From NCBI RefSeq assembly GCF_014770435.1, contig NZ_CP061739.1, positions 992,001 to 1,056,000 of the forward strand: a stretch of DNA of 64,000 bases, read 5' to 3'. A program made the translations under genes and the position numbers. Under the pieces are notes generated by a model. It did no database searches. It worked only from the letters and a program-made list of their open reading frames with translations, and was not told the DNA's origin. This stretch comes from Psychrobacter sp. 28M-43. GTDB lineage: Bacteria; Pseudomonadota; Gammaproteobacteria; Pseudomonadales; Moraxellaceae. Positions 1 through 64,000 of the stretch are shown piece by piece (position 1 is the first letter of the stretch; each line of letters opens with the position of its first letter).

Positions 1-1611
1 TTTCTTGAGCGTATTACTACTATGGTCATTTTGCCTCGGCCCAGTCGTCGGATCTGCCGACTCTGTATATAGATCATTGCTGTCTGTGCGATTTGTTGTT
101 TGAGATGATGGTTGGCTTTGATGAGATAGGCTAAAGTAACGCTCAAATGCTTTGGCGATAGCATATTCGGGTAGCAGTTTACCATCATTGAATATATCGA
201 TAGTGACGGTTCGAGCAGTGCTATGCAATGAAATATCAACGGTACGATTTGCAAAGTGTATCGCATTATCAAGCACATTTTGCAATACCTGTATTAACCA
301 AAATTGGTCAGCATACACACTAGTCGCTGCCAGTATTTCTGCTGGCAAATTTGCAGTATTGGTCACATTCTTATGATCAATATATATATCGATAGGGTAT
401 AGATTCTGCTGTTGCTGCTTGGCTGTATTATCTTTGATCAGGCTTTGCAATAATGGTAACAGGGGAGTCAGTTGTCGGTTGAGCTTAAAGGTAGGCTGTT
501 CTACTTTAGCCAGCAACAGTAGGCGGTCGATGAGTTGTTGCATTTTTACGCTTTGTTCACCAACCGTCTCAATAAGCATCTGCCGATCTTCATTATCTAG
601 TTTATTGCCATCTAACCCATCGTCCTCTAACAGCTCGCTACTGGCGCGTATGGCAGTCAAAGGGCTTTTTAGCTCGTGGGTCAAAGTATGGACATAATCA
701 GTCACATAAGCACGATTTTCCAATCGATGCTTCATAGTCTCGATGGTATCGGTCAGGCTATTTAATTCACGACCCAGATAAAAATAGGGCTTTTTGGTGT
801 CTTCTGCCAATGCACTGGTATATTGAGTCACCAAGGTAATGCTCTGCTTAAGCCACCATGCCACTAGACCTGCCAGTATAAGGGCGGCGATACTGATAAG
901 TAATGCGGTGATAAGCATGCGGTTACGAGTGTCATCTAAATAAGGTAATACGCTAGCGACAGGCTTACCGACACTGACCACACCAATGATATCTCCAGAC
1001 GGATTTTTGATGGGCTGAGCTACATACATGACCGAACCGTCGCGCCGCTGATAGTCTCGCAGCGTACTTCTTGCACCGTATTGACCTCTTAATGTGAGAT
1101 AGACATCATTCCAGCGCCCATAGTTTTGCCCTTCATTATTGTCAGGTTTGGGTAGCGAGTCATAAATGACCTTGCCGCTGCTGTCTGTTACATATACCCG
1201 AAAACTGCTATAGCTTTTGGTCTGATAGACGGGACCTAAATTATCGTTAATCGCTGGTATGCCCACAAAGGCCGCATCAAGTTGCGCTTGATAAGCTTCA
1301 TCGTATAGTTGTCCTGTAGATAATGGCATCTGGAGACTGGCCGCAAGTAATTTACTGGTGTCTAGGAGCGTGTCTTCGATGACTTGCTGCGCGGTTGGCT
1401 TGACGTAGCCAAACAATTGAGTAAACACAACTACGCCGCATATGACGAGCACTAACGCAACGGCTAGCCAAATTCTAAAAAATATACTTAAATTGAGTAG
1501 TCGTTTGCGTTTGGGTGCTTGCTGAGCAGTACCAATGGGGTGCAATTTGGCATACCAATTACTTTGCTCGTTATGAATAGCATTTTCAGCAGGATTGGTT
1601 TTATTATTCAT
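1..1611 (-). CDS. creC: CreC-type sensor histidine kinase, C-terminal end cut by window edge
   Basis: The frame is open from an ATG at 1611 to base 1, so only the last part of the protein is missing. The order is a cytoplasmic N-terminus, one membrane segment, a periplasmic sensor region of about 150 residues, a second membrane segment, a HAMP-like linker and a kinase core. The core has the H box LTHELKSPL (His about residue 312), an N box (LQNVLDNAIRF) and an NDG glycine box. The YVHTLTHELKSPL stretch is characteristic of CreC, which phosphorylates CreB. It lies 16 bases downstream of creB on the same strand, so the pair is probably one transcript. creD would be expected beyond the window edge. 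Confidence 0.85.
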   Translation of the reverse strand, partial: MNNKTNPAENAIHNEQSNWYAKLHPIGTAQQAPKRKRLLNLSIFFRIWLAVALVLVICGVVVFTQLFGYVKPTAQQVIEDTLLDTSKLLAASLQMPLSTGQLYDEAYQAQLDAAFVGIPAINDNLGPVYQTKSYSSFRVYVTDSSGKVIYDSLPKPDNNEGQNYGRWNDVYLTLRGQYGARSTLRDYQRRDGSVMYVAQPIKNPSGDIIGVVSVGKPVASVLPYLDDTRNRMLITALLISIAALILAGLVAWWLKQSITLVTQYTSALAEDTKKPYFYLGRELNSLTDTIETMKHRLENRAYVTDYVHTLTHELKSPLTAIRASSELLEDDGLDGNKLDNEDRQMLIETVGEQSVKMQQLIDRLLLLAKVEQPTFKLNRQLTPLLPLLQSLIKDNTAKQQQQNLYPIDIYIDHKNVTNTANLPAEILAATSVYADQFWLIQVLQNVLDNAIHFANRTVDISLHSTARTVTIDIFNDGKLLPEYAIAKAFERYFSLSHQSQPSSQTTNRTDSNDLYTESADPTTGPRQNDHSSNTLKK

Positions 1612-1627
1612 AAACTAGCAGCCACCG

Positions 1628-2407
1628 TTAAGCGGGACATAGTGCGTAACCCAGTCCGCGATGCGTATGGATGACATCGACATTAGCATCTACCATAGCG
1701 AGCTGTTTACGAATTGACTTGATATGACTGTCTATCGTGCGTGCTAAGCGGTGGTCAGGATAGTCGCTTACTGCGCTAAGCAATTGCTCACGGCTAAAGA
1801 CTTGATGCGGCGCTTGTAATAACGTCAGCAAAATTTTGCGTTCTGTATTACTAAGCTCCAGCTTTTGCTCTTGCCACGTTAATGAATAGTTGAGCGGTTG
1901 ATAATGCCAAACACCAGATTGATTTTCAAACGTTAATGCTTGTCCTGATAGATTATTCGAGGAAGTACTATCCGTACTGTCATTTGAATTTGGGGTATGA
2001 GAGCCTGACTGCTGAATCAGCTGTTCACGTCGCCAAATGGCTTTTAGGCGTGCGACCAACTCACGTGGACTAAAGGGTTTGGCGCAATAGTCGTCACCGC
2101 CCATCTCCAACCCTAAAATACGATCGACCTCATCGCTACGCGCGGTCAAAAACACGATAGGCAAATCTTTTAAGGCGTCGATATCAGGTGTATGACGTAT
2201 TTGTTGACATAGGCTCAAGCCATCACCATCTGGTAGACCGACATCCATAATGATCGCCGATAGATCTTGTGCTTCATGACTATGCAGCATGGGTAACACA
2301 CTACTGGCATTGTCCAGCCAAGTTATCTGCCAGCCTTCGCGCTTGCAAGTAACCTTAAGCGACATCGCGATCGCAGGATCATCTTCTACCAGTAAAATAT
2401 GGGTCAT
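1628..2407 (-). CDS. creB: CreB-type response regulator (OmpR/PhoB family)
   Basis: A 259-aa two-domain regulator. The receiver domain has the acidic pair EDD at residues 8-10, phosphoacceptor Asp55 (IIMDVGLPDGD) and a conserved Lys in CAKPF. The C-terminal winged helix contains SNTERKILLTLL and ends RTIDSHIKSIRKQL...THRGLGYALCPA, the OmpR-type recognition helix and wing. A Ser/Asn-rich linker of about 25 residues, rather long, joins the two. CreBC in enterobacteria responds to carbon source and cell-wall stress; the role here is inferred from the partner kinase next door. Confidence 0.85.
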   Translation of the reverse strand: MTHILLVEDDPAIAMSLKVTCKREGWQITWLDNASSVLPMLHSHEAQDLSAIIMDVGLPDGDGLSLCQQIRHTPDIDALKDLPIVFLTARSDEVDRILGLEMGGDDYCAKPFSPRELVARLKAIWRREQLIQQSGSHTPNSNDSTDSTSSNNLSGQALTFENQSGVWHYQPLNYSLTWQEQKLELSNTERKILLTLLQAPHQVFSREQLLSAVSDYPDHRLARTIDSHIKSIRKQLAMVDANVDVIHTHRGLGYALCPA

Positions 2408-2639
2408 AGTCTCTACATCGTTTTATAAGCTTAGTAAATTATCGTAGCACAAAAGAGCAGACTGCTCTTGCTGCTACGAGTTAAATGGTGTGAAAAGTTA
2501 ATGGAAAAGTAAGGTGCTCAGTAGATAGTGTGCGATGTAATCACCTTAATACATTCAACAAAAAGGCCAGCTCAATAAATAAGCTGGCCTTGGTAACGAA
2601 GATTAAGCATGACTGTCTATTAATAGACTAAGCATAAAT
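2408..2639. other. intergenic region upstream of creB and downstream of the GDPD gene
   Basis: 232 bases. The part nearest creB must hold its promoter, but no convincing -35/-10 pair was picked out. The part nearest 2640 holds the terminator described separately. No small ORF stands out. Confidence 0.5.
2559..2591 (-). terminator. rho-independent terminator of the GDPD gene
   Basis: Ten-base perfect inverted repeat (AAGGCCAGCT at 2563-2572, AGCTGGCCTT at 2582-2591) with a 9-base loop. Read leftward it is followed by TTTTTG. It lies about 50 bases after the stop of the GDPD gene. Confidence 0.85.
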
Positions 2640-4010
2640 CTATTTAAGACCTTTGCAGTTGGCATAGTAGCTCACTGTAGCGGGCCAATCTGAGAAAATA
2701 CCTTGGACACCGACGTCTTGCGCTAGTACGTCAATATAATTCATCATATCACCATCATTGTTGATAGCATCGCTAAGACCGCTATAGTACCAATCGCCAC
2801 CATCGGTTAATGGCCCTGAACGCTCTATCGACCAAGTAATGATTTTTAGACCATTGGCTTTGGCTTGTTTTGCGTATTCTGATGGTTGCATATTTCCCTT
2901 ACCATCAGTAGTGACTAGCAACCAAAGTGCTGGGGCAATGGTGTTAATGCCGCGTGCTTTGATATCAGCCAATGAGTGCTTCCATGTGCTTGCGTCATTT
3001 TTATCAAATGTTTTATCCTTAGCGGTCTCATTGCTGTCATCGATCAGATAAACGGCATTAGCCCCATAAGCTGGCTCGTTTTTGATCCAGTAATCCAGAT
3101 CTTCTATATTAAATGACTGGGCAAATACATCGCGTGCAGGCACGTCCGCTGCCTTATAAGTATCTATCAGCTGTTGGCGATAATCGTCCAAACGATAGCC
3201 GTTAAACGGCATGGTCACGGCGGGCGCTTTTAGCTCAGGTGTGTGCTTCATGCCTAGCTGGCGTGCCAACGCGATATGCTCCGTTAAAGTTAACACTTTG
3301 CCGTTTTGCGAGTATAAGTCCGTTCGCCAAGGCGCGGTTGCATTCATATATTCACTAATACTGGTTGCTTTTTTATTGGCAGCATCCATCTTACCCGTCA
3401 AGGTTTTAAACTGAGCAGCACTGATATCTGAGGTACGGCATTCGATACTATCGGCATTGGTAAGTTTGCCTTTAGCATCCAATATTGGCGGTACAGTGCA
3501 TTGGTTGGCGAGCGGCGTGGTTAGAATATTGGTAGTGGTGTGCAAGTCGTTCTGGGCATGACGACAGACAAGCTCACCGTCATTGGTAAAAGCGACATCA
3601 CATTCCAAGATGCCAGTACCCATTTGTGCTGACGCCACGTAGCTATCATAAGTATGTTCAGGCAGCTGTAATGGCGCACCTCGATGCGCAATAGAGAAAT
3701 CTGTCTTACTTGGCAGTTGCCCCTTGCACGCCTGTAGCTCTTCTTTTAGTGGTCCCTCGTCCATGTCGTTTATCAGGTAAAATGGACGCACTCCATAGGT
3801 ATATGCGACAGGTGAGGGCGATTGTAGCTGTGATTGCGGTTGCGCTGTCGATAAAGAGGCTTTTGATGTGAGCATTGAGCGGCTATCGGTAGTGCAGCCT
3901 ACTATCAATAAGGAACTGATCAGCGTTAAAGGTAAGGCGATATTAATCTTATTAACCTTAGCCGGCGTCTGCTTACTCAGCTCAAGCGCTGATTTATTAG
4001 AAATTGTCAT
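2640..4010 (-). CDS. Glycerophosphodiester phosphodiesterase, lipoprotein
   Basis: 456 aa. The N-terminus has a hydrophobic segment ending in a lipobox (LIVGC, Cys39), so the mature enzyme is probably a lipid-anchored periplasmic protein. The GDPD core starts with AHRG (His109) followed by PEHT, ECDV and a later DGELVCRHAQND, the metal-binding and catalytic pattern of the GlpQ/GDPD TIM barrel. The ELKAP strand and a C-terminal Trp-rich region fit the longer bacterial GlpQ-like group. It hydrolyses glycerophosphodiesters to glycerol-3-phosphate and an alcohol. It is a single gene with its own terminator; no phosphate or glycerol transport gene is next to it. Confidence 0.85.
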   Translation of the reverse strand: MTISNKSALELSKQTPAKVNKINIALPLTLISSLLIVGCTTDSRSMLTSKASLSTAQPQSQLQSPSPVAYTYGVRPFYLINDMDEGPLKEELQACKGQLPSKTDFSIAHRGAPLQLPEHTYDSYVASAQMGTGILECDVAFTNDGELVCRHAQNDLHTTTNILTTPLANQCTVPPILDAKGKLTNADSIECRTSDISAAQFKTLTGKMDAANKKATSISEYMNATAPWRTDLYSQNGKVLTLTEHIALARQLGMKHTPELKAPAVTMPFNGYRLDDYRQQLIDTYKAADVPARDVFAQSFNIEDLDYWIKNEPAYGANAVYLIDDSNETAKDKTFDKNDASTWKHSLADIKARGINTIAPALWLLVTTDGKGNMQPSEYAKQAKANGLKIITWSIERSGPLTDGGDWYYSGLSDAINNDGDMMNYIDVLAQDVGVQGIFSDWPATVSYYANCKGLK

Positions 4011-4421
4011 GTAAAATGTTCCTGCAAAATTATAAAAAATCCCATCGGACGTATGGATAGGAATTGAAAAATTAATGTTTGACTATTGGTTGCTACTTGC
4101 CAAAAGAAGCTAAGGGTCGTGCATTCTTGTAAGAACTTAGCATTAATGCGGATACAATTGTAGGCACATGTACTAAAGAATAGACAGCTGACAGTATTTG
4201 AGCTTTATAGTTTTAAGCTTGATAGTATTGAGCTTATCGGTCGTAAAATCATACGTGTCTTCTTATACTGTTCACATTTTTGCTATTGTCTATTTAGTAC
4301 CTCACTATTGACCATACTCTCAAACTAACAGATGATATTGACCATATAATGACACACACATTATTTTGGAAAAAATATAGAAATGCTTAAGGCATATCTC
4401 ACTACATTATTAAGGATAACT
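4011..4421. other. divergent intergenic region between GDPD and carboxylesterase genes
   Basis: About 410 AT-rich bases that must hold the divergent promoters. Several TTGA- and TATA-like words occur, but none forms a pair clear enough to call. No RNA gene or repeat was recognised. Confidence 0.4.
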
Positions 4422-5093
4422 ATGAGTAACTATTTAGACGCAGTCGTCGTTGAGCACAATCCCTCTCAAAAAAAGATAGATCGCGCAGTGATTTGGCTAC
4501 ATGGTTTAGGTGCTAGCGGTCATGATTTTGAGCCAGTGGTACCGCAGCTTGGACTGGCTGATGATATGGCAGTACGTTTTATATTCCCACATGCCCCTAA
4601 ACGCCCAGTCACGGTAAATGGCGGCATGGTGATGCCAGCATGGTACGACATCATAGAGATGAGTCTGGAGCGTAAAGTAGATGTGGCTCAGATTGAAGAG
4701 TCTGCTCAGCAGATACAAGATTTGATCAGTCGTGAGATTGAGCGCGGCGTGCTACCAGAGCATATCGTCATCGCAGGGTTTTCGCAGGGCGGGGCAGTTG
4801 CGTATCATGTGGCACTTGGCTATCCAAAACGTTTGGCTGGTTTGATGACGCTCTCTACCTACTTAGCAACCAACGACAATATTGAGTATAGTGCTGCTAA
4901 TAGAGACATGCCGATTTTAATTGAGCATGGCTCGCATGACCCAGTCGTGCCTGTCATTCTAGGTGAACAAGCCCAGCAGTTATTGTCGGCAAAGGACTAT
5001 AATGTGTCTTACAATACGTATCCGATGGCACATCAAGTCTGTATGCCGCAGATTCAAAATATCGGCAAATGGTTAAACACTGTTTTGGCGTAA
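4422..5093 (+). CDS. Carboxylesterase / acyl-protein thioesterase-like hydrolase (alpha/beta hydrolase)
   Basis: 224 aa from the ATG at 4422, preferred over an upstream ATG at 4383 because AAGGAT lies just before it and family members begin this way. The motifs are LHGLGASGHDF (oxyanion loop), FIFPHAP, nucleophile elbow GFSQGG (Ser121), GSHDPVVP (Asp173) and YPMAHQVC (His204). This is the standard layout of the 220-residue PF02230 group, which cleaves short acyl esters or thioesters. It is a single gene directly before ssrA. Confidence 0.88.
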   Translation: MSNYLDAVVVEHNPSQKKIDRAVIWLHGLGASGHDFEPVVPQLGLADDMAVRFIFPHAPKRPVTVNGGMVMPAWYDIIEMSLERKVDVAQIEESAQQIQDLISREIERGVLPEHIVIAGFSQGGAVAYHVALGYPKRLAGLMTLSTYLATNDNIEYSAANRDMPILIEHGSHDPVVPVILGEQAQQLLSAKDYNVSYNTYPMAHQVCMPQIQNIGKWLNTVLA

Positions 5094-5178
5094 ATTATTA
5101 AGCTGTAACGTAATGTAATGCAGGCTACTTATAGGTTGAAACATAACCGATATCTCCTATATAATAGCCAGTCTTATT

Positions 5179-5537
5179 GGGGATGTTCTGGCTTCGACGC
5201 TGGTGATGAAACTCAATGATGCATGTCGAGAGTGTATGTCCTCTCGTTAATCAAACATATATTGTTATAGTCGCAAACGACGAAACTTACGCTCTAGCAG
5301 CTTAAACCCTGCTTACTTAGTTGCTGATCACCTACAGTTGGTTAACTAAGTTGAAGCGTCCGCATGTAGGCTCGCCACAAGTGATTGTCTCAATTGCTTG
5401 GGTTCAAAAGTAGAGAATCGTCCAATCCATCCTGACTGTCGGATCGGTGCGGATTAAAACTAAAGACAGAAACTAAACATGTAGATTCATGAGCGTAATG
5501 CTGGCGGACGCGGGTTCAACTCCCGCCATCTCCACCA
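5179..5537 (+). ncRNA. ssrA: tmRNA (transfer-messenger RNA)
   Basis: Starts with GGGGATGTTCTGGCTTCGACG and ends with the T-arm/acceptor GGGTTCAACTCCCGCCATCTCCACCA, the invariant ends of one-piece tmRNA. The tag frame begins with the resume codon GCA at 5273 and reads ANDETYALAA, with TAA at 5303-5305. tmRNA with SmpB rescues stalled ribosomes and tags the product for proteolysis. The last 27 bases lie within the phage attachment core, so this copy's 3' end was rebuilt by the integrated phage without changing the RNA. Confidence 0.97.
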
Positions 5538-5542
5538 AATAT
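5511..5542 (+). repeat. attL core (32-bp direct repeat with attR)
   Basis: Identical over 32 bases to 40972-41003. Flanking bases differ on both sides (G/T before, A/T after). It covers the tmRNA T-arm and acceptor end plus CCA and five bases beyond. Confidence 0.95.
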
Positions 5543-5551
5543 ATTAAATAA

Positions 5552-5581
5552 AGTCAGTCACTTAGGTGGCTGGCTTTTTTT
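5552..5581 (+). terminator. Phage-supplied terminator for ssrA
   Basis: Stem AGTCAGTCAC / GTGGCTGGCT (10 pairs including G-U) with loop TTAG, followed by seven T. It lies inside the prophage, 15 bases after the tmRNA end, and replaces the host terminator now stranded at 41011. Confidence 0.85.
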
Positions 5582-5582
5582 A

Positions 5583-5603
5583 TGACATGATTTTGACATG
5601 ATT
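5583..5603 (+). repeat. Tandem TGACATGATT repeats, candidate integrase arm sites
   Basis: TGACATGATT occurs at 5583-5592 and 5594-5603, about 40-60 bases inside attL. One more copy lies at 40853-40862, about 110 bases inside attR. Arm-type sites for a tyrosine integrase are expected at such places. The function is inferred. Confidence 0.45.
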
Positions 5604-5619
5604 GGCTGGCAAGACGATG

Positions 5620-6774
5620 TCAGTCAGTTGTCAGCTTTGATATCTCAAGCTTATTCTGATCACCATGCAACCAACGCCCATATCGTTTGATAAGCATTTG
5701 CAAGCTATGGCCTAACTGGTTGGCGACGAATACTGGATTTACATTATCCATAAGAAGCATTGTAGCGTAAGTATGTCTGGCATTGTATGCAGGGCGATGT
5801 CTCACCCTCGTAGACTTCATTGCTTCAATCAATCTCATGCGGGCAGGCTTTTCATTGTAGAAAGGTTCATTCGTTTCTGGACATATCATCACATAGTCAT
5901 CATTCAGCTTCATAGCGTCCAGTGCTTCAAATGCACGCTTCGAGCGGTCATTCAAATATACTTCACGCGCTGTATGAGTTTTGGTAACTTGCTTCTCAAC
6001 GCCGCGCACACGGCTTTTATTGATGATCACTGAGCCGTTGAACCAGTCAATATCCTTCCATCTTAGAGCGTTCAGCTCACTAGGACGACATCCAGTCCAA
6101 AACGCTACTTCAAAATACCAATAATAAAAATGGTCCTTATCTGCCAAATTCTTATCCAACCAATTTAGTAAGGCATTCATTTCATCACGGGTGAATGGAT
6201 CAGGTAGTCCTGATTGCACCTTTTTATTTTTAATCATGGCCATGGGGTTTTCTGCAGGCGTGATTAATCGCAGCTCAATGGCTTTATCAAAGACACCGCG
6301 CAGTGGTACAAGGCAATTATTAAAAGTCTTGTCAGACTTAAAGTTAATGTCAGAGATGATGTCACGTATTAGGTCAGACGTTATTTCGTGAATGGGTATC
6401 AGTGCCATTTCAGGCATCCAGTGCTTATTCAATGCACTCACGTAGTCTTTTTTAGAGTCGGTATTGGCTTCACAGTGCTTCAGATACTTTTGGGCGATTT
6501 CTTGAAATAAAGCGCCATCACCAACGATAACGCTATCATCATTAACCATTTCGCCTTTAGCGCTGGCGAGGTCTGCTTCCGTGAGCACGCCCCATTCGGC
6601 TTTGGTAATTAGGTCGCGTCTAATTTTAGCAGCTGCTTTGATGCCTTCCGCAGTGACTGGGTGCGGGAGCGTGATGTGATAGGACTTACCGTCTCTGCTA
6701 AAGTAGATCTGAATGCGTCCCGATCTAAGCCGCACGCCTTGCGGTAACGTATGTCTGCTTGCTGTGTCATCCAC
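5620..6774 (-). CDS. int: Phage tyrosine integrase
   Basis: 384 aa with a GTG start at 6774 and GAGGAT-like SD upstream. Residues about 8-60 form the DUF3596-type arm-binding domain (LPQGVRLRSGRIQIYFSRDG), then a SAM-like core-binding domain. The catalytic domain has TGCRPSELNALRW (Arg about 230), KTHTAREV, YNARHTYATML (Arg box; the usual first His is Tyr, as in other members of this subfamily), QLGHS and KRYGRW (nucleophile Tyr near the C-terminus). It recombines the ssrA attachment site. It is last in the leftward operon and next to attL, and its 5' end overlaps xis by 166 bases. Confidence 0.95.
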   Translation of the reverse strand: MDDTASRHTLPQGVRLRSGRIQIYFSRDGKSYHITLPHPVTAEGIKAAAKIRRDLITKAEWGVLTEADLASAKGEMVNDDSVIVGDGALFQEIAQKYLKHCEANTDSKKDYVSALNKHWMPEMALIPIHEITSDLIRDIISDINFKSDKTFNNCLVPLRGVFDKAIELRLITPAENPMAMIKNKKVQSGLPDPFTRDEMNALLNWLDKNLADKDHFYYWYFEVAFWTGCRPSELNALRWKDIDWFNGSVIINKSRVRGVEKQVTKTHTAREVYLNDRSKRAFEALDAMKLNDDYVMICPETNEPFYNEKPARMRLIEAMKSTRVRHRPAYNARHTYATMLLMDNVNPVFVANQLGHSLQMLIKRYGRWLHGDQNKLEISKLTTD

Positions 6775-6977
6775 TTGTTATATCCTCTTATTGAGTAATA
6801 TATATTATTACTTTCTCGCGTCCAAACAACGTTTTCTGGCCAGTGTTGCTTACGGTGAGGAAGTTTCTGCTCAGCAATGCCCGTTAGTTCAGAGAATTGC
6901 TTGGCGTCCACCCAATCAAGCGGCGTTAAGCCCATTTGATGGAGTAAGTCGATAGTGGCTTGAGATTCATTTGGCAT
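6609..6977 (-). CDS. xis: Excisionase-like protein (recombination directionality factor)
   Basis: 122 aa from ATG 6977 (GAGGTG upstream). WVDAKQFSELTGIAEQKLPHRK...WPENVVWTRESNNIYYSIRGYNKWM matches the winged-helix excisionase pattern in which a helix-turn-helix is followed by an ENVVW and YYSIxGYNxW wing. The last 55 residues, rich in Ser/Arg/Thr, are encoded entirely within the first 166 bases of int in another frame. That tail may be incidental or a real overlap; the domain proper ends about where int begins. Confidence 0.75.
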   Translation of the reverse strand: MPNESQATIDLLHQMGLTPLDWVDAKQFSELTGIAEQKLPHRKQHWPENVVWTRESNNIYYSIRGYNKWMTQQADIRYRKACGLDRDAFRSTLAETVSPITSRSRTQSLRKASKQLLKLDAT

Positions 6978-7518
6978 TTTCAATCACCTCAATTAATGAT
7001 AGTTCAAGTTTATAAATCTTGTACTTATGATCAGATAACAGCTTTCGGCTTTCCATCCATGCCTTGTATTTCTCAGACACACTTTCGTTAAGCCATTTAA
7101 TTGCAAGCTTGGCGTTATCTATTTCGTAATCCAATAACTCTTTTTCGCTTTCGAAGTGAGTGTTTGAGTAAATCAAGACACCATCATCAGTTACATTCGG
7201 AAAGTCTAAGCTGTCTGTGATAGCGGTTTTTATATCGCCTTTATCATCTGCATAATAAAGGGTAATAGGGCTTTTAATATCGTCAGCGCCATTCCAATAA
7301 TATTCGCGCTGTTCTTTGGTTAGAGACTCAAGACCTTGACAGATTATTTCTAATTCCGTGTCTTTTGGTCTGCCGCCCAAAGCATAAGATAAATTGCCAG
7401 TCTCAACGTTCAGAGACACTAGATTGTTGACATATGCAGACGCCACACAAATTAGACCTTCCTTTGCATGTATGGCCCTAGGCGTACCTAAATGCTTTTG
7501 TAGTTCTCTAGCTTTCAC
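6967..7518 (-). CDS. Phage protein of unknown function
   Basis: 183 aa with a GTG start at 7518 preceded by GGAGAG. Acidic and mostly soluble; the last 70 residues look alpha-helical (LLDYEIDNAKLAIKWLNESVSEKYKAWMESRK). It overlaps the upstream gene by 11 bases and xis by 11, so it is translationally coupled within the leftward early operon. No motif was recognised. Confidence 0.7.
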   Translation of the reverse strand: MKARELQKHLGTPRAIHAKEGLICVASAYVNNLVSLNVETGNLSYALGGRPKDTELEIICQGLESLTKEQREYYWNGADDIKSPITLYYADDKGDIKTAITDSLDFPNVTDDGVLIYSNTHFESEKELLDYEIDNAKLAIKWLNESVSEKYKAWMESRKLLSDHKYKIYKLELSLIEVIENAK

Positions 7519-8062
7519 AATCGCTCTCCTTATCCAACCTCAAGCCCATCACAACAAACGAACGATCACCATCATTGGCATACATAAAGTTTTCGCCGTC
7601 GTCAGCGGTATAGGTATGCAGTATGGTCGCGCCTTTAGTTGACATTCCAAATGTCGCCTCAAGCACATATATCCTTTGAAACTTGCTACTGCCGTCCTTT
7701 GGTACCAGTTGACCGTAAAACCAATTTTGTACGTAAAAATCAGATGCAGTTACTTCGCTTGCTGGATTGAAAGCTTTAGCCGCTTGCTTAATCATGACTA
7801 CTTGCGGCTTAAACCCATCAGGTATCTCAACATCAGTCTCAACCGGAGGTATATTGTTGTTATCCAAGCTTCTTGCAATCTCATAACGACAATAAGCTCC
7901 ATCATCTAGCTTGCATGGTGCTACATGCATACGGTGACCATCTGTTGCATAAGTATTGCCACTAGCGACGTGTATAAGCTCGAAATGTTCGTTCGCTATA
8001 CAATCGTCTTTTAGCGCCAAGCACAGCCAATTAAAATCACCTTCTTTGATAAACTTATCCAT
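7508..8062 (-). CDS. Phage protein with a DnaN-like ATDGHRMHV motif
   Basis: 184 aa, ATG with GGAGAT upstream. The segment YATDGHRMHVAPCKL near residue 40 resembles the FATDGHRL strand of bacterial beta-clamp subunits, and the spacing of later strands (RSFVVMGLRL at the end) is compatible with one clamp-like domain. It is much shorter than DnaN (about 370 aa), so if related it holds only part of a clamp. The function is inferred weakly; unknown phage protein is the safe call. Confidence 0.6.
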   Translation of the reverse strand: MDKFIKEGDFNWLCLALKDDCIANEHFELIHVASGNTYATDGHRMHVAPCKLDDGAYCRYEIARSLDNNNIPPVETDVEIPDGFKPQVVMIKQAAKAFNPASEVTASDFYVQNWFYGQLVPKDGSSKFQRIYVLEATFGMSTKGATILHTYTADDGENFMYANDGDRSFVVMGLRLDKESDCES

Positions 8063-8064
8063 AA

Positions 8065-8262
8065 CTATCTCCGCCCTTCAAAATGATTTTGACAGTCAAC
8101 GCACCGGGTAACACCACCAATGGCGCGTCGCTTGCTTGGTATTTCTTCACCGCACGCTTGGCAATCAAGCAATGACGGCATGTTAAATGTTGGTAGGGCA
8201 CGCAGACGAGCTGTCATTTCAGCATCGATACGTTCACCAGCGCGATCAATATCATCAGCCAT
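8065..8262 (-). CDS. DksA/TraR-family C4 zinc-finger protein
   Basis: 65 aa from ATG 8262, preceded by GGAGAG; a TTG/ATG further upstream would run into the preceding small gene. A helical N-terminus (DIDRAGERIDAEMTARLRALP) is followed by CQACGEEIPSKRRAIGGVTRCVDCQNHF, the four-Cys finger of TraR. Such phage proteins may bind the RNA polymerase secondary channel and alter initiation without ppGpp. It sits two bases before the next gene in the operon. Confidence 0.8.
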   Translation of the reverse strand: MADDIDRAGERIDAEMTARLRALPTFNMPSLLDCQACGEEIPSKRRAIGGVTRCVDCQNHFEGRR

Positions 8263-8263
8263 C

Positions 8264-8389
8264 TTAATTACTCTCCACGTTGCTGCCACAGATAGGGCAG
8301 GTCTTTGCTGGCATGTCCAGACTTAGCTCAGTTTCGAGCAGCTCAAGCGCTAATGCTTCCATTTCTTGCGGGGATTTATAGTCTGGCAT
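8264..8389 (-). CDS. Small phage protein with a CPIC motif
   Basis: 41 aa (MPDYKSPQEMEAL...CPICGSNVESN), with AAGGA before the ATG. Its stop lies one base before the start of the zinc-finger gene. The single CPIC pair is half of a zinc knuckle, so it could bind metal as a dimer. Tight packing and a good SD support it as a real gene; the function is unknown. Confidence 0.65.
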   Translation of the reverse strand: MPDYKSPQEMEALALELLETELSLDMPAKTCPICGSNVESN

Positions 8390-8391
8390 GA

Positions 8392-8517
8392 TTAATCCTT
8401 ACTGCTATCAACCTGTTTTTTAATTTCAGCCTTTAAATAACCTTTAAAGACCCATTTGGCAAAGTTATAAATTGCTAAGCCTAGAACGATGAAAAATATC
8501 ATTTTAAAATCAATCAT
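8392..8517 (-). CDS. Small single-span membrane protein
   Basis: 41 aa (MIDFKMIFFIVLGLAIYNFA... then a Lys-rich tail). Residues 6-22 form one membrane helix with positive residues after it. The ATG overlaps the stop of the upstream gene (ATGA at 8517), typical of coupled phage genes. The function is unknown. Confidence 0.65.
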   Translation of the reverse strand: MIDFKMIFFIVLGLAIYNFAKWVFKGYLKAEIKKQVDSSKD

Positions 8518-8807
8518 CACTCTCTCCCGTAAGCTGTGGATATAAACAGGTTGGCATGCTTTGCTGTCCCTGCCTGCTCAGATGCCTCGTAGACTTCATC
8601 GTCAAACCCATTCATAGGGTCTGTGACGTAGTTGTCATCGTCTTGCGCTAGATACGCCTTATGTTCGGCTATCAGCGCGTCTTGACCTGCTTCCTGACGC
8701 TCAAAAGCCTGATTGATATACTGCACGCCAGCCGTTGCTGCTGTCATACCAAGAACCAATAATGCGATAAGGCCAATGCTGGCTAGAAAGTCTTTGATTG
8801 AGTTCAT
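8517..8807 (-). CDS. Phage membrane-anchored small protein, first gene of leftward operon
   Basis: 96 aa with one N-terminal membrane helix (residues about 10-30) and an acidic soluble tail. It is the first gene after the PL-like promoter at 8840-8868. The function is unknown. Short membrane proteins at this place can act in exclusion or in host takeover, but nothing in the sequence shows which. Confidence 0.65.
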   Translation of the reverse strand: MNSIKDFLASIGLIALLVLGMTAATAGVQYINQAFERQEAGQDALIAEHKAYLAQDDDNYVTDPMNGFDDEVYEASEQAGTAKHANLFISTAYGRE

Positions 8808-8839
8808 AACGGTTACTCTGTGTCGATGTGATACATATA

Positions 8840-8881
8840 ATAATAACCATAGTTATAATTACTGTCAATAACCAAAGTAAT
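8840..8881 (-). promoter_or_regulatory. PL-like promoter with two repressor operators
   Basis: Read leftward: -35 TTGACA (8868-8863), a 17-base spacer and -10 TATTAT (8845-8840). Operator 1, ATAACCATAGTTAT (8843-8856), fills the spacer and operator 2, ATAACCAAAGTAAT (8868-8881), abuts the -35. Both match the perfect palindrome ATAACCTAGGTTAT upstream of the repressor gene. It drives the int/xis operon. Confidence 0.8.
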
Positions 8882-8964
8882 AAAAACTACAAATAGTTAT
8901 TACTTTAGGATTCTTATAGTTATAATAAAACTGTAAGTAATTGTTAGAATGGAATTACAGGCAC

Positions 8965-8989
8965 AAAAAAACCGCCACTAGGGCGGTTT
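8965..8989 (-). terminator. Rho-independent terminator of the repressor operon
   Basis: Stem AAACCGCC (8969-8976) / GGCGGTTT (8982-8989) with loop ACTAG. Read leftward it is followed by a T run. It ends transcription of the repressor-HIRAN-SinR unit about 50 bases after the SinR-like gene and insulates PL from it. Confidence 0.85.
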
Positions 8990-9038
8990 AATATTAGATT
9001 TCGACTTTCATGTCTTTACTTTATGTTCTGCAATGAAA

Positions 9039-9314
9039 TCAGGAATACTTACCAAGCCAATCGCGAATTTTTTGAGAAACATTAAACGAAGCCCACAGTT
9101 TCCCATTTACTGGAATAACAAATATCTTATCATCACTATCAGTAAAATTTCGTAAATGATCTACAATCTCTCTAGCTGACTTGTTTGATTTAACTATCCA
9201 TTGAGATTCTGTCGGTCTGGCATAAGCACCAGTTCCGCATGTTTTGATTCCTTCGTATATACGGTCGTAGTCCTTCTTCTTAACAAGATCATAGGTTATA
9301 GAGTATAAAGCCAT
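9039..9314 (-). CDS. SinR-family / Cas2-like small protein
   Basis: 91 aa, GAGGTG before the ATG. MALYSITYDLVKKKDYDRIYEGIKTCG begins like the SinR/Cas2/VapD-type ferredoxin fold (first strand ISYDL, then a helix), continues with a strand (SQWIVKSNKSAREI), a helix, and DKIFVIPVNGKLWASF as the last strand. Cas2-like proteins of this kind can be nucleases or structural dimers; the first-strand Asp (YDL) is present. It is last in the lysogenic transcript behind the repressor and the HIRAN gene. The fold assignment is by pattern, and no activity is implied. Confidence 0.65.
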   Translation of the reverse strand: MALYSITYDLVKKKDYDRIYEGIKTCGTGAYARPTESQWIVKSNKSAREIVDHLRNFTDSDDKIFVIPVNGKLWASFNVSQKIRDWLGKYS

Positions 9315-9389
9315 AATTTCACCTCATGCTATCGCCAGTCTCAAGCGTGCTGGCACGGACGCTTATTTATCCTTAGCCAATACCTAGCT

Positions 9390-9893
9390 TTAAAAGACTA
9401 TCGAGAAAACAAAAAACAATATTAGTACGCCTACGATAATCATTGTCATCGATATTTTTTGTTTGGGTGTTCCTGATAGCGGTGACGGTGACGGTGACGG
9501 CTGACTGGCTGCATCGTTATATTTTTTTAAACTTTGCGACGATCCAGCTAAATCCTCAAGGTTTAAATCAACCCAAGCACCGTACATAGGATGATCTCCT
9601 CTATATATCTTGCATCTTACAGACAGAGTATCTCTATTGCCTTCGCATAGGTGGCGATAACGAATAGCATCTTGCTTGGATAAATACCCCAATGTCCCAT
9701 GAGTAGAAACAACAGCTACTGCATTTTTGTCGTAAGGGTTATTTGGCTCATATACTAATTCGACATCAACAAAAGCAGATGCGCCTTTCTTAAGGGAATT
9801 AGGGTTTTTGTAGTTTTTGTCTAAAGCGGGCTGATAGTTCGATTCACCCACAATTGGGGTGTTGAACTCATACCCAAAATGCCAGTCCGTCAT
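9390..9893 (-). CDS. HIRAN-domain protein with a C-terminal membrane anchor
   Basis: 167 aa from ATG 9893 (AAGGA upstream). Residues about 8-75 hold FNTPIVGESNYQPAL, VELVYEPNNPYDKNAVAVV and LGYLSKQDAIRY, the signature of the HIRAN domain, known elsewhere as a binder of single-stranded DNA 3' ends (HLTF). A low-complexity SPSPSPS stretch, encoded by a tandem GGTGAC-type repeat near 9480, links to a hydrophobic C-terminus (about 149-167). This implies a tail-anchored inner-membrane protein facing the cytoplasm. It lies 16 bases after the repressor gene, so it is probably expressed in lysogens. A role in superinfection exclusion is inference. Confidence 0.75.
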   Translation of the reverse strand: MTDWHFGYEFNTPIVGESNYQPALDKNYKNPNSLKKGASAFVDVELVYEPNNPYDKNAVAVVSTHGTLGYLSKQDAIRYRHLCEGNRDTLSVRCKIYRGDHPMYGAWVDLNLEDLAGSSQSLKKYNDAASQPSPSPSPLSGTPKQKISMTMIIVGVLILFFVFSIVF

Positions 9894-9909
9894 CTGCAAA
9901 ATCCTTTTA

Positions 9910-10671
9910 TTAATGCTTTAAGAATGAATATCGCACCCGTCCAAATAGCGCGAACTGATTAAACGTATCACGAGTAATTAACTGATCTGGGTAGGTGTCT
10001 TTGTCAGTATTATCTGATTTTAATATCACCGTGCCATCTAAGTTTTTAATGGTGCGCTTACACATCATTTCGCCATCAGCATTAAACACGTAAATCTTAT
10101 TATTAATAAAGTTATCGTATTCGCTTTCATTGGTGTTTACCAGCATTAGAGTGCCATGCGGTATGGTATTACCCATGCTATCACTACAAGCGTGCATCAG
10201 AACCAATCCATTGCCATCAATGGGCAGGTCGTTATCTCTTAGAAATTCAACGGTAAACGCTTGGGTATGATAATCAGGATGTTCAAGATTGACGTATCCA
10301 TTTCCACAGCTGGCTTTGATATCCAAATATTTAATATCAACCAACCCATAATCTGTACGACCGCCAATAATAATATGATCTGAATTCTTGGCATCCTTTG
10401 AGTAGTCCCTGTCTTTTTCGTTAGACAGTGATGACTTAGTCACACTTCCTATGGCGCCTTGATCAAGCATCTCTCCAATGCCATTTGCCAGCCAATCAAT
10501 ATTAACCTCAAACACCTTGGCTAGCTCGCTTATATAAGTAGTCCGCTTTGTAAGCCCTTTTTCTATCTTGTAATAACTTGGCTGAGACATACCAGTGGCA
10601 TCTGCCACATCTTGTTGAGATAGATTCAACCTGTCTCTAGCCAGCTTAACCCTCTCTGCTAATGTGCTCAT
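9910..10671 (-). CDS. CI-like phage repressor (HTH plus S24 peptidase)
   Basis: 253 aa from ATG 10671 with GGAGG six bases upstream. Residues 1-65 form an XRE helix-turn-helix (LSQQDVADATGMSQPSYYKIEKG). The C-terminal S24 domain has the self-cleavage site Cys122-Gly123, catalytic Ser165 (SDSM) and Lys205 (MCKR). RecA-stimulated self-cleavage should induce the prophage. It is read leftward from its own promoter at 10696-10724 and probably binds the ATAAC-N4-GTTAT operators here and at PL. Confidence 0.93.
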   Translation of the reverse strand: MSTLAERVKLARDRLNLSQQDVADATGMSQPSYYKIEKGLTKRTTYISELAKVFEVNIDWLANGIGEMLDQGAIGSVTKSSLSNEKDRDYSKDAKNSDHIIIGGRTDYGLVDIKYLDIKASCGNGYVNLEHPDYHTQAFTVEFLRDNDLPIDGNGLVLMHACSDSMGNTIPHGTLMLVNTNESEYDNFINNKIYVFNADGEMMCKRTIKNLDGTVILKSDNTDKDTYPDQLITRDTFNQFALFGRVRYSFLKH

Positions 10672-10695
10672 TAACAACCTCCAATTATTACAGTT

Positions 10696-10724
10696 ATTTT
10701 AATAACCTAGGTTATCAATGTAAA
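10696..10724 (-). promoter_or_regulatory. Repressor promoter with operator in the spacer
   Basis: Leftward -35 TTTACA (10724-10719), a 17-base spacer and -10 TAAAAT (10701-10696). The spacer contains the perfect palindrome ATAACCTAGGTTAT (10702-10715), so occupancy would block the promoter. That suggests autorepression or Cro action. Confidence 0.7.
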
Positions 10725-10737
10725 ATGCTTAAAGTTA

Positions 10738-10792
10738 TTGATTTATAATAACTAAAGTTATATTATTAAGGGGTAATTATACCTAGGGTAAT
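10738..10792 (+). promoter_or_regulatory. PR-like promoter with two operators
   Basis: -35 TTGATT (10738-10743), a 17-base spacer and -10 TATTAT (10761-10766). Operator ATAACTAAAGTTAT (10748-10761) sits in the spacer. A further dyad, ATACCTAGGGTAAT (10779-10792), lies just before the cro start and may block translation initiation or early elongation. The predicted 5' leader is about 24 bases with no strong SD. Confidence 0.75.
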
Positions 10793-10796
10793 AAAA

Positions 10797-11018
10797 ATGA
10801 ATCCCAACAATCCTTATAAAGCTCTCGTCAGCTATTTCGGCAACCAGCATAAAACAGCTAAAGCCTTGGGCTGTAGCCAGCCTGGTGTATGGAAATGGGT
10901 TCGAGGCAAATCTAATATGTCAGCTGCTTTGGCACTAAAGGCAGAACGAGTAACTAATGGTGAGTTCAAGGCCGTCGATCTTTGCCCCGCACTAGCATCG
11001 CCTGAAGCCACTGATTAA
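10797..11018 (+). CDS. Cro/YdaS-like transcriptional regulator
   Basis: 73 aa. NPYKALVSYFGNQHKTAKALGCSQPGVWKWVRGKSNMSAALALKAERVTNGEFKAVDLCP is the Cro/YdaS helix-turn-helix. It diverges from the repressor gene and starts 30 bases after the PR -10. It probably competes with the repressor for the shared operators and commits the phage to lytic growth. Confidence 0.85.
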   Translation: MNPNNPYKALVSYFGNQHKTAKALGCSQPGVWKWVRGKSNMSAALALKAERVTNGEFKAVDLCPALASPEATD

Positions 11019-11072
11019 ATACTACAACCAACCCTTAATCAATAACACGTTTTTATAAATAGGAATGACACG

Positions 11073-11522
11073 ATGGACGTAATAGACGCAGCACACAAAA
11101 CAGTACATAACTCATTACACGGCGGTTCAACAGCTATTGCTGCACGTATGGGTATGTCTAACACCGTACTCAACAACAAAGTAAGCCCAACTTGCAACAC
11201 ACATCATTTGCGTCTGGATGAGGCGGTCACGATCATGGAATACACAGGTGATACCAGCATCATTCAAGCGATGGCCCATCGTCTTGGTGGTGTGTTTACC
11301 CGTGTAGATGACGAGGCGACGCAGGCAAGCATAATCATGACCGCATTATCTACGTCTGCATGCCAGGGCGACATCATGAGTGAGATGCAAAAAGCATTAG
11401 AAGATGGTCGTATTGATTGTAATGAGCGTGACGCGCTACAGACAAAGACTCAAGACGCCATGGTAGCGCTACGCACACTCAGCGTCCAAATCACGAATCA
11501 TTGTGAGGGTAATCATGCATAA
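11073..11522 (+). CDS. CII-type phage regulatory protein (Phage_CP76 family)
   Basis: 149 aa. The N-terminal half, AAHKTVHNSLHGGSTAIAARMGMSNTVLNNKVSPTCNTHHLRLDEAVTIM, matches the CP76/CII family with a helix-turn-helix. The C-terminal half (helical, STSACQGDIMSEMQKALEDGRIDCNERDAL) resembles other members. It is likely an early transcription activator in the lysis/lysogeny decision. Its last codons overlap the next gene by 8 bases. Confidence 0.85.
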   Translation: MDVIDAAHKTVHNSLHGGSTAIAARMGMSNTVLNNKVSPTCNTHHLRLDEAVTIMEYTGDTSIIQAMAHRLGGVFTRVDDEATQASIIMTALSTSACQGDIMSEMQKALEDGRIDCNERDALQTKTQDAMVALRTLSVQITNHCEGNHA

Positions 11523-11703
11523 GATTGATCAGTGTAAAGCTAGCCAGCTAAGAACAGCTTTAGTTGTGACAGGTAATGATGCAGACATCAAACGTGAGTT
11601 TGAACGTATCGAACGTGCTTGCCAGCACAAACAAGGGTGGGAGCTTAAACACAAAGCAGACGCCCAAACAAAAACCCCATCAGTTGGAGCTGATGGGGTT
11701 TAG
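11515..11703 (+). CDS. Small phage early protein of unknown function
   Basis: 62 aa from ATG 11515 (GAGGGT upstream), overlapping the end of the CII-type gene. Basic and helical (ALVVTGNDADIKREFERIERACQHK). Its last ten codons also encode an 11-bp hairpin. The function is unknown. Confidence 0.6.
   Translation: MHKIDQCKASQLRTALVVTGNDADIKREFERIERACQHKQGWELKHKADAQTKTPSVGADGV
11668..11700. terminator. Strong hairpin at end of early gene, possible terminator
   Basis: Perfect 11-base stem AACCCCATCAG (11673-11683) / CTGATGGGGTT (11690-11700) with a 6-base loop. A T run follows only on the leftward strand (TTTTTG), while rightward it is followed by TAGGCG. It lies inside coding sequence. It could stop leftward antisense transcription, or act like lambda tR1 as a control point before the replication genes. 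Confidence 0.5.
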
Positions 11704-11743
11704 GCGTTTCTTCAAAGCAAAAACTAGATAAAGGAATACTACA

Positions 11744-12466
11744 ATGAATATTCAATTGATGCAAGCAAATAACGATAAGCGCATGTCTAGCCGTGAAATG
11801 GCAGATCTATGTGCCAAGCCTCATGACAATGTATTAAAGCTAGTTCGCTCGTTGATTGAAAAGGGTATCGTAAAAAATACGACACCCCACCAATACACGC
11901 ACGAACAGAATGGTCAGCAATACACTCACTTCTTATCAGACCAGCGTGACAGCTTGGTTATTGTTGCTCGTTTATCGCCTGAATTTACAGCCGCCGTCAT
12001 TGACCGCTGGCAAGAACTAGAAGCGCAAGCAAGTGCGACAGTCATTCCACAAACGTTATCACAGGCACTACGTTTAGCTGCTGATCAAGCTGATTTAATC
12101 GACAAGCAGAATGAGCGCTTGGCCCTTGCTGAACCTAAAGCAGCTGCATTGGATGTTATTGATAGCGCTACAGGTAGTCTTAATGCGCGTGATACAGCTA
12201 AGACACTAGGCGTTCAACCACAGAAGTTCAATGCATGGTGTATTGCTCATAACTGGATGTATCGTGACAACAAAGAAAAGCTACAGATGTGCAGCAATCG
12301 ACTACAACAAGGGTTCATGTCACAACGTCCAGTAACTTACACCGTGCCAGTTAATCGGAATGGTGTCACTGTTTATGAAACACGCGCTACAACGCAGCCG
12401 CTATTCACGCCAAAGGGCCTAGCACGTCTTGCCCATATATTTGCCATCGTTCATGAGGTGGCCTAA
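11744..12466 (+). CDS. Rha/KilAC-type phage antirepressor
   Basis: 240 aa. The N-terminal Rha domain (MSSREMADLCAKPHDNVLKLVRSLIEKG...FLSDQRDSLVIVARLSPEFTAAVIDRWQELE) is followed by a C-terminal KilAC/ANT domain (SLNARDTAKTLGVQPQKFNAWCIAHNWMYRD...FTPKGLARLAHIF). Such proteins inactivate CI-like repressors or act as early regulators. It gives a second induction route besides S24 cleavage. Its stop overlaps the next ATG (TAATG). Confidence 0.88.
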   Translation: MNIQLMQANNDKRMSSREMADLCAKPHDNVLKLVRSLIEKGIVKNTTPHQYTHEQNGQQYTHFLSDQRDSLVIVARLSPEFTAAVIDRWQELEAQASATVIPQTLSQALRLAADQADLIDKQNERLALAEPKAAALDVIDSATGSLNARDTAKTLGVQPQKFNAWCIAHNWMYRDNKEKLQMCSNRLQQGFMSQRPVTYTVPVNRNGVTVYETRATTQPLFTPKGLARLAHIFAIVHEVA

Positions 12467-13845
12467 TGCATTTCTATAACTTCAACATTGCTGATTTTAA
12501 CAACTCAACACGCCACCTATCGTTACCTGAGCGTGCTATCTATCGCGACTTGATAGATATGTACTATCACAACGAACAAGCCATCGATTCGTCAGATATG
12601 GATAAGCTGGCTCGTCGTCTGCTATGTACTACGCCTGAATATCTCAAGATGCTCGAATACATACTTGATGAATACTTTGTCAAACGTGGTAAGCGTCATC
12701 ACCATCATCGTATCGATAAAGAGATTAAGAATTACAAATTCAAAAACGGTAACGCTGATAGTAACGGCAAGCGTAACGCTGTAACGAATGATGTAACGCA
12801 GGGTGTAACGTCAAGTAACGATAGCTGTAACGTTACGTGTAACGATGATGATATGCCAATGACAGCAGCAGAACGAACCCGTAAGTCTCGTCAAGAACGT
12901 AAGTTAATGATTAACGCCCTTACTAATATAGGCGTGTGCGTTGATAAAGGCATTAAGGCTGCTGATTTAAAACTTCTATATGCAGCGAACATTGATGATG
13001 TAACAAGTAACGTTACAAGCAGCGTAACGCAATATGTAACGCCTAGTAACGATGACTGTAACGCTAGTAACGCAAAAAACGCTGCTATAACTAGTAACCA
13101 TGAACCAGTAACCAATAACCAGAAACCAGTTAGTGAGAGAGACGCACACACAAACACAGGCGAGGTGATTGTGGATAAGTTTAACCATGGTTCTGTGGAT
13201 AACTCTACTGACAATAACCAACCATCAGCCAGCCAACCAGTACCAGTTGAACCACAGCCATCAGCTAACCAGCCAGCAACCAAAGCTGACCAGATACGTG
13301 ACCAACGTGCTGATGATATTGAGAATTGGGAAGCACCAACCATTGACCAGATGCGCGGTGAGTTATTCAAAGCAGGCAAGATGATACAGCTGACCGATGA
13401 TCAGTATCAGTTTGAAATCTCAGCATTCAAAGCTCATTACGCTGAGCAAGCGCTCAAAGGCAATCCACTGACCACAGAATCTTATCGCAAAGTAAAACTA
13501 ATCAAATGGATGATGCGTGAAGCAGACAACCAGAAAGCCGATCAAGCACGTCAGGAAAAAGCTAAGGGCTGTTTCTCTACAGATAACGAGGATTGGGGCA
13601 CCACGGGCAACAAAGGCGATTCAAACTTTGATAGCGACTTACCGCCTGTCTACCATCCAAGCCACAGCGCAGGACAGCCTACTGATGAGTATGCGCCACT
13701 GTTCTTGAATGGCTGCAAGCGGTCACATTTACCAGGTATGACAACTGCGGAGACTGAGGCGTATGTAGATAGATATGTTCAGTCTGGTGAAGCTCGAGTA
13801 GCAGCATACGATCGTTTATCAAGAGAAATGAAGGAGGCTGTATGA
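12466..13845 (+). CDS. DUF1376 (YdaU-like) phage replication protein
   Basis: 459 aa. Residues 1-90 hold the DUF1376 domain (MHFYNFNIADFNNSTRHLSLPERAIYRDLIDMYYHNEQAI...YFVKRGKRHHHHRIDKEI), a winged-helix region of phage replication initiators. A low-complexity middle (about 95-290), rich in Asn/Val/Thr/Ser then Pro/Gln, is encoded by the GTAACG repeat clusters. The C-terminal part has an IDQMRGELFKAGKMIQLTDDQYQFEISAFKAHY region resembling a primosome-loader domain. As with lambda O, the origin may lie within the gene. It overlaps the next gene by 4 bases. Confidence 0.8.
   Translation: MHFYNFNIADFNNSTRHLSLPERAIYRDLIDMYYHNEQAIDSSDMDKLARRLLCTTPEYLKMLEYILDEYFVKRGKRHHHHRIDKEIKNYKFKNGNADSNGKRNAVTNDVTQGVTSSNDSCNVTCNDDDMPMTAAERTRKSRQERKLMINALTNIGVCVDKGIKAADLKLLYAANIDDVTSNVTSSVTQYVTPSNDDCNASNAKNAAITSNHEPVTNNQKPVSERDAHTNTGEVIVDKFNHGSVDNSTDNNQPSASQPVPVEPQPSANQPATKADQIRDQRADDIENWEAPTIDQMRGELFKAGKMIQLTDDQYQFEISAFKAHYAEQALKGNPLTTESYRKVKLIKWMMREADNQKADQARQEKAKGCFSTDNEDWGTTGNKGDSNFDSDLPPVYHPSHSAGQPTDEYAPLFLNGCKRSHLPGMTTAETEAYVDRYVQSGEARVAAYDRLSREMKEAV
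12749..13072 (+). repeat. GTAACG iteron array, candidate replication origin
   Basis: 15 exact GTAACG hexamers in direct orientation. Nine start at 12749, 12761, 12773, 12781, 12793, 12805, 12815, 12827 and 12839, and six at 13007, 13024, 13036, 13046, 13058 and 13067. Each cluster also has one GTAACGTTAC palindrome (12827-12836, 13007-13016). Spacing is mostly 12 bases but with steps of 8, 10 and 17, so the hexamer falls in more than one reading frame. That shows selection on DNA rather than on protein. Confidence 0.75.
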
Positions 13846-14162
13846 AGCAGTTAACGCAAGATATATTTAATGGCATGCCTAAATGGGTTAAGAGCGCACG
13901 TATAGATGCAAAAGGGAAGCTGGTTGTTTACAGCCTAGAGAAATCTTTAGTCACTAGAATTTTAAACAATGAGATTTTATTGCCGTGGAACTGCGGCATA
14001 TGGGACTCAGGGTACGACACTACGGACTGGAAAAACAGTGCGATAGATAGAGTTGTGATTGAAGTTAAGCCTGGCTATACATGTGGTGACTGCGGATATC
14101 ATCATGAGCCGCACCAGTGCCGGACGACATTTTGCGAAGGCTGTGACGCTCTACTTAGGTAA
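13842..14162 (+). CDS. Phage protein with a C-terminal zinc ribbon
   Basis: 106 aa, overlapping the replication gene by 4 bases. The C-terminus CGDCGYHHEPHQC...FCEGCDALL has the CxxC...CxxC spacing of a small zinc ribbon. The N-terminal 75 residues are unrecognised. It is probably an accessory early protein of the replication module. Confidence 0.6.
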   Translation: MKQLTQDIFNGMPKWVKSARIDAKGKLVVYSLEKSLVTRILNNEILLPWNCGIWDSGYDTTDWKNSAIDRVVIEVKPGYTCGDCGYHHEPHQCRTTFCEGCDALLR

Positions 14163-14174
14163 GGTGATGTGAGC

Positions 14175-14372
14175 ATGAAAACCACAAAGGGCCTCAACGT
14201 CTTAGGACTGCAAAAGTCATTTGATACAAAGGTTTATTTTTATCAAGGCTGGTCTGGTCGAGTGAGAGTAGTTGAAGGCAACCCTTTCTATGATGACTAC
14301 GCCAAGTGGTCAGAGAGCGGTCAGGCTAGAGATCATGAATATGGTGATATTAATTTAAAGGATGGTAAGTGA
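14175..14372 (+). CDS. Small phage protein of unknown function
   Basis: 65 aa from ATG 14175 (AAGGTG eight bases upstream; a GTG at 14169 is the alternative). Tyr/Trp-rich and soluble. Its stop overlaps the next start (TGATG). No motif was recognised. Confidence 0.55.
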   Translation: MKTTKGLNVLGLQKSFDTKVYFYQGWSGRVRVVEGNPFYDDYAKWSESGQARDHEYGDINLKDGK

Positions 14373-14857
14373 TGATTTTAATCGGTATCGACACGGGCGT
14401 TAAGACAGGCTTTGCTCATAGTATTGATGGCGTGCTTCAGGATGTATCAACACAGACCATCCTTAGTGCACAAGATAGAGTCTTAGAGATTAGAGACGAA
14501 GCGGCACAGTCAGACGTTAAGCTGGTGGTTTGCATTGAGGACGTTCGCAAGCGCAAATGGGTAGACCACAGCATTGGTAAGGAACGTTTGAAGGGTGTTG
14601 GCTCAGTCACAAGAGATTGCAGCATCTGGCAAGAGTTCTGTGAACGTAATGGCCTACGTCATATATTAGTACCACCATCTCACATTGATACCAAGCGTAA
14701 TGCTGAGGACTTCGAGATGATTACTGGCTGGACGGCTCGCACATCTGAGCACGCTCGAGACGCTGGCATGATGATCTACAAATATCACAGGCTTATTGAT
14801 AAAGGTGTGGTCGACGTGCCAGCGCCAAAGCCAATTAAAAAGAGAGGGAGTAAGTAA
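14372..14857 (+). CDS. RuvC-like Holliday-junction resolvase (RNase H fold)
   Basis: 161 aa. The motifs are IGIDTGVKTGFA (first-strand Asp), VVCIEDVRKR (second acidic residue), GVGSVTRDCSIWQEFCERNGL and a C-terminal SEHARDAGMMIY (catalytic Asp). This is the order seen in phage RuvC-like nucleases that take the place of RusA. It probably resolves branched DNA before packaging. Confidence 0.78.
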   Translation: MILIGIDTGVKTGFAHSIDGVLQDVSTQTILSAQDRVLEIRDEAAQSDVKLVVCIEDVRKRKWVDHSIGKERLKGVGSVTRDCSIWQEFCERNGLRHILVPPSHIDTKRNAEDFEMITGWTARTSEHARDAGMMIYKYHRLIDKGVVDVPAPKPIKKRGSK

Positions 14858-14859
14858 CT

Positions 14860-15042
14860 ATGGATTGGAGATATTGGCCAGAGTGTTTTCATGCGCTATT
14901 AGCGATGATTTATAACGTGGTACTGGTATTAGCTGTGTCATTTACTGTGCTTGAGCTATATAAGCTATCAGGCTCGTTATTAGCATTGCTTGGGTTCGTA
15001 GCGCTACTGATGGTTATGAAGCCAGGATTTAAACGCGATTAA
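14860..15042 (+). CDS. Small membrane protein
   Basis: 60 aa after GAGAGGGAG. Two hydrophobic stretches (about 12-30 and 35-54) predict one or two membrane helices. It lies between the resolvase and the dNMP kinase. The function is unknown. Confidence 0.6.
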   Translation: MDWRYWPECFHALLAMIYNVVLVLAVSFTVLELYKLSGSLLALLGFVALLMVMKPGFKRD

Positions 15043-15052
15043 GGATAGTGTG

Positions 15053-15643
15053 ATGAGTGATGTTGATTGCACGTTTGACGATGGGATTGAGTTACAGACT
15101 TTTGGAGAATTACCAGTGAGTAAGATGAGATTGATTGGTATAGCAGGTGAGGCTCGTAGCGGTAAAGACACAGCCGCTAAATACTTGCTGAATAAGCTGG
15201 GCGGTGATTGGTACAGCGCATCGTTTGCAGACCCGATGAAAGAGATGCTAAACGTCATAGGTGTTGACACTGGTGACAACTTCAAAGACTTACCTGTTAA
15301 TCAATATGGTGTGTCTACACGCCATATGCTGCAAACACTTGGCACCGAGTGGGGCCGTAACTTAATAGATAGTGATTTCTGGGTTGATGTTTTCGCAAAT
15401 ATGAATGCCCACCAATGTGTGATCGTGCCTGACGTGCGTTTTGAGAATGAAGCGGATTTAATTCGTGAGTTTGGTTTTCTGATCCACATCGAAGGACGTG
15501 GTGGTATTGAGGGCAGTCATATATCCGAGCGCAAGCTTCAGTATGATGATAGGGATATTTATGTCGATAATCGAGGTTCACTCTCTGAGCTTTACGCAAG
15601 GCTTGAGTCAATAGATTTAGAAAGTGAGTCGAGAGATGACTAA
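15053..15643 (+). CDS. Phage deoxynucleoside monophosphate kinase
   Basis: 196 aa from ATG 15053 (AAGGAT upstream; GTG 15050 is the alternative). The P-loop GEARSGKDTAAKYLL is followed by SASFADPMKEML, LQTLGTEWGRNLIDSDFW and VIVPDVRFENEADLI, the pattern of the T4 gp1-like dNMP kinase family. It phosphorylates dNMPs for phage DNA synthesis. Its stop overlaps the next start (ATGACTAA). Confidence 0.88.
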   Translation: MSDVDCTFDDGIELQTFGELPVSKMRLIGIAGEARSGKDTAAKYLLNKLGGDWYSASFADPMKEMLNVIGVDTGDNFKDLPVNQYGVSTRHMLQTLGTEWGRNLIDSDFWVDVFANMNAHQCVIVPDVRFENEADLIREFGFLIHIEGRGGIEGSHISERKLQYDDRDIYVDNRGSLSELYARLESIDLESESRDD

Positions 15644-16475
15644 TATCGAAATCAAGACCGAATGGGTCGACAAGGCAGGCGAGGTAATGGAAGTGCTGCA
15701 TGTCGATTATGATAAAGACGAACTTAGGTTTAAATGGCTTAACAATCCAAATCGCACAAAAGAAAGAGTTATATCTATCGACAAGTTCCTCCGTTACGCT
15801 GTGCCAGTTGTCCGAGCGCAAGAAGTGTCGGATAAGCCTGAGCCAGTAAAAGAAAATCCTGCTAAGCCAGGGCAGCAGTTTATTTCTGTATGGGATGGTG
15901 AGTCACAACTTAACTTTGGTCAGTCTCCAAACCTGCAGCTATCAAATCAAGACTGGTTAGAGCAAGGCATGCATGCCAAGACTGTTAAGTTTAATATTGG
16001 TTCCGGTGGATTACCGCCAGAAGTAAACTGGGAAGACCATTGTGCTGCTATCGCTATGATTGATGACAAGCCAGCCAAGGCGCTGGCAAGTATATTGCTA
16101 TGGGGTAGCGACACTAACTGGAATTGGTCACGTCATTTCGATGAGGTCGTACAGTATCTGGCAGCCAATATGATTGAGCGCTGCAATAAAGATAAGCGTG
16201 CTGCACCGCAGGCATGTACTCATAGCCTGCCTGAGCTGGCACGACTGATGGCACGTATGGTGTTGCATTTTGAATTGTACGAGCTGTGGGATATATACAC
16301 AGTGAAAGGTCGGTTGCAGTTCTCAGGAATAGAAGTAAAGGCTAGTTCTTATACAACATTATGGGTACGGTATCAGCGTCAAATAATGGACGATCTTATT
16401 GATATGGTATGCACGGCTGATCAGTATATCAGTAGCTATCGCGGGCAGCTTAACAAGGTAGATGATAACGCTTGA
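15636..16475 (+). CDS. Phage protein of unknown function, last gene of early operon
   Basis: 279 aa from ATG 15636, which overlaps the dNMP kinase stop. Two parts are visible. The N-terminal 60 residues look like a small beta domain (VLHVDYDKDELRFKWLN), and after a Pro-rich linker there is a helical domain with Trp-rich stretches (WGSDTNWNWSRHFDEVVQYL, LHFELYELWDIYTVKG). The place, last before a terminator and ahead of packaging genes, is where lambda-type phages keep a late regulator (Q). No Q motif is seen, so this is only a positional idea. Confidence 0.6.
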   Translation: MTNIEIKTEWVDKAGEVMEVLHVDYDKDELRFKWLNNPNRTKERVISIDKFLRYAVPVVRAQEVSDKPEPVKENPAKPGQQFISVWDGESQLNFGQSPNLQLSNQDWLEQGMHAKTVKFNIGSGGLPPEVNWEDHCAAIAMIDDKPAKALASILLWGSDTNWNWSRHFDEVVQYLAANMIERCNKDKRAAPQACTHSLPELARLMARMVLHFELYELWDIYTVKGRLQFSGIEVKASSYTTLWVRYQRQIMDDLIDMVCTADQYISSYRGQLNKVDDNA

Positions 16476-16750
16476 CGCACCGTGCCAGATTAGGGTAGTA
16501 TTTGTCATACTGCTAAATGGTAACAGATAAAGCAGAATATAAAAGACGATAGCTTAATTGCTCTCGTCTTTTTTTATACCTGATTGATTTAGCCACAGTC
16601 AGCACATGCCATAGAGACACCCGCCAGCAGGTGGCACTGCAAACCAAATCGAAGTCTTCATGGTACAATTACCATTGCATGTGGTGGTTATTGTTATCGT
16701 GCAAGGCGAACGTAGCTGCTTATTTATTGACTACTAGTTAAGGTTAATCC
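16476..16750. other. Intergenic region after early operon
   Basis: Holds the terminator at 16541-16576. The remaining 170 bases before 16751 contain no ORF with a good start and must include any late promoter. TTTATTGACT near 16720 is the only -35-like word noticed. Confidence 0.4.
16541..16576 (+). terminator. Terminator of the early rightward operon
   Basis: AAGACGATAG / CTCTCGTCTT stem with one mismatch and a 9-base loop, followed by TTTTTTT. Confidence 0.85.
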
Positions 16751-16954
16751 ATGTCAAATAAAGATTGTAGCGCTGAATATGTAGAAACAATCCAGTCTAT
16801 CAGGTCGGATGTCAGAGATTTAAGGTTCATGCTAGCAGACAAGAGCCATGGCTATGAACTAGCTGATGGTCTTTTAGATAAACTGGGAGCGCTTGAGCTT
16901 CTAACATTGCAATTACTCAAAGAGTCTAAGTTAGAAGAAAGCATTATCCCGTAG
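16751..16954 (+). CDS. Small phage protein of unknown function
   Basis: 67 aa (MSNKDCSAEYVETIQSIRSD...), helical and soluble, with AAGG upstream. Its TAG stop (16952-16954) lies inside the acceptor stem of the tRNA that follows. Confidence 0.55.
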   Translation: MSNKDCSAEYVETIQSIRSDVRDLRFMLADKSHGYELADGLLDKLGALELLTLQLLKESKLEESIIP

Positions 16955-17025
16955 GTAGCTCAGCTGGCTAGAGCACTACCTTGACATGGTAGAGGTCGCA
17001 GGTTCGAGTCCTGTCCAATGGGCCA
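16949..17025 (+). tRNA. tRNA-Val (GAC), prophage-encoded
   Basis: Cloverleaf: acceptor CCGTAGG/CCAATGG (one G-U, one A-A mismatch), D arm GCTC...GAGC, anticodon arm CTACC-TTGACAT-GGTAG (anticodon GAC), T arm GCAGG-TTCGAGT-CCTGT, encoded CCA. The C1-G72 pair and G discriminator are unusual for Val. It may be degenerating, or serve another charging identity. Confidence 0.8.
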
Positions 17026-17033
17026 AAGCATTC

Positions 17034-17100
17034 TGGCACCCTCATTCATGACGGTGCCAAATATTCCTTACCCACGTTAGAAATAGCGTGGGCTTTTTTA
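17034..17100 (+). terminator. Hairpin plus terminator after the tRNA
   Basis: A GGCACC/GGTGCC hairpin (17036-17058) is followed by CCCACG (17071-17076) / CGTGGG (17087-17092) and CTTTTTTA. The second is a standard rho-independent terminator; the first may assist tRNA 3' processing. Confidence 0.7.
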
Positions 17101-17130
17101 TGTCTAACGTTTGGTAGCGAGGCTGTTGTT

Positions 17131-17349
17131 ATGCGATACGAGTGCACAAGCGAAACGCTGTATAACAACTACCGAACAGGCGAAACGCTAGAGTATAGAG
17201 ACTCAAACCTGAAGCTACTTACTGCTAGAGCTAACAATGGTAACAGCGATGCTAAGAAGTGCATGGCTTTGATTGAGCCTGATAATAATAAATGGAAACC
17301 AAAGTCATGCCGTCCACACCTTGCCGTCAATACCGATGCCCGAACTTAG
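17131..17349 (+). CDS. Small phage protein of unknown function
   Basis: 72 aa (MRYECTSETLYNNYRTGETLEYRDSNL...), hydrophilic. It overlaps the HNH gene that follows in another frame. No motif was recognised and the SD is weak. Confidence 0.45.
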   Translation: MRYECTSETLYNNYRTGETLEYRDSNLKLLTARANNGNSDAKKCMALIEPDNNKWKPKSCRPHLAVNTDART

Positions 17350-17651
17350 TTAAACGAAAAGACAAAGGATACTGTGATGAGCATGCAGACCAACGAAGCA
17401 ACTGGACCAAGCGACCAGACAGAACAGGCAGCACAACCAAGCGAGGTTATGGACATGCTTGGCGCAAGATTCGTGCGCAAGTACTTGATCGTGATGGTCG
17501 TCTTTGCGTGGCTTGTAAGCGCTCAAGTAGATACGTGCCAGCCACCGATGTCGATCACATAATTAATAAGGCAAACGGAGGTACAGACGAGCTTGAAAAC
17601 CTCCAATCACTGTGTCGTAAGTGCCATAGGTCAAAGACAGCTAATGAGTAA
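17307..17651 (+). CDS. HNH endonuclease of the packaging module
   Basis: 114 aa from ATG 17307 (MPSTPCRQYRCPNLV, the usual start of this family; ATG 17292 is the alternative). A first Cys cluster is followed by YGHAWRKIRAQVLDRDGRLCVACK, then ATDVDHIINKANGGTDELENLQSLCRKCHRSKT, the zinc-stabilised HNH fold with the catalytic DH pair. HNH proteins beside P27-type terminases assist cos cleavage and packaging in HK97-like phages. Confidence 0.88.
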   Translation: MPSTPCRQYRCPNLVKRKDKGYCDEHADQRSNWTKRPDRTGSTTKRGYGHAWRKIRAQVLDRDGRLCVACKRSSRYVPATDVDHIINKANGGTDELENLQSLCRKCHRSKTANE

Positions 17652-17662
17652 GGTTAATAGAT

Positions 17663-18307
17663 ATGCCGTCATATAAGTATGTAACTTGCGAGTGGTGCAA
17701 GCACAGCGTTAAGCGCCACGTAAGAGGCACAAGAGATGCTGGCAAGTTCTGTTCACGTGAATGTTCTTATGCAAGCGCGACCAACATGAAGTTAGAGCGG
17801 CAATCTTTAGAGCGACTAATAAAGAAGCAACGCAAGCGAGCAGCTAAAGCAGCCAAAGAAGCAAGACAAGCACAAGCTGTGTTAGAACGCATGCAATATA
17901 TTGATGAAGCTCTTAATTGCGTATGCAAGTCTTGTGATATTTCATTTAAACAAAAGACTCATATGGGGAAAAAAGAGGCTTACTGCACGGTTTGCGCAGA
18001 AGAAGTGCGCACTAAGGCTGATAAAAAACAGAATCGTATATGTAAATCAAGACGTCGTGCAAGGATAAGAAAAACAAAGAATGAACGTATAGACCCAATA
18101 GATGTATTTAATACTGCTGATTGGACTTGCTACCTATGTGGCAATCTTACACCTGAGGTATTACGTGGCAGCTATGACAATCGTGCGCCAGAGTTAGACC
18201 ATATCATTCCATTGTCTAAAGGCGGCACACATACGATGGATAATGTGGCTTGTTGCTGTAGAAAATGCAACAACATTAAGGGTGATAACTTACCCTCTAC
18301 CCCATAG
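17663..18307 (+). CDS. Second HNH endonuclease, possibly homing-like
   Basis: 214 aa. N-terminal zinc cluster (CEWCKHSVKRHVRG...FCSRECS), a basic helical arm (about 45-80, Lys/Ala/Arg rich), a middle CKSCDISFKQ...CTVC cluster and a C-terminal HNH (WTCYLCGNLTPEV...PELDHIIPLSKGGTHTMDNVACCCRKCNNIKG). The extra DNA-binding fingers and basic arm resemble free-standing homing HNH enzymes. It sits between the first HNH gene and TerS, where such genes often insert. Confidence 0.8.
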   Translation: MPSYKYVTCEWCKHSVKRHVRGTRDAGKFCSRECSYASATNMKLERQSLERLIKKQRKRAAKAAKEARQAQAVLERMQYIDEALNCVCKSCDISFKQKTHMGKKEAYCTVCAEEVRTKADKKQNRICKSRRRARIRKTKNERIDPIDVFNTADWTCYLCGNLTPEVLRGSYDNRAPELDHIIPLSKGGTHTMDNVACCCRKCNNIKGDNLPSTP

Positions 18308-18422
18308 GGCACATCAATCCTTCAGCCGGAAGCCCCGTGTGACCGCCATCCAAGTCACATTTTTACGACCGCGAAATTAAAAACTTAGGTTGAAAGCAAA
18401 ACTTAAAAAATTGGAGATTGAG
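18308..18422. other. Short intergenic region before TerS, candidate cos region
   Basis: 115 bases with a GC-rich patch (AGCCGGAAGCCCCG) and a TGTGAC/GTCACA dyad (18338-18343, 18354-18359) directly before the terminase genes. HK97-type cos sites commonly lie here. No cleavage site can be fixed from sequence alone. Confidence 0.3.
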
Positions 18423-18899
18423 ATGGGCGGCGTTGCAACGGTACCAGGTCGTGGTCGCAAGCCAAAACCCACGAAGCAAAAACAGCTAGCGGGTAATCCC
18501 GGTAAGCGTGCACTGAATAATAATGAACCTGAATTTACTAAGCTCACCAAAGTTGATGCCCCTGCTTGGATGCCTGATATCGCTATTGGTATGTGGGAAA
18601 CCATCGTCCCTGATTTATTAGCTAATGATGTTTTGACGGTACCGGATTTGCATAACGTTGAATCATTTTGCATGGCATATTGTCGCTGGCGTGAAGCTGA
18701 ACAAGATATTAATGAGAATGGCATTACCATTCATACTGAAAAAACGGTGATTAAAAACCCAGCGGTAACAGTAGTCAATGAAGCCAAACGTCAGATGGTG
18801 CAGTTTGGTAGCTTGCTTGGACTTGACCCCTCAAGTAGACAGCGATTAATGGGACCTAAACCAAATGAAAACCAAGGCAATCCATTTGCCGACTTATAA
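18423..18899 (+). CDS. Terminase small subunit (P27 family)
   Basis: 158 aa from ATG 18423 with GGAG upstream; an upstream TTG would add 11 residues. GRGRKPKPTKQKQLAGNPGKRALNNNEPEF is the typical P27 N-terminus, followed by helices (AWMPDIAIGMWETIVPDLLANDVLTVPD) and the C-terminal LGLDPSSRQRLMG. It binds the packaging site and delivers DNA to TerL. Confidence 0.93.
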   Translation: MGGVATVPGRGRKPKPTKQKQLAGNPGKRALNNNEPEFTKLTKVDAPAWMPDIAIGMWETIVPDLLANDVLTVPDLHNVESFCMAYCRWREAEQDINENGITIHTEKTVIKNPAVTVVNEAKRQMVQFGSLLGLDPSSRQRLMGPKPNENQGNPFADL

Positions 18900-18913
18900 A
18901 CTTAGGAGTTTTT

Positions 18914-19009
18914 ATGATAAATAAATCTCGTGCGCTCAGAGCGATTTTAATATTAGTGGACATCGCTTTTGTTGCTTATACAAAGTGTCGCAATAAAAAC
19001 AAACCATGA
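18914..19009 (+). CDS. Very small membrane peptide
   Basis: 31 aa (MINKSRALRAILILVDIAFV...), with TAGGAG seven bases before the ATG. One membrane helix. It lies between TerS and TerL and is followed by an ACCGCT/AGCGGT hairpin (19009-19024). It is supported by the SD and packing only. Confidence 0.45.
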   Translation: MINKSRALRAILILVDIAFVAYTKCRNKNKP

Positions 19010-19061
19010 CCGCTACTAAGCGGTTTCTTTAAACCTAAAACAAAAGACAAGAAACTATGAA

Positions 19062-20765
19062 ATGGCCCGCACTAAATACACCAATGTTGCTAAAGCTGAA
19101 AAGTATGCACGCGACGTTGTTGCGGGCAAAACCATCGCATGTAAGTGGGTAACGCTAGCATGCCAACGTCACCTTGATGACAAGAAAGCCAGTCGCTCAA
19201 AGGATTTTCCGTACAAGTTTGACCCTGCAAAAGCTGAAAAAATAGCCAAGTTTATCCAGTTGCTGCCGCACACCAAGGGCAAGTGGGCACAAGAACGCTT
19301 ATTGATTACGCTCGAGCCTTGGCAGTTATTCAGTATCTGCATTCCGTTTGGCTGGATTCACAAGAAAACTAAGCTGCGTCGCTATACACGCGTCATTATT
19401 TTTGTGCCACGTAAGAACGGTAAGTCAATCATTGCTGCTGGTATCGGCTTGTATATGTTCGTCGCTGATGGTGAGTTTGGTGCTGAAGTCTATTCAGGTG
19501 CAACCACTGAGAAGCAAGCATGGGAAGTATTCCGACCTGCTAAGCAAATGGTTGACCGCACACCACAAATGAAAGAGTGGTATGGCATTGAATCCAATGC
19601 CTCAAACATGAATGTATCGCGTGATGGTAGCCGATTCGAACCAATCATTGGTACACCAGGTGACGGTTCAAGTCCGTCTTGTGCGTTGGTTGATGAATAC
19701 CATGAGCACAAAGACAGCACATTGTACGACACGATGGAAACAGGCATGGGTTCGCGTGAGCAGCCAATGATGGTCGTTATCACCACTGCCGGTAGCGGTA
19801 TTGGTGGACCATGCTACATGCTAATTCGTGACGCACAAAAAATGCTTGAAGGTGTGATGGATATCCCTGATATGTGGGCGATGATCTATACCAAAGACGA
19901 ACATGACGACTGGACAAGCGAGCTTGCGCTACGCAAAGCCAATCCAAACTACGATATATCAGTCAGCGGCGACTTCTTAGAAGCGCGGTGCCGTGATGCT
20001 GTGCAATCTGCACGTAAGCAAAACACCTTTAGAACCAAGCACGTCAATGAATTTGTCGGTGCCAAGTCTGCTTGGATGAATATGTCTAAGTGGAATCAAG
20101 CGCCGGCACGTTTATCTCTTGATGAATTACAGGGCCGTCCGTGTTATATCGGCCTCGATTTGGCAACTAAGATTGATATGGTCGCCAAAATTATGGTCTT
20201 TCCTCCGTATGGTGGGGATCCTAATTACCACGTCCATGGCAAGTACTACATTCCAGAAGCACGTCTCTACGAAGAGGGCGAGGTTAATAGTGAGCGGTAC
20301 CAAGAGTGGGACAAGCTTGGCTTGCTTACTGTGACTGATGGTGAGGTCATTCAGTTCTCAGTGATTGAAGATGACATCCGCGATGACATGGCGACTCACG
20401 ATGTGCAAGAGGTGGCGTTTGACCCATGGCAGGCCGCACAGCTCGCTCAAAACATGGAGAACGATGGCGTAACAATGGTTGAGATACGCCATACCGTTCA
20501 AATGATATCTGAACCCATGAAAGAGATGGAAGCGCTGGTGTTATCACAGCGATGGGCGCATGGCGATTGCCCAATTATGACTTGGATGATATCGAACGTG
20601 ACTGCCACCTTAGATAAAAAAGACAATATCTATCCAAACAAAGAGCGACCAGAAAACAAGATTGATGGGCCAGTTGCTGGAATCATGGCGTTGGCGCGTG
20701 CGACGGTACATGACCATGACGCTGGCAACTTAAACGACTTTCTAATGGACCCAATTATCGCATGA
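19062..20765 (+). CDS. Terminase large subunit
   Basis: 567 aa. ATPase domain with Walker A VPRKNGKS (about 115-122), Walker B-type CALVDEYHEH and the coupling motif VITTAGSG. The C-terminal RNase H-like nuclease has YIGLDLATKIDM (Asp), EVAFDPWQAAQL and a final acidic cluster with DGPVAGIMALARA. It translocates DNA and cuts it at cos. Its stop overlaps the portal start (ATGA). Confidence 0.95.
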   Translation: MARTKYTNVAKAEKYARDVVAGKTIACKWVTLACQRHLDDKKASRSKDFPYKFDPAKAEKIAKFIQLLPHTKGKWAQERLLITLEPWQLFSICIPFGWIHKKTKLRRYTRVIIFVPRKNGKSIIAAGIGLYMFVADGEFGAEVYSGATTEKQAWEVFRPAKQMVDRTPQMKEWYGIESNASNMNVSRDGSRFEPIIGTPGDGSSPSCALVDEYHEHKDSTLYDTMETGMGSREQPMMVVITTAGSGIGGPCYMLIRDAQKMLEGVMDIPDMWAMIYTKDEHDDWTSELALRKANPNYDISVSGDFLEARCRDAVQSARKQNTFRTKHVNEFVGAKSAWMNMSKWNQAPARLSLDELQGRPCYIGLDLATKIDMVAKIMVFPPYGGDPNYHVHGKYYIPEARLYEEGEVNSERYQEWDKLGLLTVTDGEVIQFSVIEDDIRDDMATHDVQEVAFDPWQAAQLAQNMENDGVTMVEIRHTVQMISEPMKEMEALVLSQRWAHGDCPIMTWMISNVTATLDKKDNIYPNKERPENKIDGPVAGIMALARATVHDHDAGNLNDFLMDPIIA

Positions 20766-22012
20766 GTACACTTAATGACAGCAACTGGTGGTCACGATTC
20801 AGAGGTTCGTGGCGTAATGACAGCCGCCTAGACAAGGGAGATACTTCTACGCCTTTTACGGGTGGCAGTACTGCTGGTGGCAATAGCATCAGCCCAGACA
20901 AAGCAATGAAGCTTGCTACTGTGTGGGCGTGTGTCCGATTGCGTAGTGAAACCATCGCTTCATTGCCATTTCATCTTCGTGACGAAAAAAAAGACCTAGC
21001 AAAAGACCATCCTTTATATCGAATTTTGCATGATCAGCCCAACGCCGACATGACTGCTAGTGAGTTTTGGGAGGCTATGGTTGCTTCTCAAGAGCTTGAT
21101 GGTAATGGTTACGCGCTAATACTCAGAAACACCTTAAAAACAGTCATCGCTTTAGAGTTTTTAGACCCAGAACATATGCACGTAAGCCGCAGCAAGATGG
21201 GCAAAATTGATTACACATATAAGAAAGGTACTAAGGATGAAGTTGTTTATGACGAAGAAGACATCCTACACCTAAAGGGCTTTTCTCTTGACGGCTTGGT
21301 TGGTTTGTCTGCTATCAAATATCAGTCCGATGTCATTGGTGGTCAGATTGATGCAAACAATGCGGCCAATTCTGAATTTAAAAACAATCTCAAAGCTGGT
21401 GGCTTTCTTAAGACTGGTGAAAAAACGCTCAACAAAGAACAGCGTGAACGCTTACGCCAGAACTTAGCGACATTTGGTGAGCCTCAGAATGCTGGCAAGT
21501 GGATGGTACTTGAATCTGGTATGGAACCAGCCAGTGCTTCACATGTACGTATTAGTGCACAAGATGCTCAGTTGCTTGAAAACCGCCGCTTTGGTATCGA
21601 AGAGATATGTCGAACTTTTAAAACCCCGCCACAGCTTATCTATCATATGGATAAGGCGTCGTCATGGGCATCCAGCCTTGAGCAAATGAACTTGGGTTAT
21701 TTGACGTATGGATTACGGCCAACACTGGTACGTATTGAGCAGATGGTCACGCGCAAGCTGCTGACACCTGAAGAACGAAAAAAATACTCACCGAAGTTTT
21801 CTGTTGAGGGTTTGTTGCGGGCAGATAGTGCCGCTCGTTCAGGGTTCTATAGCACCTTACTCCAAAATGGCGTAATGACACGTAACGAGGTACGAGCCTT
21901 AGAAGATCTGCCTGCACATACTGGCGCTGATCAGTTGACGGTGCAGCTCAATCTTACCCCTATTGAATTACTAGGACGAACCAATGAGCAAACTAAAGAC
22001 AAAACAGATTAG
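20762..22012 (+). CDS. HK97-family portal protein
   Basis: 416 aa. AMKLATVWACVRLRSETIASLPFHL, HPLYRILHDQPNADMTASEFWEAMV and the later GIEEICRTFKTPPQLIYHMDKASSWASSLEQMNLGYLTYGLRPTLVRIEQM are typical of the HK97 gp3 portal. Twelve copies form the vertex through which DNA enters. Its 3' end overlaps the protease gene by 29 bases. Confidence 0.95.
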   Translation: MSTLNDSNWWSRFRGSWRNDSRLDKGDTSTPFTGGSTAGGNSISPDKAMKLATVWACVRLRSETIASLPFHLRDEKKDLAKDHPLYRILHDQPNADMTASEFWEAMVASQELDGNGYALILRNTLKTVIALEFLDPEHMHVSRSKMGKIDYTYKKGTKDEVVYDEEDILHLKGFSLDGLVGLSAIKYQSDVIGGQIDANNAANSEFKNNLKAGGFLKTGEKTLNKEQRERLRQNLATFGEPQNAGKWMVLESGMEPASASHVRISAQDAQLLENRRFGIEEICRTFKTPPQLIYHMDKASSWASSLEQMNLGYLTYGLRPTLVRIEQMVTRKLLTPEERKKYSPKFSVEGLLRADSAARSGFYSTLLQNGVMTRNEVRALEDLPAHTGADQLTVQLNLTPIELLGRTNEQTKDKTD

Positions 22013-22661
22013 CTTTGATGTAAAAGCTATCGAAGATGATGGCACGTTTAGCGGTTACTGCAGCGTGTTTGATGTTGAAGATAGTTATGGTGATGTCGTA
22101 AAGGCTGGCGCTTATGCTGAGACCATTAAAGAATGGGCAGAGAAAGGCAAAATGCCGCCGGTTCTTTGGCAGCATGGGCGTGGGGATGTTATCGGCGTAT
22201 GGACCAAGCTTGTTGAAGATGAAAAAGGTTTGTATGGCGAGGGGCGCTTACTAATTAAAGATGTTACGAAAGCACGTGAAGCTCATGCATTGATGAAGCA
22301 TGGCGCTATTGACGGTCTGTCAATTGGCTACCGCGTAAGAAAGTGGTCGTTCAACGAAGAAGACGGCGTGCTTGAGTTATTGGATATTGATTTAAAAGAA
22401 ATCAGTATTGTGACATTCCCTGCCAATGAAGACAGCCTTGTCGATAACATAAAATCTATTTTAGAAAGCGGCGATATTCCGTCACTACCCGAATTTGAGA
22501 AGTTCCTGCGTGATGCTGGTGGCTTCTCAAAATCGCAAGCCACTGCCATAGCTGGGCATGGTCTGCGCTCATTGATTCAGGGCGAGCCTGAAGCAAAAAA
22601 ATTAGCTAATGACGCCAGTGAAACATTGGCAATCTTACAACGCATTAATAGGAATGTTTAA
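21984..22661 (+). CDS. HK97-family prohead protease
   Basis: 225 aa. FSGYCSVFDVEDSYGDVVKAGAY, MPPVLWQHGRGDVIGVW (catalytic His), DGLSIGYRV (catalytic Ser) and LKEISIVTFPAN match the U35 prohead protease. The C-terminal third (GDIPSLPEFEKFLRDAGGFSKSQATAIAGHGL) is a recognised tail of the family. It cleaves the capsid delta domain. Confidence 0.95.
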   Translation: MSKLKTKQISFDVKAIEDDGTFSGYCSVFDVEDSYGDVVKAGAYAETIKEWAEKGKMPPVLWQHGRGDVIGVWTKLVEDEKGLYGEGRLLIKDVTKAREAHALMKHGAIDGLSIGYRVRKWSFNEEDGVLELLDIDLKEISIVTFPANEDSLVDNIKSILESGDIPSLPEFEKFLRDAGGFSKSQATAIAGHGLRSLIQGEPEAKKLANDASETLAILQRINRNV

Positions 22662-22662
22662 T

Positions 22663-23850
22663 ATGACTGATGAAACTAAAGCGCTCGCCACTGAGTTGGA
22701 AAAGGCCACGGGCAAAGTAAATGAATTGGGCGTTGAGCTCAAAGGCCGTATGGAAAAAGGTGAAAAAGGTATCAACGATCTAAAAGACCAGGTCGATGAA
22801 GCGCTGACGTTAATGAACGAAGCCAAAACTCGCCTTGATGAAGTCGAACAGAAACAAGCGCGCCGCGGCGATGACGGTAAAGTTGAGCAAAAATCACTTG
22901 GTCAGCAAATGTATGAAAGCGAACAGTTTAAGTCGTTTGCTGAAAACCCACGCAATGGCAGCCGCGCGACACTACATGTTAAAGACATCACCAGTGCCAC
23001 AACTGCCGCACCTGGTTCTGCTGGCGCGTTAACTACGCCGCAAACTGTGCCAGGCATTGTGGCGCCACCAAACCAAGTACTGCATATTCGTGACTTGATT
23101 GCATCTGGTACTACCAATAGCAATTCCATTGAGTACATTCGCGAAACAGGCTTTACCAATAATGCAGGTGCGCAAACCGCTGAAGGTGCGTTAAAGGCTA
23201 AATCTGATTTGCAGTTTGATGATGAAACAGTGGCAGTTCGTACCATTGCCCACTGGGTTAAAGCGTCTCGCCAAATCTTGGACGATGCTGCGCAGCTTGA
23301 ATCATATATTGGTGGTCGCTTGATGTATGGTTTGAAATTGGTTGAAGACCGTCAGTTGCTTAATGGCGATGGACTAACTGGTAATCTAAAGGGGATTATT
23401 CCACAAGCATCAGTCTTTGCCGATCCTACTGCAATGGCTAGTTATACGGTGATGGATCAGTTGCGACTGGCTCAGCTGCAAGCAGTTATGGCTGAATATC
23501 CAGCAAGTGGTCATGTGTTGAATCCAATTGATTGGGCGATCATGGAATTATCGAAAGATAACGAAGGTCGTTATATTATTGGTAATCCACAAGGTACAGC
23601 ACAACCTACAATGTGGGGTCTGCCTGTCGTTACTACTCAAGCGATGGGTTTTGGCAAGTTCTTAACCGGTGCATTCAACATGGGTGCGCAAGTGTTTGAC
23701 CGCATGCAAGCATCAATTGCTGTTGCTACTGAAAACGAAGATGATTTTGTGAAGAATATGATTACCATTCTTTGTGAAGAGCGCTTGGCGTTAGCTGTTT
23801 ATCGTCCAGAAGCTTTCATCACTGGTACGCTTGCAGCGAAAACGGTGTAA
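22663..23850 (+). CDS. Major capsid protein (HK97 gp5 family)
   Basis: 395 aa from ATG 22663 (AGGAATG upstream; an upstream in-frame start would add 18 residues inside the protease gene). Residues 1-100 are a coiled-coil delta domain (scaffold, removed by the protease). The HK97 fold follows, with PGIVAPPNQVLHIRDLIASGTTNSNSIEYIRE, IAHWVKASRQILDDAAQLESYI and DRQLLNGDG. It is followed by a strong terminator. Confidence 0.95.
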   Translation: MTDETKALATELEKATGKVNELGVELKGRMEKGEKGINDLKDQVDEALTLMNEAKTRLDEVEQKQARRGDDGKVEQKSLGQQMYESEQFKSFAENPRNGSRATLHVKDITSATTAAPGSAGALTTPQTVPGIVAPPNQVLHIRDLIASGTTNSNSIEYIRETGFTNNAGAQTAEGALKAKSDLQFDDETVAVRTIAHWVKASRQILDDAAQLESYIGGRLMYGLKLVEDRQLLNGDGLTGNLKGIIPQASVFADPTAMASYTVMDQLRLAQLQAVMAEYPASGHVLNPIDWAIMELSKDNEGRYIIGNPQGTAQPTMWGLPVVTTQAMGFGKFLTGAFNMGAQVFDRMQASIAVATENEDDFVKNMITILCEERLALAVYRPEAFITGTLAAKTV

Positions 23851-23881
23851 TAGTTAACGAAACTTTTATCCTTAGAAATAA

Positions 23882-23919
23882 AAAACACGCAACCTGTCTA
23901 ACAAGTTGCGTGTTTTTTT
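23882..23919 (+). terminator. Terminator after the capsid gene
   Basis: 12-base perfect stem AAAACACGCAAC (23882-23893) / GTTGCGTGTTTT (23905-23916), loop 11, T run after. It probably sets the high capsid transcript level apart from the connector genes. Confidence 0.9.
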
Positions 23920-23974
23920 ATTAAGCCAAAGCCAGTTTATTAAGCTGATTTTGTCTTACTAACAGGAGCATGTC

Positions 23975-24310
23975 ATGGAATATAAAGTCACTAAGCAGCA
24001 CTGGGGCGACAAACAGTACTTTGAGGGCGATACGCGCGAAGTTAAAAACGACTCAGACGCTAAAGATTTGATGCGTATGGGTATGATTATCGATCCTAAA
24101 GCAGCTGCAGCAGAAAAGAAAAAGGCGGCCGCTGATGCCAAAGCTAAAGCAGACGCTGACGAAGCTGCAGCTAAGGCTAAAAAAGAAGCTGACGAAGCCA
24201 AGGCTAAGGCTGGTGCTGAAAAAGCTGAGAAAGAATCTGATGAGGCAGAGAAGGCAGCGCCTGAAACCAATAACAAGATGGCGAAGAAGCCATCTAACAA
24301 GTCAGAGTAA
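23975..24310 (+). CDS. Phage head-module protein with Ala/Lys-rich coiled coil
   Basis: 111 aa. An N-terminal small beta domain (MEYKVTKQHWGDKQYFEGDTREVKNDSDAKDLMRMGMI) is followed by about 65 residues of Ala/Lys/Glu/Asp repeats, a helical low-complexity tail. It lies between capsid and connectors. The N-terminus resembles short proteins found at this place in other siphoviruses; the role is unknown. Confidence 0.7.
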   Translation: MEYKVTKQHWGDKQYFEGDTREVKNDSDAKDLMRMGMIIDPKAAAAEKKKAAADAKAKADADEAAAKAKKEADEAKAKAGAEKAEKESDEAEKAAPETNNKMAKKPSNKSE

Positions 24311-24316
24311 TTAATT

Positions 24317-24526
24317 ATGTTTATACGTACTTTGAGATACACGATGGTTAATCGGATTTTTCGACAGAGTAATACCACTGTCGAAGTAGATAAGGCCGAA
24401 GGTGAGAAGCTAGTGCAAAAAGGCCATGCTGTTGAAGTCGATGCACCTCATGTTGAGGTAGTAAAAGCGGAAACGCCAAAAACCAAAGCTGCAGCAAAAA
24501 ACGATACCAAAGATAAGGCAGATTAA
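24317..24526 (+). CDS. Small head-module protein, related in style to its neighbour
   Basis: 69 aa (ATG 24317; ATG 24344 possible). FRQSNTTVEVDKAEGEKLVQKGHAVEV is a small beta/helix unit with the same layout as the preceding gene's N-terminus, and it also ends in a Lys/Ala-rich tail. The two may be diverged duplicates. The function is unknown. Confidence 0.6.
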   Translation: MFIRTLRYTMVNRIFRQSNTTVEVDKAEGEKLVQKGHAVEVDAPHVEVVKAETPKTKAAAKNDTKDKAD

Positions 24527-24528
24527 TT

Positions 24529-24837
24529 ATGGTCACAATCGAGCAGGTTAAGCATCAATGCCGCATCGAGCACGATGATGAAGATGTGCTGCTGGCTGGA
24601 TATATAGCAGCTGCTCGCGACCATGTGCAAATGCACCTAGACCGGACCATTTACGAATTGGCGGTACCGGATGATGATCCTGATGGTGTTATCGATAATC
24701 CATCTATTGATCAGGCGACTTTGCTAATGATTGGCCACTGGTATGCCCATCGTGAGGCAGTATCTGAATCATCTATGAATGAGATGCCGATGAGTACTTA
24801 TTGTCTGCTACAGCCTTATCGAAATATGGGAATGTAA
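24529..24837 (+). CDS. Head-tail connector protein (gp6-like)
   Basis: 102 aa. IEQVKHQCRIEHDDEDVLLAGYIAAARDHVQMHLDRTIYE and QATLLMIGHWYAHREAV form the four-helix HK97 gp6 connector pattern. It forms the ring beneath the portal. Confidence 0.9.
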   Translation: MVTIEQVKHQCRIEHDDEDVLLAGYIAAARDHVQMHLDRTIYELAVPDDDPDGVIDNPSIDQATLLMIGHWYAHREAVSESSMNEMPMSTYCLLQPYRNMGM

Positions 24838-24839
24838 TA

Positions 24840-24968
24840 ATGACTTGTAAAGGATGTGAGGCTCGCCGTGAGTGGATCAAACAAAGAACCGATGAAGCAA
24901 GCGATCGAGCAAAGCGACTTATTGCCAAGCTTAATAGCTCTAGCGACAAAGATAGTCGAACAAAATAA
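24840..24968 (+). CDS. Small phage protein with CxxC (MTCKGCEARREWIKQ)
   Basis: 42 aa, starting two bases after the connector stop. The N-terminal TCKGCEARREWIKQ motif recurs in short siphovirus proteins at this place. It overlaps the next frame by more than 100 bases, so one of the two frames may be silent, or both are used. Confidence 0.55.
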   Translation: MTCKGCEARREWIKQRTDEASDRAKRLIAKLNSSSDKDSRTK

Positions 24969-25107
24969 TGTATTAATCCAGCAGTCCAGTGAGAAAGAAA
25001 AAATCATATTGCGACTGCTTGATCAGAACGATGAGATATTAAACGAGCTCGTTGAACAAGAAGATGACGACGATGAGCAGACGGGCTCAACCTTTTTAGA
25101 TGGGTGA
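24856..25107 (+). CDS. Small helical phage protein
   Basis: 83 aa with GTG start (AAAGGAT upstream), or 71 aa from ATG 24892 (MKQAIEQSDLLPSLIALATKIVEQ). Helical with an acidic C-terminus (QEDDDDEQ). It overlaps the CxxC gene in another frame. The function is unknown. Confidence 0.6.
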   Translation: MRLAVSGSNKEPMKQAIEQSDLLPSLIALATKIVEQNNVLIQQSSEKEKIILRLLDQNDEILNELVEQEDDDDEQTGSTFLDG

Positions 25108-25112
25108 ATGAT

Positions 25113-25469
25113 ATGGCAGTCAAGGCAGGCGAGTTACACCATCGCGTCACAATCCAAAGCTATGTGAAAGGCGGACGTGATGAGGATGGATATGAATTGC
25201 CATCAGAGTGGATTTTTTACAAAAAAGCGTATGCCAAAATCACGCCGCTTTCTACTAAAGACTTGCTTAGTGCACAGGCTGCAGACTCTGAAATAACAGC
25301 TCGCATGAAGGTTCGATATAGCACTGGTCTTGATATCGACACGACAATGCGGGTGGTTTGGAAAGGTCGATTCTTTGCTATAGACAGCCAAGGTCTTGAT
25401 GATGGCGATAGTGGCCTGGAATATACAACGTTCACTCTGTCAGGCGGTATTGAGCAATTTAAGGATTAA
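25113..25469 (+). CDS. Head closure / head-tail adaptor protein
   Basis: 118 aa from ATG 25113 (GTG 25104 alternative). AGELHHRVTIQSYVKGGRDEDGYELPSEW...KITPLSTKDLLSAQAADSEITARMKVRY and IDSQGLDDGDSGLEYTTFTLSGG are typical of the SPP1 gp16 / HK97 gp7-type stopper. It joins the connector to the tail. Confidence 0.9.
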   Translation: MAVKAGELHHRVTIQSYVKGGRDEDGYELPSEWIFYKKAYAKITPLSTKDLLSAQAADSEITARMKVRYSTGLDIDTTMRVVWKGRFFAIDSQGLDDGDSGLEYTTFTLSGGIEQFKD

Positions 25470-25472
25470 ACC

Positions 25473-25976
25473 ATGGCAAACGAAATTACTGGACTTGACG
25501 AAGTGCAAGCAAAGTTACGTCAGCTTGGTAATCAACGTAAAGCAAAGAACGCTGCTACTCGCTCATCACGCAAAGCAATGAACATCGTTAAAAAAGCGGC
25601 TGTGGTCAACGCCAAAGCGTTTGATGACAAAGACAGCCCCGAAAAGATTTGGAAAAACATTGTTACCAAGGCTGGCAAAACCAAGGGTGTTGATAATGTC
25701 GTGATGAAAGTTGGTGTAAAAGGCGGTGCAAAAAATTACGGCACTAATGCAGATAATAGACGTGCAAACCGTATAGGTCGCACTTATCAGACACAAGGCG
25801 ATAAGAAGAACCCCGGTGGTGATACCTGGTACTGGCGCTTTAAAGAGTTCGGCAGTGCAACTAATAGTGCAGATCCTTTTTTACGGCCGGCACTAAATAA
25901 CAATATGGATGCAGTACAAGCTGAGTTTTCCAGAGCATACAAAGAAGAGCTCGACAAGGAGATTGCCAAGCTATGA
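25473..25976 (+). CDS. HK97 gp10-like tail-completion protein
   Basis: 167 aa. ITGLDEVQAKLRQLGNQRKAKNAATRSSRKAMNIVKKAAVVNAKAFD is the HK97 gp10 N-terminus; YWRFKEFGSATNSADPFLRPALNNN is its conserved C-terminal half. It probably helps to form the neck. It overlaps the next gene by 4 bases. Confidence 0.92.
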   Translation: MANEITGLDEVQAKLRQLGNQRKAKNAATRSSRKAMNIVKKAAVVNAKAFDDKDSPEKIWKNIVTKAGKTKGVDNVVMKVGVKGGAKNYGTNADNRRANRIGRTYQTQGDKKNPGGDTWYWRFKEFGSATNSADPFLRPALNNNMDAVQAEFSRAYKEELDKEIAKL

Positions 25977-26335
25977 GCTTTTTACCGATATACCGCACGC
26001 TTAAAGCTGATATTGATTTGGCAGCGCTTATCGATGTCGAGAGCAAGGCGTTTGAAGATGTTGCACCGCAGGGCACATCACCGCCTTACATTGTATGGCA
26101 AACAATCAGTGCACAAGCAAATAATCACTTAGATGAACCCGCGAATTTTGATGATACACAGTACCAGCTAATGGTCTACGCAGCAGATGCTAAGACTGCC
26201 TATAACTTACGCGATGCTTGTCGAGTGGCGCTAGAAAAACAATCTTGGATATCCAATCCTTCTATTAACTTATATGACAGCAAAGCTAAGCTTTATGGCC
26301 GCGGCTTTGATGCCAATTGGATATTAGCGCGTTAA
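25973..26335 (+). CDS. Tail terminator-like protein (DUF3168)
   Basis: 120 aa. MSFLPIYRTLKADIDLAALI...VAPQGTSPPYIVWQTIS and YQLMVYAADAKTAYNLRDACRVALE match DUF3168, the family that caps the tail tube as lambda gpU does. Confidence 0.88.
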   Translation: MSFLPIYRTLKADIDLAALIDVESKAFEDVAPQGTSPPYIVWQTISAQANNHLDEPANFDDTQYQLMVYAADAKTAYNLRDACRVALEKQSWISNPSINLYDSKAKLYGRGFDANWILAR

Positions 26336-26364
26336 CTATTTACCAACCACACTAGGAGCCAATC

Positions 26365-26856
26365 ATGGCTAAGAAAGAAAAAGGTGTATTTACGCAGGGC
26401 ACCAAAGTTTGGATTAAACACGGTGAGGCTGACACGCCGATCTTAACTAAAATGGACTGTATCACTGGCGTTGTGCTTGGTGATGATAGTCCCACTGATA
26501 TTGATGATACTTGCCTTGACGAAGAAGATTCAGCAACATCAACATATGGTCTTAATAAGCCTGGTGAAGGCTCAATCACCATTAACACTGATCCTAAAAA
26601 TGCAACTCATATGACGCTACTACAATTAGCAGAAGATAAAGAGTTGGTCGAAGTATATATCGGATGGTCAGATGGTATAGGTATTGAGCCAGACATGGTA
26701 ACTCCTGACGTTACACTACCTGAGACGCGCACATGGACCGTCTTCACTGCGCGATTAAAAGCAGGTGCTCCTACGTTTGATCCTGATTCACTGGTTAAGC
26801 ATTCAGTAGCAATGAAGCGTCAAACTAGAGCTGTCACTTCGTATAAGACCACTTAA
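26365..26856 (+). CDS. Major tail tube protein
   Basis: 163 aa, GGAG before the ATG. A single compact beta-rich protein (TQGTKVWIKHGEADTPILTKMDCITGVVLG...RTWTVFTARLKAGAPTFDPDSLVKHSVAMKRQTR) in the tail-tube place, resembling lambda gpV N-terminal tube proteins. No Ig-like extension is present. Confidence 0.85.
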   Translation: MAKKEKGVFTQGTKVWIKHGEADTPILTKMDCITGVVLGDDSPTDIDDTCLDEEDSATSTYGLNKPGEGSITINTDPKNATHMTLLQLAEDKELVEVYIGWSDGIGIEPDMVTPDVTLPETRTWTVFTARLKAGAPTFDPDSLVKHSVAMKRQTRAVTSYKTT

Positions 26857-26889
26857 CGAACGATTTAATCGCCAAAAAAAGTTAAAAAC

Positions 26890-26921
26890 AAAGCCTCTTA
26901 ATTGAGGCTTTACTATTTTTA
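26890..26921 (+). terminator. Hairpin terminator after the tail tube gene
   Basis: AAAGCCTC (26890-26897) / GAGGCTTT (26904-26911) with a 6-base loop, then TACTATTTTT. It is probably partial, since the tail genes downstream lack another clear promoter. Confidence 0.7.
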
Positions 26922-26934
26922 GAGGATTACAAAG

Positions 26935-27285
26935 ATGGCAAAGTATCAATTATCAGATGTCAAAGCAGGTAGCTTGGTTGGAGAAATCCATGAAGATACG
27001 GTTGAGTTCTACCATAAGGGTGAGTTGTGCGACGTTGATATTAAGTACAAGATACTTCCTTTCGTAGAAAGCGACGCGCTTCATAAGCGTATGAATAACA
27101 ATGAAAATGTTGCAGCCGAATGGATTAGCAAGGCACTGGTTGACGGAAAAGGCAAACAGCAATTCACAGAACATCAAGTTAAAACAACCTTTATTCAACC
27201 GTTAGCAAATGCCATATTCAATATAGTGTGGGGGCTTGATAGTGTAAAAAAGGCGATGGAGAAGACCAAGGACAAAAAGGAATAA
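26935..27285 (+). CDS. Tail assembly chaperone, short form (gpG-like)
   Basis: 116 aa in the lambda gpG place. It starts MAKYQLSDVKAGSLVGEIHEDTVEFYHKGELCDVDIKYKILPFVESDALH and ends in a Lys-rich tail. Near its end is the slippery heptamer AAAAAAG at 27246-27252 in frame A AAA AAG. A -1 slip there enters the frame of the next ORF and yields a GT-type fusion. Confidence 0.85.
   Translation: MAKYQLSDVKAGSLVGEIHEDTVEFYHKGELCDVDIKYKILPFVESDALHKRMNNNENVAAEWISKALVDGKGKQQFTEHQVKTTFIQPLANAIFNIVWGLDSVKKAMEKTKDKKE
27246..27252 (+). promoter_or_regulatory. Programmed -1 ribosomal frameshift site
   Basis: A AAA AAG in the zero frame of the gpG-like gene (codons GTA AAA AAG). The -1 frame is open from here through 27578 with no stop. 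This is the same arrangement as lambda G/GT. Confidence 0.88.
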
Positions 27286-27305
27286 TCGCTGGCGAGAACG
27301 AGCTA

Positions 27306-27578
27306 TTGTTTGAGCTTGCGCTGGCAGGTATCGGCGGTAATACAATTCACCAAGTTGTAAGCAACCTTACTATGAGTGAGATTAAGCAATGGGCGGAATA
27401 TCGCTCAAGGCGTGGTAGTTTAAATGTGGGTAGGCGTGTTGAGCAAGCCGCAGCTAATATTATGAGCTTTGGTTATAATATGAAAGTTAAAGATGCTGAG
27501 AATTGGATTGATCCTATCGAGTTGATGCCACATGAAGATGATGTAATTGAGAGCTTTGAAGAACAGTTGACAAACTAA
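27306..27578 (+). CDS. Tail assembly chaperone extension (gpT-like), made by frameshift
   Basis: 90 aa counted from TTG 27306, but the frame is open back to the slip site and there is no SD, so it is almost certainly made only as the C-terminal part of a GT fusion (26935 to 27251, then -1 to 27578). FELALAGIGGNTIHQVVSNLTMSEIKQWAEYRSRRGSLNVGRRVEQAAANIM resembles gpT-type extensions that bind the tail tube protein. Confidence 0.82.
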   Translation: MFELALAGIGGNTIHQVVSNLTMSEIKQWAEYRSRRGSLNVGRRVEQAAANIMSFGYNMKVKDAENWIDPIELMPHEDDVIESFEEQLTN

Positions 27579-27583
27579 ATGTG

Positions 27584-27612
27584 TTGCTAGAGTGTTTCCA
27601 CTCGGTTATAGT
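27584..27612 (+). promoter_or_regulatory. Moron promoter for the lipoprotein gene
   Basis: -35 TTGCTA (27584-27589), 17-base spacer, -10 TATAGT (27607-27612). The spacer holds a small GAGTG/CACTC dyad, a possible operator. Confidence 0.65.
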
Positions 27613-27643
27613 TAACCTTTGTTTAACCTTGGCGCACTAGATT

Positions 27644-28321
27644 ATGAAAAAGATATTATTCACATCAATTATAACGGCTGGTCTTTTATCAGCCTGCGCG
27701 ACACCTAGCTACAATTATAAACCTGAACTTAAAGAGATAAGTAAGCCGCCAATCGGGCAGGTGGCTACTGCTAATCTTGGCGATCATATGTTGACGCAAG
27801 GAATGATGGTCCAGCAAGATGCTATCTATATAGATGGTGACTACAATATGTCTGGTAATACAGTATCTTCTGGTTATTTTGCCAAACAAGGTGAAGATGA
27901 GAAATATGAACAATATAGAATATCTAATGACGTTGGCGCTGGTAAAGTCGCGAAAGGCATCTTAAGAGATCCACCTGCTTTACTAGCTATTAGAAAAGAA
28001 GATAATGCTCTTTGCGTCATGACAATTTATAACTATGTCAGTAGTTGCACTACAGAGGTTCCGTATCAAAAGACTAACTGGGCTACTGCCAACAAAAACA
28101 GCTTTCAGCAAACACTCCTTTATAATGGCAAGGTAGGCAATAAGATAAATATTGGTTATCGTGAGTTTAGCAGCGATACCGCAAGACCGGCTTTTAATAA
28201 TGATGTCGAATACGACTTGTCACAATCTAAAGAAATTGGTTACAAGGGCGCTTTGATAGATGTAATTGATGCCGATAACAGACAAATTAAATATAAAGTC
28301 ACTAAAGGCTTTGATAAATAA
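27644..28321 (+). CDS. Cargo lipoprotein inserted in the tail module
   Basis: 225 aa. Signal peptide and lipobox LLSAC (Cys18). The mature part is Tyr/Asn-rich and beta-like, with no known domain recognised. It has its own promoter and sits between the tail chaperone and tape measure, where tail phages normally have no gene. This is the hallmark of a moron expressed from the lysogen. Phage lipoproteins can block DNA entry or receptor use by related phages; that function is inference. Confidence 0.75.
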   Translation: MKKILFTSIITAGLLSACATPSYNYKPELKEISKPPIGQVATANLGDHMLTQGMMVQQDAIYIDGDYNMSGNTVSSGYFAKQGEDEKYEQYRISNDVGAGKVAKGILRDPPALLAIRKEDNALCVMTIYNYVSSCTTEVPYQKTNWATANKNSFQQTLLYNGKVGNKINIGYREFSSDTARPAFNNDVEYDLSQSKEIGYKGALIDVIDADNRQIKYKVTKGFDK

Positions 28322-28330
28322 AGTATTAAG

Positions 28331-28477
28331 ATGCAATACTCACCACGCCGAAAACTACCCGCCCAGCAATTAACTTGGGCGCAGATATGGGTGAATCATT
28401 TGATTGAAAGCAATCACTGGTCACTCGTTGAGTCCATACCCATTGGCTATTACGTTTACATGTATATAGACGACTAA
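28331..28477 (+). CDS. Small protein of unknown function
   Basis: 48 aa (MQYSPRRKLPAQQLTWAQIWVNHLIESNHW...). It starts 9 bases after the lipoprotein stop; the SD is weak. Trp-rich. It may be part of the tail module split off by the lipoprotein insertion. Confidence 0.45.
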   Translation: MQYSPRRKLPAQQLTWAQIWVNHLIESNHWSLVESIPIGYYVYMYIDD

Positions 28478-28505
28478 TAGTAAGACAACTAGAAGATTTT
28501 AAAGA

Positions 28506-28536
28506 AACCTCAGTCTGAAATGATTGAGGTTTTTTA
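28506..28536 (+). terminator. Terminator before the tape measure gene
   Basis: AACCTCA (28506-28512) / TGAGGTT (28525-28531) with a T run. It would end the lipoprotein moron transcript. Confidence 0.75.
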
Positions 28537-28561
28537 TTGCCAAAAATAAGGATTCACTGTT

Positions 28562-31500
28562 ATGGCCAGCACCTCACTAGGTACATTAACTCTCGACTTA
28601 GCTGTGCGCTTAAGCGAGTTTACTGATGGTCTAACACGCGCTGAACGTGAGACACGAGACCGTACTGAAAGTATGGGTGATTCTGTTGGTAAATTTAAAG
28701 AGCGGTTAGTAGAGGATCTTAGTGGCACACCTATTGGTGATGCCGTAGGTTCTCTGACCGAAAAACTTTCTTCCATCACTGAAGCTTTTGGTGAGGGTGG
28801 CTTGGCAGGAGCAGCTGCAATAGGCGCTGCTTCTGTTATAGGGTCAGTTGTTGCTATAGGTGCCGGTTTAGTAACTCTAGCATTGCAAACAGCAGAAGCG
28901 GATGAGCAGTTAGTAAGATTGGCGACGAGAGCAAACACCTCTACTACCAACCTACAGGTCTTGACGGCAGCAACTGGTGCTTATGGATTAGAGATGGAAA
29001 GCGTTGGTGATATCTTGGCAGATGCTCAAGAGAAGCTAGGAGAGTTTAGTGCGACCGGCGGCGGTGGCTTGGTAGATACCTTAGAACTTATGCAGAATGC
29101 CACCAAAAAAACAGATGCAGAACTAGAGATATTTGGTAAGAGCTTATCTACGATGGACAGTGTAGATGCTATTCAAGCTGTAGTAGATGAGATGGAGAAA
29201 GCGGGCGCAACATCACAAGAAGTAAGGTTCGTTACTGAGTCGTTAGCAAGTGGTTTAGGCGATATCATTCCGCTTTGGGACAACAACGGTGAAGCTTTAC
29301 GTAATTATGAGAATGATCTTAATGAAGCTGGGGTGATCAGAACTAAGGAGTCTATAGAGCAATCTCAGATCCTAGCAAATGAGATGGAAGGGCTACAGAT
29401 TAAGTTTGAAGGTGTGTCTAATCAACTGGTCACTGAAGCCTTACCTGCCATGGCTACATTAATAGAATATTTTAAAGAAGGCACTACACAAGGCGGCAGC
29501 TTCAAGAATGAAATTAGTGGTGTAGGCCGAGCTATAAACATTACAGCGGCTTCAGTAGTGGGTATCGCAGCAGGAATAGGTCAGCTAATTAATGCTTTCT
29601 CAGCGGTCGGCATGCAGATGCGCAATATAGGACAGACTGCACAAAATTTTTATAATGCAGATAACCTGGCTGATAGAGGTAAAGCTTTATTTACTGGGTT
29701 TTTCTCTGCTGGCGCATTAGCTAGCGGAAGTATGTTAGATATATCTAGCCAATGGGCTAATGATATGGAAACGATAAACAAGTTGTTAGAAGGCGCTTCT
29801 AGCAAAATGAATCAGATTAATACACAACGCCCAGCAGTTAACACGTCGTTTGGTAGTGTATTAAACCCTAAAGGTAACAATGCTGCATTCCCTTATAGAA
29901 ATGATGGTATTCCTTATAGAACTGGTGCGGTAGATGTAGAGATAATAGCTTCAAGGGCAATAGCTGATGCTGCTGAAGAAGAGGCGAAGGCACAAGAAAA
30001 GCTTGCTAAAGCTAACGATAAAACAGCAAAGTCACTTAAGGGTTTGGCTACTGCCAAGCTAAGCGTGAATGCCAAAGCACTTGCCAATGCTGAGAACTAT
30101 GGATTCGCAAACTACGAGGCGAAATACGGTTTACCTTATGGTTTGATGACTGGCATACATATGCAAGAGTCACATGGTAATCCTAATGCTACCGGTCCTA
30201 TGACTAAGTATGGAAAAGCTAAAGGTGGCTTTCAGATGATAGATGCCACCGCCAAACGTTTTGGGGTAGACGATCCTTACAATATGACGCAAGCAACAGA
30301 AGGTGCGGCTAAGTATTTAAGCTGGTTGTATGAGCGTTTTGAAGGTGATTTAGCTAAAACCATTGCAGCGTATAACACGGGTGAGGGGAATGTCGATAAA
30401 CATCCGATGTCATTGATTCTATCAGATCGCTGGGCTAGAAATAAAAAGACGGGTATTGGTCAAACCAAAGAATACACTAAAAACGTACTGGGCTACATGA
30501 AGTCAGCCACGACAGATACAAGCAAGTTGGTGTATGACACAGTGGCCAAGCAAGCGCTTGAAGCTCAAAAACTGCAAGAAGAGACGCTACGTCGTCAAGT
30601 TTCAATACAGACAAAGTATGCAACTGACCGTGAAAAGTTAGACCGCGACTATGCCGCTAATATTACTGAAATTGAATCTCTATATGCTGAGGGTTCGATT
30701 GAACGCACCGAATTACTGAATCGTGCAAAGGCTGAGTACGACCAAAAGCGTACAGCAGCTGCAAAATCGATACTTGAAAGCTATATGGCAGACGAGGAGA
30801 AATTAACATACGAGCATAACAAGAAGATTGAACGTATCAATGTTGAGTTTGCAGAGGATGACCAGTCAAGACAGCTGCTCATTGACTTGCAAAACGCAGC
30901 GTATCAAGAAGATTTAGCTAACTTCAAGTTTGCGTCGCAAGCCAAAGCTCGCGCCCAAGACAAAATGTATCAGTCTATTGCCAATAGCATGAGAACAAGT
31001 AGCTTATCTGCTGCCAGCAACGGCCTTGATAGTATGGCACAGCGTACTATGAGCGATGATGAGTATTCAGTTTGGCGATTGGGTCAAGACCGCGATGAAT
31101 CCTTTAATTCTATCAATAGTCAGTACTCTAACCGCCAGTCTGAGATTAATGCGACTGATGAGCGTGGTAACTTTGAATTGCCAGAACTTGAACGCTTCGA
31201 GTTATTAGAGCGTGCTAAGCAAGAGCACATGGACAACATGTGGGCGATGGATCAAGAATATGCGCTCAAGCAGCAATCGCTTGATGAGCAATTAAAAGAT
31301 AAGCGTGTAGCAATACAAGCAAATGCTTTTGGTGCTATGACCGACATTGCAGCTATGTTCTTTGGTGAAAACTCTAGATTGCATCAGGCTGCATTCATAA
31401 TGGAGCGTACTTTTGCTGTGCAAAAAGCGCTGATGAACGTTAAAGAAACGCAAACTAATACTTTTAATTCTTTATCCGCTATACCTCTTATCGGTCCATA

Positions 31501-31909
31501 TATTGCTGGACCAGGCTCATACGCCGCAGCTGCAATCCAAGTTGCGACTGCTGCAGGAATACAGGGGATTTCCACACCATCTGTTGCTGGTATTGCTCAC
31601 GGCGGTCTAGACAATGTGCCAGAGGAAGCGACTTATCTACTGCAAAAAGATGAGCGTGTGTTGTCACCTAAGCAGAATAAAGACCTGGTTAAGTTTATGG
31701 CCAACGGTCAAAAGGCGAGTGCCGGCAACATTACTATCAACAACAACTCAAAGGCTGAAGTTAGTGCTAGACAAAATCCTGATGGCACGGTAACGGTCGA
31801 TATGGTAGACAAGATGATTGAAAAGTCATTCAAACGTATTGGCCGCGCCAACTCAATCGAAAGCAAGAGCATACAGCGTGGCACAACAGCAAGGGTGAAT
31901 CGCCGATGA
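28562..31909 (+). CDS. Tape measure protein with an internal lytic transglycosylase domain
   Basis: 1115 aa. Helical coiled-coil N-terminus, a hydrophobic Gly/Ala segment (about 80-120) and further hydrophobic helices near 330. An SLT transglycosylase domain spans about 510-640 (YGLPYGLMTGIHMQESHGNPNA with catalytic Glu about 536, GGFQMIDATAKRFGV, AAYNTGEGNV). Long coiled coils (about 660-800) and a C-terminal LQKDERVLSPKQN follow. It sets tail length and opens peptidoglycan during entry. Confidence 0.95.
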   Translation: MASTSLGTLTLDLAVRLSEFTDGLTRAERETRDRTESMGDSVGKFKERLVEDLSGTPIGDAVGSLTEKLSSITEAFGEGGLAGAAAIGAASVIGSVVAIGAGLVTLALQTAEADEQLVRLATRANTSTTNLQVLTAATGAYGLEMESVGDILADAQEKLGEFSATGGGGLVDTLELMQNATKKTDAELEIFGKSLSTMDSVDAIQAVVDEMEKAGATSQEVRFVTESLASGLGDIIPLWDNNGEALRNYENDLNEAGVIRTKESIEQSQILANEMEGLQIKFEGVSNQLVTEALPAMATLIEYFKEGTTQGGSFKNEISGVGRAINITAASVVGIAAGIGQLINAFSAVGMQMRNIGQTAQNFYNADNLADRGKALFTGFFSAGALASGSMLDISSQWANDMETINKLLEGASSKMNQINTQRPAVNTSFGSVLNPKGNNAAFPYRNDGIPYRTGAVDVEIIASRAIADAAEEEAKAQEKLAKANDKTAKSLKGLATAKLSVNAKALANAENYGFANYEAKYGLPYGLMTGIHMQESHGNPNATGPMTKYGKAKGGFQMIDATAKRFGVDDPYNMTQATEGAAKYLSWLYERFEGDLAKTIAAYNTGEGNVDKHPMSLILSDRWARNKKTGIGQTKEYTKNVLGYMKSATTDTSKLVYDTVAKQALEAQKLQEETLRRQVSIQTKYATDREKLDRDYAANITEIESLYAEGSIERTELLNRAKAEYDQKRTAAAKSILESYMADEEKLTYEHNKKIERINVEFAEDDQSRQLLIDLQNAAYQEDLANFKFASQAKARAQDKMYQSIANSMRTSSLSAASNGLDSMAQRTMSDDEYSVWRLGQDRDESFNSINSQYSNRQSEINATDERGNFELPELERFELLERAKQEHMDNMWAMDQEYALKQQSLDEQLKDKRVAIQANAFGAMTDIAAMFFGENSRLHQAAFIMERTFAVQKALMNVKETQTNTFNSLSAIPLIGPYIAGPGSYAAAAIQVATAAGIQGISTPSVAGIAHGGLDNVPEEATYLLQKDERVLSPKQNKDLVKFMANGQKASAGNITINNNSKAEVSARQNPDGTVTVDMVDKMIEKSFKRIGRANSIESKSIQRGTTARVNRR

Positions 31910-32382
31910 ATAACTTTGCGCTATGCCCACTACAGCGGGGCTATGCACCTGAAGTAGCGAACAATATATTAGAGCAAGAGCTGATGGGTGGGTTTGCTCG
32001 TCAGCGTGTTCAGTTTGTCAATAATGTACATGCAGTTACCGCATCGGTCATGCTTGACGACAAAGGTAAGCAGCAATATTGGTGGGCATTTTGGCGTAGT
32101 CATCAAGCGAATCCCCGTCCTTTTCTATGGCGCTTGATTGTCGATGATACTGAGATGACTACCTATGTCTGCCAGTTTGTAGCAGGCTCGCTACGGCTTA
32201 ATGAACGTGACGGCAAGGTTTATAGCGTGTCGTTTGGTCTGCGCTTAAAGCCAAACAATACCGGCACAGATTTTGATGAAACCATCATTGGTCTGTGGGA
32301 GTCAGGCGACCCGCGCAAGCTACTTAATTTACTCGAACAACTGGTTAATGAAGACCTACCAGATGCATTAGGGAGTATCTGA
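31906..32382 (+). CDS. Minor tail protein
   Basis: 158 aa, overlapping TMP by 4 bases. FALCPLQRGYAPEVANNILEQELMGGFARQRVQFVNNVHAV...QQYWWAFWRSHQANPRPFLWRLIVDD resembles the gpM/distal-tail type proteins found between tape measure and DUF1833. It probably forms part of the tail tip. Confidence 0.75.
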   Translation: MNNFALCPLQRGYAPEVANNILEQELMGGFARQRVQFVNNVHAVTASVMLDDKGKQQYWWAFWRSHQANPRPFLWRLIVDDTEMTTYVCQFVAGSLRLNERDGKVYSVSFGLRLKPNNTGTDFDETIIGLWESGDPRKLLNLLEQLVNEDLPDALGSI

Positions 32383-32906
32383 TGGTAACAATTGATGATA
32401 TCAAAGATTTACATCTTGATAGTTCACCTAGCATTGCCCCACTTGAGACGCTAGAAGTGAGTCATAGTTTGTGGCCCACGCCGATTCGCATTGTGACCAA
32501 TCATGCTGATGGGGTTAATGCGATGCTCGAGACTGGTGAGACAGTATATTTTGAGTTTGCACCATTACTGATTAATCGTGGCAAGACCTCTGATGATCTT
32601 GATCAAAGTTTTAATATCACGCTTGGCGATTTGGGTGAGATTGTACCGCCATTGATTAAGCAGATAAGAGCATCGGACAGCGATGAATATCCACAAGTTA
32701 TTTATCGTCAATATGCCTACGACGCTTCATCAATGACCTTTGCCAAAGAAAAGCCTATTGATATTGCAAAGGGTTTATTCGTTGAGCAGATGAGCCGCGA
32801 CCACCAAGCAACCACGTTTGAGGCCAAGACACCGGACAAGAATACCGTCGCTACTGGTAGACCGTACTCGCCTGATTACTATGTTGATTTAAAAGGTCTG
32901 TTATGA
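32382..32906 (+). CDS. Minor tail protein (DUF1833, gpL-like)
   Basis: 174 aa. LETLEVSHSLWPTPIRIVTNHADGVNAMLETGETVYFEFAPLLINRGKTSDDLDQSFNITLGDLGEIVPPLIKQI is the DUF1833 signature. It is a tip component in the lambda L place and overlaps the next gene by 4 bases. Confidence 0.85.
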   Translation: MVTIDDIKDLHLDSSPSIAPLETLEVSHSLWPTPIRIVTNHADGVNAMLETGETVYFEFAPLLINRGKTSDDLDQSFNITLGDLGEIVPPLIKQIRASDSDEYPQVIYRQYAYDASSMTFAKEKPIDIAKGLFVEQMSRDHQATTFEAKTPDKNTVATGRPYSPDYYVDLKGLL

Positions 32907-33283
32907 AAAGCATCGATCCTTTGCTTAGCTGTAAGTTTGACCGTGATAATTATCATTGTGTGCATCTGCTGATAGATGCGGGCAAGCATCTATTTGAATA
33001 CGATTTTAGCCACTGTTTTTTGGGTTTGACTGGCTCCATCGATGACAAATTAATCCCAACCAAATCAGCTATGCAGCAAGGCGACTTGGTTGCCAAGCCT
33101 AGTACCGCCACTATCGTTTTGATGATGACACTTGATAATCGACACCATGTTGGATTGTACTATTGCGGTCGAATCTTACATTTATCAGAGCTTGGTACAC
33201 GTTACGAGACGTTGCGCACACTCAAACGCCAATATAAAAAGGTGCGGTTTTATGACGTTAAAGATTTTCCACAACGAGCTTGA
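32903..33283 (+). CDS. NlpC/P60-like tail protein (gpK-like)
   Basis: 126 aa. DRDNYHCVHLLIDAG holds the catalytic-type Cys and RHHVGLYYCGRILHLSELG the His strand, the NlpC/P60 layout of tip-associated endopeptidases. It is short and lacks an obvious third polar residue, so activity is uncertain. Confidence 0.78.
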   Translation: MKSIDPLLSCKFDRDNYHCVHLLIDAGKHLFEYDFSHCFLGLTGSIDDKLIPTKSAMQQGDLVAKPSTATIVLMMTLDNRHHVGLYYCGRILHLSELGTRYETLRTLKRQYKKVRFYDVKDFPQRA

Positions 33284-36128
33284 TGCTACTGAATGCACTG
33301 AGCATAGTTTCGACTGTCTTTTGACAGAATGGCTGGCAATACGTGAGGAATATCCTGCGTCACGACTGTACAAAAGCACTATATGTGTGCAGAACGACAT
33401 CACGCCAAAGACCAAGCTTGAGGCGTGGGCACTTAAAGATGTTACTGGTGATTATCAAGTGCTGTGTCATGCAGCGGATCCAGTAACGCTAGGCATCATC
33501 GCTGCGGTCATCTCTGTGGGTGTGGCTGTATATACCTATGCCAATATGCCGGACATGAGTGCTACGAATGATGTAGCAGGATCACCTAATAATAGTCTCG
33601 CACAACGTCAAAACAAACACCGCGTCAATGAGCGCGTGCCTGATATTTATGGTCGTCGTAAATCCATACCTGATTTGATATCGTCTGTTTGGCGCCATTA
33701 TGAAGACAACATACAAGTGGAAGAGTGCTTGCTGGATATTGGTACCGGTTGGTTTGCTATTGATGAAGACACAGTCAATGAAGGTGAAACACCTATCAAT
33801 ACGATTGAAGGTGCATCACTCAGTATTTATGAGCCTGGACAGTCCCTTATAGATACAACTCCACAAATTCAGATAGGCACAGCGTTTGACGAGCTGCCAT
33901 TGGTCACCAAGCAAGTTAGCGGCATTGATGGTAAGCAGGTACTGAAGACATCAGCTTCAGGAGGTATTACTTTCACCGATTTTACGATCGAAGATGGAAA
34001 CAAGTTGGTCGGAAATACTGAATATACTACATATGAACACACCTATTGGTACTGGCGCGGTGGCGACCATAACGGTTACTGGAAAACAGAAACGCGTTCA
34101 AACTATTTAAGGTTTACCCAGGCATTTGAGCAAGGTGACTCTATCAAGATTGAAAACGCCATATTTGGTTCGGTGGCTGACGCACAGATATCAGGCAATA
34201 CAGATGTAGGTGTGGATGGTGTTTTAACTATTGCTTCATCAAAAGAGCTTGTTAATCCTAGTGAGTACCGCCGCATTAGAATAGCAGCTCTTAATGTAGC
34301 TGATGCAACCAATGGCGATCTGACGCTGGCAGGTGAGTATCCGGTTGATAGTATTATTAAGTCAGGTAGCGCAAACGCTTGGTTTTATGAGGTAACACTA
34401 TCAGCAGGCTATAAAGACGTAAATCCGAACTTTTACTTACTGACCGCTGATGCAGCAGGTATTACATCGGCTGTATTAACTGCCAATACAAACAATATCG
34501 ATTTGTCAGGCGTCTATACGATTGCAAGTTTGACCGATACTACAATCAGCCTAGTAAACCCTGCAGGTGTGAATGCTGACTGGTCTAAGATAGATGGCGC
34601 GACGCCAGAGCAGATAGCATCATTTAGACAGCGCACCATACGATTTACTGGTACCGGTAGTAACTTCACTGGCTGGAAGTATTCTGGGTCAAAAGAAACG
34701 ACAGGGTTTATTCTAAACTTTTTGGCTAGCAACGGTATCTATGAGGGAGATAAAGCAAAGCAGGTATCAATAGAAGTGGAATATCAGATGGTAGGTGATG
34801 ATGGTGTCCCTTATGGGCCTATCATGCGTCATGGCGATACTATGGAAGGTCAGGCCAACAACCGTTCACCAGTTGGCATGACTATCAAAAAAGAGTTGCC
34901 AGAAGCGGGTAAGGTGCGCTTTAGGGTTAATCGCCTTAATGACAACGGCAATAGTGCACAGTTAATCGATGACGTGGTATTTGAAAGTGCCTACAGTTAT
35001 TACGAGACTAAAAAATCAGTTTATGAGCACGATACGGTTATCCGATTGCGCCGTATGGCTATTGGTTCTGGAACTAACGCCAGTGAGTTAAATGCCATCG
35101 TGCATCGAAAGCTCAATACTATTGGCGGCTTTCTGCCTACTAGCGACTTTGCCGATATATCAATTGCTATGGCGCTCGATCCTTACATTGGTCGTATGGA
35201 TGAAACTGAGGTTGATGTTGATTCCTTTTATGACTTGAGTGACGAGATAGCCACGTATTTCGGTACAGACAAAGCATGTGAGTTTAACTATACGTTTGAT
35301 GATAAATACAGCAGCTATCAAGAGATGATCTTTACGGTTGCTGAAGCTGTGTTTTGTACTGCAAGACGAGAAGGCGGTCTGCATTATTTTAACCTTGAAC
35401 GTGAAACACCTAATAGCTTGGTACTATTTAATCATCGTAATATTCGTCCAGAGAGTATGGTTGTTACTGAGTTTTTTGGCATTCAAGATAATTACGATGG
35501 CGTAGAGCTGAAATGGCGCGACCCGTCTGACAACTATAGTGAAGCTATCATTAGATTGCCTGATGATCTACGAACCAACTACAAGACGATTGAGAGCCAA
35601 GGCGTGACCAATTACGCGCAGGCGCATTTCTTGGCACACAGGGCTTGGAATAAGCTAAGATACAACCGTAAAGCGATTGAGTTTACTGCTTACGGCGAGG
35701 GCGACTTGGTTACTCGTATGGATAGAATTGCAGTTGTTGATTCTACGGTGCCGATACTATGTAGCGGGCAAGTTGATCTGCAGGAAAACACGATATTGAC
35801 CTTAGATTATCCAGTTGATTTGGATGAAGACAAGAGCTATGTCGTTCATCTGCAGATTAAAAACTGCACCGTTGATGTGATTGAGATTATTGGCCAAGTT
35901 GGTCACTATCAAATTGAGCTGGCACGAATACCAATGATGCCACTGGTGACCAGTGGGGTGGCTCATTCAGCATTTAGTATTACTGAAGCTGTGGATATTG
36001 AAGCTGAAGCGTATTTGATCAATGAAAAGTCTGGCAAGGGAGTGTTTGAGTCGACGGTAAGTGCTATGGCTTATGACAGCAGGTACTACCCGAACGACAA
36101 AGACTACATAAACGGCTTGATAGCTTAA
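33252..36128 (+). CDS. Central tail tip / host-specificity protein (gpJ-like)
   Basis: 958 aa from ATG 33252 (AAGGTG upstream), overlapping the preceding gene by 32 bases. MTLKIFHNELDATECTEHSFDCLLTEWLAIREEYPASRLY is an I-like N-terminal part fused to a hydrophobic segment (ADPVTLGIIAAVISVGVAVYTYA), then SLAQRQNKHRVNERVPDIYGRRKSIPDLI, typical of tail tip attachment proteins. Hub-like domains fill about 600-800. It forms the tip under the spike. Confidence 0.88.
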   Translation: MTLKIFHNELDATECTEHSFDCLLTEWLAIREEYPASRLYKSTICVQNDITPKTKLEAWALKDVTGDYQVLCHAADPVTLGIIAAVISVGVAVYTYANMPDMSATNDVAGSPNNSLAQRQNKHRVNERVPDIYGRRKSIPDLISSVWRHYEDNIQVEECLLDIGTGWFAIDEDTVNEGETPINTIEGASLSIYEPGQSLIDTTPQIQIGTAFDELPLVTKQVSGIDGKQVLKTSASGGITFTDFTIEDGNKLVGNTEYTTYEHTYWYWRGGDHNGYWKTETRSNYLRFTQAFEQGDSIKIENAIFGSVADAQISGNTDVGVDGVLTIASSKELVNPSEYRRIRIAALNVADATNGDLTLAGEYPVDSIIKSGSANAWFYEVTLSAGYKDVNPNFYLLTADAAGITSAVLTANTNNIDLSGVYTIASLTDTTISLVNPAGVNADWSKIDGATPEQIASFRQRTIRFTGTGSNFTGWKYSGSKETTGFILNFLASNGIYEGDKAKQVSIEVEYQMVGDDGVPYGPIMRHGDTMEGQANNRSPVGMTIKKELPEAGKVRFRVNRLNDNGNSAQLIDDVVFESAYSYYETKKSVYEHDTVIRLRRMAIGSGTNASELNAIVHRKLNTIGGFLPTSDFADISIAMALDPYIGRMDETEVDVDSFYDLSDEIATYFGTDKACEFNYTFDDKYSSYQEMIFTVAEAVFCTARREGGLHYFNLERETPNSLVLFNHRNIRPESMVVTEFFGIQDNYDGVELKWRDPSDNYSEAIIRLPDDLRTNYKTIESQGVTNYAQAHFLAHRAWNKLRYNRKAIEFTAYGEGDLVTRMDRIAVVDSTVPILCSGQVDLQENTILTLDYPVDLDEDKSYVVHLQIKNCTVDVIEIIGQVGHYQIELARIPMMPLVTSGVAHSAFSITEAVDIEAEAYLINEKSGKGVFESTVSAMAYDSRYYPNDKDYINGLIA

Positions 36129-36145
36129 ATTTAATTAAACATATG

Positions 36146-36168
36146 CCCTCAATTATGAGGGTTTTTTT
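36146..36168 (+). terminator. Terminator before the tail spike gene
   Basis: CCCTCA / TGAGGG stem, loop ATTA, then seven T. Confidence 0.85.
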
Positions 36169-36183
36169 GTGGGAGTTTGAAAG

Positions 36184-37782
36184 ATGGCAGAGCTGTTAAC
36201 GATACAAGATTCTATTGATGGTCGTTTGGATGTTAAATCGTTAGGCGAAGCTGCCAACGGTGATGAAAACACACAAGTCGTGACGCGCACTGGAGAGACA
36301 TACCCATCAGCTAAAAAAGCAATTAAAACAATGTTTGCAAATGGTGGTTTACCTGCCCAACCATTTGCAACCAAAGCTATGATGACTGCTAGCACATTAG
36401 CAAACGGTAGCTACGCGCAAGTAACAGACGACACCACTAATAACGGCTTGTACTTAAAAGCAGCAGGTGCTTGGGTTAAGAGTGCTTATGACCCATTGAC
36501 GCAAGCTAACACTTATACAGACACAGCTATCAAGTCAGTTGCAGATTCAAACGCAGCATATCTCAAGTATTTGAACAATCTAGAGCAAGCTAATAAAGAT
36601 AAACCAAATGCAGCTATTGTCATATTGCTTGGACAATCTCTAAATGCGCCACGCGGTACAGCAGTGCAAACCAAGTCGTCACCTATCGCTAAAATGCCAG
36701 TGGGAGGCGCGTCAATTACTCAGTGGGCTTATAACGCTACAAATGCTCTATGGGTAGGCAGTTACTCAGAGCTTGAGACTGCTGTTGATTACGTATCAGG
36801 TGCAGGACAAACCCCAGCAACAGGTATTATCAGTGCAATGTCAGGTGGTGTTTTTAGTCGTTTATACATCGGTAATGCCGCTATTGGTGCCAGGACATTA
36901 GACGTACTTAGTGATGGTGGTGCGATAACCAATCTAAATGCGCTGCTACATAGATTATGCACGCTCGCTCGTAACGATGGCTACAACCCACAAGTGATGT
37001 TTTATACAGCGCATGGCGAAGCTGATGCGGCAGCGAGTGCGACAGAGCAAGATTACTACAGTGATGGGATACGTTATTACTCAACAGCACAGCTATACGC
37101 AGCGCAAGCAATGCGGAAACCTAATTATCGCGCACCTATCGTCTTTACGCACCCTCCGCAACAAAACGCACCCACAGACAAAGAAATCAAAGCGGCTATT
37201 AAGCGCCTTGCTTCTGACCTACCCAACAGCATTGATTTGGGTTCTATCTATCAATACCCTATGAGTTCTGACAGAGTTCACCCTACTGAGACTAGCTATG
37301 TACTACGTGGTGAAAAAGTGGGTAAGGCTTTGAACAGCTACTTTGAGCAAGCGAGCATAGATAAAGCACTTTACATGACAGATGTGACGTTAAGTGGTAC
37401 TACGTTTACAGCAACATTTAATGCGACCGTTGTACGTGATGTGAGCCTAAACTTTGGGCAAGCACTTAATGCCTCACAAGCAGAGGATGGTCTTGAATGG
37501 ATAGATAACGGTACTCAAATCGCTATCGTTTCGAACTCACTTGTCTACAGTGGTCGTAATATCACTGGCACATTAGCAAGTGCACCAGTGGGCACTTTAG
37601 AGCAACAGAAATTAAGAGTTGCAGAGCAGGCTACAACAGCGACTTATGTTCTAGGTAATGATGTAAATGCAGGGTCAGTTATTCGTAAAGCTGGTGACGG
37701 TTGGCAATCAATCTACACCCCGAGCTATGTCAATTACGTGTGGGCAACTGGACAAACATACAATAAAGTAAGAGGAGCTTAA
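36184..37782 (+). CDS. Tail spike with SASA-type carbohydrate O-acetylesterase domain
   Basis: 532 aa. Residues 1-120 are a tail-attachment region (LDVKSLGEAANGDENTQVVTRTGETYPSAKKAI). The SGNH/SASA enzyme has IVILLGQSLNAPRG (Ser about 152), YTAHGEADAA (about 277) and SSDRVHPTETSY (Asp/His about 362). A C-terminal beta domain (about 400-532) may bind carbohydrate. It probably removes O-acetyl groups from the host capsule or LPS during adsorption. Confidence 0.85.
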   Translation: MAELLTIQDSIDGRLDVKSLGEAANGDENTQVVTRTGETYPSAKKAIKTMFANGGLPAQPFATKAMMTASTLANGSYAQVTDDTTNNGLYLKAAGAWVKSAYDPLTQANTYTDTAIKSVADSNAAYLKYLNNLEQANKDKPNAAIVILLGQSLNAPRGTAVQTKSSPIAKMPVGGASITQWAYNATNALWVGSYSELETAVDYVSGAGQTPATGIISAMSGGVFSRLYIGNAAIGARTLDVLSDGGAITNLNALLHRLCTLARNDGYNPQVMFYTAHGEADAAASATEQDYYSDGIRYYSTAQLYAAQAMRKPNYRAPIVFTHPPQQNAPTDKEIKAAIKRLASDLPNSIDLGSIYQYPMSSDRVHPTETSYVLRGEKVGKALNSYFEQASIDKALYMTDVTLSGTTFTATFNATVVRDVSLNFGQALNASQAEDGLEWIDNGTQIAIVSNSLVYSGRNITGTLASAPVGTLEQQKLRVAEQATTATYVLGNDVNAGSVIRKAGDGWQSIYTPSYVNYVWATGQTYNKVRGA

Positions 37783-37783
37783 T

Positions 37784-38518
37784 ATGACAAACGCATTTGA
37801 TATACCGAATTACATTCAGGGTCACATTTTTAAAAACCAAGCGTCTTACTACGACGCTGCTAAAAAAGAGTTTATTGACCAAGCGGGTTATGGCGATGCT
37901 AATAACTTAAAGATAACGACAGGCACACCAAATTTTCAGGTGGTTAGTAATAACGAGGGTTTGTTATTAGACAATACTTATCATGGTAAACACGTATCTA
38001 CAATGCCTTGGCAGGGTTCTATGGTTGTTGTATTAAAGCCTAACTACACAAGTGGTGGTACGTTAGTGCGTTACTTGACATATATTGGCAATAACGCAAA
38101 CGCAGGGGTGCGAGCTGGTTTACAGACGGTCAGTGTTGGAGGCAACCGCAGAGTTGTACTACAAACAGGCTCAGGTGTAGTAAAAAACACTTATGAGCAG
38201 ACAGGTGACGGTTTAGTAGTCATCGTCTACGCGCTAGACCAAAAAACACGTAAGTGCTATATGACCGTTAATGGCGTTAATGTTTTTGAGACCTATGCTT
38301 CATCATCAAATCCGACATCGGGCAATGAAGTAGCACTTAGTAGCGGTGTGGAGGGCGCTATTTTTGGCAACATTAACGGCGTTATAGGCGACACAACAGC
38401 TATTACTGATTTTAATGTTTATATGTTTGAGCAGCATTTTTATGCAGGTAATATCATTACAGAAAATCTTGCTGATACTAAAAAACTGATTGAGTCACTA
38501 AAGGCTAAATACGCTTAA
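37784..38518 (+). CDS. Putative tail fibre/lectin-like protein
   Basis: 244 aa, starting one base after the spike stop. A repeated beta pattern (GSMVVVLKPNYTSGGTLVRYLTYIGNN, YALDQKTRKCYMTVNGVNVFETYA, ITDFNVYMFEQHFYAGNIITENLADTKKLIESLKAKY) resembles concanavalin-A-like receptor-binding proteins. It probably works with the spike; no catalytic motif. Confidence 0.65.
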   Translation: MTNAFDIPNYIQGHIFKNQASYYDAAKKEFIDQAGYGDANNLKITTGTPNFQVVSNNEGLLLDNTYHGKHVSTMPWQGSMVVVLKPNYTSGGTLVRYLTYIGNNANAGVRAGLQTVSVGGNRRVVLQTGSGVVKNTYEQTGDGLVVIVYALDQKTRKCYMTVNGVNVFETYASSSNPTSGNEVALSSGVEGAIFGNINGVIGDTTAITDFNVYMFEQHFYAGNIITENLADTKKLIESLKAKYA

Positions 38519-38522
38519 AACC

Positions 38523-38544
38523 AACCCCTTAATCGGGGTTTTTT
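38523..38544 (+). terminator. Terminator after tail fibre genes
   Basis: AACCCC (38523-38528) / GGGGTT (38535-38540), loop TTAATC, followed by six T. Confidence 0.8.
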
Positions 38545-38566
38545 ATTATCTAAATTAGGCGGGGTT

Positions 38567-39079
38567 ATGGACATCAAACAAACATTATTAAAAATGTTTT
38601 TATTTAATAAGTGGTTGTGCAGATCAGAATCAGCAAGAAAGACAAGTAAGTCACTTATTAAGTTAAAGCGTTACTTAGCAATAAGCATTACATTTGCTGA
38701 GCTTATAAACGCTTCAAACATAATTGGGTTTAGCCTTATCTTTATATATAACAAAACCTTTAGTACCGAGGGTTTAAGCCTACCAAGCTACAGGGTTTTC
38801 GATGAAGTGTCGGTATGGTGGTTCATTGTCTTTTTTGTACTAGGCGTCCTACAGCTAATATCTATGCTCGTACCTTCTCTCAGGGCTGTCAAAGCAAGCG
38901 GCTTATGTATGATAGCGTCATCGTTATCATGGGGTGTAATCACAGGTGCTTATTACGCATCGCAAAACGGGATGATAACACCAGCGACAGTTATCATTGG
39001 CACATGGGCAGCAGCTATGTTCTTCATGGGTAATAAGATCATTAAGCGAGCCATTTTAAAAGAGCGAGTCACTATTTAA
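38567..39079 (+). CDS. Multi-span membrane protein, possible holin-associated or exclusion protein
   Basis: 170 aa with four hydrophobic segments (about 38-60, 83-105, 110-130, 137-155) and a basic N-terminus. It lies in the lysis module, between the spike genes and a holin-like gene, but resembles no holin class I can name. It could be a second holin, a spanin substitute or an exclusion protein. Confidence 0.55.
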   Translation: MDIKQTLLKMFLFNKWLCRSESARKTSKSLIKLKRYLAISITFAELINASNIIGFSLIFIYNKTFSTEGLSLPSYRVFDEVSVWWFIVFFVLGVLQLISMLVPSLRAVKASGLCMIASSLSWGVITGAYYASQNGMITPATVIIGTWAAAMFFMGNKIIKRAILKERVTI

Positions 39080-39088
39080 GGAGATGTA

Positions 39089-39430
39089 ATGAGCTTAGTA
39101 TCAGAAGTGATAGCATCATTCACTCCACAAGTAATATTTGGCATGTTTGGCGGCTTTGTTGGTGGAATCTACGGCATCAACAAAAAAGGCTATGACGTAA
39201 AAATATCATTAATTCTAATTTTTACAGCGATTGTAGCGGGCAGCGCAATTGCTGAAGTTCTACAAAAAAAGTTCGGTCTGACTTACTTATTACCGCTTTG
39301 TCTAATATCAATACCAGCAGGCGCATTCTCTGGTTATTTGATGGTTGCACTAGACATTGTGAGTCCAAAGTTTGCGGCTCAAGTCGCTGACAAAATCGGT
39401 GAAAAAGTCGTTGAGAATATAGATAAATAA
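39089..39430 (+). CDS. Putative holin
   Basis: 113 aa, AAGGAG upstream. Three hydrophobic segments (about 10-30, 40-62, 68-92) and a charged C-terminus (KFAAQVADKIGEKVVENIDK). The place directly before the endolysin fits a three-span holin. Confidence 0.7.
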   Translation: MSLVSEVIASFTPQVIFGMFGGFVGGIYGINKKGYDVKISLILIFTAIVAGSAIAEVLQKKFGLTYLLPLCLISIPAGAFSGYLMVALDIVSPKFAAQVADKIGEKVVENIDK

Positions 39431-39447
39431 CAATACGCATTAAACAC

Positions 39448-39470
39448 AGCCCTAATTTCGGGGTTTTTTT
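39448..39470 (+). terminator. Weak terminator between holin and endolysin
   Basis: AGCCCT / GGGGTT stem with G-U pairs, loop AATTTC, then seven T. Confidence 0.55.
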
Positions 39471-39493
39471 AATGTCTAAAATAAGGTGAAGCT

Positions 39494-39988
39494 ATGAGCG
39501 TATTTGACACAATATTTGAAAGACTGGTGAAGCATGAAGGTGGTTATGTCAACCATCCAAACGACCCTGGTGGCGAAACCATGTATGGAGTCACCAAGCG
39601 AGTGGCACAAGCACATGGGTACCATGGGGATATGCGCAAGCTGCCCAAATCACTTGCCAAGCAGATCACTGAGAAGTCATATTATAAAGCAGTGAAGGGT
39701 GATAATTTGGATCGATTGATTGCATGGCAGTTGACTGACGCTGCATACAATCATGGCAACCGCCAAGCAGTCAAATTTTTGCAGCGTGCGGTTGGTGCTA
39801 GTGACGATGGTTTGATTGGCCCACGCACATTGGCAGCTGTTGCAGCTATGGATAAGAATGATGTGGTATTATTATTCAATGCTGAGCGTATTGAGTTCTA
39901 TACCGGTCTTCGCGGATGGATTAGTTTTGGCAAAGGTTGGGCAAGACGAGTGGCTGGCAACTTACGATTCGCAGCAGCAGACAATTAA
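39494..39988 (+). CDS. Endolysin, GH108 N-acetylmuramidase
   Basis: 164 aa. FERLVKHEGGYVNHPNDPGGETMYGVTKRVAQAHGY (catalytic Glu in HEGGY) is the GH108 signature; the C-terminal part (DAAYNHGNRQAVKFLQRAVGASDDGLIGPRTLAAV) is the peptidoglycan-binding PG_binding_3 domain. No signal peptide, so it depends on the holin. Its last 30 bases recur at 40819-40849. Confidence 0.93.
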   Translation: MSVFDTIFERLVKHEGGYVNHPNDPGGETMYGVTKRVAQAHGYHGDMRKLPKSLAKQITEKSYYKAVKGDNLDRLIAWQLTDAAYNHGNRQAVKFLQRAVGASDDGLIGPRTLAAVAAMDKNDVVLLFNAERIEFYTGLRGWISFGKGWARRVAGNLRFAAADN

Positions 39989-39989
39989 G
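39959..39989 (+). repeat. 31-bp direct repeat, copy 1 (muramidase 3' end)
   Basis: Matches 40819-40849 with one mismatch (C/T). It includes the last codons and stop of the endolysin gene and flanks the SGNH cargo gene. Confidence 0.9.
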
Positions 39990-40002
39990 TCTACGCCCTT
40001 CA

Positions 40003-40044
40003 CCTTTACTTATGTAAAAATATTTACTATCACATAAGTAAAGG
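40003..40044. repeat. 13-bp perfect inverted repeat upstream of the cargo gene
   Basis: CCTTTACTTATGT (40003-40015) and ACATAAGTAAAGG (40032-40044) separated by 16 AT-rich bases. It could be the terminator of the lysis genes or an operator for the SGNH gene; a long T run is not adjacent. Confidence 0.6.
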
Positions 40045-40082
40045 GTAACATATCTTCTTTTTAAGTTAACATTAGGTTTATA

Positions 40083-40790
40083 ATGCTAAAAAAGATAATG
40101 TTAGTTTTATTATTTTCTGTGTTCTTCTTATATGGATTAGCAGTTGGTCACTACAATGTATTTCCGTTTCATCAGATAGTAGCAGCAAAACACTTTATCT
40201 CAGGGCCTGAGCCAGAAATATCTTTTGTTGCCACTCCATATTATCTACATAAAAAGACGTTTTTTCAATTAAACTCACAGGATGATTATAATATAGTTTT
40301 TATTGGGGATAGTATAACGGACGAAAGTGATTGGTATGATATTTTTCCAGATCAAATCATAGCAAATAGAGGTATCAGTGGCGATAGCACTGAAGGTGTT
40401 TTAAAACGTATGGATACAATCACAAATACGAAAGCTGAAAAAGCTTTTATCATGATTGGGACTAACGATATCGCCAGTGATGTTGACGTCGAAACTATCA
40501 TCGAAAATTATGAGAAAATATTAGATGAGCTAGAGATTAATAAAATCACGCCAATTGTTCAGTCAACTCTTCTTACGTATAACAAAACCGCAGAACGAAA
40601 CGAGAATATTAATAAATTAAACACGAAATTAAAATCTGTTTGCTTAAAAAGAAATATCACATACGTGGATCTGAATCCGTATCTTTCGGAGAATGGCATG
40701 TTGAGTGAGAAATATTCATATGATGGCTTACATTTAAATGGGGAAGGCTATGCTATGTGGTCTAAAGTTATATTAGAGTATGTAAACTAG
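40083..40790 (+). CDS. SGNH/GDSL hydrolase, membrane-anchored cargo (moron)
   Basis: 235 aa. An N-terminal hydrophobic segment (residues 5-25) acts as signal or anchor. The SGNH blocks are IVFIGDSIT (Ser77), NRGISGDST (Gly), MIGTNDI (Asn128) and YDGLHLN (Asp214, His217). All catalytic residues are present. It is AT-rich compared with its neighbours, flanked by a 31-bp duplication, and lies between the endolysin and attR, the usual place of lysogenic-conversion genes. A surface-polysaccharide deacetylase role is inferred. Confidence 0.82.
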   Translation: MLKKIMLVLLFSVFFLYGLAVGHYNVFPFHQIVAAKHFISGPEPEISFVATPYYLHKKTFFQLNSQDDYNIVFIGDSITDESDWYDIFPDQIIANRGISGDSTEGVLKRMDTITNTKAEKAFIMIGTNDIASDVDVETIIENYEKILDELEINKITPIVQSTLLTYNKTAERNENINKLNTKLKSVCLKRNITYVDLNPYLSENGMLSEKYSYDGLHLNGEGYAMWSKVILEYVN

Positions 40791-40971
40791 CTTAATTAAC
40801 GGAGAATACATTGTTATTAACTTACGATTTGCAGCAGCAGACAATTAAGCTGTGACATGATTTTTGACAGCGTATGGTCATACGCTATCACATGCAATCA
40901 CATTGCATAATCGTAAGTTATTGATATTATTAAAGGTGGATTTGATAGCGTGTGATAGTATTTGATGTAAT
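40791..40971. other. attR-proximal non-coding region with dyads
   Basis: Holds repeat copy 2 (40819-40849), a TGACATGATT arm-like site (40853-40862), a hairpin AGCGTATG/CATACGCT (40869-40886), an ATGCAA/TTGCAT dyad near 40893-40908, and AATCGTAAGTTA (40909-40920), the inverse of TAACTTACGATT (40818-40829). It is likely the attP P or P' arm. Confidence 0.5.
40819..40849 (+). repeat. 31-bp direct repeat, copy 2
   Basis: AACTTACGATT(T)GCAGCAGCAG-type copy of the endolysin 3' end including its TAA; see 39959-39989. It encodes nothing here and is probably the original 3' end or the trace of the insertion. Confidence 0.9.
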
Positions 40972-41003
40972 CGGGTTCAACTCCCGCCATCTCCACCAAA
41001 TAT
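40972..41003 (+). repeat. attR core
   Basis: 32-bp perfect copy of 5511-5542, followed directly by host sequence with the displaced ssrA terminator. Confidence 0.95.
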
Positions 41004-41010
41004 TGATAAA

Positions 41011-41046
41011 GGGCTAACAGTCATAGACTGTTAGCCCTTTTTTTTG
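41011..41046 (+). terminator. Original host ssrA terminator, displaced
   Basis: 12-bp perfect stem GGGCTAACAGTC (41011-41022) / GACTGTTAGCCC with loop ATA, then nine T. It is no longer linked to ssrA. Confidence 0.9.
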
Positions 41047-41150
41047 GGTTTTCACTACTTTGTAGGAGTATGGCGAACCATATAGAATGTTGGTATTATT
41101 TTTGGTATTAGAGTTGATACATACTCTCAATACAAACAAAGGATAGCCCA

Positions 41151-41537
41151 ATGCTCTTAACTCATACCGTCATCAATAAGTTATCACTTAGTACACCTCA
41201 ATTGATACAAAGCGACCTGACAAGCATAGTGATGACAGTGATGGGCTGCAATTAAGGGTTTATACCAGTCAATAAGATGAAAGCTAAGCATTTCACATTG
41301 TGCCACTAGCATCGCAAGCAATGGCGATACTAGAGCAAATCGAAAAACTAAATTTTCTGGTCAGTATATTTTCTTCAATACCTCAACCTGTAAGCCATAC
41401 AGTCAAAGCGCATTTATTAATGTCCTATAGAATATGGGCTATACCTGAAGCCATTAGACATGGGTTAAATGGGTACTAGCAGCTACAAGGCAATGAAGCT
41501 TATAACAGAGTAATGAGCTGTCGATACAAGAGCTAAT
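41151..41537 (+). pseudogene. Relic of a P4-type tyrosine integrase
   Basis: One frame read through three stops (TAA 41253, TAA 41286, TAG 41478). It starts MLLTHTVINKLSLSTPQLIQSD with AAGGATAG upstream, like the DUF4102 N-terminus of P4-type integrases (MxLTDTxIxN...). After a large internal deletion it resumes AFHIVPLASQAMAILEQIEKL (like HIVPLSRQALxILE), FSSIPQPVSHTVKAHLL and QLQGNEAYNRV (like EGNxxRAAYNR). About 390 bases remain of about 1200. Its place beside ssrA fits an older element that used the same site. Confidence 0.68.
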
Positions 41538-41560
41538 TTAAGTCTAATAGAACCGTTTAG

Positions 41561-42073
41561 TTAAGAACTAAGGTATTTCATATCAGTTGCACGTTTTTCT
41601 TGTTGCTCTTGAAGAGCTGATAGTTTTTCAATGAGCATTGTAATTTGAGAGGCACTCATTAAGTAAGGTTTGAATTCATTGCTAGCTGAGTACTTGAAAT
41701 ATTCTTTATTCTGATCGCTGGTGGTTAAATATTTCATTGACCACTTATTCCAATATCGTTCTTCAACTGCACGACAATCGATAACTTCCAAATCAAAATG
41801 TCTTTCATCGTTAACCAATTTTCTCAATAAATTGTTAATTACAGGTCGTGCACCTTCGATAACTTGGAGGAAGTAGTTTTCATTCATCACTAACACCCCA
41901 GTAACGCCACTACGTTCATTGTTTCGTCGCGCTTGCTCTAGAATACGTGCTACTTCGATATTTGCATTTTTGGTGTTATAGCGGCTAATATAAGTTAAAC
42001 GTAGGATAATATGTTCACCATGATTTACATCCAAATTTTTTATCTCTTCAAGCGCAGTCAAATTTGACTCCAT
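41561..42073 (-). CDS. BLUF-domain blue-light receptor
   Basis: 170 aa. After a 20-residue N-terminal extension comes the BLUF core: LRLTYISRY (photoactive Tyr), ILEQARRNNERSGVTGVLVMNENYFLQVIEG (Asn and Gln of the flavin pocket), VNDERHFDLEVIDCRAVEERYWNKWSMKYL (WSM). The C-terminal 45 residues are helical with no output domain, so it acts on a partner protein. Short BLUF proteins in the Moraxellaceae affect motility and biofilm; no partner gene is adjacent. Confidence 0.88.
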   Translation of the reverse strand: MESNLTALEEIKNLDVNHGEHIILRLTYISRYNTKNANIEVARILEQARRNNERSGVTGVLVMNENYFLQVIEGARPVINNLLRKLVNDERHFDLEVIDCRAVEERYWNKWSMKYLTTSDQNKEYFKYSASNEFKPYLMSASQITMLIEKLSALQEQQEKRATDMKYLSS

Positions 42074-42532
42074 AGCTTACTCCACTTAATTAAATGTCAT
42101 TTAATCGTTTGCTGTCACTATTAGAGTTAACATTGATAACTACAGCTAAGAATTATGAAGCAATTATAGTAGATATAGTAATTTAGGGCTTGCTACCAAA
42201 TGTAGCAAGCATGTAAACATGATGTATTGCGCGGCAATGACTAATTGTTGTGAGCAGATACAGAGAAAATGTCGGAGAAATATATAAATTTTATGGTTAA
42301 TTAAAAAAACAGTGATACCAATGAACTTTTAATGAGAAAGTAAGAATCATTTATATAGAGTAATCATTAAGTTTTTGAAGTTAAGTCACAATTTTTCGTT
42401 GTCTATGGAGGACATAATATTAGCTTGTCTTAAAGAATAATTCTGATTATTCTTAATTGAGGCCTATTCTTCGCATCAGGCGATGCAGTAGCAAGAATAA
42501 GCGGACTTTCAAATAACTACAGGGAATGTATT
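42074..42532. other. Intergenic region between BLUF and acyl-CoA ligase genes
   Basis: 459 AT-rich bases holding the divergent promoters. A perfect 9-bp dyad GCTTGCTAC/GTAGCAAGC (42188-42210, loop CAAAT) lies about 115 bases before the BLUF start. It has no T run, so it is more like an operator or mRNA structure than a terminator. Confidence 0.45.
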
Positions 42533-44164
42533 ATGTTAGGAAAAATGATGTATCAGCCATTGCTGATCAGTGGTCTAATCGAACACGCTGCCCGTTATCA
42601 TGGTGATACGGCAGTTTTGTCCAAAGAAGTCGATGGACAGATGACTCATACCAATTGGCGTACTGTCTCAGATAACTCAAAACGATTGGCCAATGCGTTG
42701 GCTACACTGGGACTTAAATCATCAGAACGCATAGCAACTTTGGCTTGGAATAATCGTCGGCACTTAGAAGCTTGGTATGCGATTTCAGGTAGTGGCATGG
42801 TTTGCCATACTATCAATCCACGTTTGTTCCCCGAGCAGCTTAGCTACATTATCAATGACGCTGATGATCGAGTACTGTTTTTTGATACTACTTTCCTACC
42901 GCTAATTATGGCAATCAAAGAGCATATCAAAGGTGTTGAACACTTCATTTGTCTAGGTGATCGAGATGATAGTATCGTAGAAAAACTGCCTAATGTACTG
43001 TTCTTTGATGAGCTATTAGCAGAAAATTCTACTGACTTTGACTGGCCTCAATTCGATGAAGCAACAGCCAGCTCTTTATGCTATACATCCGGAACTACTG
43101 GTAACCCTAAAGGGATTTTATATACGCATCGCTCTTCTGTGCTACATGCGATGGCATTGTGCATGCCTGACGTCTCCGCGCTCTCTGCGCAAGATGTTTT
43201 GTTACCCGTGGTACCGATGTTTCATGTCAATGCGTGGGGCACACCTTACGCGGCTGCCTTGACTGGTTGCTCTCTCATACTTCCTGGTCCAAATCTTGAT
43301 GGTGACAGCCTAGTATCTCTCATTGATGATTGTCATGTCACGGTTGCTTTAGGTGTTCCAACGATTTGGCAAAGTCTATTGACCGCTGCCAAAGCCAGAG
43401 GTAGCAAGCTTGATAGCATGACGCGTACCATTGTCGGAGGAGCCGCATGCCCACCATCAGTAATCAAAACGTTCAGAGAAGACTTTAACTGCGATGCGGT
43501 GCATGGTTGGGGTATGACAGAAACCAGTCCACTTGGAACGATGAATCAAATAAAAGCCAAGCATAAATCGCTGAGTAAAGATGAGATTAATGAGTTGCGT
43601 AACTCTCAAGGTCGTCCACCCTACGGCGTTCAGCTACGCCTCATAGATACTGACGAGCCGCTACAGCAAGTCGAAGAAGATGGTATGTCTCAAGGTCGTT
43701 TACAGATCAAAGGGCACTGGATCATCAATGATTATTACACAGAAAATCCTGATGCGATAACTGAAGATGGTTGGTTCGACACAGGCGATATTGCAACCAT
43801 TGATGCCGATGGCTATATGAATATTCGGGATCGCTCAAAAGATTTGATTAAATCTGGTGGAGAGTGGATATCGTCAGTAGAGCTAGAAAACATCGCAGTT
43901 GCCCATCCGCAGATAAGAATGGCAGCCGCTATTGCTGCAAAGCATAAAAAATGGAGCGAGCGTCCAGTATTGATTGTGGTGAAAGAACCAGATTCAGAAA
44001 TCGATGAGTCGCAAGTGCTGAGCTTTTACGAAGGTAAAATCGCCAGCTGGCAAGTGCCCGATAAAGTCATATTTGTAGATAATATCGTGCTAAATGGCGC
44101 TGGGAAAATGGTCAAAAAGGATTTGCGTGATGACTATGGCAACGTATTATTAGCTACTCAATAG
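42533..44164 (+). CDS. Acyl-CoA synthetase, AlkK-type (AMP-forming)
   Basis: 543 aa, AGGGA before the ATG. The AMP-binding motifs are CYTSGTTGNPKGILYTHRS, HGWGMTETSPLG, GWFDTGDIATIDADGYMNIRDRSKDLIKSGGEWIS and a C-terminal Lys (NGAGKMVKKDLRD). The N-terminus and HTINPRLFPEQLSYIINDADDRV match medium/long-chain fatty acyl-CoA ligases of the AlkK group. It activates fatty acids for beta-oxidation or lipid synthesis. It stands alone. Confidence 0.9.
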   Translation: MLGKMMYQPLLISGLIEHAARYHGDTAVLSKEVDGQMTHTNWRTVSDNSKRLANALATLGLKSSERIATLAWNNRRHLEAWYAISGSGMVCHTINPRLFPEQLSYIINDADDRVLFFDTTFLPLIMAIKEHIKGVEHFICLGDRDDSIVEKLPNVLFFDELLAENSTDFDWPQFDEATASSLCYTSGTTGNPKGILYTHRSSVLHAMALCMPDVSALSAQDVLLPVVPMFHVNAWGTPYAAALTGCSLILPGPNLDGDSLVSLIDDCHVTVALGVPTIWQSLLTAAKARGSKLDSMTRTIVGGAACPPSVIKTFREDFNCDAVHGWGMTETSPLGTMNQIKAKHKSLSKDEINELRNSQGRPPYGVQLRLIDTDEPLQQVEEDGMSQGRLQIKGHWIINDYYTENPDAITEDGWFDTGDIATIDADGYMNIRDRSKDLIKSGGEWISSVELENIAVAHPQIRMAAAIAAKHKKWSERPVLIVVKEPDSEIDESQVLSFYEGKIASWQVPDKVIFVDNIVLNGAGKMVKKDLRDDYGNVLLATQ

Positions 44165-44226
44165 TGTACTTTAAATATCCGTCAGAATATTATCTAAAAG
44201 GTTATAGTCCAGCATCGTTTTTGATA

Positions 44227-44640
44227 TCAGGCTTTTGGTTTAAAAGTTTTAGAAAACTGTAGGATTAAAGAACCAACTATGGATAATATAATGGCAATCT
44301 CATAACGGCTATAGGCAACTGAAATACTGACCGCTGCTATATTCCATAATCTAGCAGCGGTTGCAGTACCTTTAGCACCAGCCTCATTTTTAAAAATAGC
44401 TCCTCTATCAATAAAATCCGTACCAGTAATTATTCCATAAATAATTCTAGCCTCAGTATCAGGTTATGGATGTATAAGCATACCTACTAGCATAAAGGCG
44501 CATGATGCAATTGTCTCTAAAGGAAAGGTTCTTAAGCCAGCACTATTTGCTTCAAGTTCGCGATTAAGAGCAGTTGGTAATGACAATATAAAAGCAGTAC
44601 CCAATTGAAAAGTATGGTATGTAAAGATTTCTAGATTAAT
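44227..44640 (-). pseudogene. Decayed MgtC/SapB family gene
   Basis: Leftward frame ending at TGA 44229-44227. It reads FQLGTAFILSLPTALNRELEANSAGLRTFPL, ASCAFMLVGM, PDTEARIIYGIITG and KGTATAARLWNIAAVSISVAYSRYEIAIILS, unmistakably the MgtC membrane domain. A TAA interrupts it at 44466-44464, no ATG opens the frame, and the usual GIGFIGGGAI is altered to GTDFIDRGAI. A former host gene, probably dead. Confidence 0.75.
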
Positions 44641-44786
44641 ATTAAAATCGAATATAGGTATATTTAGGTAATAATTGAAGAGGAAGCTGCTTTTATTATG
44701 CGAAATTTTATGAATGAATTGTTAGCTATGTAAGTAATCAAATAAAGCTAAACCAGTTTTTTATTCTATCAGCTAAGTACATATAG

Positions 44787-45461
44787 TTAACATAAGCTGA
44801 TTTTCTCAAGGTTAGCTAAAAACGCCCCAAAACCTTCTTTTGCTCTTGCTTGTAAACGGCTACTAGTCGATACACGGACACGATTGCTCCAAGTAATCGC
44901 ATAGCATTGAGCTTCAAACCTACTTACTAGATCTACATCTTCATGACAAGTCAAAGGTGCAAAGCCGCCAATAGCTAGATATGCTTCTTTGCTAAAACTT
45001 AAATTTGCCCCATGAACATGACGATGCCCCATCTTGTCTTGATAATGCGTAATATAAGCTTGTTGTGTTTGTGATGACAAATGGCCCCAGTTATCGATAG
45101 ACACCACGCCGCAAATCATATCGGTCTTCTGCTGGTCAAAATGTTCCATTTGCTGCACTAACCAATCCATAGGTACTGTTGAGTCAGCATCAGTACAGGC
45201 AAGCCATGTTGCACCATTAGCGATTGCGTAGCGAATGCCCATATCCCTAACTTGTCCCACGCACTGATAATAACAGCATAAGTAATCGACCCCTGCCGCT
45301 TGGACAATTCTCAATGTGTCATCAGTGCAGCTATCTAGTACGACCAACGAAGAGGCTTGAACAGTTGGAGGCAGTTGTTCAATCGCGATCTGTATAGAGG
45401 CTATGCATTGGGCGATAGCCTCTGCTTCGTTATGTGCAGGAATTACAATACTAATTTTCAT
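44787..45461 (-). CDS. Glycosyltransferase family 2
   Basis: 224 aa from ATG 45461 (GGTAG upstream). MKISIVIPAHNEAEAIAQCIASI (nucleotide-binding strand), LVVLDSCTDDT, ACTDADSTVP (DxD-like) and LTCHEDVDLVSRFEA complete the GT-A fold. No membrane helix, so it is probably cytosolic. It is last of a six-gene leftward operon with a NodS-like methyltransferase and a PIG-L deacetylase. The substrate is unknown. Confidence 0.85.
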   Translation of the reverse strand: MKISIVIPAHNEAEAIAQCIASIQIAIEQLPPTVQASSLVVLDSCTDDTLRIVQAAGVDYLCCYYQCVGQVRDMGIRYAIANGATWLACTDADSTVPMDWLVQQMEHFDQQKTDMICGVVSIDNWGHLSSQTQQAYITHYQDKMGHRHVHGANLSFSKEAYLAIGGFAPLTCHEDVDLVSRFEAQCYAITWSNRVRVSTSSRLQARAKEGFGAFLANLEKISLC

Positions 45462-45505
45462 AATATCTACCAATCCCGATATAATTTACGATTATTTCTG
45501 GTTTT

Positions 45506-46234
45506 CTATCTTAGGTTTTCTTGCATAGCAACTGACGTGGAAGAACGTTGCCAAATATCTAGTAAAAAGTCGCTATCTATCATTTGGCTCTGATGATTGA
45601 AAGCGTGATGATTTTTTTCGTTTGCAACGCTAAAGGCTTGATGCAAACGTTGATGTACAACCTCACCTGTCATTGCAAAACCATCAATAGCATATCGCCA
45701 GTGGCAGCACAGCAGAGTGCCATTTAGAGTAAGATTGTGTAGTACCCAATTGATGACTGCATCGATATCTTTGGATGATAAATAGTATAAAATCTCACTA
45801 ATAACGATTAAATCAAAGGGGGGTTGATTGATAGAATTATCGTCTGATGACAAACTTTGCTGTCCCACTAGTTCCTTTAAAGAAAATAGTTTCTCGGGAA
45901 CAATGCCCTGTATGACTTTGGCATGAGGTAGCGCTGCTAAACGCTCTTTAGCAAGTTCTACTGCCCGACGGTTGCCATCAATACTGATTAAAGCCTGAGA
46001 GCGATGCGCCAATAACTTGCTTAGTACGCCATTACCGCAGCCTAATTCAATCGCACATTTATAATGTGGTTGGGGTAGTAGAGCCAAGCAAGTATTACGT
46101 TTTCGTTCTTCATACCAACGAGTTTGATATTGCCATGGGTCGGCATTGTCATTATATAATTCGTCAAAATATGAATCCGAATAGGCGCTGTACTGACTTG
46201 AATTAGCCAAGCTGTCTTTAGAGGTATGGTTCAT
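45506..46234 (-). CDS. NodS-like SAM-dependent methyltransferase
   Basis: 242 aa. YFDELYNDNADPWQYQTRWYEERKRNTCLALLP then AIELGCGNGVLSKLLA (SAM-binding glycine loop), SIDGNRRAVELAKERL and FDLIVISEILYYLS. The DPW element and arrangement match the NodS family, N-methyltransferases of deacetylated amino sugars in Nod factor synthesis. It overlaps the PIG-L gene by 17 bases, so the two act together by inference. Confidence 0.82.
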   Translation of the reverse strand: MNHTSKDSLANSSQYSAYSDSYFDELYNDNADPWQYQTRWYEERKRNTCLALLPQPHYKCAIELGCGNGVLSKLLAHRSQALISIDGNRRAVELAKERLAALPHAKVIQGIVPEKLFSLKELVGQQSLSSDDNSINQPPFDLIVISEILYYLSSKDIDAVINWVLHNLTLNGTLLCCHWRYAIDGFAMTGEVVHQRLHQAFSVANEKNHHAFNHQSQMIDSDFLLDIWQRSSTSVAMQENLR

Positions 46235-47078
46235 ATATATAAACTTCCCAAGGTTGGCTGATTCGAGTAATCGTTTGCTTAGTTAGAATAGGCGAGTTGC
46301 CTGTACTTACATCTTTAGTGGTTTGGCTTTTGAAGCAGTGGATAGCTTGGATTTTTTTCTCTAATTGCTCAGGCGTTAAGTCCACTCTCACAGTATGGTG
46401 CCAAGGGATTCGACTGTCATCAGGTTTTGACCAATGCCACGCCCATATCAGTACTTGATAGCAGCGCAGGCGATATTGCTTGGCAAATGAGGTGACCACT
46501 TGCCCTGTAGCTTCATGGTCAGGATGCCCATCATGTGTGAAAGTCGTGACTAAAATGTCATCAGGTTGGAGGATGCTTGCTAATTTCTGATAAAAGTGAG
46601 CTTGTTGCGCGAATACATCGCCATCTGTTAAGTCTAAAGCAAGTGTCGTAACCTGGTGGTTCACGCTCAATGCTTTTAGAGCTTCAACACTTTCTTTTGG
46701 ACGGATAATGTTCAGCTGTTCTGGAGAGTAAATCTTCGAGTTTGGATGACTTTGGGTACCATTAGTCACGTGGATAAGGACTATAGGGTTACCATTATCT
46801 GTTAATTGCTGTAATAATCCGCCACAGCCTAATATCTCATCATCAGGATGCGGTGCAAAGATACAGACGCGTTGATGTGAGCCGAAGCTAGTCTGAATAT
46901 TCAATTGAGGCAGTTTTTGTAATCCCGTCCAGTTTTGCCATGTGTCTGAGCTAGTACCAGCACCTTCAATAATACGGTTTCCTACGATCGGATGAGCGTG
47001 ACGAAGCAGGGTAGTAGGCCTAACGCTATTATCTTTGGGGGTAAGCTGTGTATACTTATCTAATTCTATAGTTGCCAT
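46218..47078 (-). CDS. PIG-L family deacetylase
   Basis: 286 aa. CIFAPHPDDEILGCGGLLQQL (zinc ligands His-Pro-Asp-Asp), VTTFTHDGHPDHEATGQVV (third His ligand) and IPWHHTVRVDLT define the LmbE/PIG-L fold. Known members deacetylate GlcNAc-containing compounds. An N-terminal extension of about 65 residues is unusual. It overlaps the acyl-CoA dehydrogenase gene by 13 bases and the methyltransferase by 17. Confidence 0.87.
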   Translation of the reverse strand: MATIELDKYTQLTPKDNSVRPTTLLRHAHPIVGNRIIEGAGTSSDTWQNWTGLQKLPQLNIQTSFGSHQRVCIFAPHPDDEILGCGGLLQQLTDNGNPIVLIHVTNGTQSHPNSKIYSPEQLNIIRPKESVEALKALSVNHQVTTLALDLTDGDVFAQQAHFYQKLASILQPDDILVTTFTHDGHPDHEATGQVVTSFAKQYRLRCYQVLIWAWHWSKPDDSRIPWHHTVRVDLTPEQLEKKIQAIHCFKSQTTKDVSTGNSPILTKQTITRISQPWEVYIYEPYL

Positions 47079-48151
47079 ACGTTTGCCTGCTCATAAGTCG
47101 AATTACTGTGTAAAAGGTTGTTCAATTCACCAATTTTCTGTAAGTCAAAAGCACCATGACTTTGGCGAATGAACACGGGAAGATCTGCTGATAATTGTGC
47201 AAAATGAGCATTATGGCAAAATGGTGCGGCTCCTAATGCTTGACCCACTACCTCTACTGTGTAGCGCGCGACTTTTTCAATTTGAGCTCTCAATTGACGT
47301 ATAGTAAGTTCATGGCAAAGCGATGGCTCTGTATCTATTAGATCGGCGACGTAATAAAGATATTGTTGAGTAACTGCTAATGCAGTGCCAACTTCACCTA
47401 AATACATTGCCTTATAGTCATTCGGTTTTTGCTGATAAGCAGTGGTCAAATAGCTTGCTAGGCAAGCTGCTGCGCCATACCAACACGCAGCAACCCCTGC
47501 AGCCCCGTGCCAAAACCCTGCACGTTCTAGATAGGCATTCTCTTTTCCAACTAAACTTGCTGATACACCACAAAACTTCACAGTAGCTGTATCTGTGGCT
47601 TGCATACCTACTGCCTGCCACTCACTACTGTTAATTTCAATACCTGCCTGATGCATGTCTATAATTGCTAGTTGTGATTGATTATTGCTATTAAGATAAG
47701 TAACGAGGGCATAATCTACCATGCTAGCTCCTGAACACCATGCTTTGTGACCAATGGCTTTTCCTTGTTCATAACGTAGCGGGTCGGGATGGCCTTCTGC
47801 TGCCCAAACGGCCCATAAACCTTCATCTATCTTACTATAGCCGATTTCATGCAGAATACTTAAAGCATCTAAATGCGACTCGAACCATTTAGCAATCGTT
47901 AGATCAATACTTGCAACATATGCCAAAACTTGCCAACGGATTAAAGTATTTGAAAGCCTACTATGCTCAGCCATACCGCTTGCTGGATGAGGGATATTTT
48001 CGCTATAACTCACCAATGTTTTTAAAATTTCGTAGCGTAACGTATCGCTTAGACTAAGCGTACTCATCGCTTGGTTGTCAGTAGCTATTATTCTATCGAC
48101 AGCGACTTTAATATCTTTCAATAAGTCATTTTTTATATTTGTCGATCGCAT
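47066..48151 (-). CDS. Acyl-CoA dehydrogenase family protein
   Basis: 361 aa. Helical N-terminal domain, a middle beta region (GHKAWCSGASMVDYALVTYL...IDMHQAGIEINSSEWQAVGMQATDTATVKFCGVSASLVG) and a C-terminal helical domain, the acyl-CoA dehydrogenase layout. The usual catalytic Glu and FAD-binding signature are not obvious, and the length is a little short. It may act on a carrier- or sugar-bound acyl chain. It lies in the six-gene operon, 19 bases after otsA. Confidence 0.75.
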   Translation of the reverse strand: MRSTNIKNDLLKDIKVAVDRIIATDNQAMSTLSLSDTLRYEILKTLVSYSENIPHPASGMAEHSRLSNTLIRWQVLAYVASIDLTIAKWFESHLDALSILHEIGYSKIDEGLWAVWAAEGHPDPLRYEQGKAIGHKAWCSGASMVDYALVTYLNSNNQSQLAIIDMHQAGIEINSSEWQAVGMQATDTATVKFCGVSASLVGKENAYLERAGFWHGAAGVAACWYGAAACLASYLTTAYQQKPNDYKAMYLGEVGTALAVTQQYLYYVADLIDTEPSLCHELTIRQLRAQIEKVARYTVEVVGQALGAAPFCHNAHFAQLSADLPVFIRQSHGAFDLQKIGELNNLLHSNSTYEQANVWQL

Positions 48152-48170
48152 GAGAGTCTCCTAGTTATCG

Positions 48171-49730
48171 TTATGAGTCAGACATGTGAATATTGACGGG
48201 CTCCATGCTACTTATTTGACTGCTGCTTTCGTTGTATAAATCATCCAAAAAACTCTGCTGCCAAATCTGCAAATTATCTTTCTGTAACCCTTGCAGTAAT
48301 GACCGATAACGAGACTGACGCTCTTCTAATGGCATCGTGAGGGCCGTTCTCAATCCTGTTAACATGCTATCTGAGCTATTAGGGTCTATAAGGACTGCAT
48401 CTTGCATTTGCTCAGCTGCTCCAGCATAACGCGAGAGTAATAGCACACCAGGATTATCAGGATTTTGGGCAGCAACATACTCTTTAGCAACCAAGTTCAT
48501 GCCATCTTTAAGTGAGTTCACCCAACCGACATCACTTTGCCAAAACATCGTCATCAATGTTTCATGGCTCAGTACGGTTTCGCTATAATTAATGGCTTGC
48601 CAAGAGCTCTTCTCAGATGAGTATTGCTGATTAATTTTATGAACCTTATTTTTGACATCGTTATAGAGACTTTGATATGCCAGCAAATCTAAACGACTAG
48701 GGCAGGCGACTTGTAATAACTGCAAACGGTTTTGATATGATGGATTTTGCGCCAGAAAATCGTCATATGCTGCAAAGCGTTCTAGCAGCCCTTTTGAATA
48801 ATCGATCCTATCCACTGCAATAATCTGTTGAAAGGCAGGCTTTTTATTTTTATAAAGTGGGGTAGAGTGCAAGAAGATAGTTGAAGATAAGTGTTTAATC
48901 TGTTCTTGAATTTGTGCCACATTGACCCCTATTGGATAAGCATCCACCATTAAAGAATGCTGAGATTTCAGCGCTAAATTGAGCGTCATTTTTGCTCTAG
49001 TACAGGTATAGGGCTGAGCAAAATTTCGCTTCATATCTAACACATTTATCGGCGCGCTTGCTCCAAGCTGGTCGTGTATAAAATGATCTTTCAAATAATA
49101 CTGCAAGACATTCAAGCAATTATTTCTATCTCGCTGAGTTTGCGTACCTACTAGATCATAATGAGCCAAATGATGCACAATCTCACGACTTTGTTTGAGC
49201 GTTTTCCAAAATTGTAATGAGGCAAAGGGGATATGTAAGAAAAATCCGATACGATTAAAGATGCCTAACTGTCTACAATAATATGCCACGCTTAAAAAAT
49301 GATAATCATGTACCCAAATTACATCATCAGGCTCAATAATCCTTTTTAGTTGTTTAGCGAACAGACGGTTTATCGCTTGATAGCCTGTGTGATATTCTAG
49401 TGTTTGATTGATTAAATCGGTTCTCTCATGCAATAGTGGCCATAAGACACTGTTAGCAAAGCCACAGTAAAATTGGTCATATTGTTCTGTAGTGAGGGCA
49501 GTGGTCATATAGGTAAGATACGTATCACTACCTTTTACATTGACTTCATCGCTGTTAAAGGGATTAGTGGAGTCATTATAACTATGGTTATCGACGACCT
49601 TGCCATTCCAACCCATCCAAACCACTGAACTCCCTATTAAGACATTTTGCAATGCTACCGCCAGTCCACCAGCCATCGGTTTATTATCAGGGAGCTTAAC
49701 TCGATTTGATAAGACAATTAAGCGACTCAT
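48171..49730 (-). CDS. otsA: Trehalose-6-phosphate synthase
   Basis: 519 aa, GT20. MSRLIVLSNRVKLPDNKPMAGGLAVAL (Arg and Gly loop), WMGWNG, VIWVHDYHFLSVAYYCRQLGIFNRIGFFLHIPFAS, AVDRIDYSKGLLERF (Arg/Lys) and DGMNLVAKEYVAAQ complete the active site. It makes trehalose-6-phosphate from UDP-glucose and glucose-6-phosphate. It is second in the operon, 21 bases after otsB. Confidence 0.94.
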   Translation of the reverse strand: MSRLIVLSNRVKLPDNKPMAGGLAVALQNVLIGSSVVWMGWNGKVVDNHSYNDSTNPFNSDEVNVKGSDTYLTYMTTALTTEQYDQFYCGFANSVLWPLLHERTDLINQTLEYHTGYQAINRLFAKQLKRIIEPDDVIWVHDYHFLSVAYYCRQLGIFNRIGFFLHIPFASLQFWKTLKQSREIVHHLAHYDLVGTQTQRDRNNCLNVLQYYLKDHFIHDQLGASAPINVLDMKRNFAQPYTCTRAKMTLNLALKSQHSLMVDAYPIGVNVAQIQEQIKHLSSTIFLHSTPLYKNKKPAFQQIIAVDRIDYSKGLLERFAAYDDFLAQNPSYQNRLQLLQVACPSRLDLLAYQSLYNDVKNKVHKINQQYSSEKSSWQAINYSETVLSHETLMTMFWQSDVGWVNSLKDGMNLVAKEYVAAQNPDNPGVLLLSRYAGAAEQMQDAVLIDPNSSDSMLTGLRTALTMPLEERQSRYRSLLQGLQKDNLQIWQQSFLDDLYNESSSQISSMEPVNIHMSDS

Positions 49731-49751
49731 GGCATTGACCTTAATTTTTTT

Positions 49752-50639
49752 TCAATAGTGAGAATTAACGTTTATTAGTCCAGATGGTGACACACCGCGT
49801 TTCCGGCAAAAACTTAGTAGATTATGAAGTAAATCTGTTACTTCATTAATATCATTGACATAATAATGAGCACAGGTGGATTCCCTACCCACTTTAATAC
49901 CTAGTCCTTTTAGTGGCTGGTCCAAGCCCTTCCCTAGTTTGTCTGAATCTTGTATGGCTTTAAAACCCGCTTCATCAGTAATATCATCACCAATAAAAAT
50001 GGCACAAGCATTGTTGCTAGCCTTGTCTATTATTTTGTCTAATAGATATAGAATAGCAGTCCCTTTATTTATACCTTTTGGTGTCGCTTCCCAAACATAC
50101 TTGCCAGGCGTCAATGCCCAGGCAGGATGATTCTTTAACACTTTTTTCATGATGGTATGAGCCTCAGCAGCCAAACAAGGATTCTGCCGAAAGTGTAAAG
50201 CGATAGAGTAAGGTTTGCTTTCTATAATGAAGTCATCATAAGCGGTACAATAATGGATAATAGTTTGCTTGATTATATCTAGTTCTAAAGCATCGTTAGA
50301 AAAAGTATCTATATCATTACGATTGCTATCTTTACTAGTAGTAAGACTATGCTCTAATCCTATTTCTAGACCATGGGTTGCCGCAATTGGTAACGATAAG
50401 GGCGACAGCATTTTTTTGGCTTCTGTAAGGCTACGACCAGTCACTACAGCGATATTAATGCCATGGTCTTGTAACGCCTGTAGAAGATCTAAGGTAGGGC
50501 GGGGAATAATACTGTCATTAGGATTTATGGTGAAATTTGAAAGTGTGCCATCTATATCTAAAAATAAATAGTAATCTTGCTGATGGCTTAGATAGTCAGC
50601 AAAATTGTTCGGTTGAATATATATAGGTCGTTTACTCAT
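49752..50639 (-). CDS. otsB: Trehalose-6-phosphate phosphatase
   Basis: 295 aa, HAD fold. FLDIDGTLSNF (nucleophile DxDGT), VTGRSL, and FIGDDITDEAGFKAI near the C-terminus. It converts T6P to trehalose. It is first gene of the leftward operon; its promoter must lie in the AT-rich 50640-51206 region. Confidence 0.93.
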   Translation of the reverse strand: MSKRPIYIQPNNFADYLSHQQDYYLFLDIDGTLSNFTINPNDSIIPRPTLDLLQALQDHGINIAVVTGRSLTEAKKMLSPLSLPIAATHGLEIGLEHSLTTSKDSNRNDIDTFSNDALELDIIKQTIIHYCTAYDDFIIESKPYSIALHFRQNPCLAAEAHTIMKKVLKNHPAWALTPGKYVWEATPKGINKGTAILYLLDKIIDKASNNACAIFIGDDITDEAGFKAIQDSDKLGKGLDQPLKGLGIKVGRESTCAHYYVNDINEVTDLLHNLLSFCRKRGVSPSGLINVNSHY

Positions 50640-51206
50640 ATTAAAAGTAGCCCATACTTGTATGATATTTAAGAGAGTATTGTTTTTGATATAGTATTTC
50701 TGCTTTGCTGTATTATAAAAAAATTGTATAAAATAAACTAAAGTCCATAAATCGTAATAAGATTGCCATAAAATTAACGGCGTTCTGGTAGTAATAATAA
50801 GTAATTTATTATGTTTTATGTAATTGATTAAACATTATGGAAATTAAAGGATATTGATTAAGCAGTGTTTTACAAAGGTAAATGTACTTGGTGAAATTTA
50901 TTTTTAAATAACTAAAGAATAAGCTTTTAAGAAAATTCGATTGGTTGTCTATAATGCTTGCAAGGAATGAGTGATTATAAAAATTATGGAAGGGGGATCG
51001 TAGCAATTAGCGTTGATAAGTCTTTATAGGTTTCTTTTTAAATTTCATCAAGGCCAATTGAGGTTTATACAAACAACACTGTAGTAGATAAGGGGGCGAC
51101 AGATGTTCTTCGTCTAATCATATGCGTAAGGGAAGGTGCTTAGCATGAGTGAGTGAAGCTGTTTAGAGAATAGAGGATAAGGGGGTCAGCTTTATATAAA
51201 CAGCTG
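50640..51206. other. AT-rich intergenic region upstream of otsB
   Basis: 567 bases, very AT-rich near 50690-50900. It contains the otsB promoter by position and the end of the pilus operon. No RNA gene or conserved repeat was seen, and no clear terminator for the pilus operon. Confidence 0.4.
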
Positions 51207-52217
51207 CTAATAGTTTACATAAATTGTTACTGTGTCCACATATTTGGCAGGTTTAACATCAGTGTTTGGCACTTTAACATACACGGTATGCGATTGAGCA
51301 GTGCCCTTACCTTGTCCAGTGACACCGTTGGTTAACGTGTCATAAGTGTTGCCATTGTTGCCCCATACCATTCCTGAAGGGTTTGAACTCAGTTGATAAG
51401 GAAGTCCATAGTTTTCGTTATCCGTACTTATCATAACACCTGCACCGTTTTCGTCCTGGTTAGATGGGGACAAACCAATATTGTAAAGAGTACCATTGGT
51501 ACAGATCATGTTAATAGCTTCGTTGTTACTGCCTATAAAGCTAGTGGTACTTGCAGGTTGACGGCCTAAGACAATGTCAGATGTTGTATTTATTTTGCAA
51601 TCGTTAACGACAGTCGCTTGCACTTTAAACGGGAAGGAATTATATTCATAAATGCCTGTCTGGCAGTCATATGAAGCTGGCTTGGAAAAGTGAGATTGGT
51701 AAACCAGTGTCGTATGACTATTTTCAAAACTGCTACTATAAAGTCCCTTGGTAGCATAGGCGTTGTTAAAATTTGGTAATAATGAAACATTGATAACTAC
51801 ATTGCCATTGATGGTTCCGTCTTTAGGAATGAGAAACGAGTCAGGTTGGTAAAAAGAGCTACTATCATTCCCCCAGAGTGTTCCGTCCGGTAATGTCATA
51901 GTGAATGCCAGTTTAGAGCCATTCGAGTCAGTCATATAACGTGGGTTAAGAGTAGTACTGTCATAATTGCCCCCGTCAGCGCCAAGGCAAACGGAAACAT
52001 ACCTATCTGATTCCGTGTTATTGGTACAGCTGTAGCTTAAAGTCCCAGTAATTTTCGCATTGTTAGCAGTAGCAGGTGTAACAGTATTGCTAATGTTGAT
52101 AGTATTGCTACTCATGCTCGCTGTACAAATGAGGTCAGCATGCGCACTATTGATTGAGAACCATACTATAAGGGTGAGCAATAGTAATCCGTAAGGCCAT
52201 TGAACTGATTTCATCAT
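51207..52217 (-). CDS. csuE: Csu-type pilus tip adhesin (spore coat U domains)
   Basis: 336 aa. Signal peptide ending SAHA (about 27). Two spore-coat-U domains: DLICTASMSSNTINIS... and a C-terminal CKINTTSDIVLGRQPASTT...GNTYDTLTNGVTGQGKGTAQSHTVYVKVP...YVDTVTIYVNY with the donor-strand type ending. It is the CsuE-like tip of the archaic chaperone-usher pilus. It overlaps the usher gene (ATGA). Confidence 0.82.
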   Translation of the reverse strand: MMKSVQWPYGLLLLTLIVWFSINSAHADLICTASMSSNTINISNTVTPATANNAKITGTLSYSCTNNTESDRYVSVCLGADGGNYDSTTLNPRYMTDSNGSKLAFTMTLPDGTLWGNDSSSFYQPDSFLIPKDGTINGNVVINVSLLPNFNNAYATKGLYSSSFENSHTTLVYQSHFSKPASYDCQTGIYEYNSFPFKVQATVVNDCKINTTSDIVLGRQPASTTSFIGSNNEAINMICTNGTLYNIGLSPSNQDENGAGVMISTDNENYGLPYQLSSNPSGMVWGNNGNTYDTLTNGVTGQGKGTAQSHTVYVKVPNTDVKPAKYVDTVTIYVNY

Positions 52218-54661
52218 GGTTGTACCTTGTGACAGACAAAAGGACCAATAAGAGGTATCTCATCACCTTGTTTGGAATAATCGAAACTAACAGTGCAGAT
52301 ATCATTAGAAGGGGTGGTTATCTCTAGTACATTATGTTTATCAAGGGTGTCGAGATATACTTCTCCGTCAAAACCAATGACGGTTGCTGGTACTGCTGCA
52401 TTGCTAAGCTGACGTACTTGACTGCCAAGCGGTAGTGGCTGGTCACTGCTATCTACTAATATGACAGAGGCTGAGCGTACCGGCATGATATCAAAATTGA
52501 CAAAAATACCAGCGCGCTCGGTCGGCGTCGCATTTATGTTTACTTTATCAATACGCAGGTCTGCGGGCAATTGCATAGGATCAATGCCAATCTTATTTTC
52601 TTGATAGGCATTCAGTGGTGTTACCAACAATAGACCCTTGCTATTGGTCGTGCCAATGGCGCTGTTTTGTAAAGACACAGGTATATTAGCGATGCCACTT
52701 GTAGAAACTACGGCAAAGCCGCTATTTATCTGTCGAGTAGCAAACAAGCCCCCTCCCATCGTAACCACGGCGCCTGTAGCACTTGCATAGCTTGAATAGT
52801 CACCACTGTTGCCTGCAATACCTGCTTGTATTTGACCATAGTGACCACGGTAGTTCAGCTCAGCAACGCCACTAGTGCTATCCTTGTTGTTTTTGCCAGT
52901 ATTTAGGCGGTGTCTTGCTTGTGCTCGCCAGCCAATACCTCCAGTGTTCGATGCTGGCTTTGAGAGGTCAGTTGCAAACAGAGTATCGTTATCGGTGTGC
53001 TGTACACTATTACTTAGCGATATACTACGATCCAATGATAAAGAGGCACTGACATACAGGCTATTATTTTCAGCGCTGTTGATATCGTGATTGTAATTGG
53101 CGCTCAGGCTCAATTTACGACCAAAGGATTTCGACCAATAAGCGCTAGCAAACTGTGCCTTGTCTTTTTCTGATTGCGACACTTGATTGTAGCTTATACC
53201 AAAACGACCCATAGACTCTGTACTATAACCAGTTGATATCTGCTCACTTCGACTAGCAGGAGCAGAGCCGTATTGGGTGCCGACATCGCGATAATCGCCA
53301 TAAGTGCCCAAAGCACTGAGGCCAAAGTTGAAGCGGCTATTGTTCCATGAGTAGTTTGCGCTGTACTGCATACCTTTCTGACCTTGGCTCTCGCTACCTG
53401 CTAACGATGCGAATAATATCCCTCCTGACTTACCTAGTAACCATGTCCCTGCTATACCCCCGTTGCTGAGACCGTTAGTCACTTCAACATGTGTCTCTGC
53501 AGTAAAGCGATCGCTAACCCCATAACGCCATGTTCCACTGGCAGCAATATCGCTACCGTAGTCAAAAGAATGAATGCCGTAGCTTTTTCGCACCGTCCCA
53601 AGCTCTACGGACCAGTCAGAGAGATCTGACTGTAATAAACGGTGGGCATCATATAGAGAGAAATTAAGTGTGGTGCTTTGTCCTAAGGCATCGGTCACTA
53701 TTAGCTGAGCAGTACCTGCCCCACTGAAACTAGGTGCTGTATTGAGCTCAAATGGTCCTGCCGGTACGTCACCGTTATATTGTTTGAGACCGTTGACATA
53801 AAGCTCTACCGCTGAGGGTAGCGTGGCTGTGCCAAAAAACGAAGGTAAGGGTGTAGTTGATCTATAGGGTTGGAGGGAGAAATTAGTGCCAATTTGTAGA
53901 CCCCCCAATCGCGTGGAGCGAGTCCATGATAGGGCGCTCGTCAAGATATCGCCTGCACGAACTGTTATGAGTTTATCTGGAAATGACTGACTCCAACTAG
54001 TATCCAAACGCATGCTATGCCTATCCCAATCACTGTTATTACCAGTTCCACTATTTGCACTGGTTAAGGCGGTAGAGCTGAGTACACCTAGCTTATTGAA
54101 TGCGCGCAGCTCGGTGTAAGCGCTTAAGCTTTTCGTGTTGTCTTGAGTTTGAGTACCATAGATATTGTAATTGAGCAACATGCCAGAAGATGATGTAGCT
54201 TGGGGTCGTTTGTTAGTACGAGTGCTACGGATAGTAGTATCTAGATTGAGCATATCTAGAGGTGCGATAAGACTTAGTGTTTGTTGTCGAGCATCATAAT
54301 CGATCTTAAGATCAGGTAAGCTATTTAGTAATATGGCTTCAGCGTTATTAGCAGGTACGACAAAACCAAGCTGCTGCAGGATGTTAGGACTTGCCCACAG
54401 TTGATCGTCACGATAGTAAAAATGGGTTAAACCTGCACTAGCACCATTTAAGGTGACGTCTAGATACAGATCTAACCCATCTTCATCGTTGTCAGCGTTG
54501 TAGCTGTCTAAATTAAGCTGGGCAAGTTCAGTGACGTGAATGTCTGTAGCAACATCATTTAGTTCTACGGCGTGACTGGCTGATACTGCCACGCACTGTA
54601 GAAAAACTGCTTTAGCGAATGGATGAGTCCATCGTGACATCTGGTATCGTCTGAGTGCCAT
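52214..54661 (-). CDS. csuD: Csu-type outer membrane usher
   Basis: 815 aa. N-terminal periplasmic domain (DLYLDVTLNGASAGLTHFYYRDDQLWASPNILQQLGF), a long beta barrel, a plug-like region and C-terminal domains (GEVYLDTLDKHNVLEIT...CTVSFDY). The start overlaps the chaperone by 50 bases; a later ATG (about 54640, MSRWTHPF) is an alternative giving a cleaner signal peptide. Confidence 0.9.
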   Translation of the reverse strand: MALRRYQMSRWTHPFAKAVFLQCVAVSASHAVELNDVATDIHVTELAQLNLDSYNADNDEDGLDLYLDVTLNGASAGLTHFYYRDDQLWASPNILQQLGFVVPANNAEAILLNSLPDLKIDYDARQQTLSLIAPLDMLNLDTTIRSTRTNKRPQATSSSGMLLNYNIYGTQTQDNTKSLSAYTELRAFNKLGVLSSTALTSANSGTGNNSDWDRHSMRLDTSWSQSFPDKLITVRAGDILTSALSWTRSTRLGGLQIGTNFSLQPYRSTTPLPSFFGTATLPSAVELYVNGLKQYNGDVPAGPFELNTAPSFSGAGTAQLIVTDALGQSTTLNFSLYDAHRLLQSDLSDWSVELGTVRKSYGIHSFDYGSDIAASGTWRYGVSDRFTAETHVEVTNGLSNGGIAGTWLLGKSGGILFASLAGSESQGQKGMQYSANYSWNNSRFNFGLSALGTYGDYRDVGTQYGSAPASRSEQISTGYSTESMGRFGISYNQVSQSEKDKAQFASAYWSKSFGRKLSLSANYNHDINSAENNSLYVSASLSLDRSISLSNSVQHTDNDTLFATDLSKPASNTGGIGWRAQARHRLNTGKNNKDSTSGVAELNYRGHYGQIQAGIAGNSGDYSSYASATGAVVTMGGGLFATRQINSGFAVVSTSGIANIPVSLQNSAIGTTNSKGLLLVTPLNAYQENKIGIDPMQLPADLRIDKVNINATPTERAGIFVNFDIMPVRSASVILVDSSDQPLPLGSQVRQLSNAAVPATVIGFDGEVYLDTLDKHNVLEITTPSNDICTVSFDYSKQGDEIPLIGPFVCHKVQP

Positions 54662-55373
54662 TCATCATAACCTTGAATTTACCGCCTGCCCTCAGGGCAG
54701 AGGGCGGTATTTTCAGTGTCCAGTTCATAGTTGCACCGGGTAATACATACCCTAGCAGCCCCGGATTAATCACCGTACTATTATCCGCTGTATCTACAAA
54801 GCTCAGACTAGATAATTTGGCGTGACCATTACCAGTATTACTGACACGAAGTTTTGTCGCTTTGCCATCCGGTTGCAGATATGTACTCCACTGCAACTGT
54901 GGACTGGTGTTAGTCACCCCAACAGGCTGTACAAATACAGGGAGTGAATAGCTGAGCGCAAATTGCAAACCTGTGGTTTGGCTGCCAGATTTGTTTGGTA
55001 TCTCATTGACCAAGATTCGGTAAGCATCTTCTACCGCGTCAGAACCTTGCGGCGGTGCCTTCGCACGGATGATCCGGATGAGCTGTTTTTCACCCGGTTT
55101 TAGCTCAATCATCGGTGGACTGGCCAACAGTCCCCGCGAGGGGATGAGCTGATCACCCTTCTCGTCCTGCAACCACTGATACACACGCACTTGCGCGTGT
55201 ACTATATTGCTACCAGAATTACTGAGCGTCAGACCACTGGCAGTCTCACGGGCTTCTAAGCTCAAAGAGATGGGAGAGACCTGCAATCCGCTTGCTACTG
55301 CCAAACTAGGCGACAGTAGCAAGGCTGAGATAATTATAGGTCGGGCAACGCGGTATAACCAAAAATTTAACAT
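54612..55373 (-). CDS. csuC: Csu-type periplasmic pilus chaperone
   Basis: 253 aa. Signal peptide then LQVSPISLSLEARETASGLTLSNSGSNIVHAQVRVYQWLQ, PPMIELKPGEKQLIRIIR (Lys/Arg of the subunit cleft) and two Ig-like domains, the archaic-class chaperone. It starts 5 bases after the pilin stop. Confidence 0.9.
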   Translation of the reverse strand: MLNFWLYRVARPIIISALLLSPSLAVASGLQVSPISLSLEARETASGLTLSNSGSNIVHAQVRVYQWLQDEKGDQLIPSRGLLASPPMIELKPGEKQLIRIIRAKAPPQGSDAVEDAYRILVNEIPNKSGSQTTGLQFALSYSLPVFVQPVGVTNTSPQLQWSTYLQPDGKATKLRVSNTGNGHAKLSSLSFVDTADNSTVINPGLLGYVLPGATMNWTLKIPPSALRAGGKFKVMMNGTQTIPDVTMDSSIR

Positions 55374-55378
55374 AATTA

Positions 55379-55921
55379 TTAGTAAGTGATAGAAGCAGTA
55401 ATAACGTCTTTATAAGTATCTTCTTTAACGTCAGTGGTAGATTCTATTGTGGCATAGACGATGTGCGAAATAGATGTAGATACGCCAGCTCCTGTACCAG
55501 TCACACCGTTAGTTTCAAGATTACCCCAAGGTGTTATTGCATCCTCTATCTTAGCATTTAATTGATAGTTAATAGTATCAGTGTTATCGGTTAACACGCC
55601 CTTCATCGTACCTTTACCATCAGTACCATCTGGGTTACTAGCCGCTTTTAGGTTGATAATATAAGGTGCGTCCTTAGAACATTTTACTAAGATACCTGTA
55701 CCAGATTTCTGATCAGTAATAGATGCATCTTGCAATGCAGTACCAGCGGCGATAGTTGAAAAACTAATATTGGCAGCAGTAGTGTCTATTGTACAACTAG
55801 CGTCAATTGTTGTCTCAACACCGAAAGTAGATTCGGTTGAATCAGCATTTGCACTAGAGATAGTGGCAAATCCACCAACAGTAAGTATTGTAACAGCGAG
55901 TAGCGTTTTGTTGAATTGCAT
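55379..55921 (-). CDS. csuA/B: Csu-type major pilin (spore coat U domain)
   Basis: 180 aa from ATG 55921 (GGAG upstream; 55948 is too early). Signal peptide ending ANA. One SCPU domain: TIDASCTIDTTAANISFSTIAAG...GVTGTGAGVSTSISHIVYATIESTTDVKEDTYKDVITASITY. It is the main shaft subunit. The csuA and csuB genes of the Acinetobacter operon are absent, so this is a four-gene minimal set. Confidence 0.85.
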   Translation of the reverse strand: MQFNKTLLAVTILTVGGFATISSANADSTESTFGVETTIDASCTIDTTAANISFSTIAAGTALQDASITDQKSGTGILVKCSKDAPYIINLKAASNPDGTDGKGTMKGVLTDNTDTINYQLNAKIEDAITPWGNLETNGVTGTGAGVSTSISHIVYATIESTTDVKEDTYKDVITASITY

Positions 55922-56536
55922 GGTAAATCTCCATTGAGTATAAATCATTTAATGACGTTCTATAAAATCGCTAATATACGGATAGAAGGTATAAACTACA
56001 GTTACCTATAATTTTACACATAAAATGTAAACCTTTTATCGCCAATATAAACCGTTTGTCACTTTTGTTGGTGCATTGTAATACAGTCGTTACAAAATTG
56101 CACGATTAATGTTTGATTAATATTGGCTATTTATAAAGTAGTTAAAGCTAAGAGATTTTATAGTTTGCAAGAGAGGTACTTATGATAGGTGATAGGAGTA
56201 GAGCAAAAGAAGTGATATATTTATGTTTTTTAAGATGTAATCTTAGTATCTTCTACTATTCCTCGAATGGTATGGGAACAGTTATAAACTAGCCATTAGT
56301 ATTTTAAGAATAAATATAATTGGAGGGATACAATTTAAATGCAAAAGCATTCTGAACTTTTGCGAATGCAGTTCTCGTTTAAGAAGAGTATGGAACGGTT
56401 TTTAAAAGGAGGGCAATAGTTTTTTAGACTCATGCATGTTGATAGCTCAGGGAAAACTATAAATTTTTATAGTCCACATTTTTACGATAATGAAAGTAGA
56501 TAATTATGGTAAATCAGACAAAATGCCAGATACAAC
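55922..56536. other. AT-rich region upstream of the pilus operon
   Basis: About 600 bases that must hold the csu promoter. A 36-codon frame with a fair SD starts at 56180 but has no recognisable product. Confidence 0.35.
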
Positions 56537-56560
56537 AAAGCCCCTGATATCAGGGGCTTT
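56537..56560. terminator. Perfect palindrome, probable tRNA transcript terminator
   Basis: 24-base perfect palindrome with arms AAAGCCCCTGAT, 34 bases downstream of tRNA-Leu. There is no long T run on either strand, so it is a weak terminator. Confidence 0.55.
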
Positions 56561-56593
56561 AGCTGTTCTATAAGATAGTATAGGACTATGTAA

Positions 56594-56680
56594 TGGTACC
56601 CGGAGCCGGACTTGAACCGGCACGCTATTGCTAGCGAGGGATTTTAAATCCCTTGTGTCTACCAATTTCACCACCCGGGC
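56594..56680 (-). tRNA. tRNA-Leu (TAA)
   Basis: 87 nt with GCCCGGG/CCGGGT acceptor, anticodon loop TTTAAAA (anticodon TAA), long variable arm and encoded CCA. Confidence 0.95.
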
Positions 56681-56804
56681 AAAACTTGTTTTATCTAACA
56701 TGTAAACTAGCTGATAGACCATCTAGTTACTAGATAAGTGGTCGCTATTATAATCGGTTGTGATAATAATGCAAGCCAAAATTAACGTGAAGTTAATAAA
56801 TAAT

Positions 56805-56878
56805 TGGAGGCTGGAGTCGGAATCGAACCGGCGTTAACGGAGTTGCAGTCCGCTGCATGACCACTCTGCCATCCAGCC
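56805..56878 (-). tRNA. tRNA-Cys (GCA)
   Basis: 74 nt with GGCTGG acceptor, anticodon loop CTGCAAC (anticodon GCA), T arm CCGGTTCGATTCCGA and encoded CCA. Confidence 0.95.
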
Positions 56879-57059
56879 AATCAAGGTCGCCTATATTAGC
56901 AAAAATATAGTAAATTACAAGTCCTTTTTTAATTAAAAACAGCTTATTTATTATCTTATCTATATTTAGCCCCAATTTCAGGACATTTATTCTATTAATA
57001 AGCTTTTTTAAGCCGTCAGTAACCCAGCGTTTAATGATGGTTGTTTAAAATATAGTGCG

Positions 57060-57194
57060 CTAAACTATATCTCTATTGTCACGTTTAGCACTTTTCACAT
57101 CGCGATAAGTGGCCGTGCAAATTAATACGAGTACGCCAAGAGTAATGGCTGGCCAAATTAAGATATATAAGCCGTAGATAAAAACGTTGTCCAT
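57060..57194 (-). CDS. Small subunit peptide of the symporter
   Basis: 44 aa (MDNVFIYGLYILIWPAITLGVLVLI... then a basic tail), with AAGGAGATATC directly before the ATG, a near-perfect SD. One membrane helix. It lies 84 bases after the symporter gene on the same strand. Similar short peptides accompany sodium:solute symporters as putative transporter small subunits. Confidence 0.78.
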   Translation of the reverse strand: MDNVFIYGLYILIWPAITLGVLVLICTATYRDVKSAKRDNRDIV

Positions 57195-57278
57195 GATATC
57201 TCCTTATAATATTGCTAAGTAAGTAGCGATTAGCCAGATACTCCTGACTAATCATTACTCGGATAAAGCGACTTTGGT

Positions 57279-58943
57279 TTAAGATTTAAGTGACGATGGG
57301 ATTTCCGACTTTTTATCGTAATTGCCCACACGCTGCTTAATTAAGTCGAAGTCGAAGTGTTCGTCTCCCATTAGGCTGATAATCACACAGACGACGGTAC
57401 TAGCGCCATAAGCTGTTAGAGAGGCTAGTAGAACCATATATTGACGTAAGAAGCCAGTAGCGAAGATAAGCATCAACACAAGCGTAATAGCTGCGGCGAC
57501 CATGCCAATCTTACGACCTAAGAACCCAAAGACCATTAGACCAATAACGACTGCTGCACCGACACTGGCCAGTATTTCAAAGAATAGGGCGGTGACACCA
57601 GTGATTGGAAGTAATTCGAAACGGGCAACGCAAAATAAGAGTAGTCCGACGATAACTGCTGAGGTAAAGGCAGTATTGGTGACGCGATTCCAAAACACAC
57701 TGGCAATTACAGGGAAGACGATAGCGCCCCATAGTGCCCCAACGAACACTAGCATGACGAGAATATCAAGCTTAAAGCTCGCAAAAATTAGTCCAGCTGC
57801 TGTCGCAACAATCATCGTGCCGCGACCAATTAGCATCATTGTTTTAGGTTTAACATGGCCTTTTTTGGCGATGTTTTTACCGTAGACATCTGCCATCATA
57901 ATGGTTGATAGCGCTGATAAATCTGAGTCAGCGGTTGAGGACAATGACCCAATCACTAAAATGAAGAATAAGGCGATAAAGACGGGATGCAGATAAGTAC
58001 TGACCATTTGAGGGATAAGGTTGTTCATATTGCCATCGAGTGGCTCGACGCCAATCGTTACAGCCATTAGTCCAATCATCCCAAGACCAATAACGATACC
58101 AGCATAGCCGACTGTAGCAGTGATAAACGTCGCTTTAATCTTGGTTTTATCAATCGCAAATAGGCGCTGAGTGATGGTTTGGTTACCGATAGCATATGCT
58201 AATACAGCGACAAAATAAGGTGCACCTTGTTGAAAAAATGCCTCAGATGAGAAGAAGTTCTGCTGCTCTAATGTCAGGTTTGATAGTCCGCTGACCATAA
58301 CCTCAGGACCACCCATGGCAAATAACACGGCGGGAATAATGACAATACCAATGGCCATTAGAGCGACCAACTGGGCGAAATCCGTAAAGACGGATGCTCG
58401 AAACCCTGATGTCAATGTGTAGCTCAGTACACCGATACCTGCGATCATTACCCCTGTTTGGAACGACAATGGCGACAGGACTGACACCAATGCTCCAGCA
58501 GCGGTAAAGTTGACCATCAAGCTAATTAAACTGCCCATAATATTGGATATGGCTAAGATTAATTGGCTTGATGAACCGTGGCGGGCATGAATCAGTTCAC
58601 CTAGTGTATGACCGTCTGGCGCCAATTCACGAAAGCGCATACCGAAAGGGTAGATGAATAAAATCATCAATGCACCCCAAAAGCCATAATGTATCGGCCC
58701 TGAGACGCCGTATTTATAGCCAGAGGTGGCCGCAGCGTAAAATGAGGCGGCCCAAATCCAAGTGGCGGTCATGCTGGCTGCACCCATACCGAAGCCAACA
58801 CCATGACCTGCGACCATAAACCCAGAAGTTGTCTCTTTATCTTTTTTGATTAATAAAGACAGTAAATAGGTGCCGCCATAAAATGCTAATAATAATAAAA
58901 TAATCGTTAATGATGAAAATTGGAACAATGACTCAGTTTTCAA
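57279..58943 (-). CDS. Sodium:solute symporter (SSS family)
   Basis: 554 aa from TTG 58943 with GAGG upstream (TTG 58958 gives 559). Thirteen or so membrane helices; ETTSGFMVAGHGVGFGMGAASMTATWIWAASFYAAATSGYKYGVSGPIHYG, GFRASVFTDFAQLVALMAIGIV and SLSSTADSDLSALSTIMMADVYG (Na+ site) fit the SSS family, closest in style to urea or carboxylate carriers. The substrate is unknown. Confidence 0.88.
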   Translation of the reverse strand: MKTESLFQFSSLTIILLLLAFYGGTYLLSLLIKKDKETTSGFMVAGHGVGFGMGAASMTATWIWAASFYAAATSGYKYGVSGPIHYGFWGALMILFIYPFGMRFRELAPDGHTLGELIHARHGSSSQLILAISNIMGSLISLMVNFTAAGALVSVLSPLSFQTGVMIAGIGVLSYTLTSGFRASVFTDFAQLVALMAIGIVIIPAVLFAMGGPEVMVSGLSNLTLEQQNFFSSEAFFQQGAPYFVAVLAYAIGNQTITQRLFAIDKTKIKATFITATVGYAGIVIGLGMIGLMAVTIGVEPLDGNMNNLIPQMVSTYLHPVFIALFFILVIGSLSSTADSDLSALSTIMMADVYGKNIAKKGHVKPKTMMLIGRGTMIVATAAGLIFASFKLDILVMLVFVGALWGAIVFPVIASVFWNRVTNTAFTSAVIVGLLLFCVARFELLPITGVTALFFEILASVGAAVVIGLMVFGFLGRKIGMVAAAITLVLMLIFATGFLRQYMVLLASLTAYGASTVVCVIISLMGDEHFDFDLIKQRVGNYDKKSEIPSSLKS

Positions 58944-59130
58944 ACTCAGACCTCGCAATTGTTAGTTGATGAATAAAGTTCAGTAAAAACGAAAGATACC
59001 AAACCATTAGGAATACAGCATAGCCTACACAGCCCTCATACAGAACGTATGTGGCTAATATAAATAGCGAAAATACCAACTGTAGTGGTAAGCAAATGCT
59101 AAGTGTCGCGCCCAAATCTTGATAAGACAA
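58933..59130 (-). CDS. Possible small membrane protein ahead of the symporter
   Basis: 65 aa with two hydrophobic stretches (about 15-32, 35-55), TTG start, weak SD. It overlaps the symporter start by 11 bases, which suggests translational coupling. It may be a third symporter component, or an open frame only. Confidence 0.35.
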   Translation of the reverse strand: MSYQDLGATLSICLPLQLVFSLFILATYVLYEGCVGYAVFLMVWYLSFLLNFIHQLTIARSEFEN

Positions 59131-59710
59131 ATAGTGTCAAATCAAAAAGACAGGGACTACTTTCGATAGGCGTCAGTTAATGGGTAAACCATCACGCTAT
59201 TAATAGGCATACACAAAGGTAGCTACATGCTAAAGAAAACTCATGTGATGAGTGTCTATAGCGGAATTACGAATAAGCACTAAGCCATGATGGCATGACC
59301 CGAACTCGATTTAGACAGCCTTGTCAGCTGTAACAAGCAATAGGTAGGAAGTCTCTACTTATCTATTGCGATTGATGTATTACTAAGCGGCATTAATAAA
59401 TAAAACTACATATTTGTTAAGTACCTGTAACATATTTGCGCGGTAAGAGTAACCTATTATGTCACCAACCTCAAACATTATCCGATATTTACCAGATAAT
59501 TATCTAAGATGACATATAAGTGTTTAATTAAAGAAATTTAATAGGATGTTTAATAAGGTATTGAAAAATAGTGGTTTATTATGAGCAGCATCGAGTGATA
59601 TATCACTATGAGCTAAATTATAAGTATGAGTAAGTAACTAAAGCTTTCATTAAAAAAATAGATGATGAGCGATAGATAGTTGCTCTTAACGAACAAGTAG
59701 CAGTAAATTT
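59131..59710. other. Intergenic region between symporter and fdhD
   Basis: 580 AT-rich bases. A GCAATAGGTA / TATCTATTGC stem at 59337-59369 (with G-U pairs) is the only structure noticed. No gene seen. Confidence 0.4.
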
Positions 59711-60793
59711 TTATATATTATCTTGTTTGGTATAGTAAGTGACTCGGTTATTACGTAAAAATCCAGCCAATCCAAGACCATAACGCTCAGCCACGCGCAC
59801 TGCTGTACTGGTAGGCGCTGACATGCCAACTAGCCAAGGAATTTGACTTCGAATAGACTTTTGAACCAGTTCAATAGAAAGACGCGAGGTCATAAGCACA
59901 CAGCTAACATCTGCTTTTTGGCGTAATTGCCAGCCGATGAGTTTATCAAGTGCATTATGACGGCCTACATCCTCAAATAAATATAGCTGCTGATTATGTA
60001 TCGTCGCTGCAGCATGTACCGCACCTGTCAGTTGATGTGTATGCTGCGCGGCATCCACTTGTTGACGCAGTGCCAATAGGGAGTCAAGGCTTGGTGCGCT
60101 CGTTTGAATGCCAGTTATACCTGTCTGTCGGTTAGGTTCATGGTGTAAATGATCTGGTGAGTAAGCACTTAAATCAGGCAAAGCTTGCGTTAGTCCAGTA
60201 ATACCGCACATACCGCAGCCTGTACGCCCTGCAAGCTGCCGTTTTTGTGCTTGGATACGTTGATGGCAGCGTTGGCTTAATACTAGTTCCACGACATAGA
60301 TATCGTAATCTTGAAATTGTTCTAAGCTTTGTTCAATTGATACTGAATCAAAATCTTCGTCATTCGAATCTTGAGCAAACTGCTGATAGCTAGCTAAATC
60401 TGCAAGATGAGTCACTTCCCAGTCGAGTAACTCGTGACTGTATTGAATTAAGCCTTCGCTAAATAAAAAACCAACAGCTAAATACTCTAACTGATGAGGA
60501 CTGGCCATCAGCACAGCATAATGAATTCCATTAATGATGATAGAGACCGCAGCTTCTACGGCTAAGCTGGTGCTCTGAGGCTCGATTTGAAGGTGAGAGT
60601 CATTATTAGGGCCACTACTAATTGACGGGTAATGATGCTTTTGTGCTAAGTGGCTACGAGCAAGAGGTGTCTCTGACAACCTATTATCACTAGGCAATTC
60701 AGGTACACCTCTCTTAATATTAGTTAAGTTATCTATCATAGCGGGGTCGATAAGAGCCTCACTTTGTTCAGCATTATTTTCAATGGTTATCAC
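59711..60793 (-). CDS. fdhD: Formate dehydrogenase accessory sulfurtransferase
   Basis: 360 aa. AGRTGCGMCGITGL (the CxxC sulfur-transfer pair), AAATIHNQQLYLFEDVGRHNALDKLIGW and SRLSIELVQKS define FdhD, which transfers sulfur to the molybdenum cofactor. An N-terminal extension of about 75 residues is longer than usual. It follows the molybdoenzyme gene. Confidence 0.9.
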   Translation of the reverse strand: MITIENNAEQSEALIDPAMIDNLTNIKRGVPELPSDNRLSETPLARSHLAQKHHYPSISSGPNNDSHLQIEPQSTSLAVEAAVSIIINGIHYAVLMASPHQLEYLAVGFLFSEGLIQYSHELLDWEVTHLADLASYQQFAQDSNDEDFDSVSIEQSLEQFQDYDIYVVELVLSQRCHQRIQAQKRQLAGRTGCGMCGITGLTQALPDLSAYSPDHLHHEPNRQTGITGIQTSAPSLDSLLALRQQVDAAQHTHQLTGAVHAAATIHNQQLYLFEDVGRHNALDKLIGWQLRQKADVSCVLMTSRLSIELVQKSIRSQIPWLVGMSAPTSTAVRVAERYGLGLAGFLRNNRVTYYTKQDNI

Positions 60794-60842
60794 GGTTTAT
60801 CATGGCCTAAAATTATGAGTGTGCTTATGGTCATCTAGAGGT

Positions 60843-60875
60843 AGAGCCAATGAAATTTTCATTCTCATTGGCTCT
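60843..60875 (-). terminator. Hairpin between the molybdoenzyme gene and fdhD
   Basis: 11-base perfect stem AGAGCCAATGA / TCATTGGCTCT, loop of 11. No strong T run, so it may attenuate fdhD rather than fully terminate. Confidence 0.55.
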
Positions 60876-60887
60876 TCGCAGTATGAT

Positions 60888-63209
60888 TTACGCAGGCGTA
60901 GCGATCGATGTATTTGCCTCTACGCGCTCTAAAATGATAGTGGTCGATTTGTACGCTGGGATATGAGAGTCTGGCGCATGTGTCTCTAAATCAAAGAGGT
61001 CATTGCATTCAGGATAGTAAGCGGCAACAGCGTTAGAGGCAATATCCATCTCACTTAATACCAATGGGCCTAAGACGCGTGGTTGCTCTAGGCTATCTTT
61101 AGCACGCTGGCGAGTGACCATAACACGGTCACCTTTTTGCCAACCTAAACGACTTATTTCATCAGGGTGCATGAATAGCACATCACGGCGATCCGTCTGA
61201 CGATAGCGGTCTTTAAACCCAAAAATCATAGTGTTGAATTGGTCATGGCTACGGACACTGGTCAATTGCCAAACCTTTTGTGCTGTATCTGCATAGTCAT
61301 CGATATCATTTGCAGCTGCCATTTGTGCAGCGACAAAAGTAATCGGATATTGTGGTACTTCAAACTGAGCTTTGCCGCTCTCGGTATTCCATACACGATG
61401 ACGCGCCGCATGATACAAATGAAAGCCACGCTCAGAGGTGCGAATACGCTGATTAAATTCTTCAAATCCATTAATCGCTTGAGCGATATAGTCTCGAATA
61501 ACATCGAAATCCTCACTCATTGCCAACCAAGGAATAGACGAGTCGGCGCCGAGTACATGCGTCGCGATATCCGCTACGATTTGCGCTTCAGATTTCAAAG
61601 TATCACTAACAGGTTTGAGCTTGCCCTGAGTGGGTACGATCTGACACATAGAGTCTTCGATAGTGGCAAATTGCTCACCCTTTGTGGTGACAATACGTTC
61701 GGTACGGCCTAAGCAAGGTAGGATCAAATTATTAGCACCTGGGTATAGCATAGTTTCGTTGAGCTTAGTACCGACAAATATATTAAGCTGAGTAGTGGTT
61801 AAGGCCTGCTCAATCGCGCTGGTATCAGGGGCAGCTACGGCGTAGTTACCACCCATGCCCATAAAGACTTTCAGTTTACCTGCGATAAGAGCCTTGGCAC
61901 CTGTGACGACATCGTAGCCATGCTCTTGCGGCATAGGGTGCTCAAATACATGCTCTAAACTGTCTAGTAAGCTTTTGCTAGGGCGTTCATGGATACCCAT
62001 AGTGCGATCGCCCTGTACGTTGGAGTGCCCACGCACTGGAGAGGCACCGGCGCCATCGATACCAATCATACCCATCAACAGGAGCAAGTTGGTAATCATC
62101 GCGACGTTGTCATCGCCTTGCACGTGCTGAGTAATGCCCATGCCCCAAGTGCAAATCGTTGCTGGGCTATCAGATACCAGCTCAGCGAGATTGATAATCT
62201 CCGCTTGAGATATACCGCATCCAAGCGTGATATCTGTCCAATTTTGCGCTGTTAACCACTGTTTTAAAGGCTCAAAACCTGACGTGTGAGTGGTAATAAA
62301 GTCATGATTGATTTTATCGTTTTCGATCAGCCATTTGGCAATACCTGTCAATAATGCAGCATCGCCACCGATTTGAATCTGAATGACCTCATCGACCATG
62401 TCATCACTTTGACCGGCTGCCATGTGAGTTGGTTTTTGTGGATTTCTGAACTTGCTTAAACCTTGTTCACGCATGGGGTTGATTGAGATGATTCGACAGC
62501 CTTGCTCATGCGCATGAGCGAGCATCTCTAGCATACGTGGATGGTTAGTCGCTGGGTTTTGCCCAAACATCAATATCAGCTTGGCCTGCTCAAAATCTTC
62601 TAGCATCACGGTCGCTTTACCAATACCTAGCTGTCTGCTTAGCATTACTGAGGTTGGCTCGTGACACATATTTGAGCAATCAGGCAGATTATTGGTCCCA
62701 AAGCAGCGAACAAACAGCTGAAATAAAAACGCTGGCTCATTGGTGACACGGCCTGAGGTGTAAAATAATGCTTCATGGGGTGAATCAAGCTGCCCCAATT
62801 GTTCAGCGATGATGCGATAAGCATTTTCCCAAGGGATAGGGACGTAGCGATCTTGCGCGGCATCATAATACATCGGCTCTGATAAGCGGCCGCTATGCTC
62901 AAGCTCGTAACCAGACCATCCTTGTAGCTCGGTGACGGTATGTCTTGCAAAAAAATCGGCATCTGCTTTATGGGTCATGGTCTCGCCGGCAATGACTTTA
63001 ATACCGTTCTCACAAACATCGATGGCTTTGTGTGACTTATGGTCAGGCCAAGCACAGCCTGGGCAGTCAAATCCGCCTTGCGGCTGATTGCTTTTGAATA
63101 CGCTTATACCACCGCGCAAAAATGTCTTATAGTCCATTAGCTTTTGGGTAGAGGAGATCAGCGCAGGCCAACCAGCAGCAGGGTGGGAATAAATAGGGAT
63201 TTTGCGCAT
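60888..63209 (-). CDS. FdhF/YdeP-type molybdopterin oxidoreductase
   Basis: 773 aa from ATG 63209 (GAGG upstream). FDCPGCAWPDH at the start, TSGRVTNEPAFLFQLFVRCFGTNNLPDCSNMCHEPTS, ILMFGQNPATNHPRML, VQGDRTMGIHERP and a C-terminal MHPDEISRLGWQKGDRVMVT are typical of the YdeP branch of bis-MGD enzymes. A formate dehydrogenase-like role is supported by fdhD next door. Confidence 0.88.
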   Translation of the reverse strand: MRKIPIYSHPAAGWPALISSTQKLMDYKTFLRGGISVFKSNQPQGGFDCPGCAWPDHKSHKAIDVCENGIKVIAGETMTHKADADFFARHTVTELQGWSGYELEHSGRLSEPMYYDAAQDRYVPIPWENAYRIIAEQLGQLDSPHEALFYTSGRVTNEPAFLFQLFVRCFGTNNLPDCSNMCHEPTSVMLSRQLGIGKATVMLEDFEQAKLILMFGQNPATNHPRMLEMLAHAHEQGCRIISINPMREQGLSKFRNPQKPTHMAAGQSDDMVDEVIQIQIGGDAALLTGIAKWLIENDKINHDFITTHTSGFEPLKQWLTAQNWTDITLGCGISQAEIINLAELVSDSPATICTWGMGITQHVQGDDNVAMITNLLLLMGMIGIDGAGASPVRGHSNVQGDRTMGIHERPSKSLLDSLEHVFEHPMPQEHGYDVVTGAKALIAGKLKVFMGMGGNYAVAAPDTSAIEQALTTTQLNIFVGTKLNETMLYPGANNLILPCLGRTERIVTTKGEQFATIEDSMCQIVPTQGKLKPVSDTLKSEAQIVADIATHVLGADSSIPWLAMSEDFDVIRDYIAQAINGFEEFNQRIRTSERGFHLYHAARHRVWNTESGKAQFEVPQYPITFVAAQMAAANDIDDYADTAQKVWQLTSVRSHDQFNTMIFGFKDRYRQTDRRDVLFMHPDEISRLGWQKGDRVMVTRQRAKDSLEQPRVLGPLVLSEMDIASNAVAAYYPECNDLFDLETHAPDSHIPAYKSTTIILERVEANTSIATPA

Positions 63210-63307
63210 GACAGACCTCATAGATAGATGACAATAGCGAAGATTTGATAGACGACAACTATATAATGGACAGTGAAAAGTTCATATGATCATTAACTAT
63301 AGATAAC

Positions 63308-63343
63308 AAAAAACCTCCAAGAAAAATCAATTCTCTTGAAGGT
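63308..63343 (-). terminator. Terminator after the ABC ATPase gene
   Basis: ACCTTCAAGAGAA / TTTTCTTGGAGGT stem (leftward, with G-U pairs) followed by TTTTTTG. Confidence 0.75.
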
Positions 63344-63423
63344 CTTTGAAGTTGTCGAAAATGGTTATATCCGACAGGTACGAATTTATAAGTCGTAAGT
63401 TATTGGCAGTATTAGCTCAAAAC

Positions 63424-64000
63424 TTAGCTTAAAATCAGGCTATCGTCTTCAACTTTTTCGCCACGTGTTTGCTCAAACATATCGAGTAGATCATGTACAG
63501 TCATGCCTTTGCGAATGTCACCAGCCACATCTAGCACTACTTGACCTTGGTGCAGCATAACGGTGCGTGTACCATGTGCCAATGCTTGTTGCATAGAGTG
63601 GGTAACCATCATCGTAGTCAGCTTATTGTCCGTGACAATCTTATCAGTCAATTCTAAGACAAACGCCGCAGTCTTAGGATCGAGAGCTGCAGTATGCTCA
63701 TCAAGTAGCAAAATCTTAGAAGGCTGCAATGATGCCATTAGAAGACTTACTGCCTGACGTTGACCACCAGAGAGTAGACCCATACGATCGGTTAGACGAT
63801 TTTCTAGACCTAATTTTAAAACGGATAGTTTTTCTCGAAACAAATCACGGTTGTTCTGGTTCAATGCAAATTTCAGACCGCGATTACCGCCGCGTTTGTA
63901 GGCCAAAGCCATATTTTCTTCAATCGTTAGCGCTTCACAAGTACCGGCCATCGGATCCTGAAAGACGCGAGCAACCCAATGCGCACGTTGATGAGCAGAC
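63424..64000 (-). CDS. ABC transporter ATPase, N-terminal part outside the window
   Basis: Partial; the frame stays open to base 64000 (WVARVFQDPMAGTCEALTIEENMALA), so a start at 63951 is internal. Signature LLSGGQRQAVSLLMA, Walker B KILLLDEHTAALD and H loop MVTHSM are present; Walker A lies beyond the edge. The FQDPMAGTCEALTIEENMALA stretch is typical of the ATPases paired with TrpX-like binding proteins, importers of amino-acid-like solutes. Confidence 0.85.
   Translation of the reverse strand, partial: SAHQRAHWVARVFQDPMAGTCEALTIEENMALAYKRGGNRGLKFALNQNNRDLFREKLSVLKLGLENRLTDRMGLLSGGQRQAVSLLMASLQPSKILLLDEHTAALDPKTAAFVLELTDKIVTDNKLTTMMVTHSMQQALAHGTRTVMLHQGQVVLDVAGDIRKGMTVHDLLDMFEQTRGEKVEDDSLILS

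Follow-up and report, generated by a model that had tools for sequence, protein, structure and literature searches.

A prophage of Psychrobacter sp. 28M-43 carries, behind its CI repressor gene, the gene of a HIRAN protein with a hydrophobic C-terminal tail. We tentatively read this protein as a membrane-held trap that catches incoming DNA by its 3' ends. It would be produced in the lysogen and serve superinfection exclusion, with the Cas2-like gene that follows as separate cargo; the reading is preferred here as possible rather than probable. The window (the whole stretch of 64,000 nucleotides that was analysed, G000:C1:992001-1056000) belongs to a 3.1-Mb genome, and where close relatives of its HIRAN protein are named, they come from Psychrobacter. 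A 32-bp direct repeat flanks the prophage and corresponds to the 3' end of the tmRNA gene (Table 1). On the minus strand, from right to left, the order is CI, HIRAN, Cas2-like gene and a terminator-like hairpin. The CI stop and the HIRAN start are 16 nt apart, and the HIRAN ribosome site lies within this gap. The coordinates given for this array in the initial annotation hold on re-check, and the open reading frames and the hairpin at 8969-8989 bear out its description of the HIRAN and Cas2-like genes as co-oriented with CI, with a hairpin behind all three. We infer that the three genes are co-transcribed.

Table 1. Features of the prophage and its lysogeny region (window coordinates; a blank cell means that nothing is reported).
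Feature	Position	Strand	Basis
attL, tmRNA 3' end, 32-bp repeat	5511..5542	+	repeat and tmRNA call
Tyrosine integrase	5620..6774	-	PF00589 4.1e-14
Operator-like palindrome, left cluster, within promoter-like site 8868-8840 (-)	8843..8856
Operator-like site, one mismatch, left cluster	8868..8881
Terminator-like hairpin behind three genes	8969..8989	-
Cas2-fold small protein, PHROG 1090, 91 aa	9039..9314	-	phrog_1090 E 3.4e-23; predicted fold
HIRAN protein with C-terminal hydrophobic tail, 167 aa	9390..9893	-
C-terminal hydrophobic segment, residues 149-167	9393..9449	-	Kyte-Doolittle mean 2.92; helix 149-166 predicted
HIRAN domain match, residues 36-96, EPNNPYDKNAV motif	9606..9788	-	Pfam PF08797 E 7.7e-8; motif aligned to HLTF
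CI repressor, HTH and S24 peptidase domain	9910..10671	-	PF01381 4.3e-12, PF00717 3.5e-11
Promoter-like site before CI, PRM position	10696..10724	-	10/12 consensus matches, consensus only
Operator-like palindrome, right cluster	10702..10715
Operator-like palindrome, right cluster	10748..10761
Cro/YdaS-like repressor, divergent from CI	10797..11018	+	PF15943 2.6e-10, PF14549 2.6e-8
attR, 32-bp repeat copy 2	40972..41003	+	repeat

The palindrome ATAACNNNNGTTAT has exactly four exact copies in the 64 kb. Two are in the gap between CI and Cro; another, at 8843-8856, precedes the gene 8517-8807, which is read leftward; the fourth, at 49578, is outside the prophage. At up to one mismatch there are six sites, an unremarkable number that 16 of 100 shuffles also reach, but four of the six are located at the two control regions. 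The top promoter-like site of the region (8868-8840, minus strand, 11/12) overlaps the left operator-like cluster; promoter-like sites are no commoner than in shuffles (10 vs. 8.3). Because of the positions of the palindromes, from which the operators are deduced, the CI, HIRAN and Cas2-like genes are placed between two operator-like clusters, and this position points to their expression in the lysogen. In phage λ, cI-rexA-rexB lies between the right and left operators. The window slot resembles that of rexA-rexB in being downstream of CI and between right and left operators, as deduced from the palindromes, and in combining a DNA-sensing part with a membrane part. Unlike rexA-rexB, the window has the DNA-binding domain and the membrane segment in one protein, the comparison being one of slots. 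The first gene past the left operator-like cluster (8517-8807, minus strand) encodes a 96-aa protein with a hydrophobic N-terminal stretch, whose relatives occupy the same place in close phage loci.

The HIRAN domain call of the initial annotation is confirmed by a PF08797 score of 32.5 bits (gathering cut-off 24.7), by a match at 3.8e-5 of a profile of 31 sequences to the HLTF HIRAN domain in the PDB via PNNPYDKNA, and by a predicted HIRAN fold. The protein model has a mean pLDDT of 78, with values below 50 at residues 1-7 and 130-147, and a fold search with it matched HIRAN structures and nothing close beyond them. Hydropathy and a predicted helix likewise sustain the hydrophobic C-terminal tail, the final 19 residues being hydrophobic and helical by prediction. 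The protein is presumably located in the inner membrane. With the HIRAN domain of HLTF it shares the predicted fold and the PNNPYDKNA motif; it differs from HLTF in having no helicase part and in being short, membrane-tailed and phage-borne. The tyrosine of its NPYD we take to be the equivalent of HLTF Y93. In HLTF, Y72 and Y93 have been reported to flank a pocket for a single-stranded dinucleotide (PMC4666394). Judged from its sequence, the window protein may bind DNA 3' ends. A tblastn search of plasmid records with the window protein gave no match, nor did a search of the phages collection, where three HIRAN relatives used as queries matched in 11, 2 and 2 records. PADLOC found a weak similarity of the HIRAN region to PDC-M03B, which counts against the membrane-trap reading.

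Two peptide patterns served to collect the phage HIRANs, and therefore only that HIRAN subtype was sampled. The 57 viral loci were clustered at 70% identity into 37 representatives, and control genes were not dereplicated. Transmembrane calls were made by hydropathy alone, and CI-like calls by a profile grown from the window CI and applied within the fetched loci. A membrane-type segment was found in 29 of the 37 phage HIRANs, as against 37 of 397 other genes (120-360 aa, 57 loci; Fisher p 6e-20), and was absent in eight. The segment stands before the HIRAN core in 23 proteins and after it in six and, because it occurs on both sides of the domain, the sequences suggest that tethering arose more than once. 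The bias of K/R residues is predicted to put the HIRAN on the cytoplasmic side in 26 of the 29, outside in two, with one tie. By reading, 35 of the 37 retain the core N-x-(aromatic/His)-D-x-x-A; the pattern counted 36, and its match in L043 looks spurious.

Of the phage HIRANs, 11/37 have a co-oriented CI-like gene no more than 1 kb upstream, vs. 9/243 control genes (p 4e-6), and in 26/37 none was detected within this distance. Nine of these CI-like genes were scanned in one set; seven pass the Pfam cut-off for a repressor HTH or S24, that of L024 matches HTH below the cut-off and that of L036 has no match. The CI-like gene of L016, scanned separately, also passes. The S24 domain was found by Pfam in 6 of 38 genes upstream of HIRAN, a set made of 42 non-Psychrobacter genes minus six near-duplicates, plus one ORF each from L036 and L019, with the L033 entry replaced by a nearer CI-like ORF. 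Among HIRAN loci of named genomes, which span several phyla, the membrane-type segment was present in 23/32, some of the proteins being 400-590 aa long, and only 4/32, two of them Psychrobacter, have a co-oriented CI-like gene upstream. The Staphylococcus aureus phage phiSa2-NARSA676 has an S24-type CI and then a HIRAN gene, head to tail, and phage P954 has a similar order with a small annotated ORF overlapping the gap. The HIRAN proteins of both phages have no hydrophobic segment and a different N-terminal part, and in the S. aureus phage proteins at L160 2115-2861 and L162 2007-2861 this different part replaces the membrane segment. A HIRAN protein has also been reported within the replication module of Stenotrophomonas phage DLP4 (PMC6469090), and bacterial HIRAN domains occur in kinase toxin-antitoxin proteins as well (PMC8262856). 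Both observations speak against the membrane-trap reading, as do the phage HIRANs that lack the segment or a CI-like gene upstream. A shared downstream partner of the other phage HIRANs was sought and rejected, as 10 proteins scanned gave three matches (Bro-N, HTH and Clp protease), none of them common.

Kwun and colleagues have named ThaL, a pneumococcal protein with a HIRAN domain and a membrane segment, in a 2025 study on pneumococcal prophages and transformation, the main text of which mentions thaL once (PMC12637031). The protein type therefore already has a name, and a membrane HIRAN has a precedent. Like ThaL, the window protein combines HIRAN with a transmembrane segment, called by hydropathy only, in the lysogeny module of a C1-type prophage. 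Unlike ThaL, which is from a Gram-positive host, it has the segment at the C-terminus and a Cas2-like gene behind it, the two proteins being compared by their descriptions. Among the matches listed, the literature search found no work on what a membrane HIRAN protein or PHROG 1090 does, and no account of the breadth of membrane HIRANs over phages, their two-sided anchoring, their cytoplasmic bias or their Cas2-like neighbour.

The Cas2-type fold of the second protein is supported. The phrog_1090 profile covers residues 1-88 (E 3.4e-23) and the model has a ferredoxin-like Cas2 fold, but Pfam Cas2 (PF09827) scores 14.1 bits, below its gathering cut-off of 23.8. In a PDB sequence search with the alignment, the top rows were designed proteins and antibodies, and Cas2 appeared only at E 0.52. 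Like BPSL1038 and Cas2, and perhaps the VapD nucleases, the protein has a ferredoxin-like fold with a conserved Asp ending strand 1. It differs from Cas2 and BPSL1038 in the absence of cas1 from the genome, in its sub-threshold Pfam Cas2 score and in the absence of the BPSL1038 motif D(X20)SST, in place of which it has D9 and then T35-E36-S37. A search of the host genome for Cas1 gave no match, and a CRISPR adaptation role or a Cas1 decoy in this host was rejected on this ground. VapD is not named among the 50 fold matches listed, and this absence is no evidence against VapD. The 50 viral loci with Cas2-like genes reduce to 19 representatives, of which 11 have a co-oriented CI-like gene at most 1.3 kb upstream; among small control genes this holds for 16 of 135 (p 2e-5). 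An S24 domain was recognised by Pfam in 25 of the 29 upstream neighbours of the Cas2-like gene that were scanned, a set that holds 28 of 30 collected (L092 and L114 left out) and a second gene of L111, with near-duplicates kept. Ten genes were scanned in the interval from CI to the Cas2-like gene, or adjoining it, in other phages; one is AbiJ-type (L111), one is HicB (L089) and eight have no match. In L111 (2178-5267), CI and the Cas2-like gene point the same way, as do the genes between them, an AbiJ_NTD4 gene and two others that have no Pfam match. A defence role for the HIRAN and Cas2-like region is plausible because of this AbiJ-type and HicB company. Their location, their repeated occurrence next to CI in phages that are not related, and the abortive-infection or antitoxin company in two cases agree with cargo that is expressed in lysogeny.

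If the preferred reading of a membrane-held trap is correct, the HIRAN protein would be made with CI in the lysogen, its C-terminal tail would anchor it in the inner membrane with the HIRAN domain in the cytoplasm, and it would bind the 3' ends of linear DNA reaching the membrane, above all the injected DNA of a second phage. Such binding would hinder end joining, circularisation or further entry. The gene would then serve superinfection exclusion, which is the function that we infer, and would occupy the position of rexAB in λ. In favour of this reading are the HIRAN match by sequence and predicted fold, the retained core motif, the frequency of membrane-type segments and of CI-like genes upstream, and the steadiness of HIRAN in the Psychrobacter-type sets. 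The Cas2-like gene would be separately acquired, exchangeable cargo of nuclease-type fold that may contribute by cleaving nucleic acid and would not be a fixed partner. As a DNA-end-binding domain at the inner membrane, with segments on either protein end, would meet DNA arriving at the membrane, injected phage DNA is the first candidate target and transforming single strands the second.

Transforming DNA enters as a single strand, 3' end first, and would thus meet a membrane-held binder of 3' ends earlier than RecA. The membrane HIRAN might on that account guard the prophage against loss by natural transformation, sparing it both deletion by recombination and RecA-driven induction, an explanation that we consider unlikely. 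The host genome has comEC and dprA, which say little because comEC-type genes were matched in 10/14 control genomes and dprA in 11/14. HIRAN domains have been reported to bind DNA ends (PMC8262856), and the dinucleotide pocket of HLTF (PMC4666394) also agrees with capture of single strands. ThaL, the sole printed mention found of the type, comes from a study on pneumococcal prophages and transformation, but the main text gives no test of thaL beside that mention (PMC12637031). A lysogeny-linked sensor of DNA damage or forks, which binds stalled-fork or broken ends and alters induction together with the S24-type CI, is likewise a doubtful role for the HIRAN protein. HIRAN acts in fork remodelling by HLTF (PMC4666394) and an S24-type CI does adjoin the gene, but a membrane anchor is an odd site for a nucleoid sensor, and the CI beside the same HIRAN spans 18-99% identity, which argues against a specific CI partner.

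The initial annotation had proposed HIRAN and Cas2-like proteins as one two-part nuclease system, and this now appears very unlikely. Over seven complete Psychrobacter-type sets (the window and six others), identities are 75-92% for HIRAN, 46-97% for Cas2-like and 18-99% for CI, and HIRAN identity is correlated neither with Cas2-like identity (Spearman -0.23, p 0.31) nor with CI identity (Spearman -0.12), each from 21 non-independent pairs. The window and L010 share CI at 99% and HIRAN at 90% and differ in the Cas2-like allele (47%), and the window and L009 share HIRAN at 86% and the Cas2-like allele at 97% and differ in CI (18%). HIRAN thus appears as the steady element whose neighbours are swapped. 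Its dN is 0.05-0.13 vs. a dS of 0.18-0.97 and is the smaller of the two in each of the six comparisons with the window, and the sequences suggest purifying selection. In favour of a pair, the Cas2-like gene follows HIRAN in the window and, at full length, in six of seven close HIRAN loci in IMG/VR, the seventh, L015, having a shortened ORF of 51 aa; G075 likewise has the two genes side by side, its HIRAN and CI frames being split. HIRAN was found in four and the Cas2-like protein in three of 105 genomes of the genus, the window's own included. No Cas2-like gene adjoins HIRAN in the 3.5-kb stretches of G006 and G087, the latter having a weak match on another contig, and none was found in the fetched stretches of 50 more distant viral HIRAN loci (L016-L065). 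Conversely, 46 of the 50 viral Cas2-like loci lack HIRAN within the stretch fetched, and in L070 the Cas2-like gene follows CI directly without HIRAN. Uncorrelated identities and separate occurrence rule out an obligate pair as a general rule and speak against one functional pair, and the Cas2-like protein probably acts alone. That it works independently as a nuclease or toxin of the VapD or BPSL1038 kind, with HIRAN as unrelated cargo and nothing joint, is nevertheless quite unlikely. Its closest fold among the matches listed is BPSL1038, reported to be a dsDNA endonuclease (PMC10491678), and the family is also present in P2-like phages and plasmids (50 of 72,556 plasmid records). Against this stand the missing D(X20)SST motif and the neighbouring window genes scanned, among which Pfam names no antitoxin, the Cro gene also matching YdaS.

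A wider form of the preferred membrane-trap reading, which must be called doubtful, is that membrane-held HIRANs are a widespread, repeatedly invented class of prophage proteins that police the membrane for DNA 3' ends and block superinfection and transformation alike, the latter preventing the prophage from being recombined out, with Psychrobacter-type phages adding a Cas2-related nuclease in the operon. If true, a small membrane-fixed DNA-end-binding domain would be a simple and general prophage means of stopping foreign DNA, and superinfection exclusion would be linked to the escape of prophages from removal by transformation. The class is recognisable from sequence alone, and the Cas2-like family adds CRISPR-free Cas2-fold proteins in phage lysogeny operons.

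Several minor observations were made in the same loci. The shortened Cas2-like ORF of L015 (5543-5698) and the split HIRAN and CI frames of L003 (1828-2330, one genome) represent decay or sequence error. In the P2-like phages, P2-EC53 has its Cas2-like gene within the Z region, and a Klebsiella phage has it adjoining the portal gene. In an E. coli P2-like prophage (L156 2252-2762), a DUF3606 gene and then the Cas2-like gene lie between tail genes, a setting comparable to the Z region of P2-EC53 with its putative lysogenic conversion ORF. In L072 (5251-5463) and similarly in L069, L073-L080, L082, L084-L089 and L115, contigs that are Acinetobacter-like only by likeness to one plasmid region, a small homologous gene (about 65-97 aa) is placed tail to tail with the Cas2-like gene and in many cases overlaps the end of the latter. 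It was rejected as a conserved partner, being a convergent ORF of one viral contig group that is absent in Psychrobacter-type loci. Finally, the gene that adjoins attR in the window (40083-40790, plus strand) is SGNH/GDSL hydrolase-like by eye only (GDS, GTND, DGLH), and is a possible further cargo gene.
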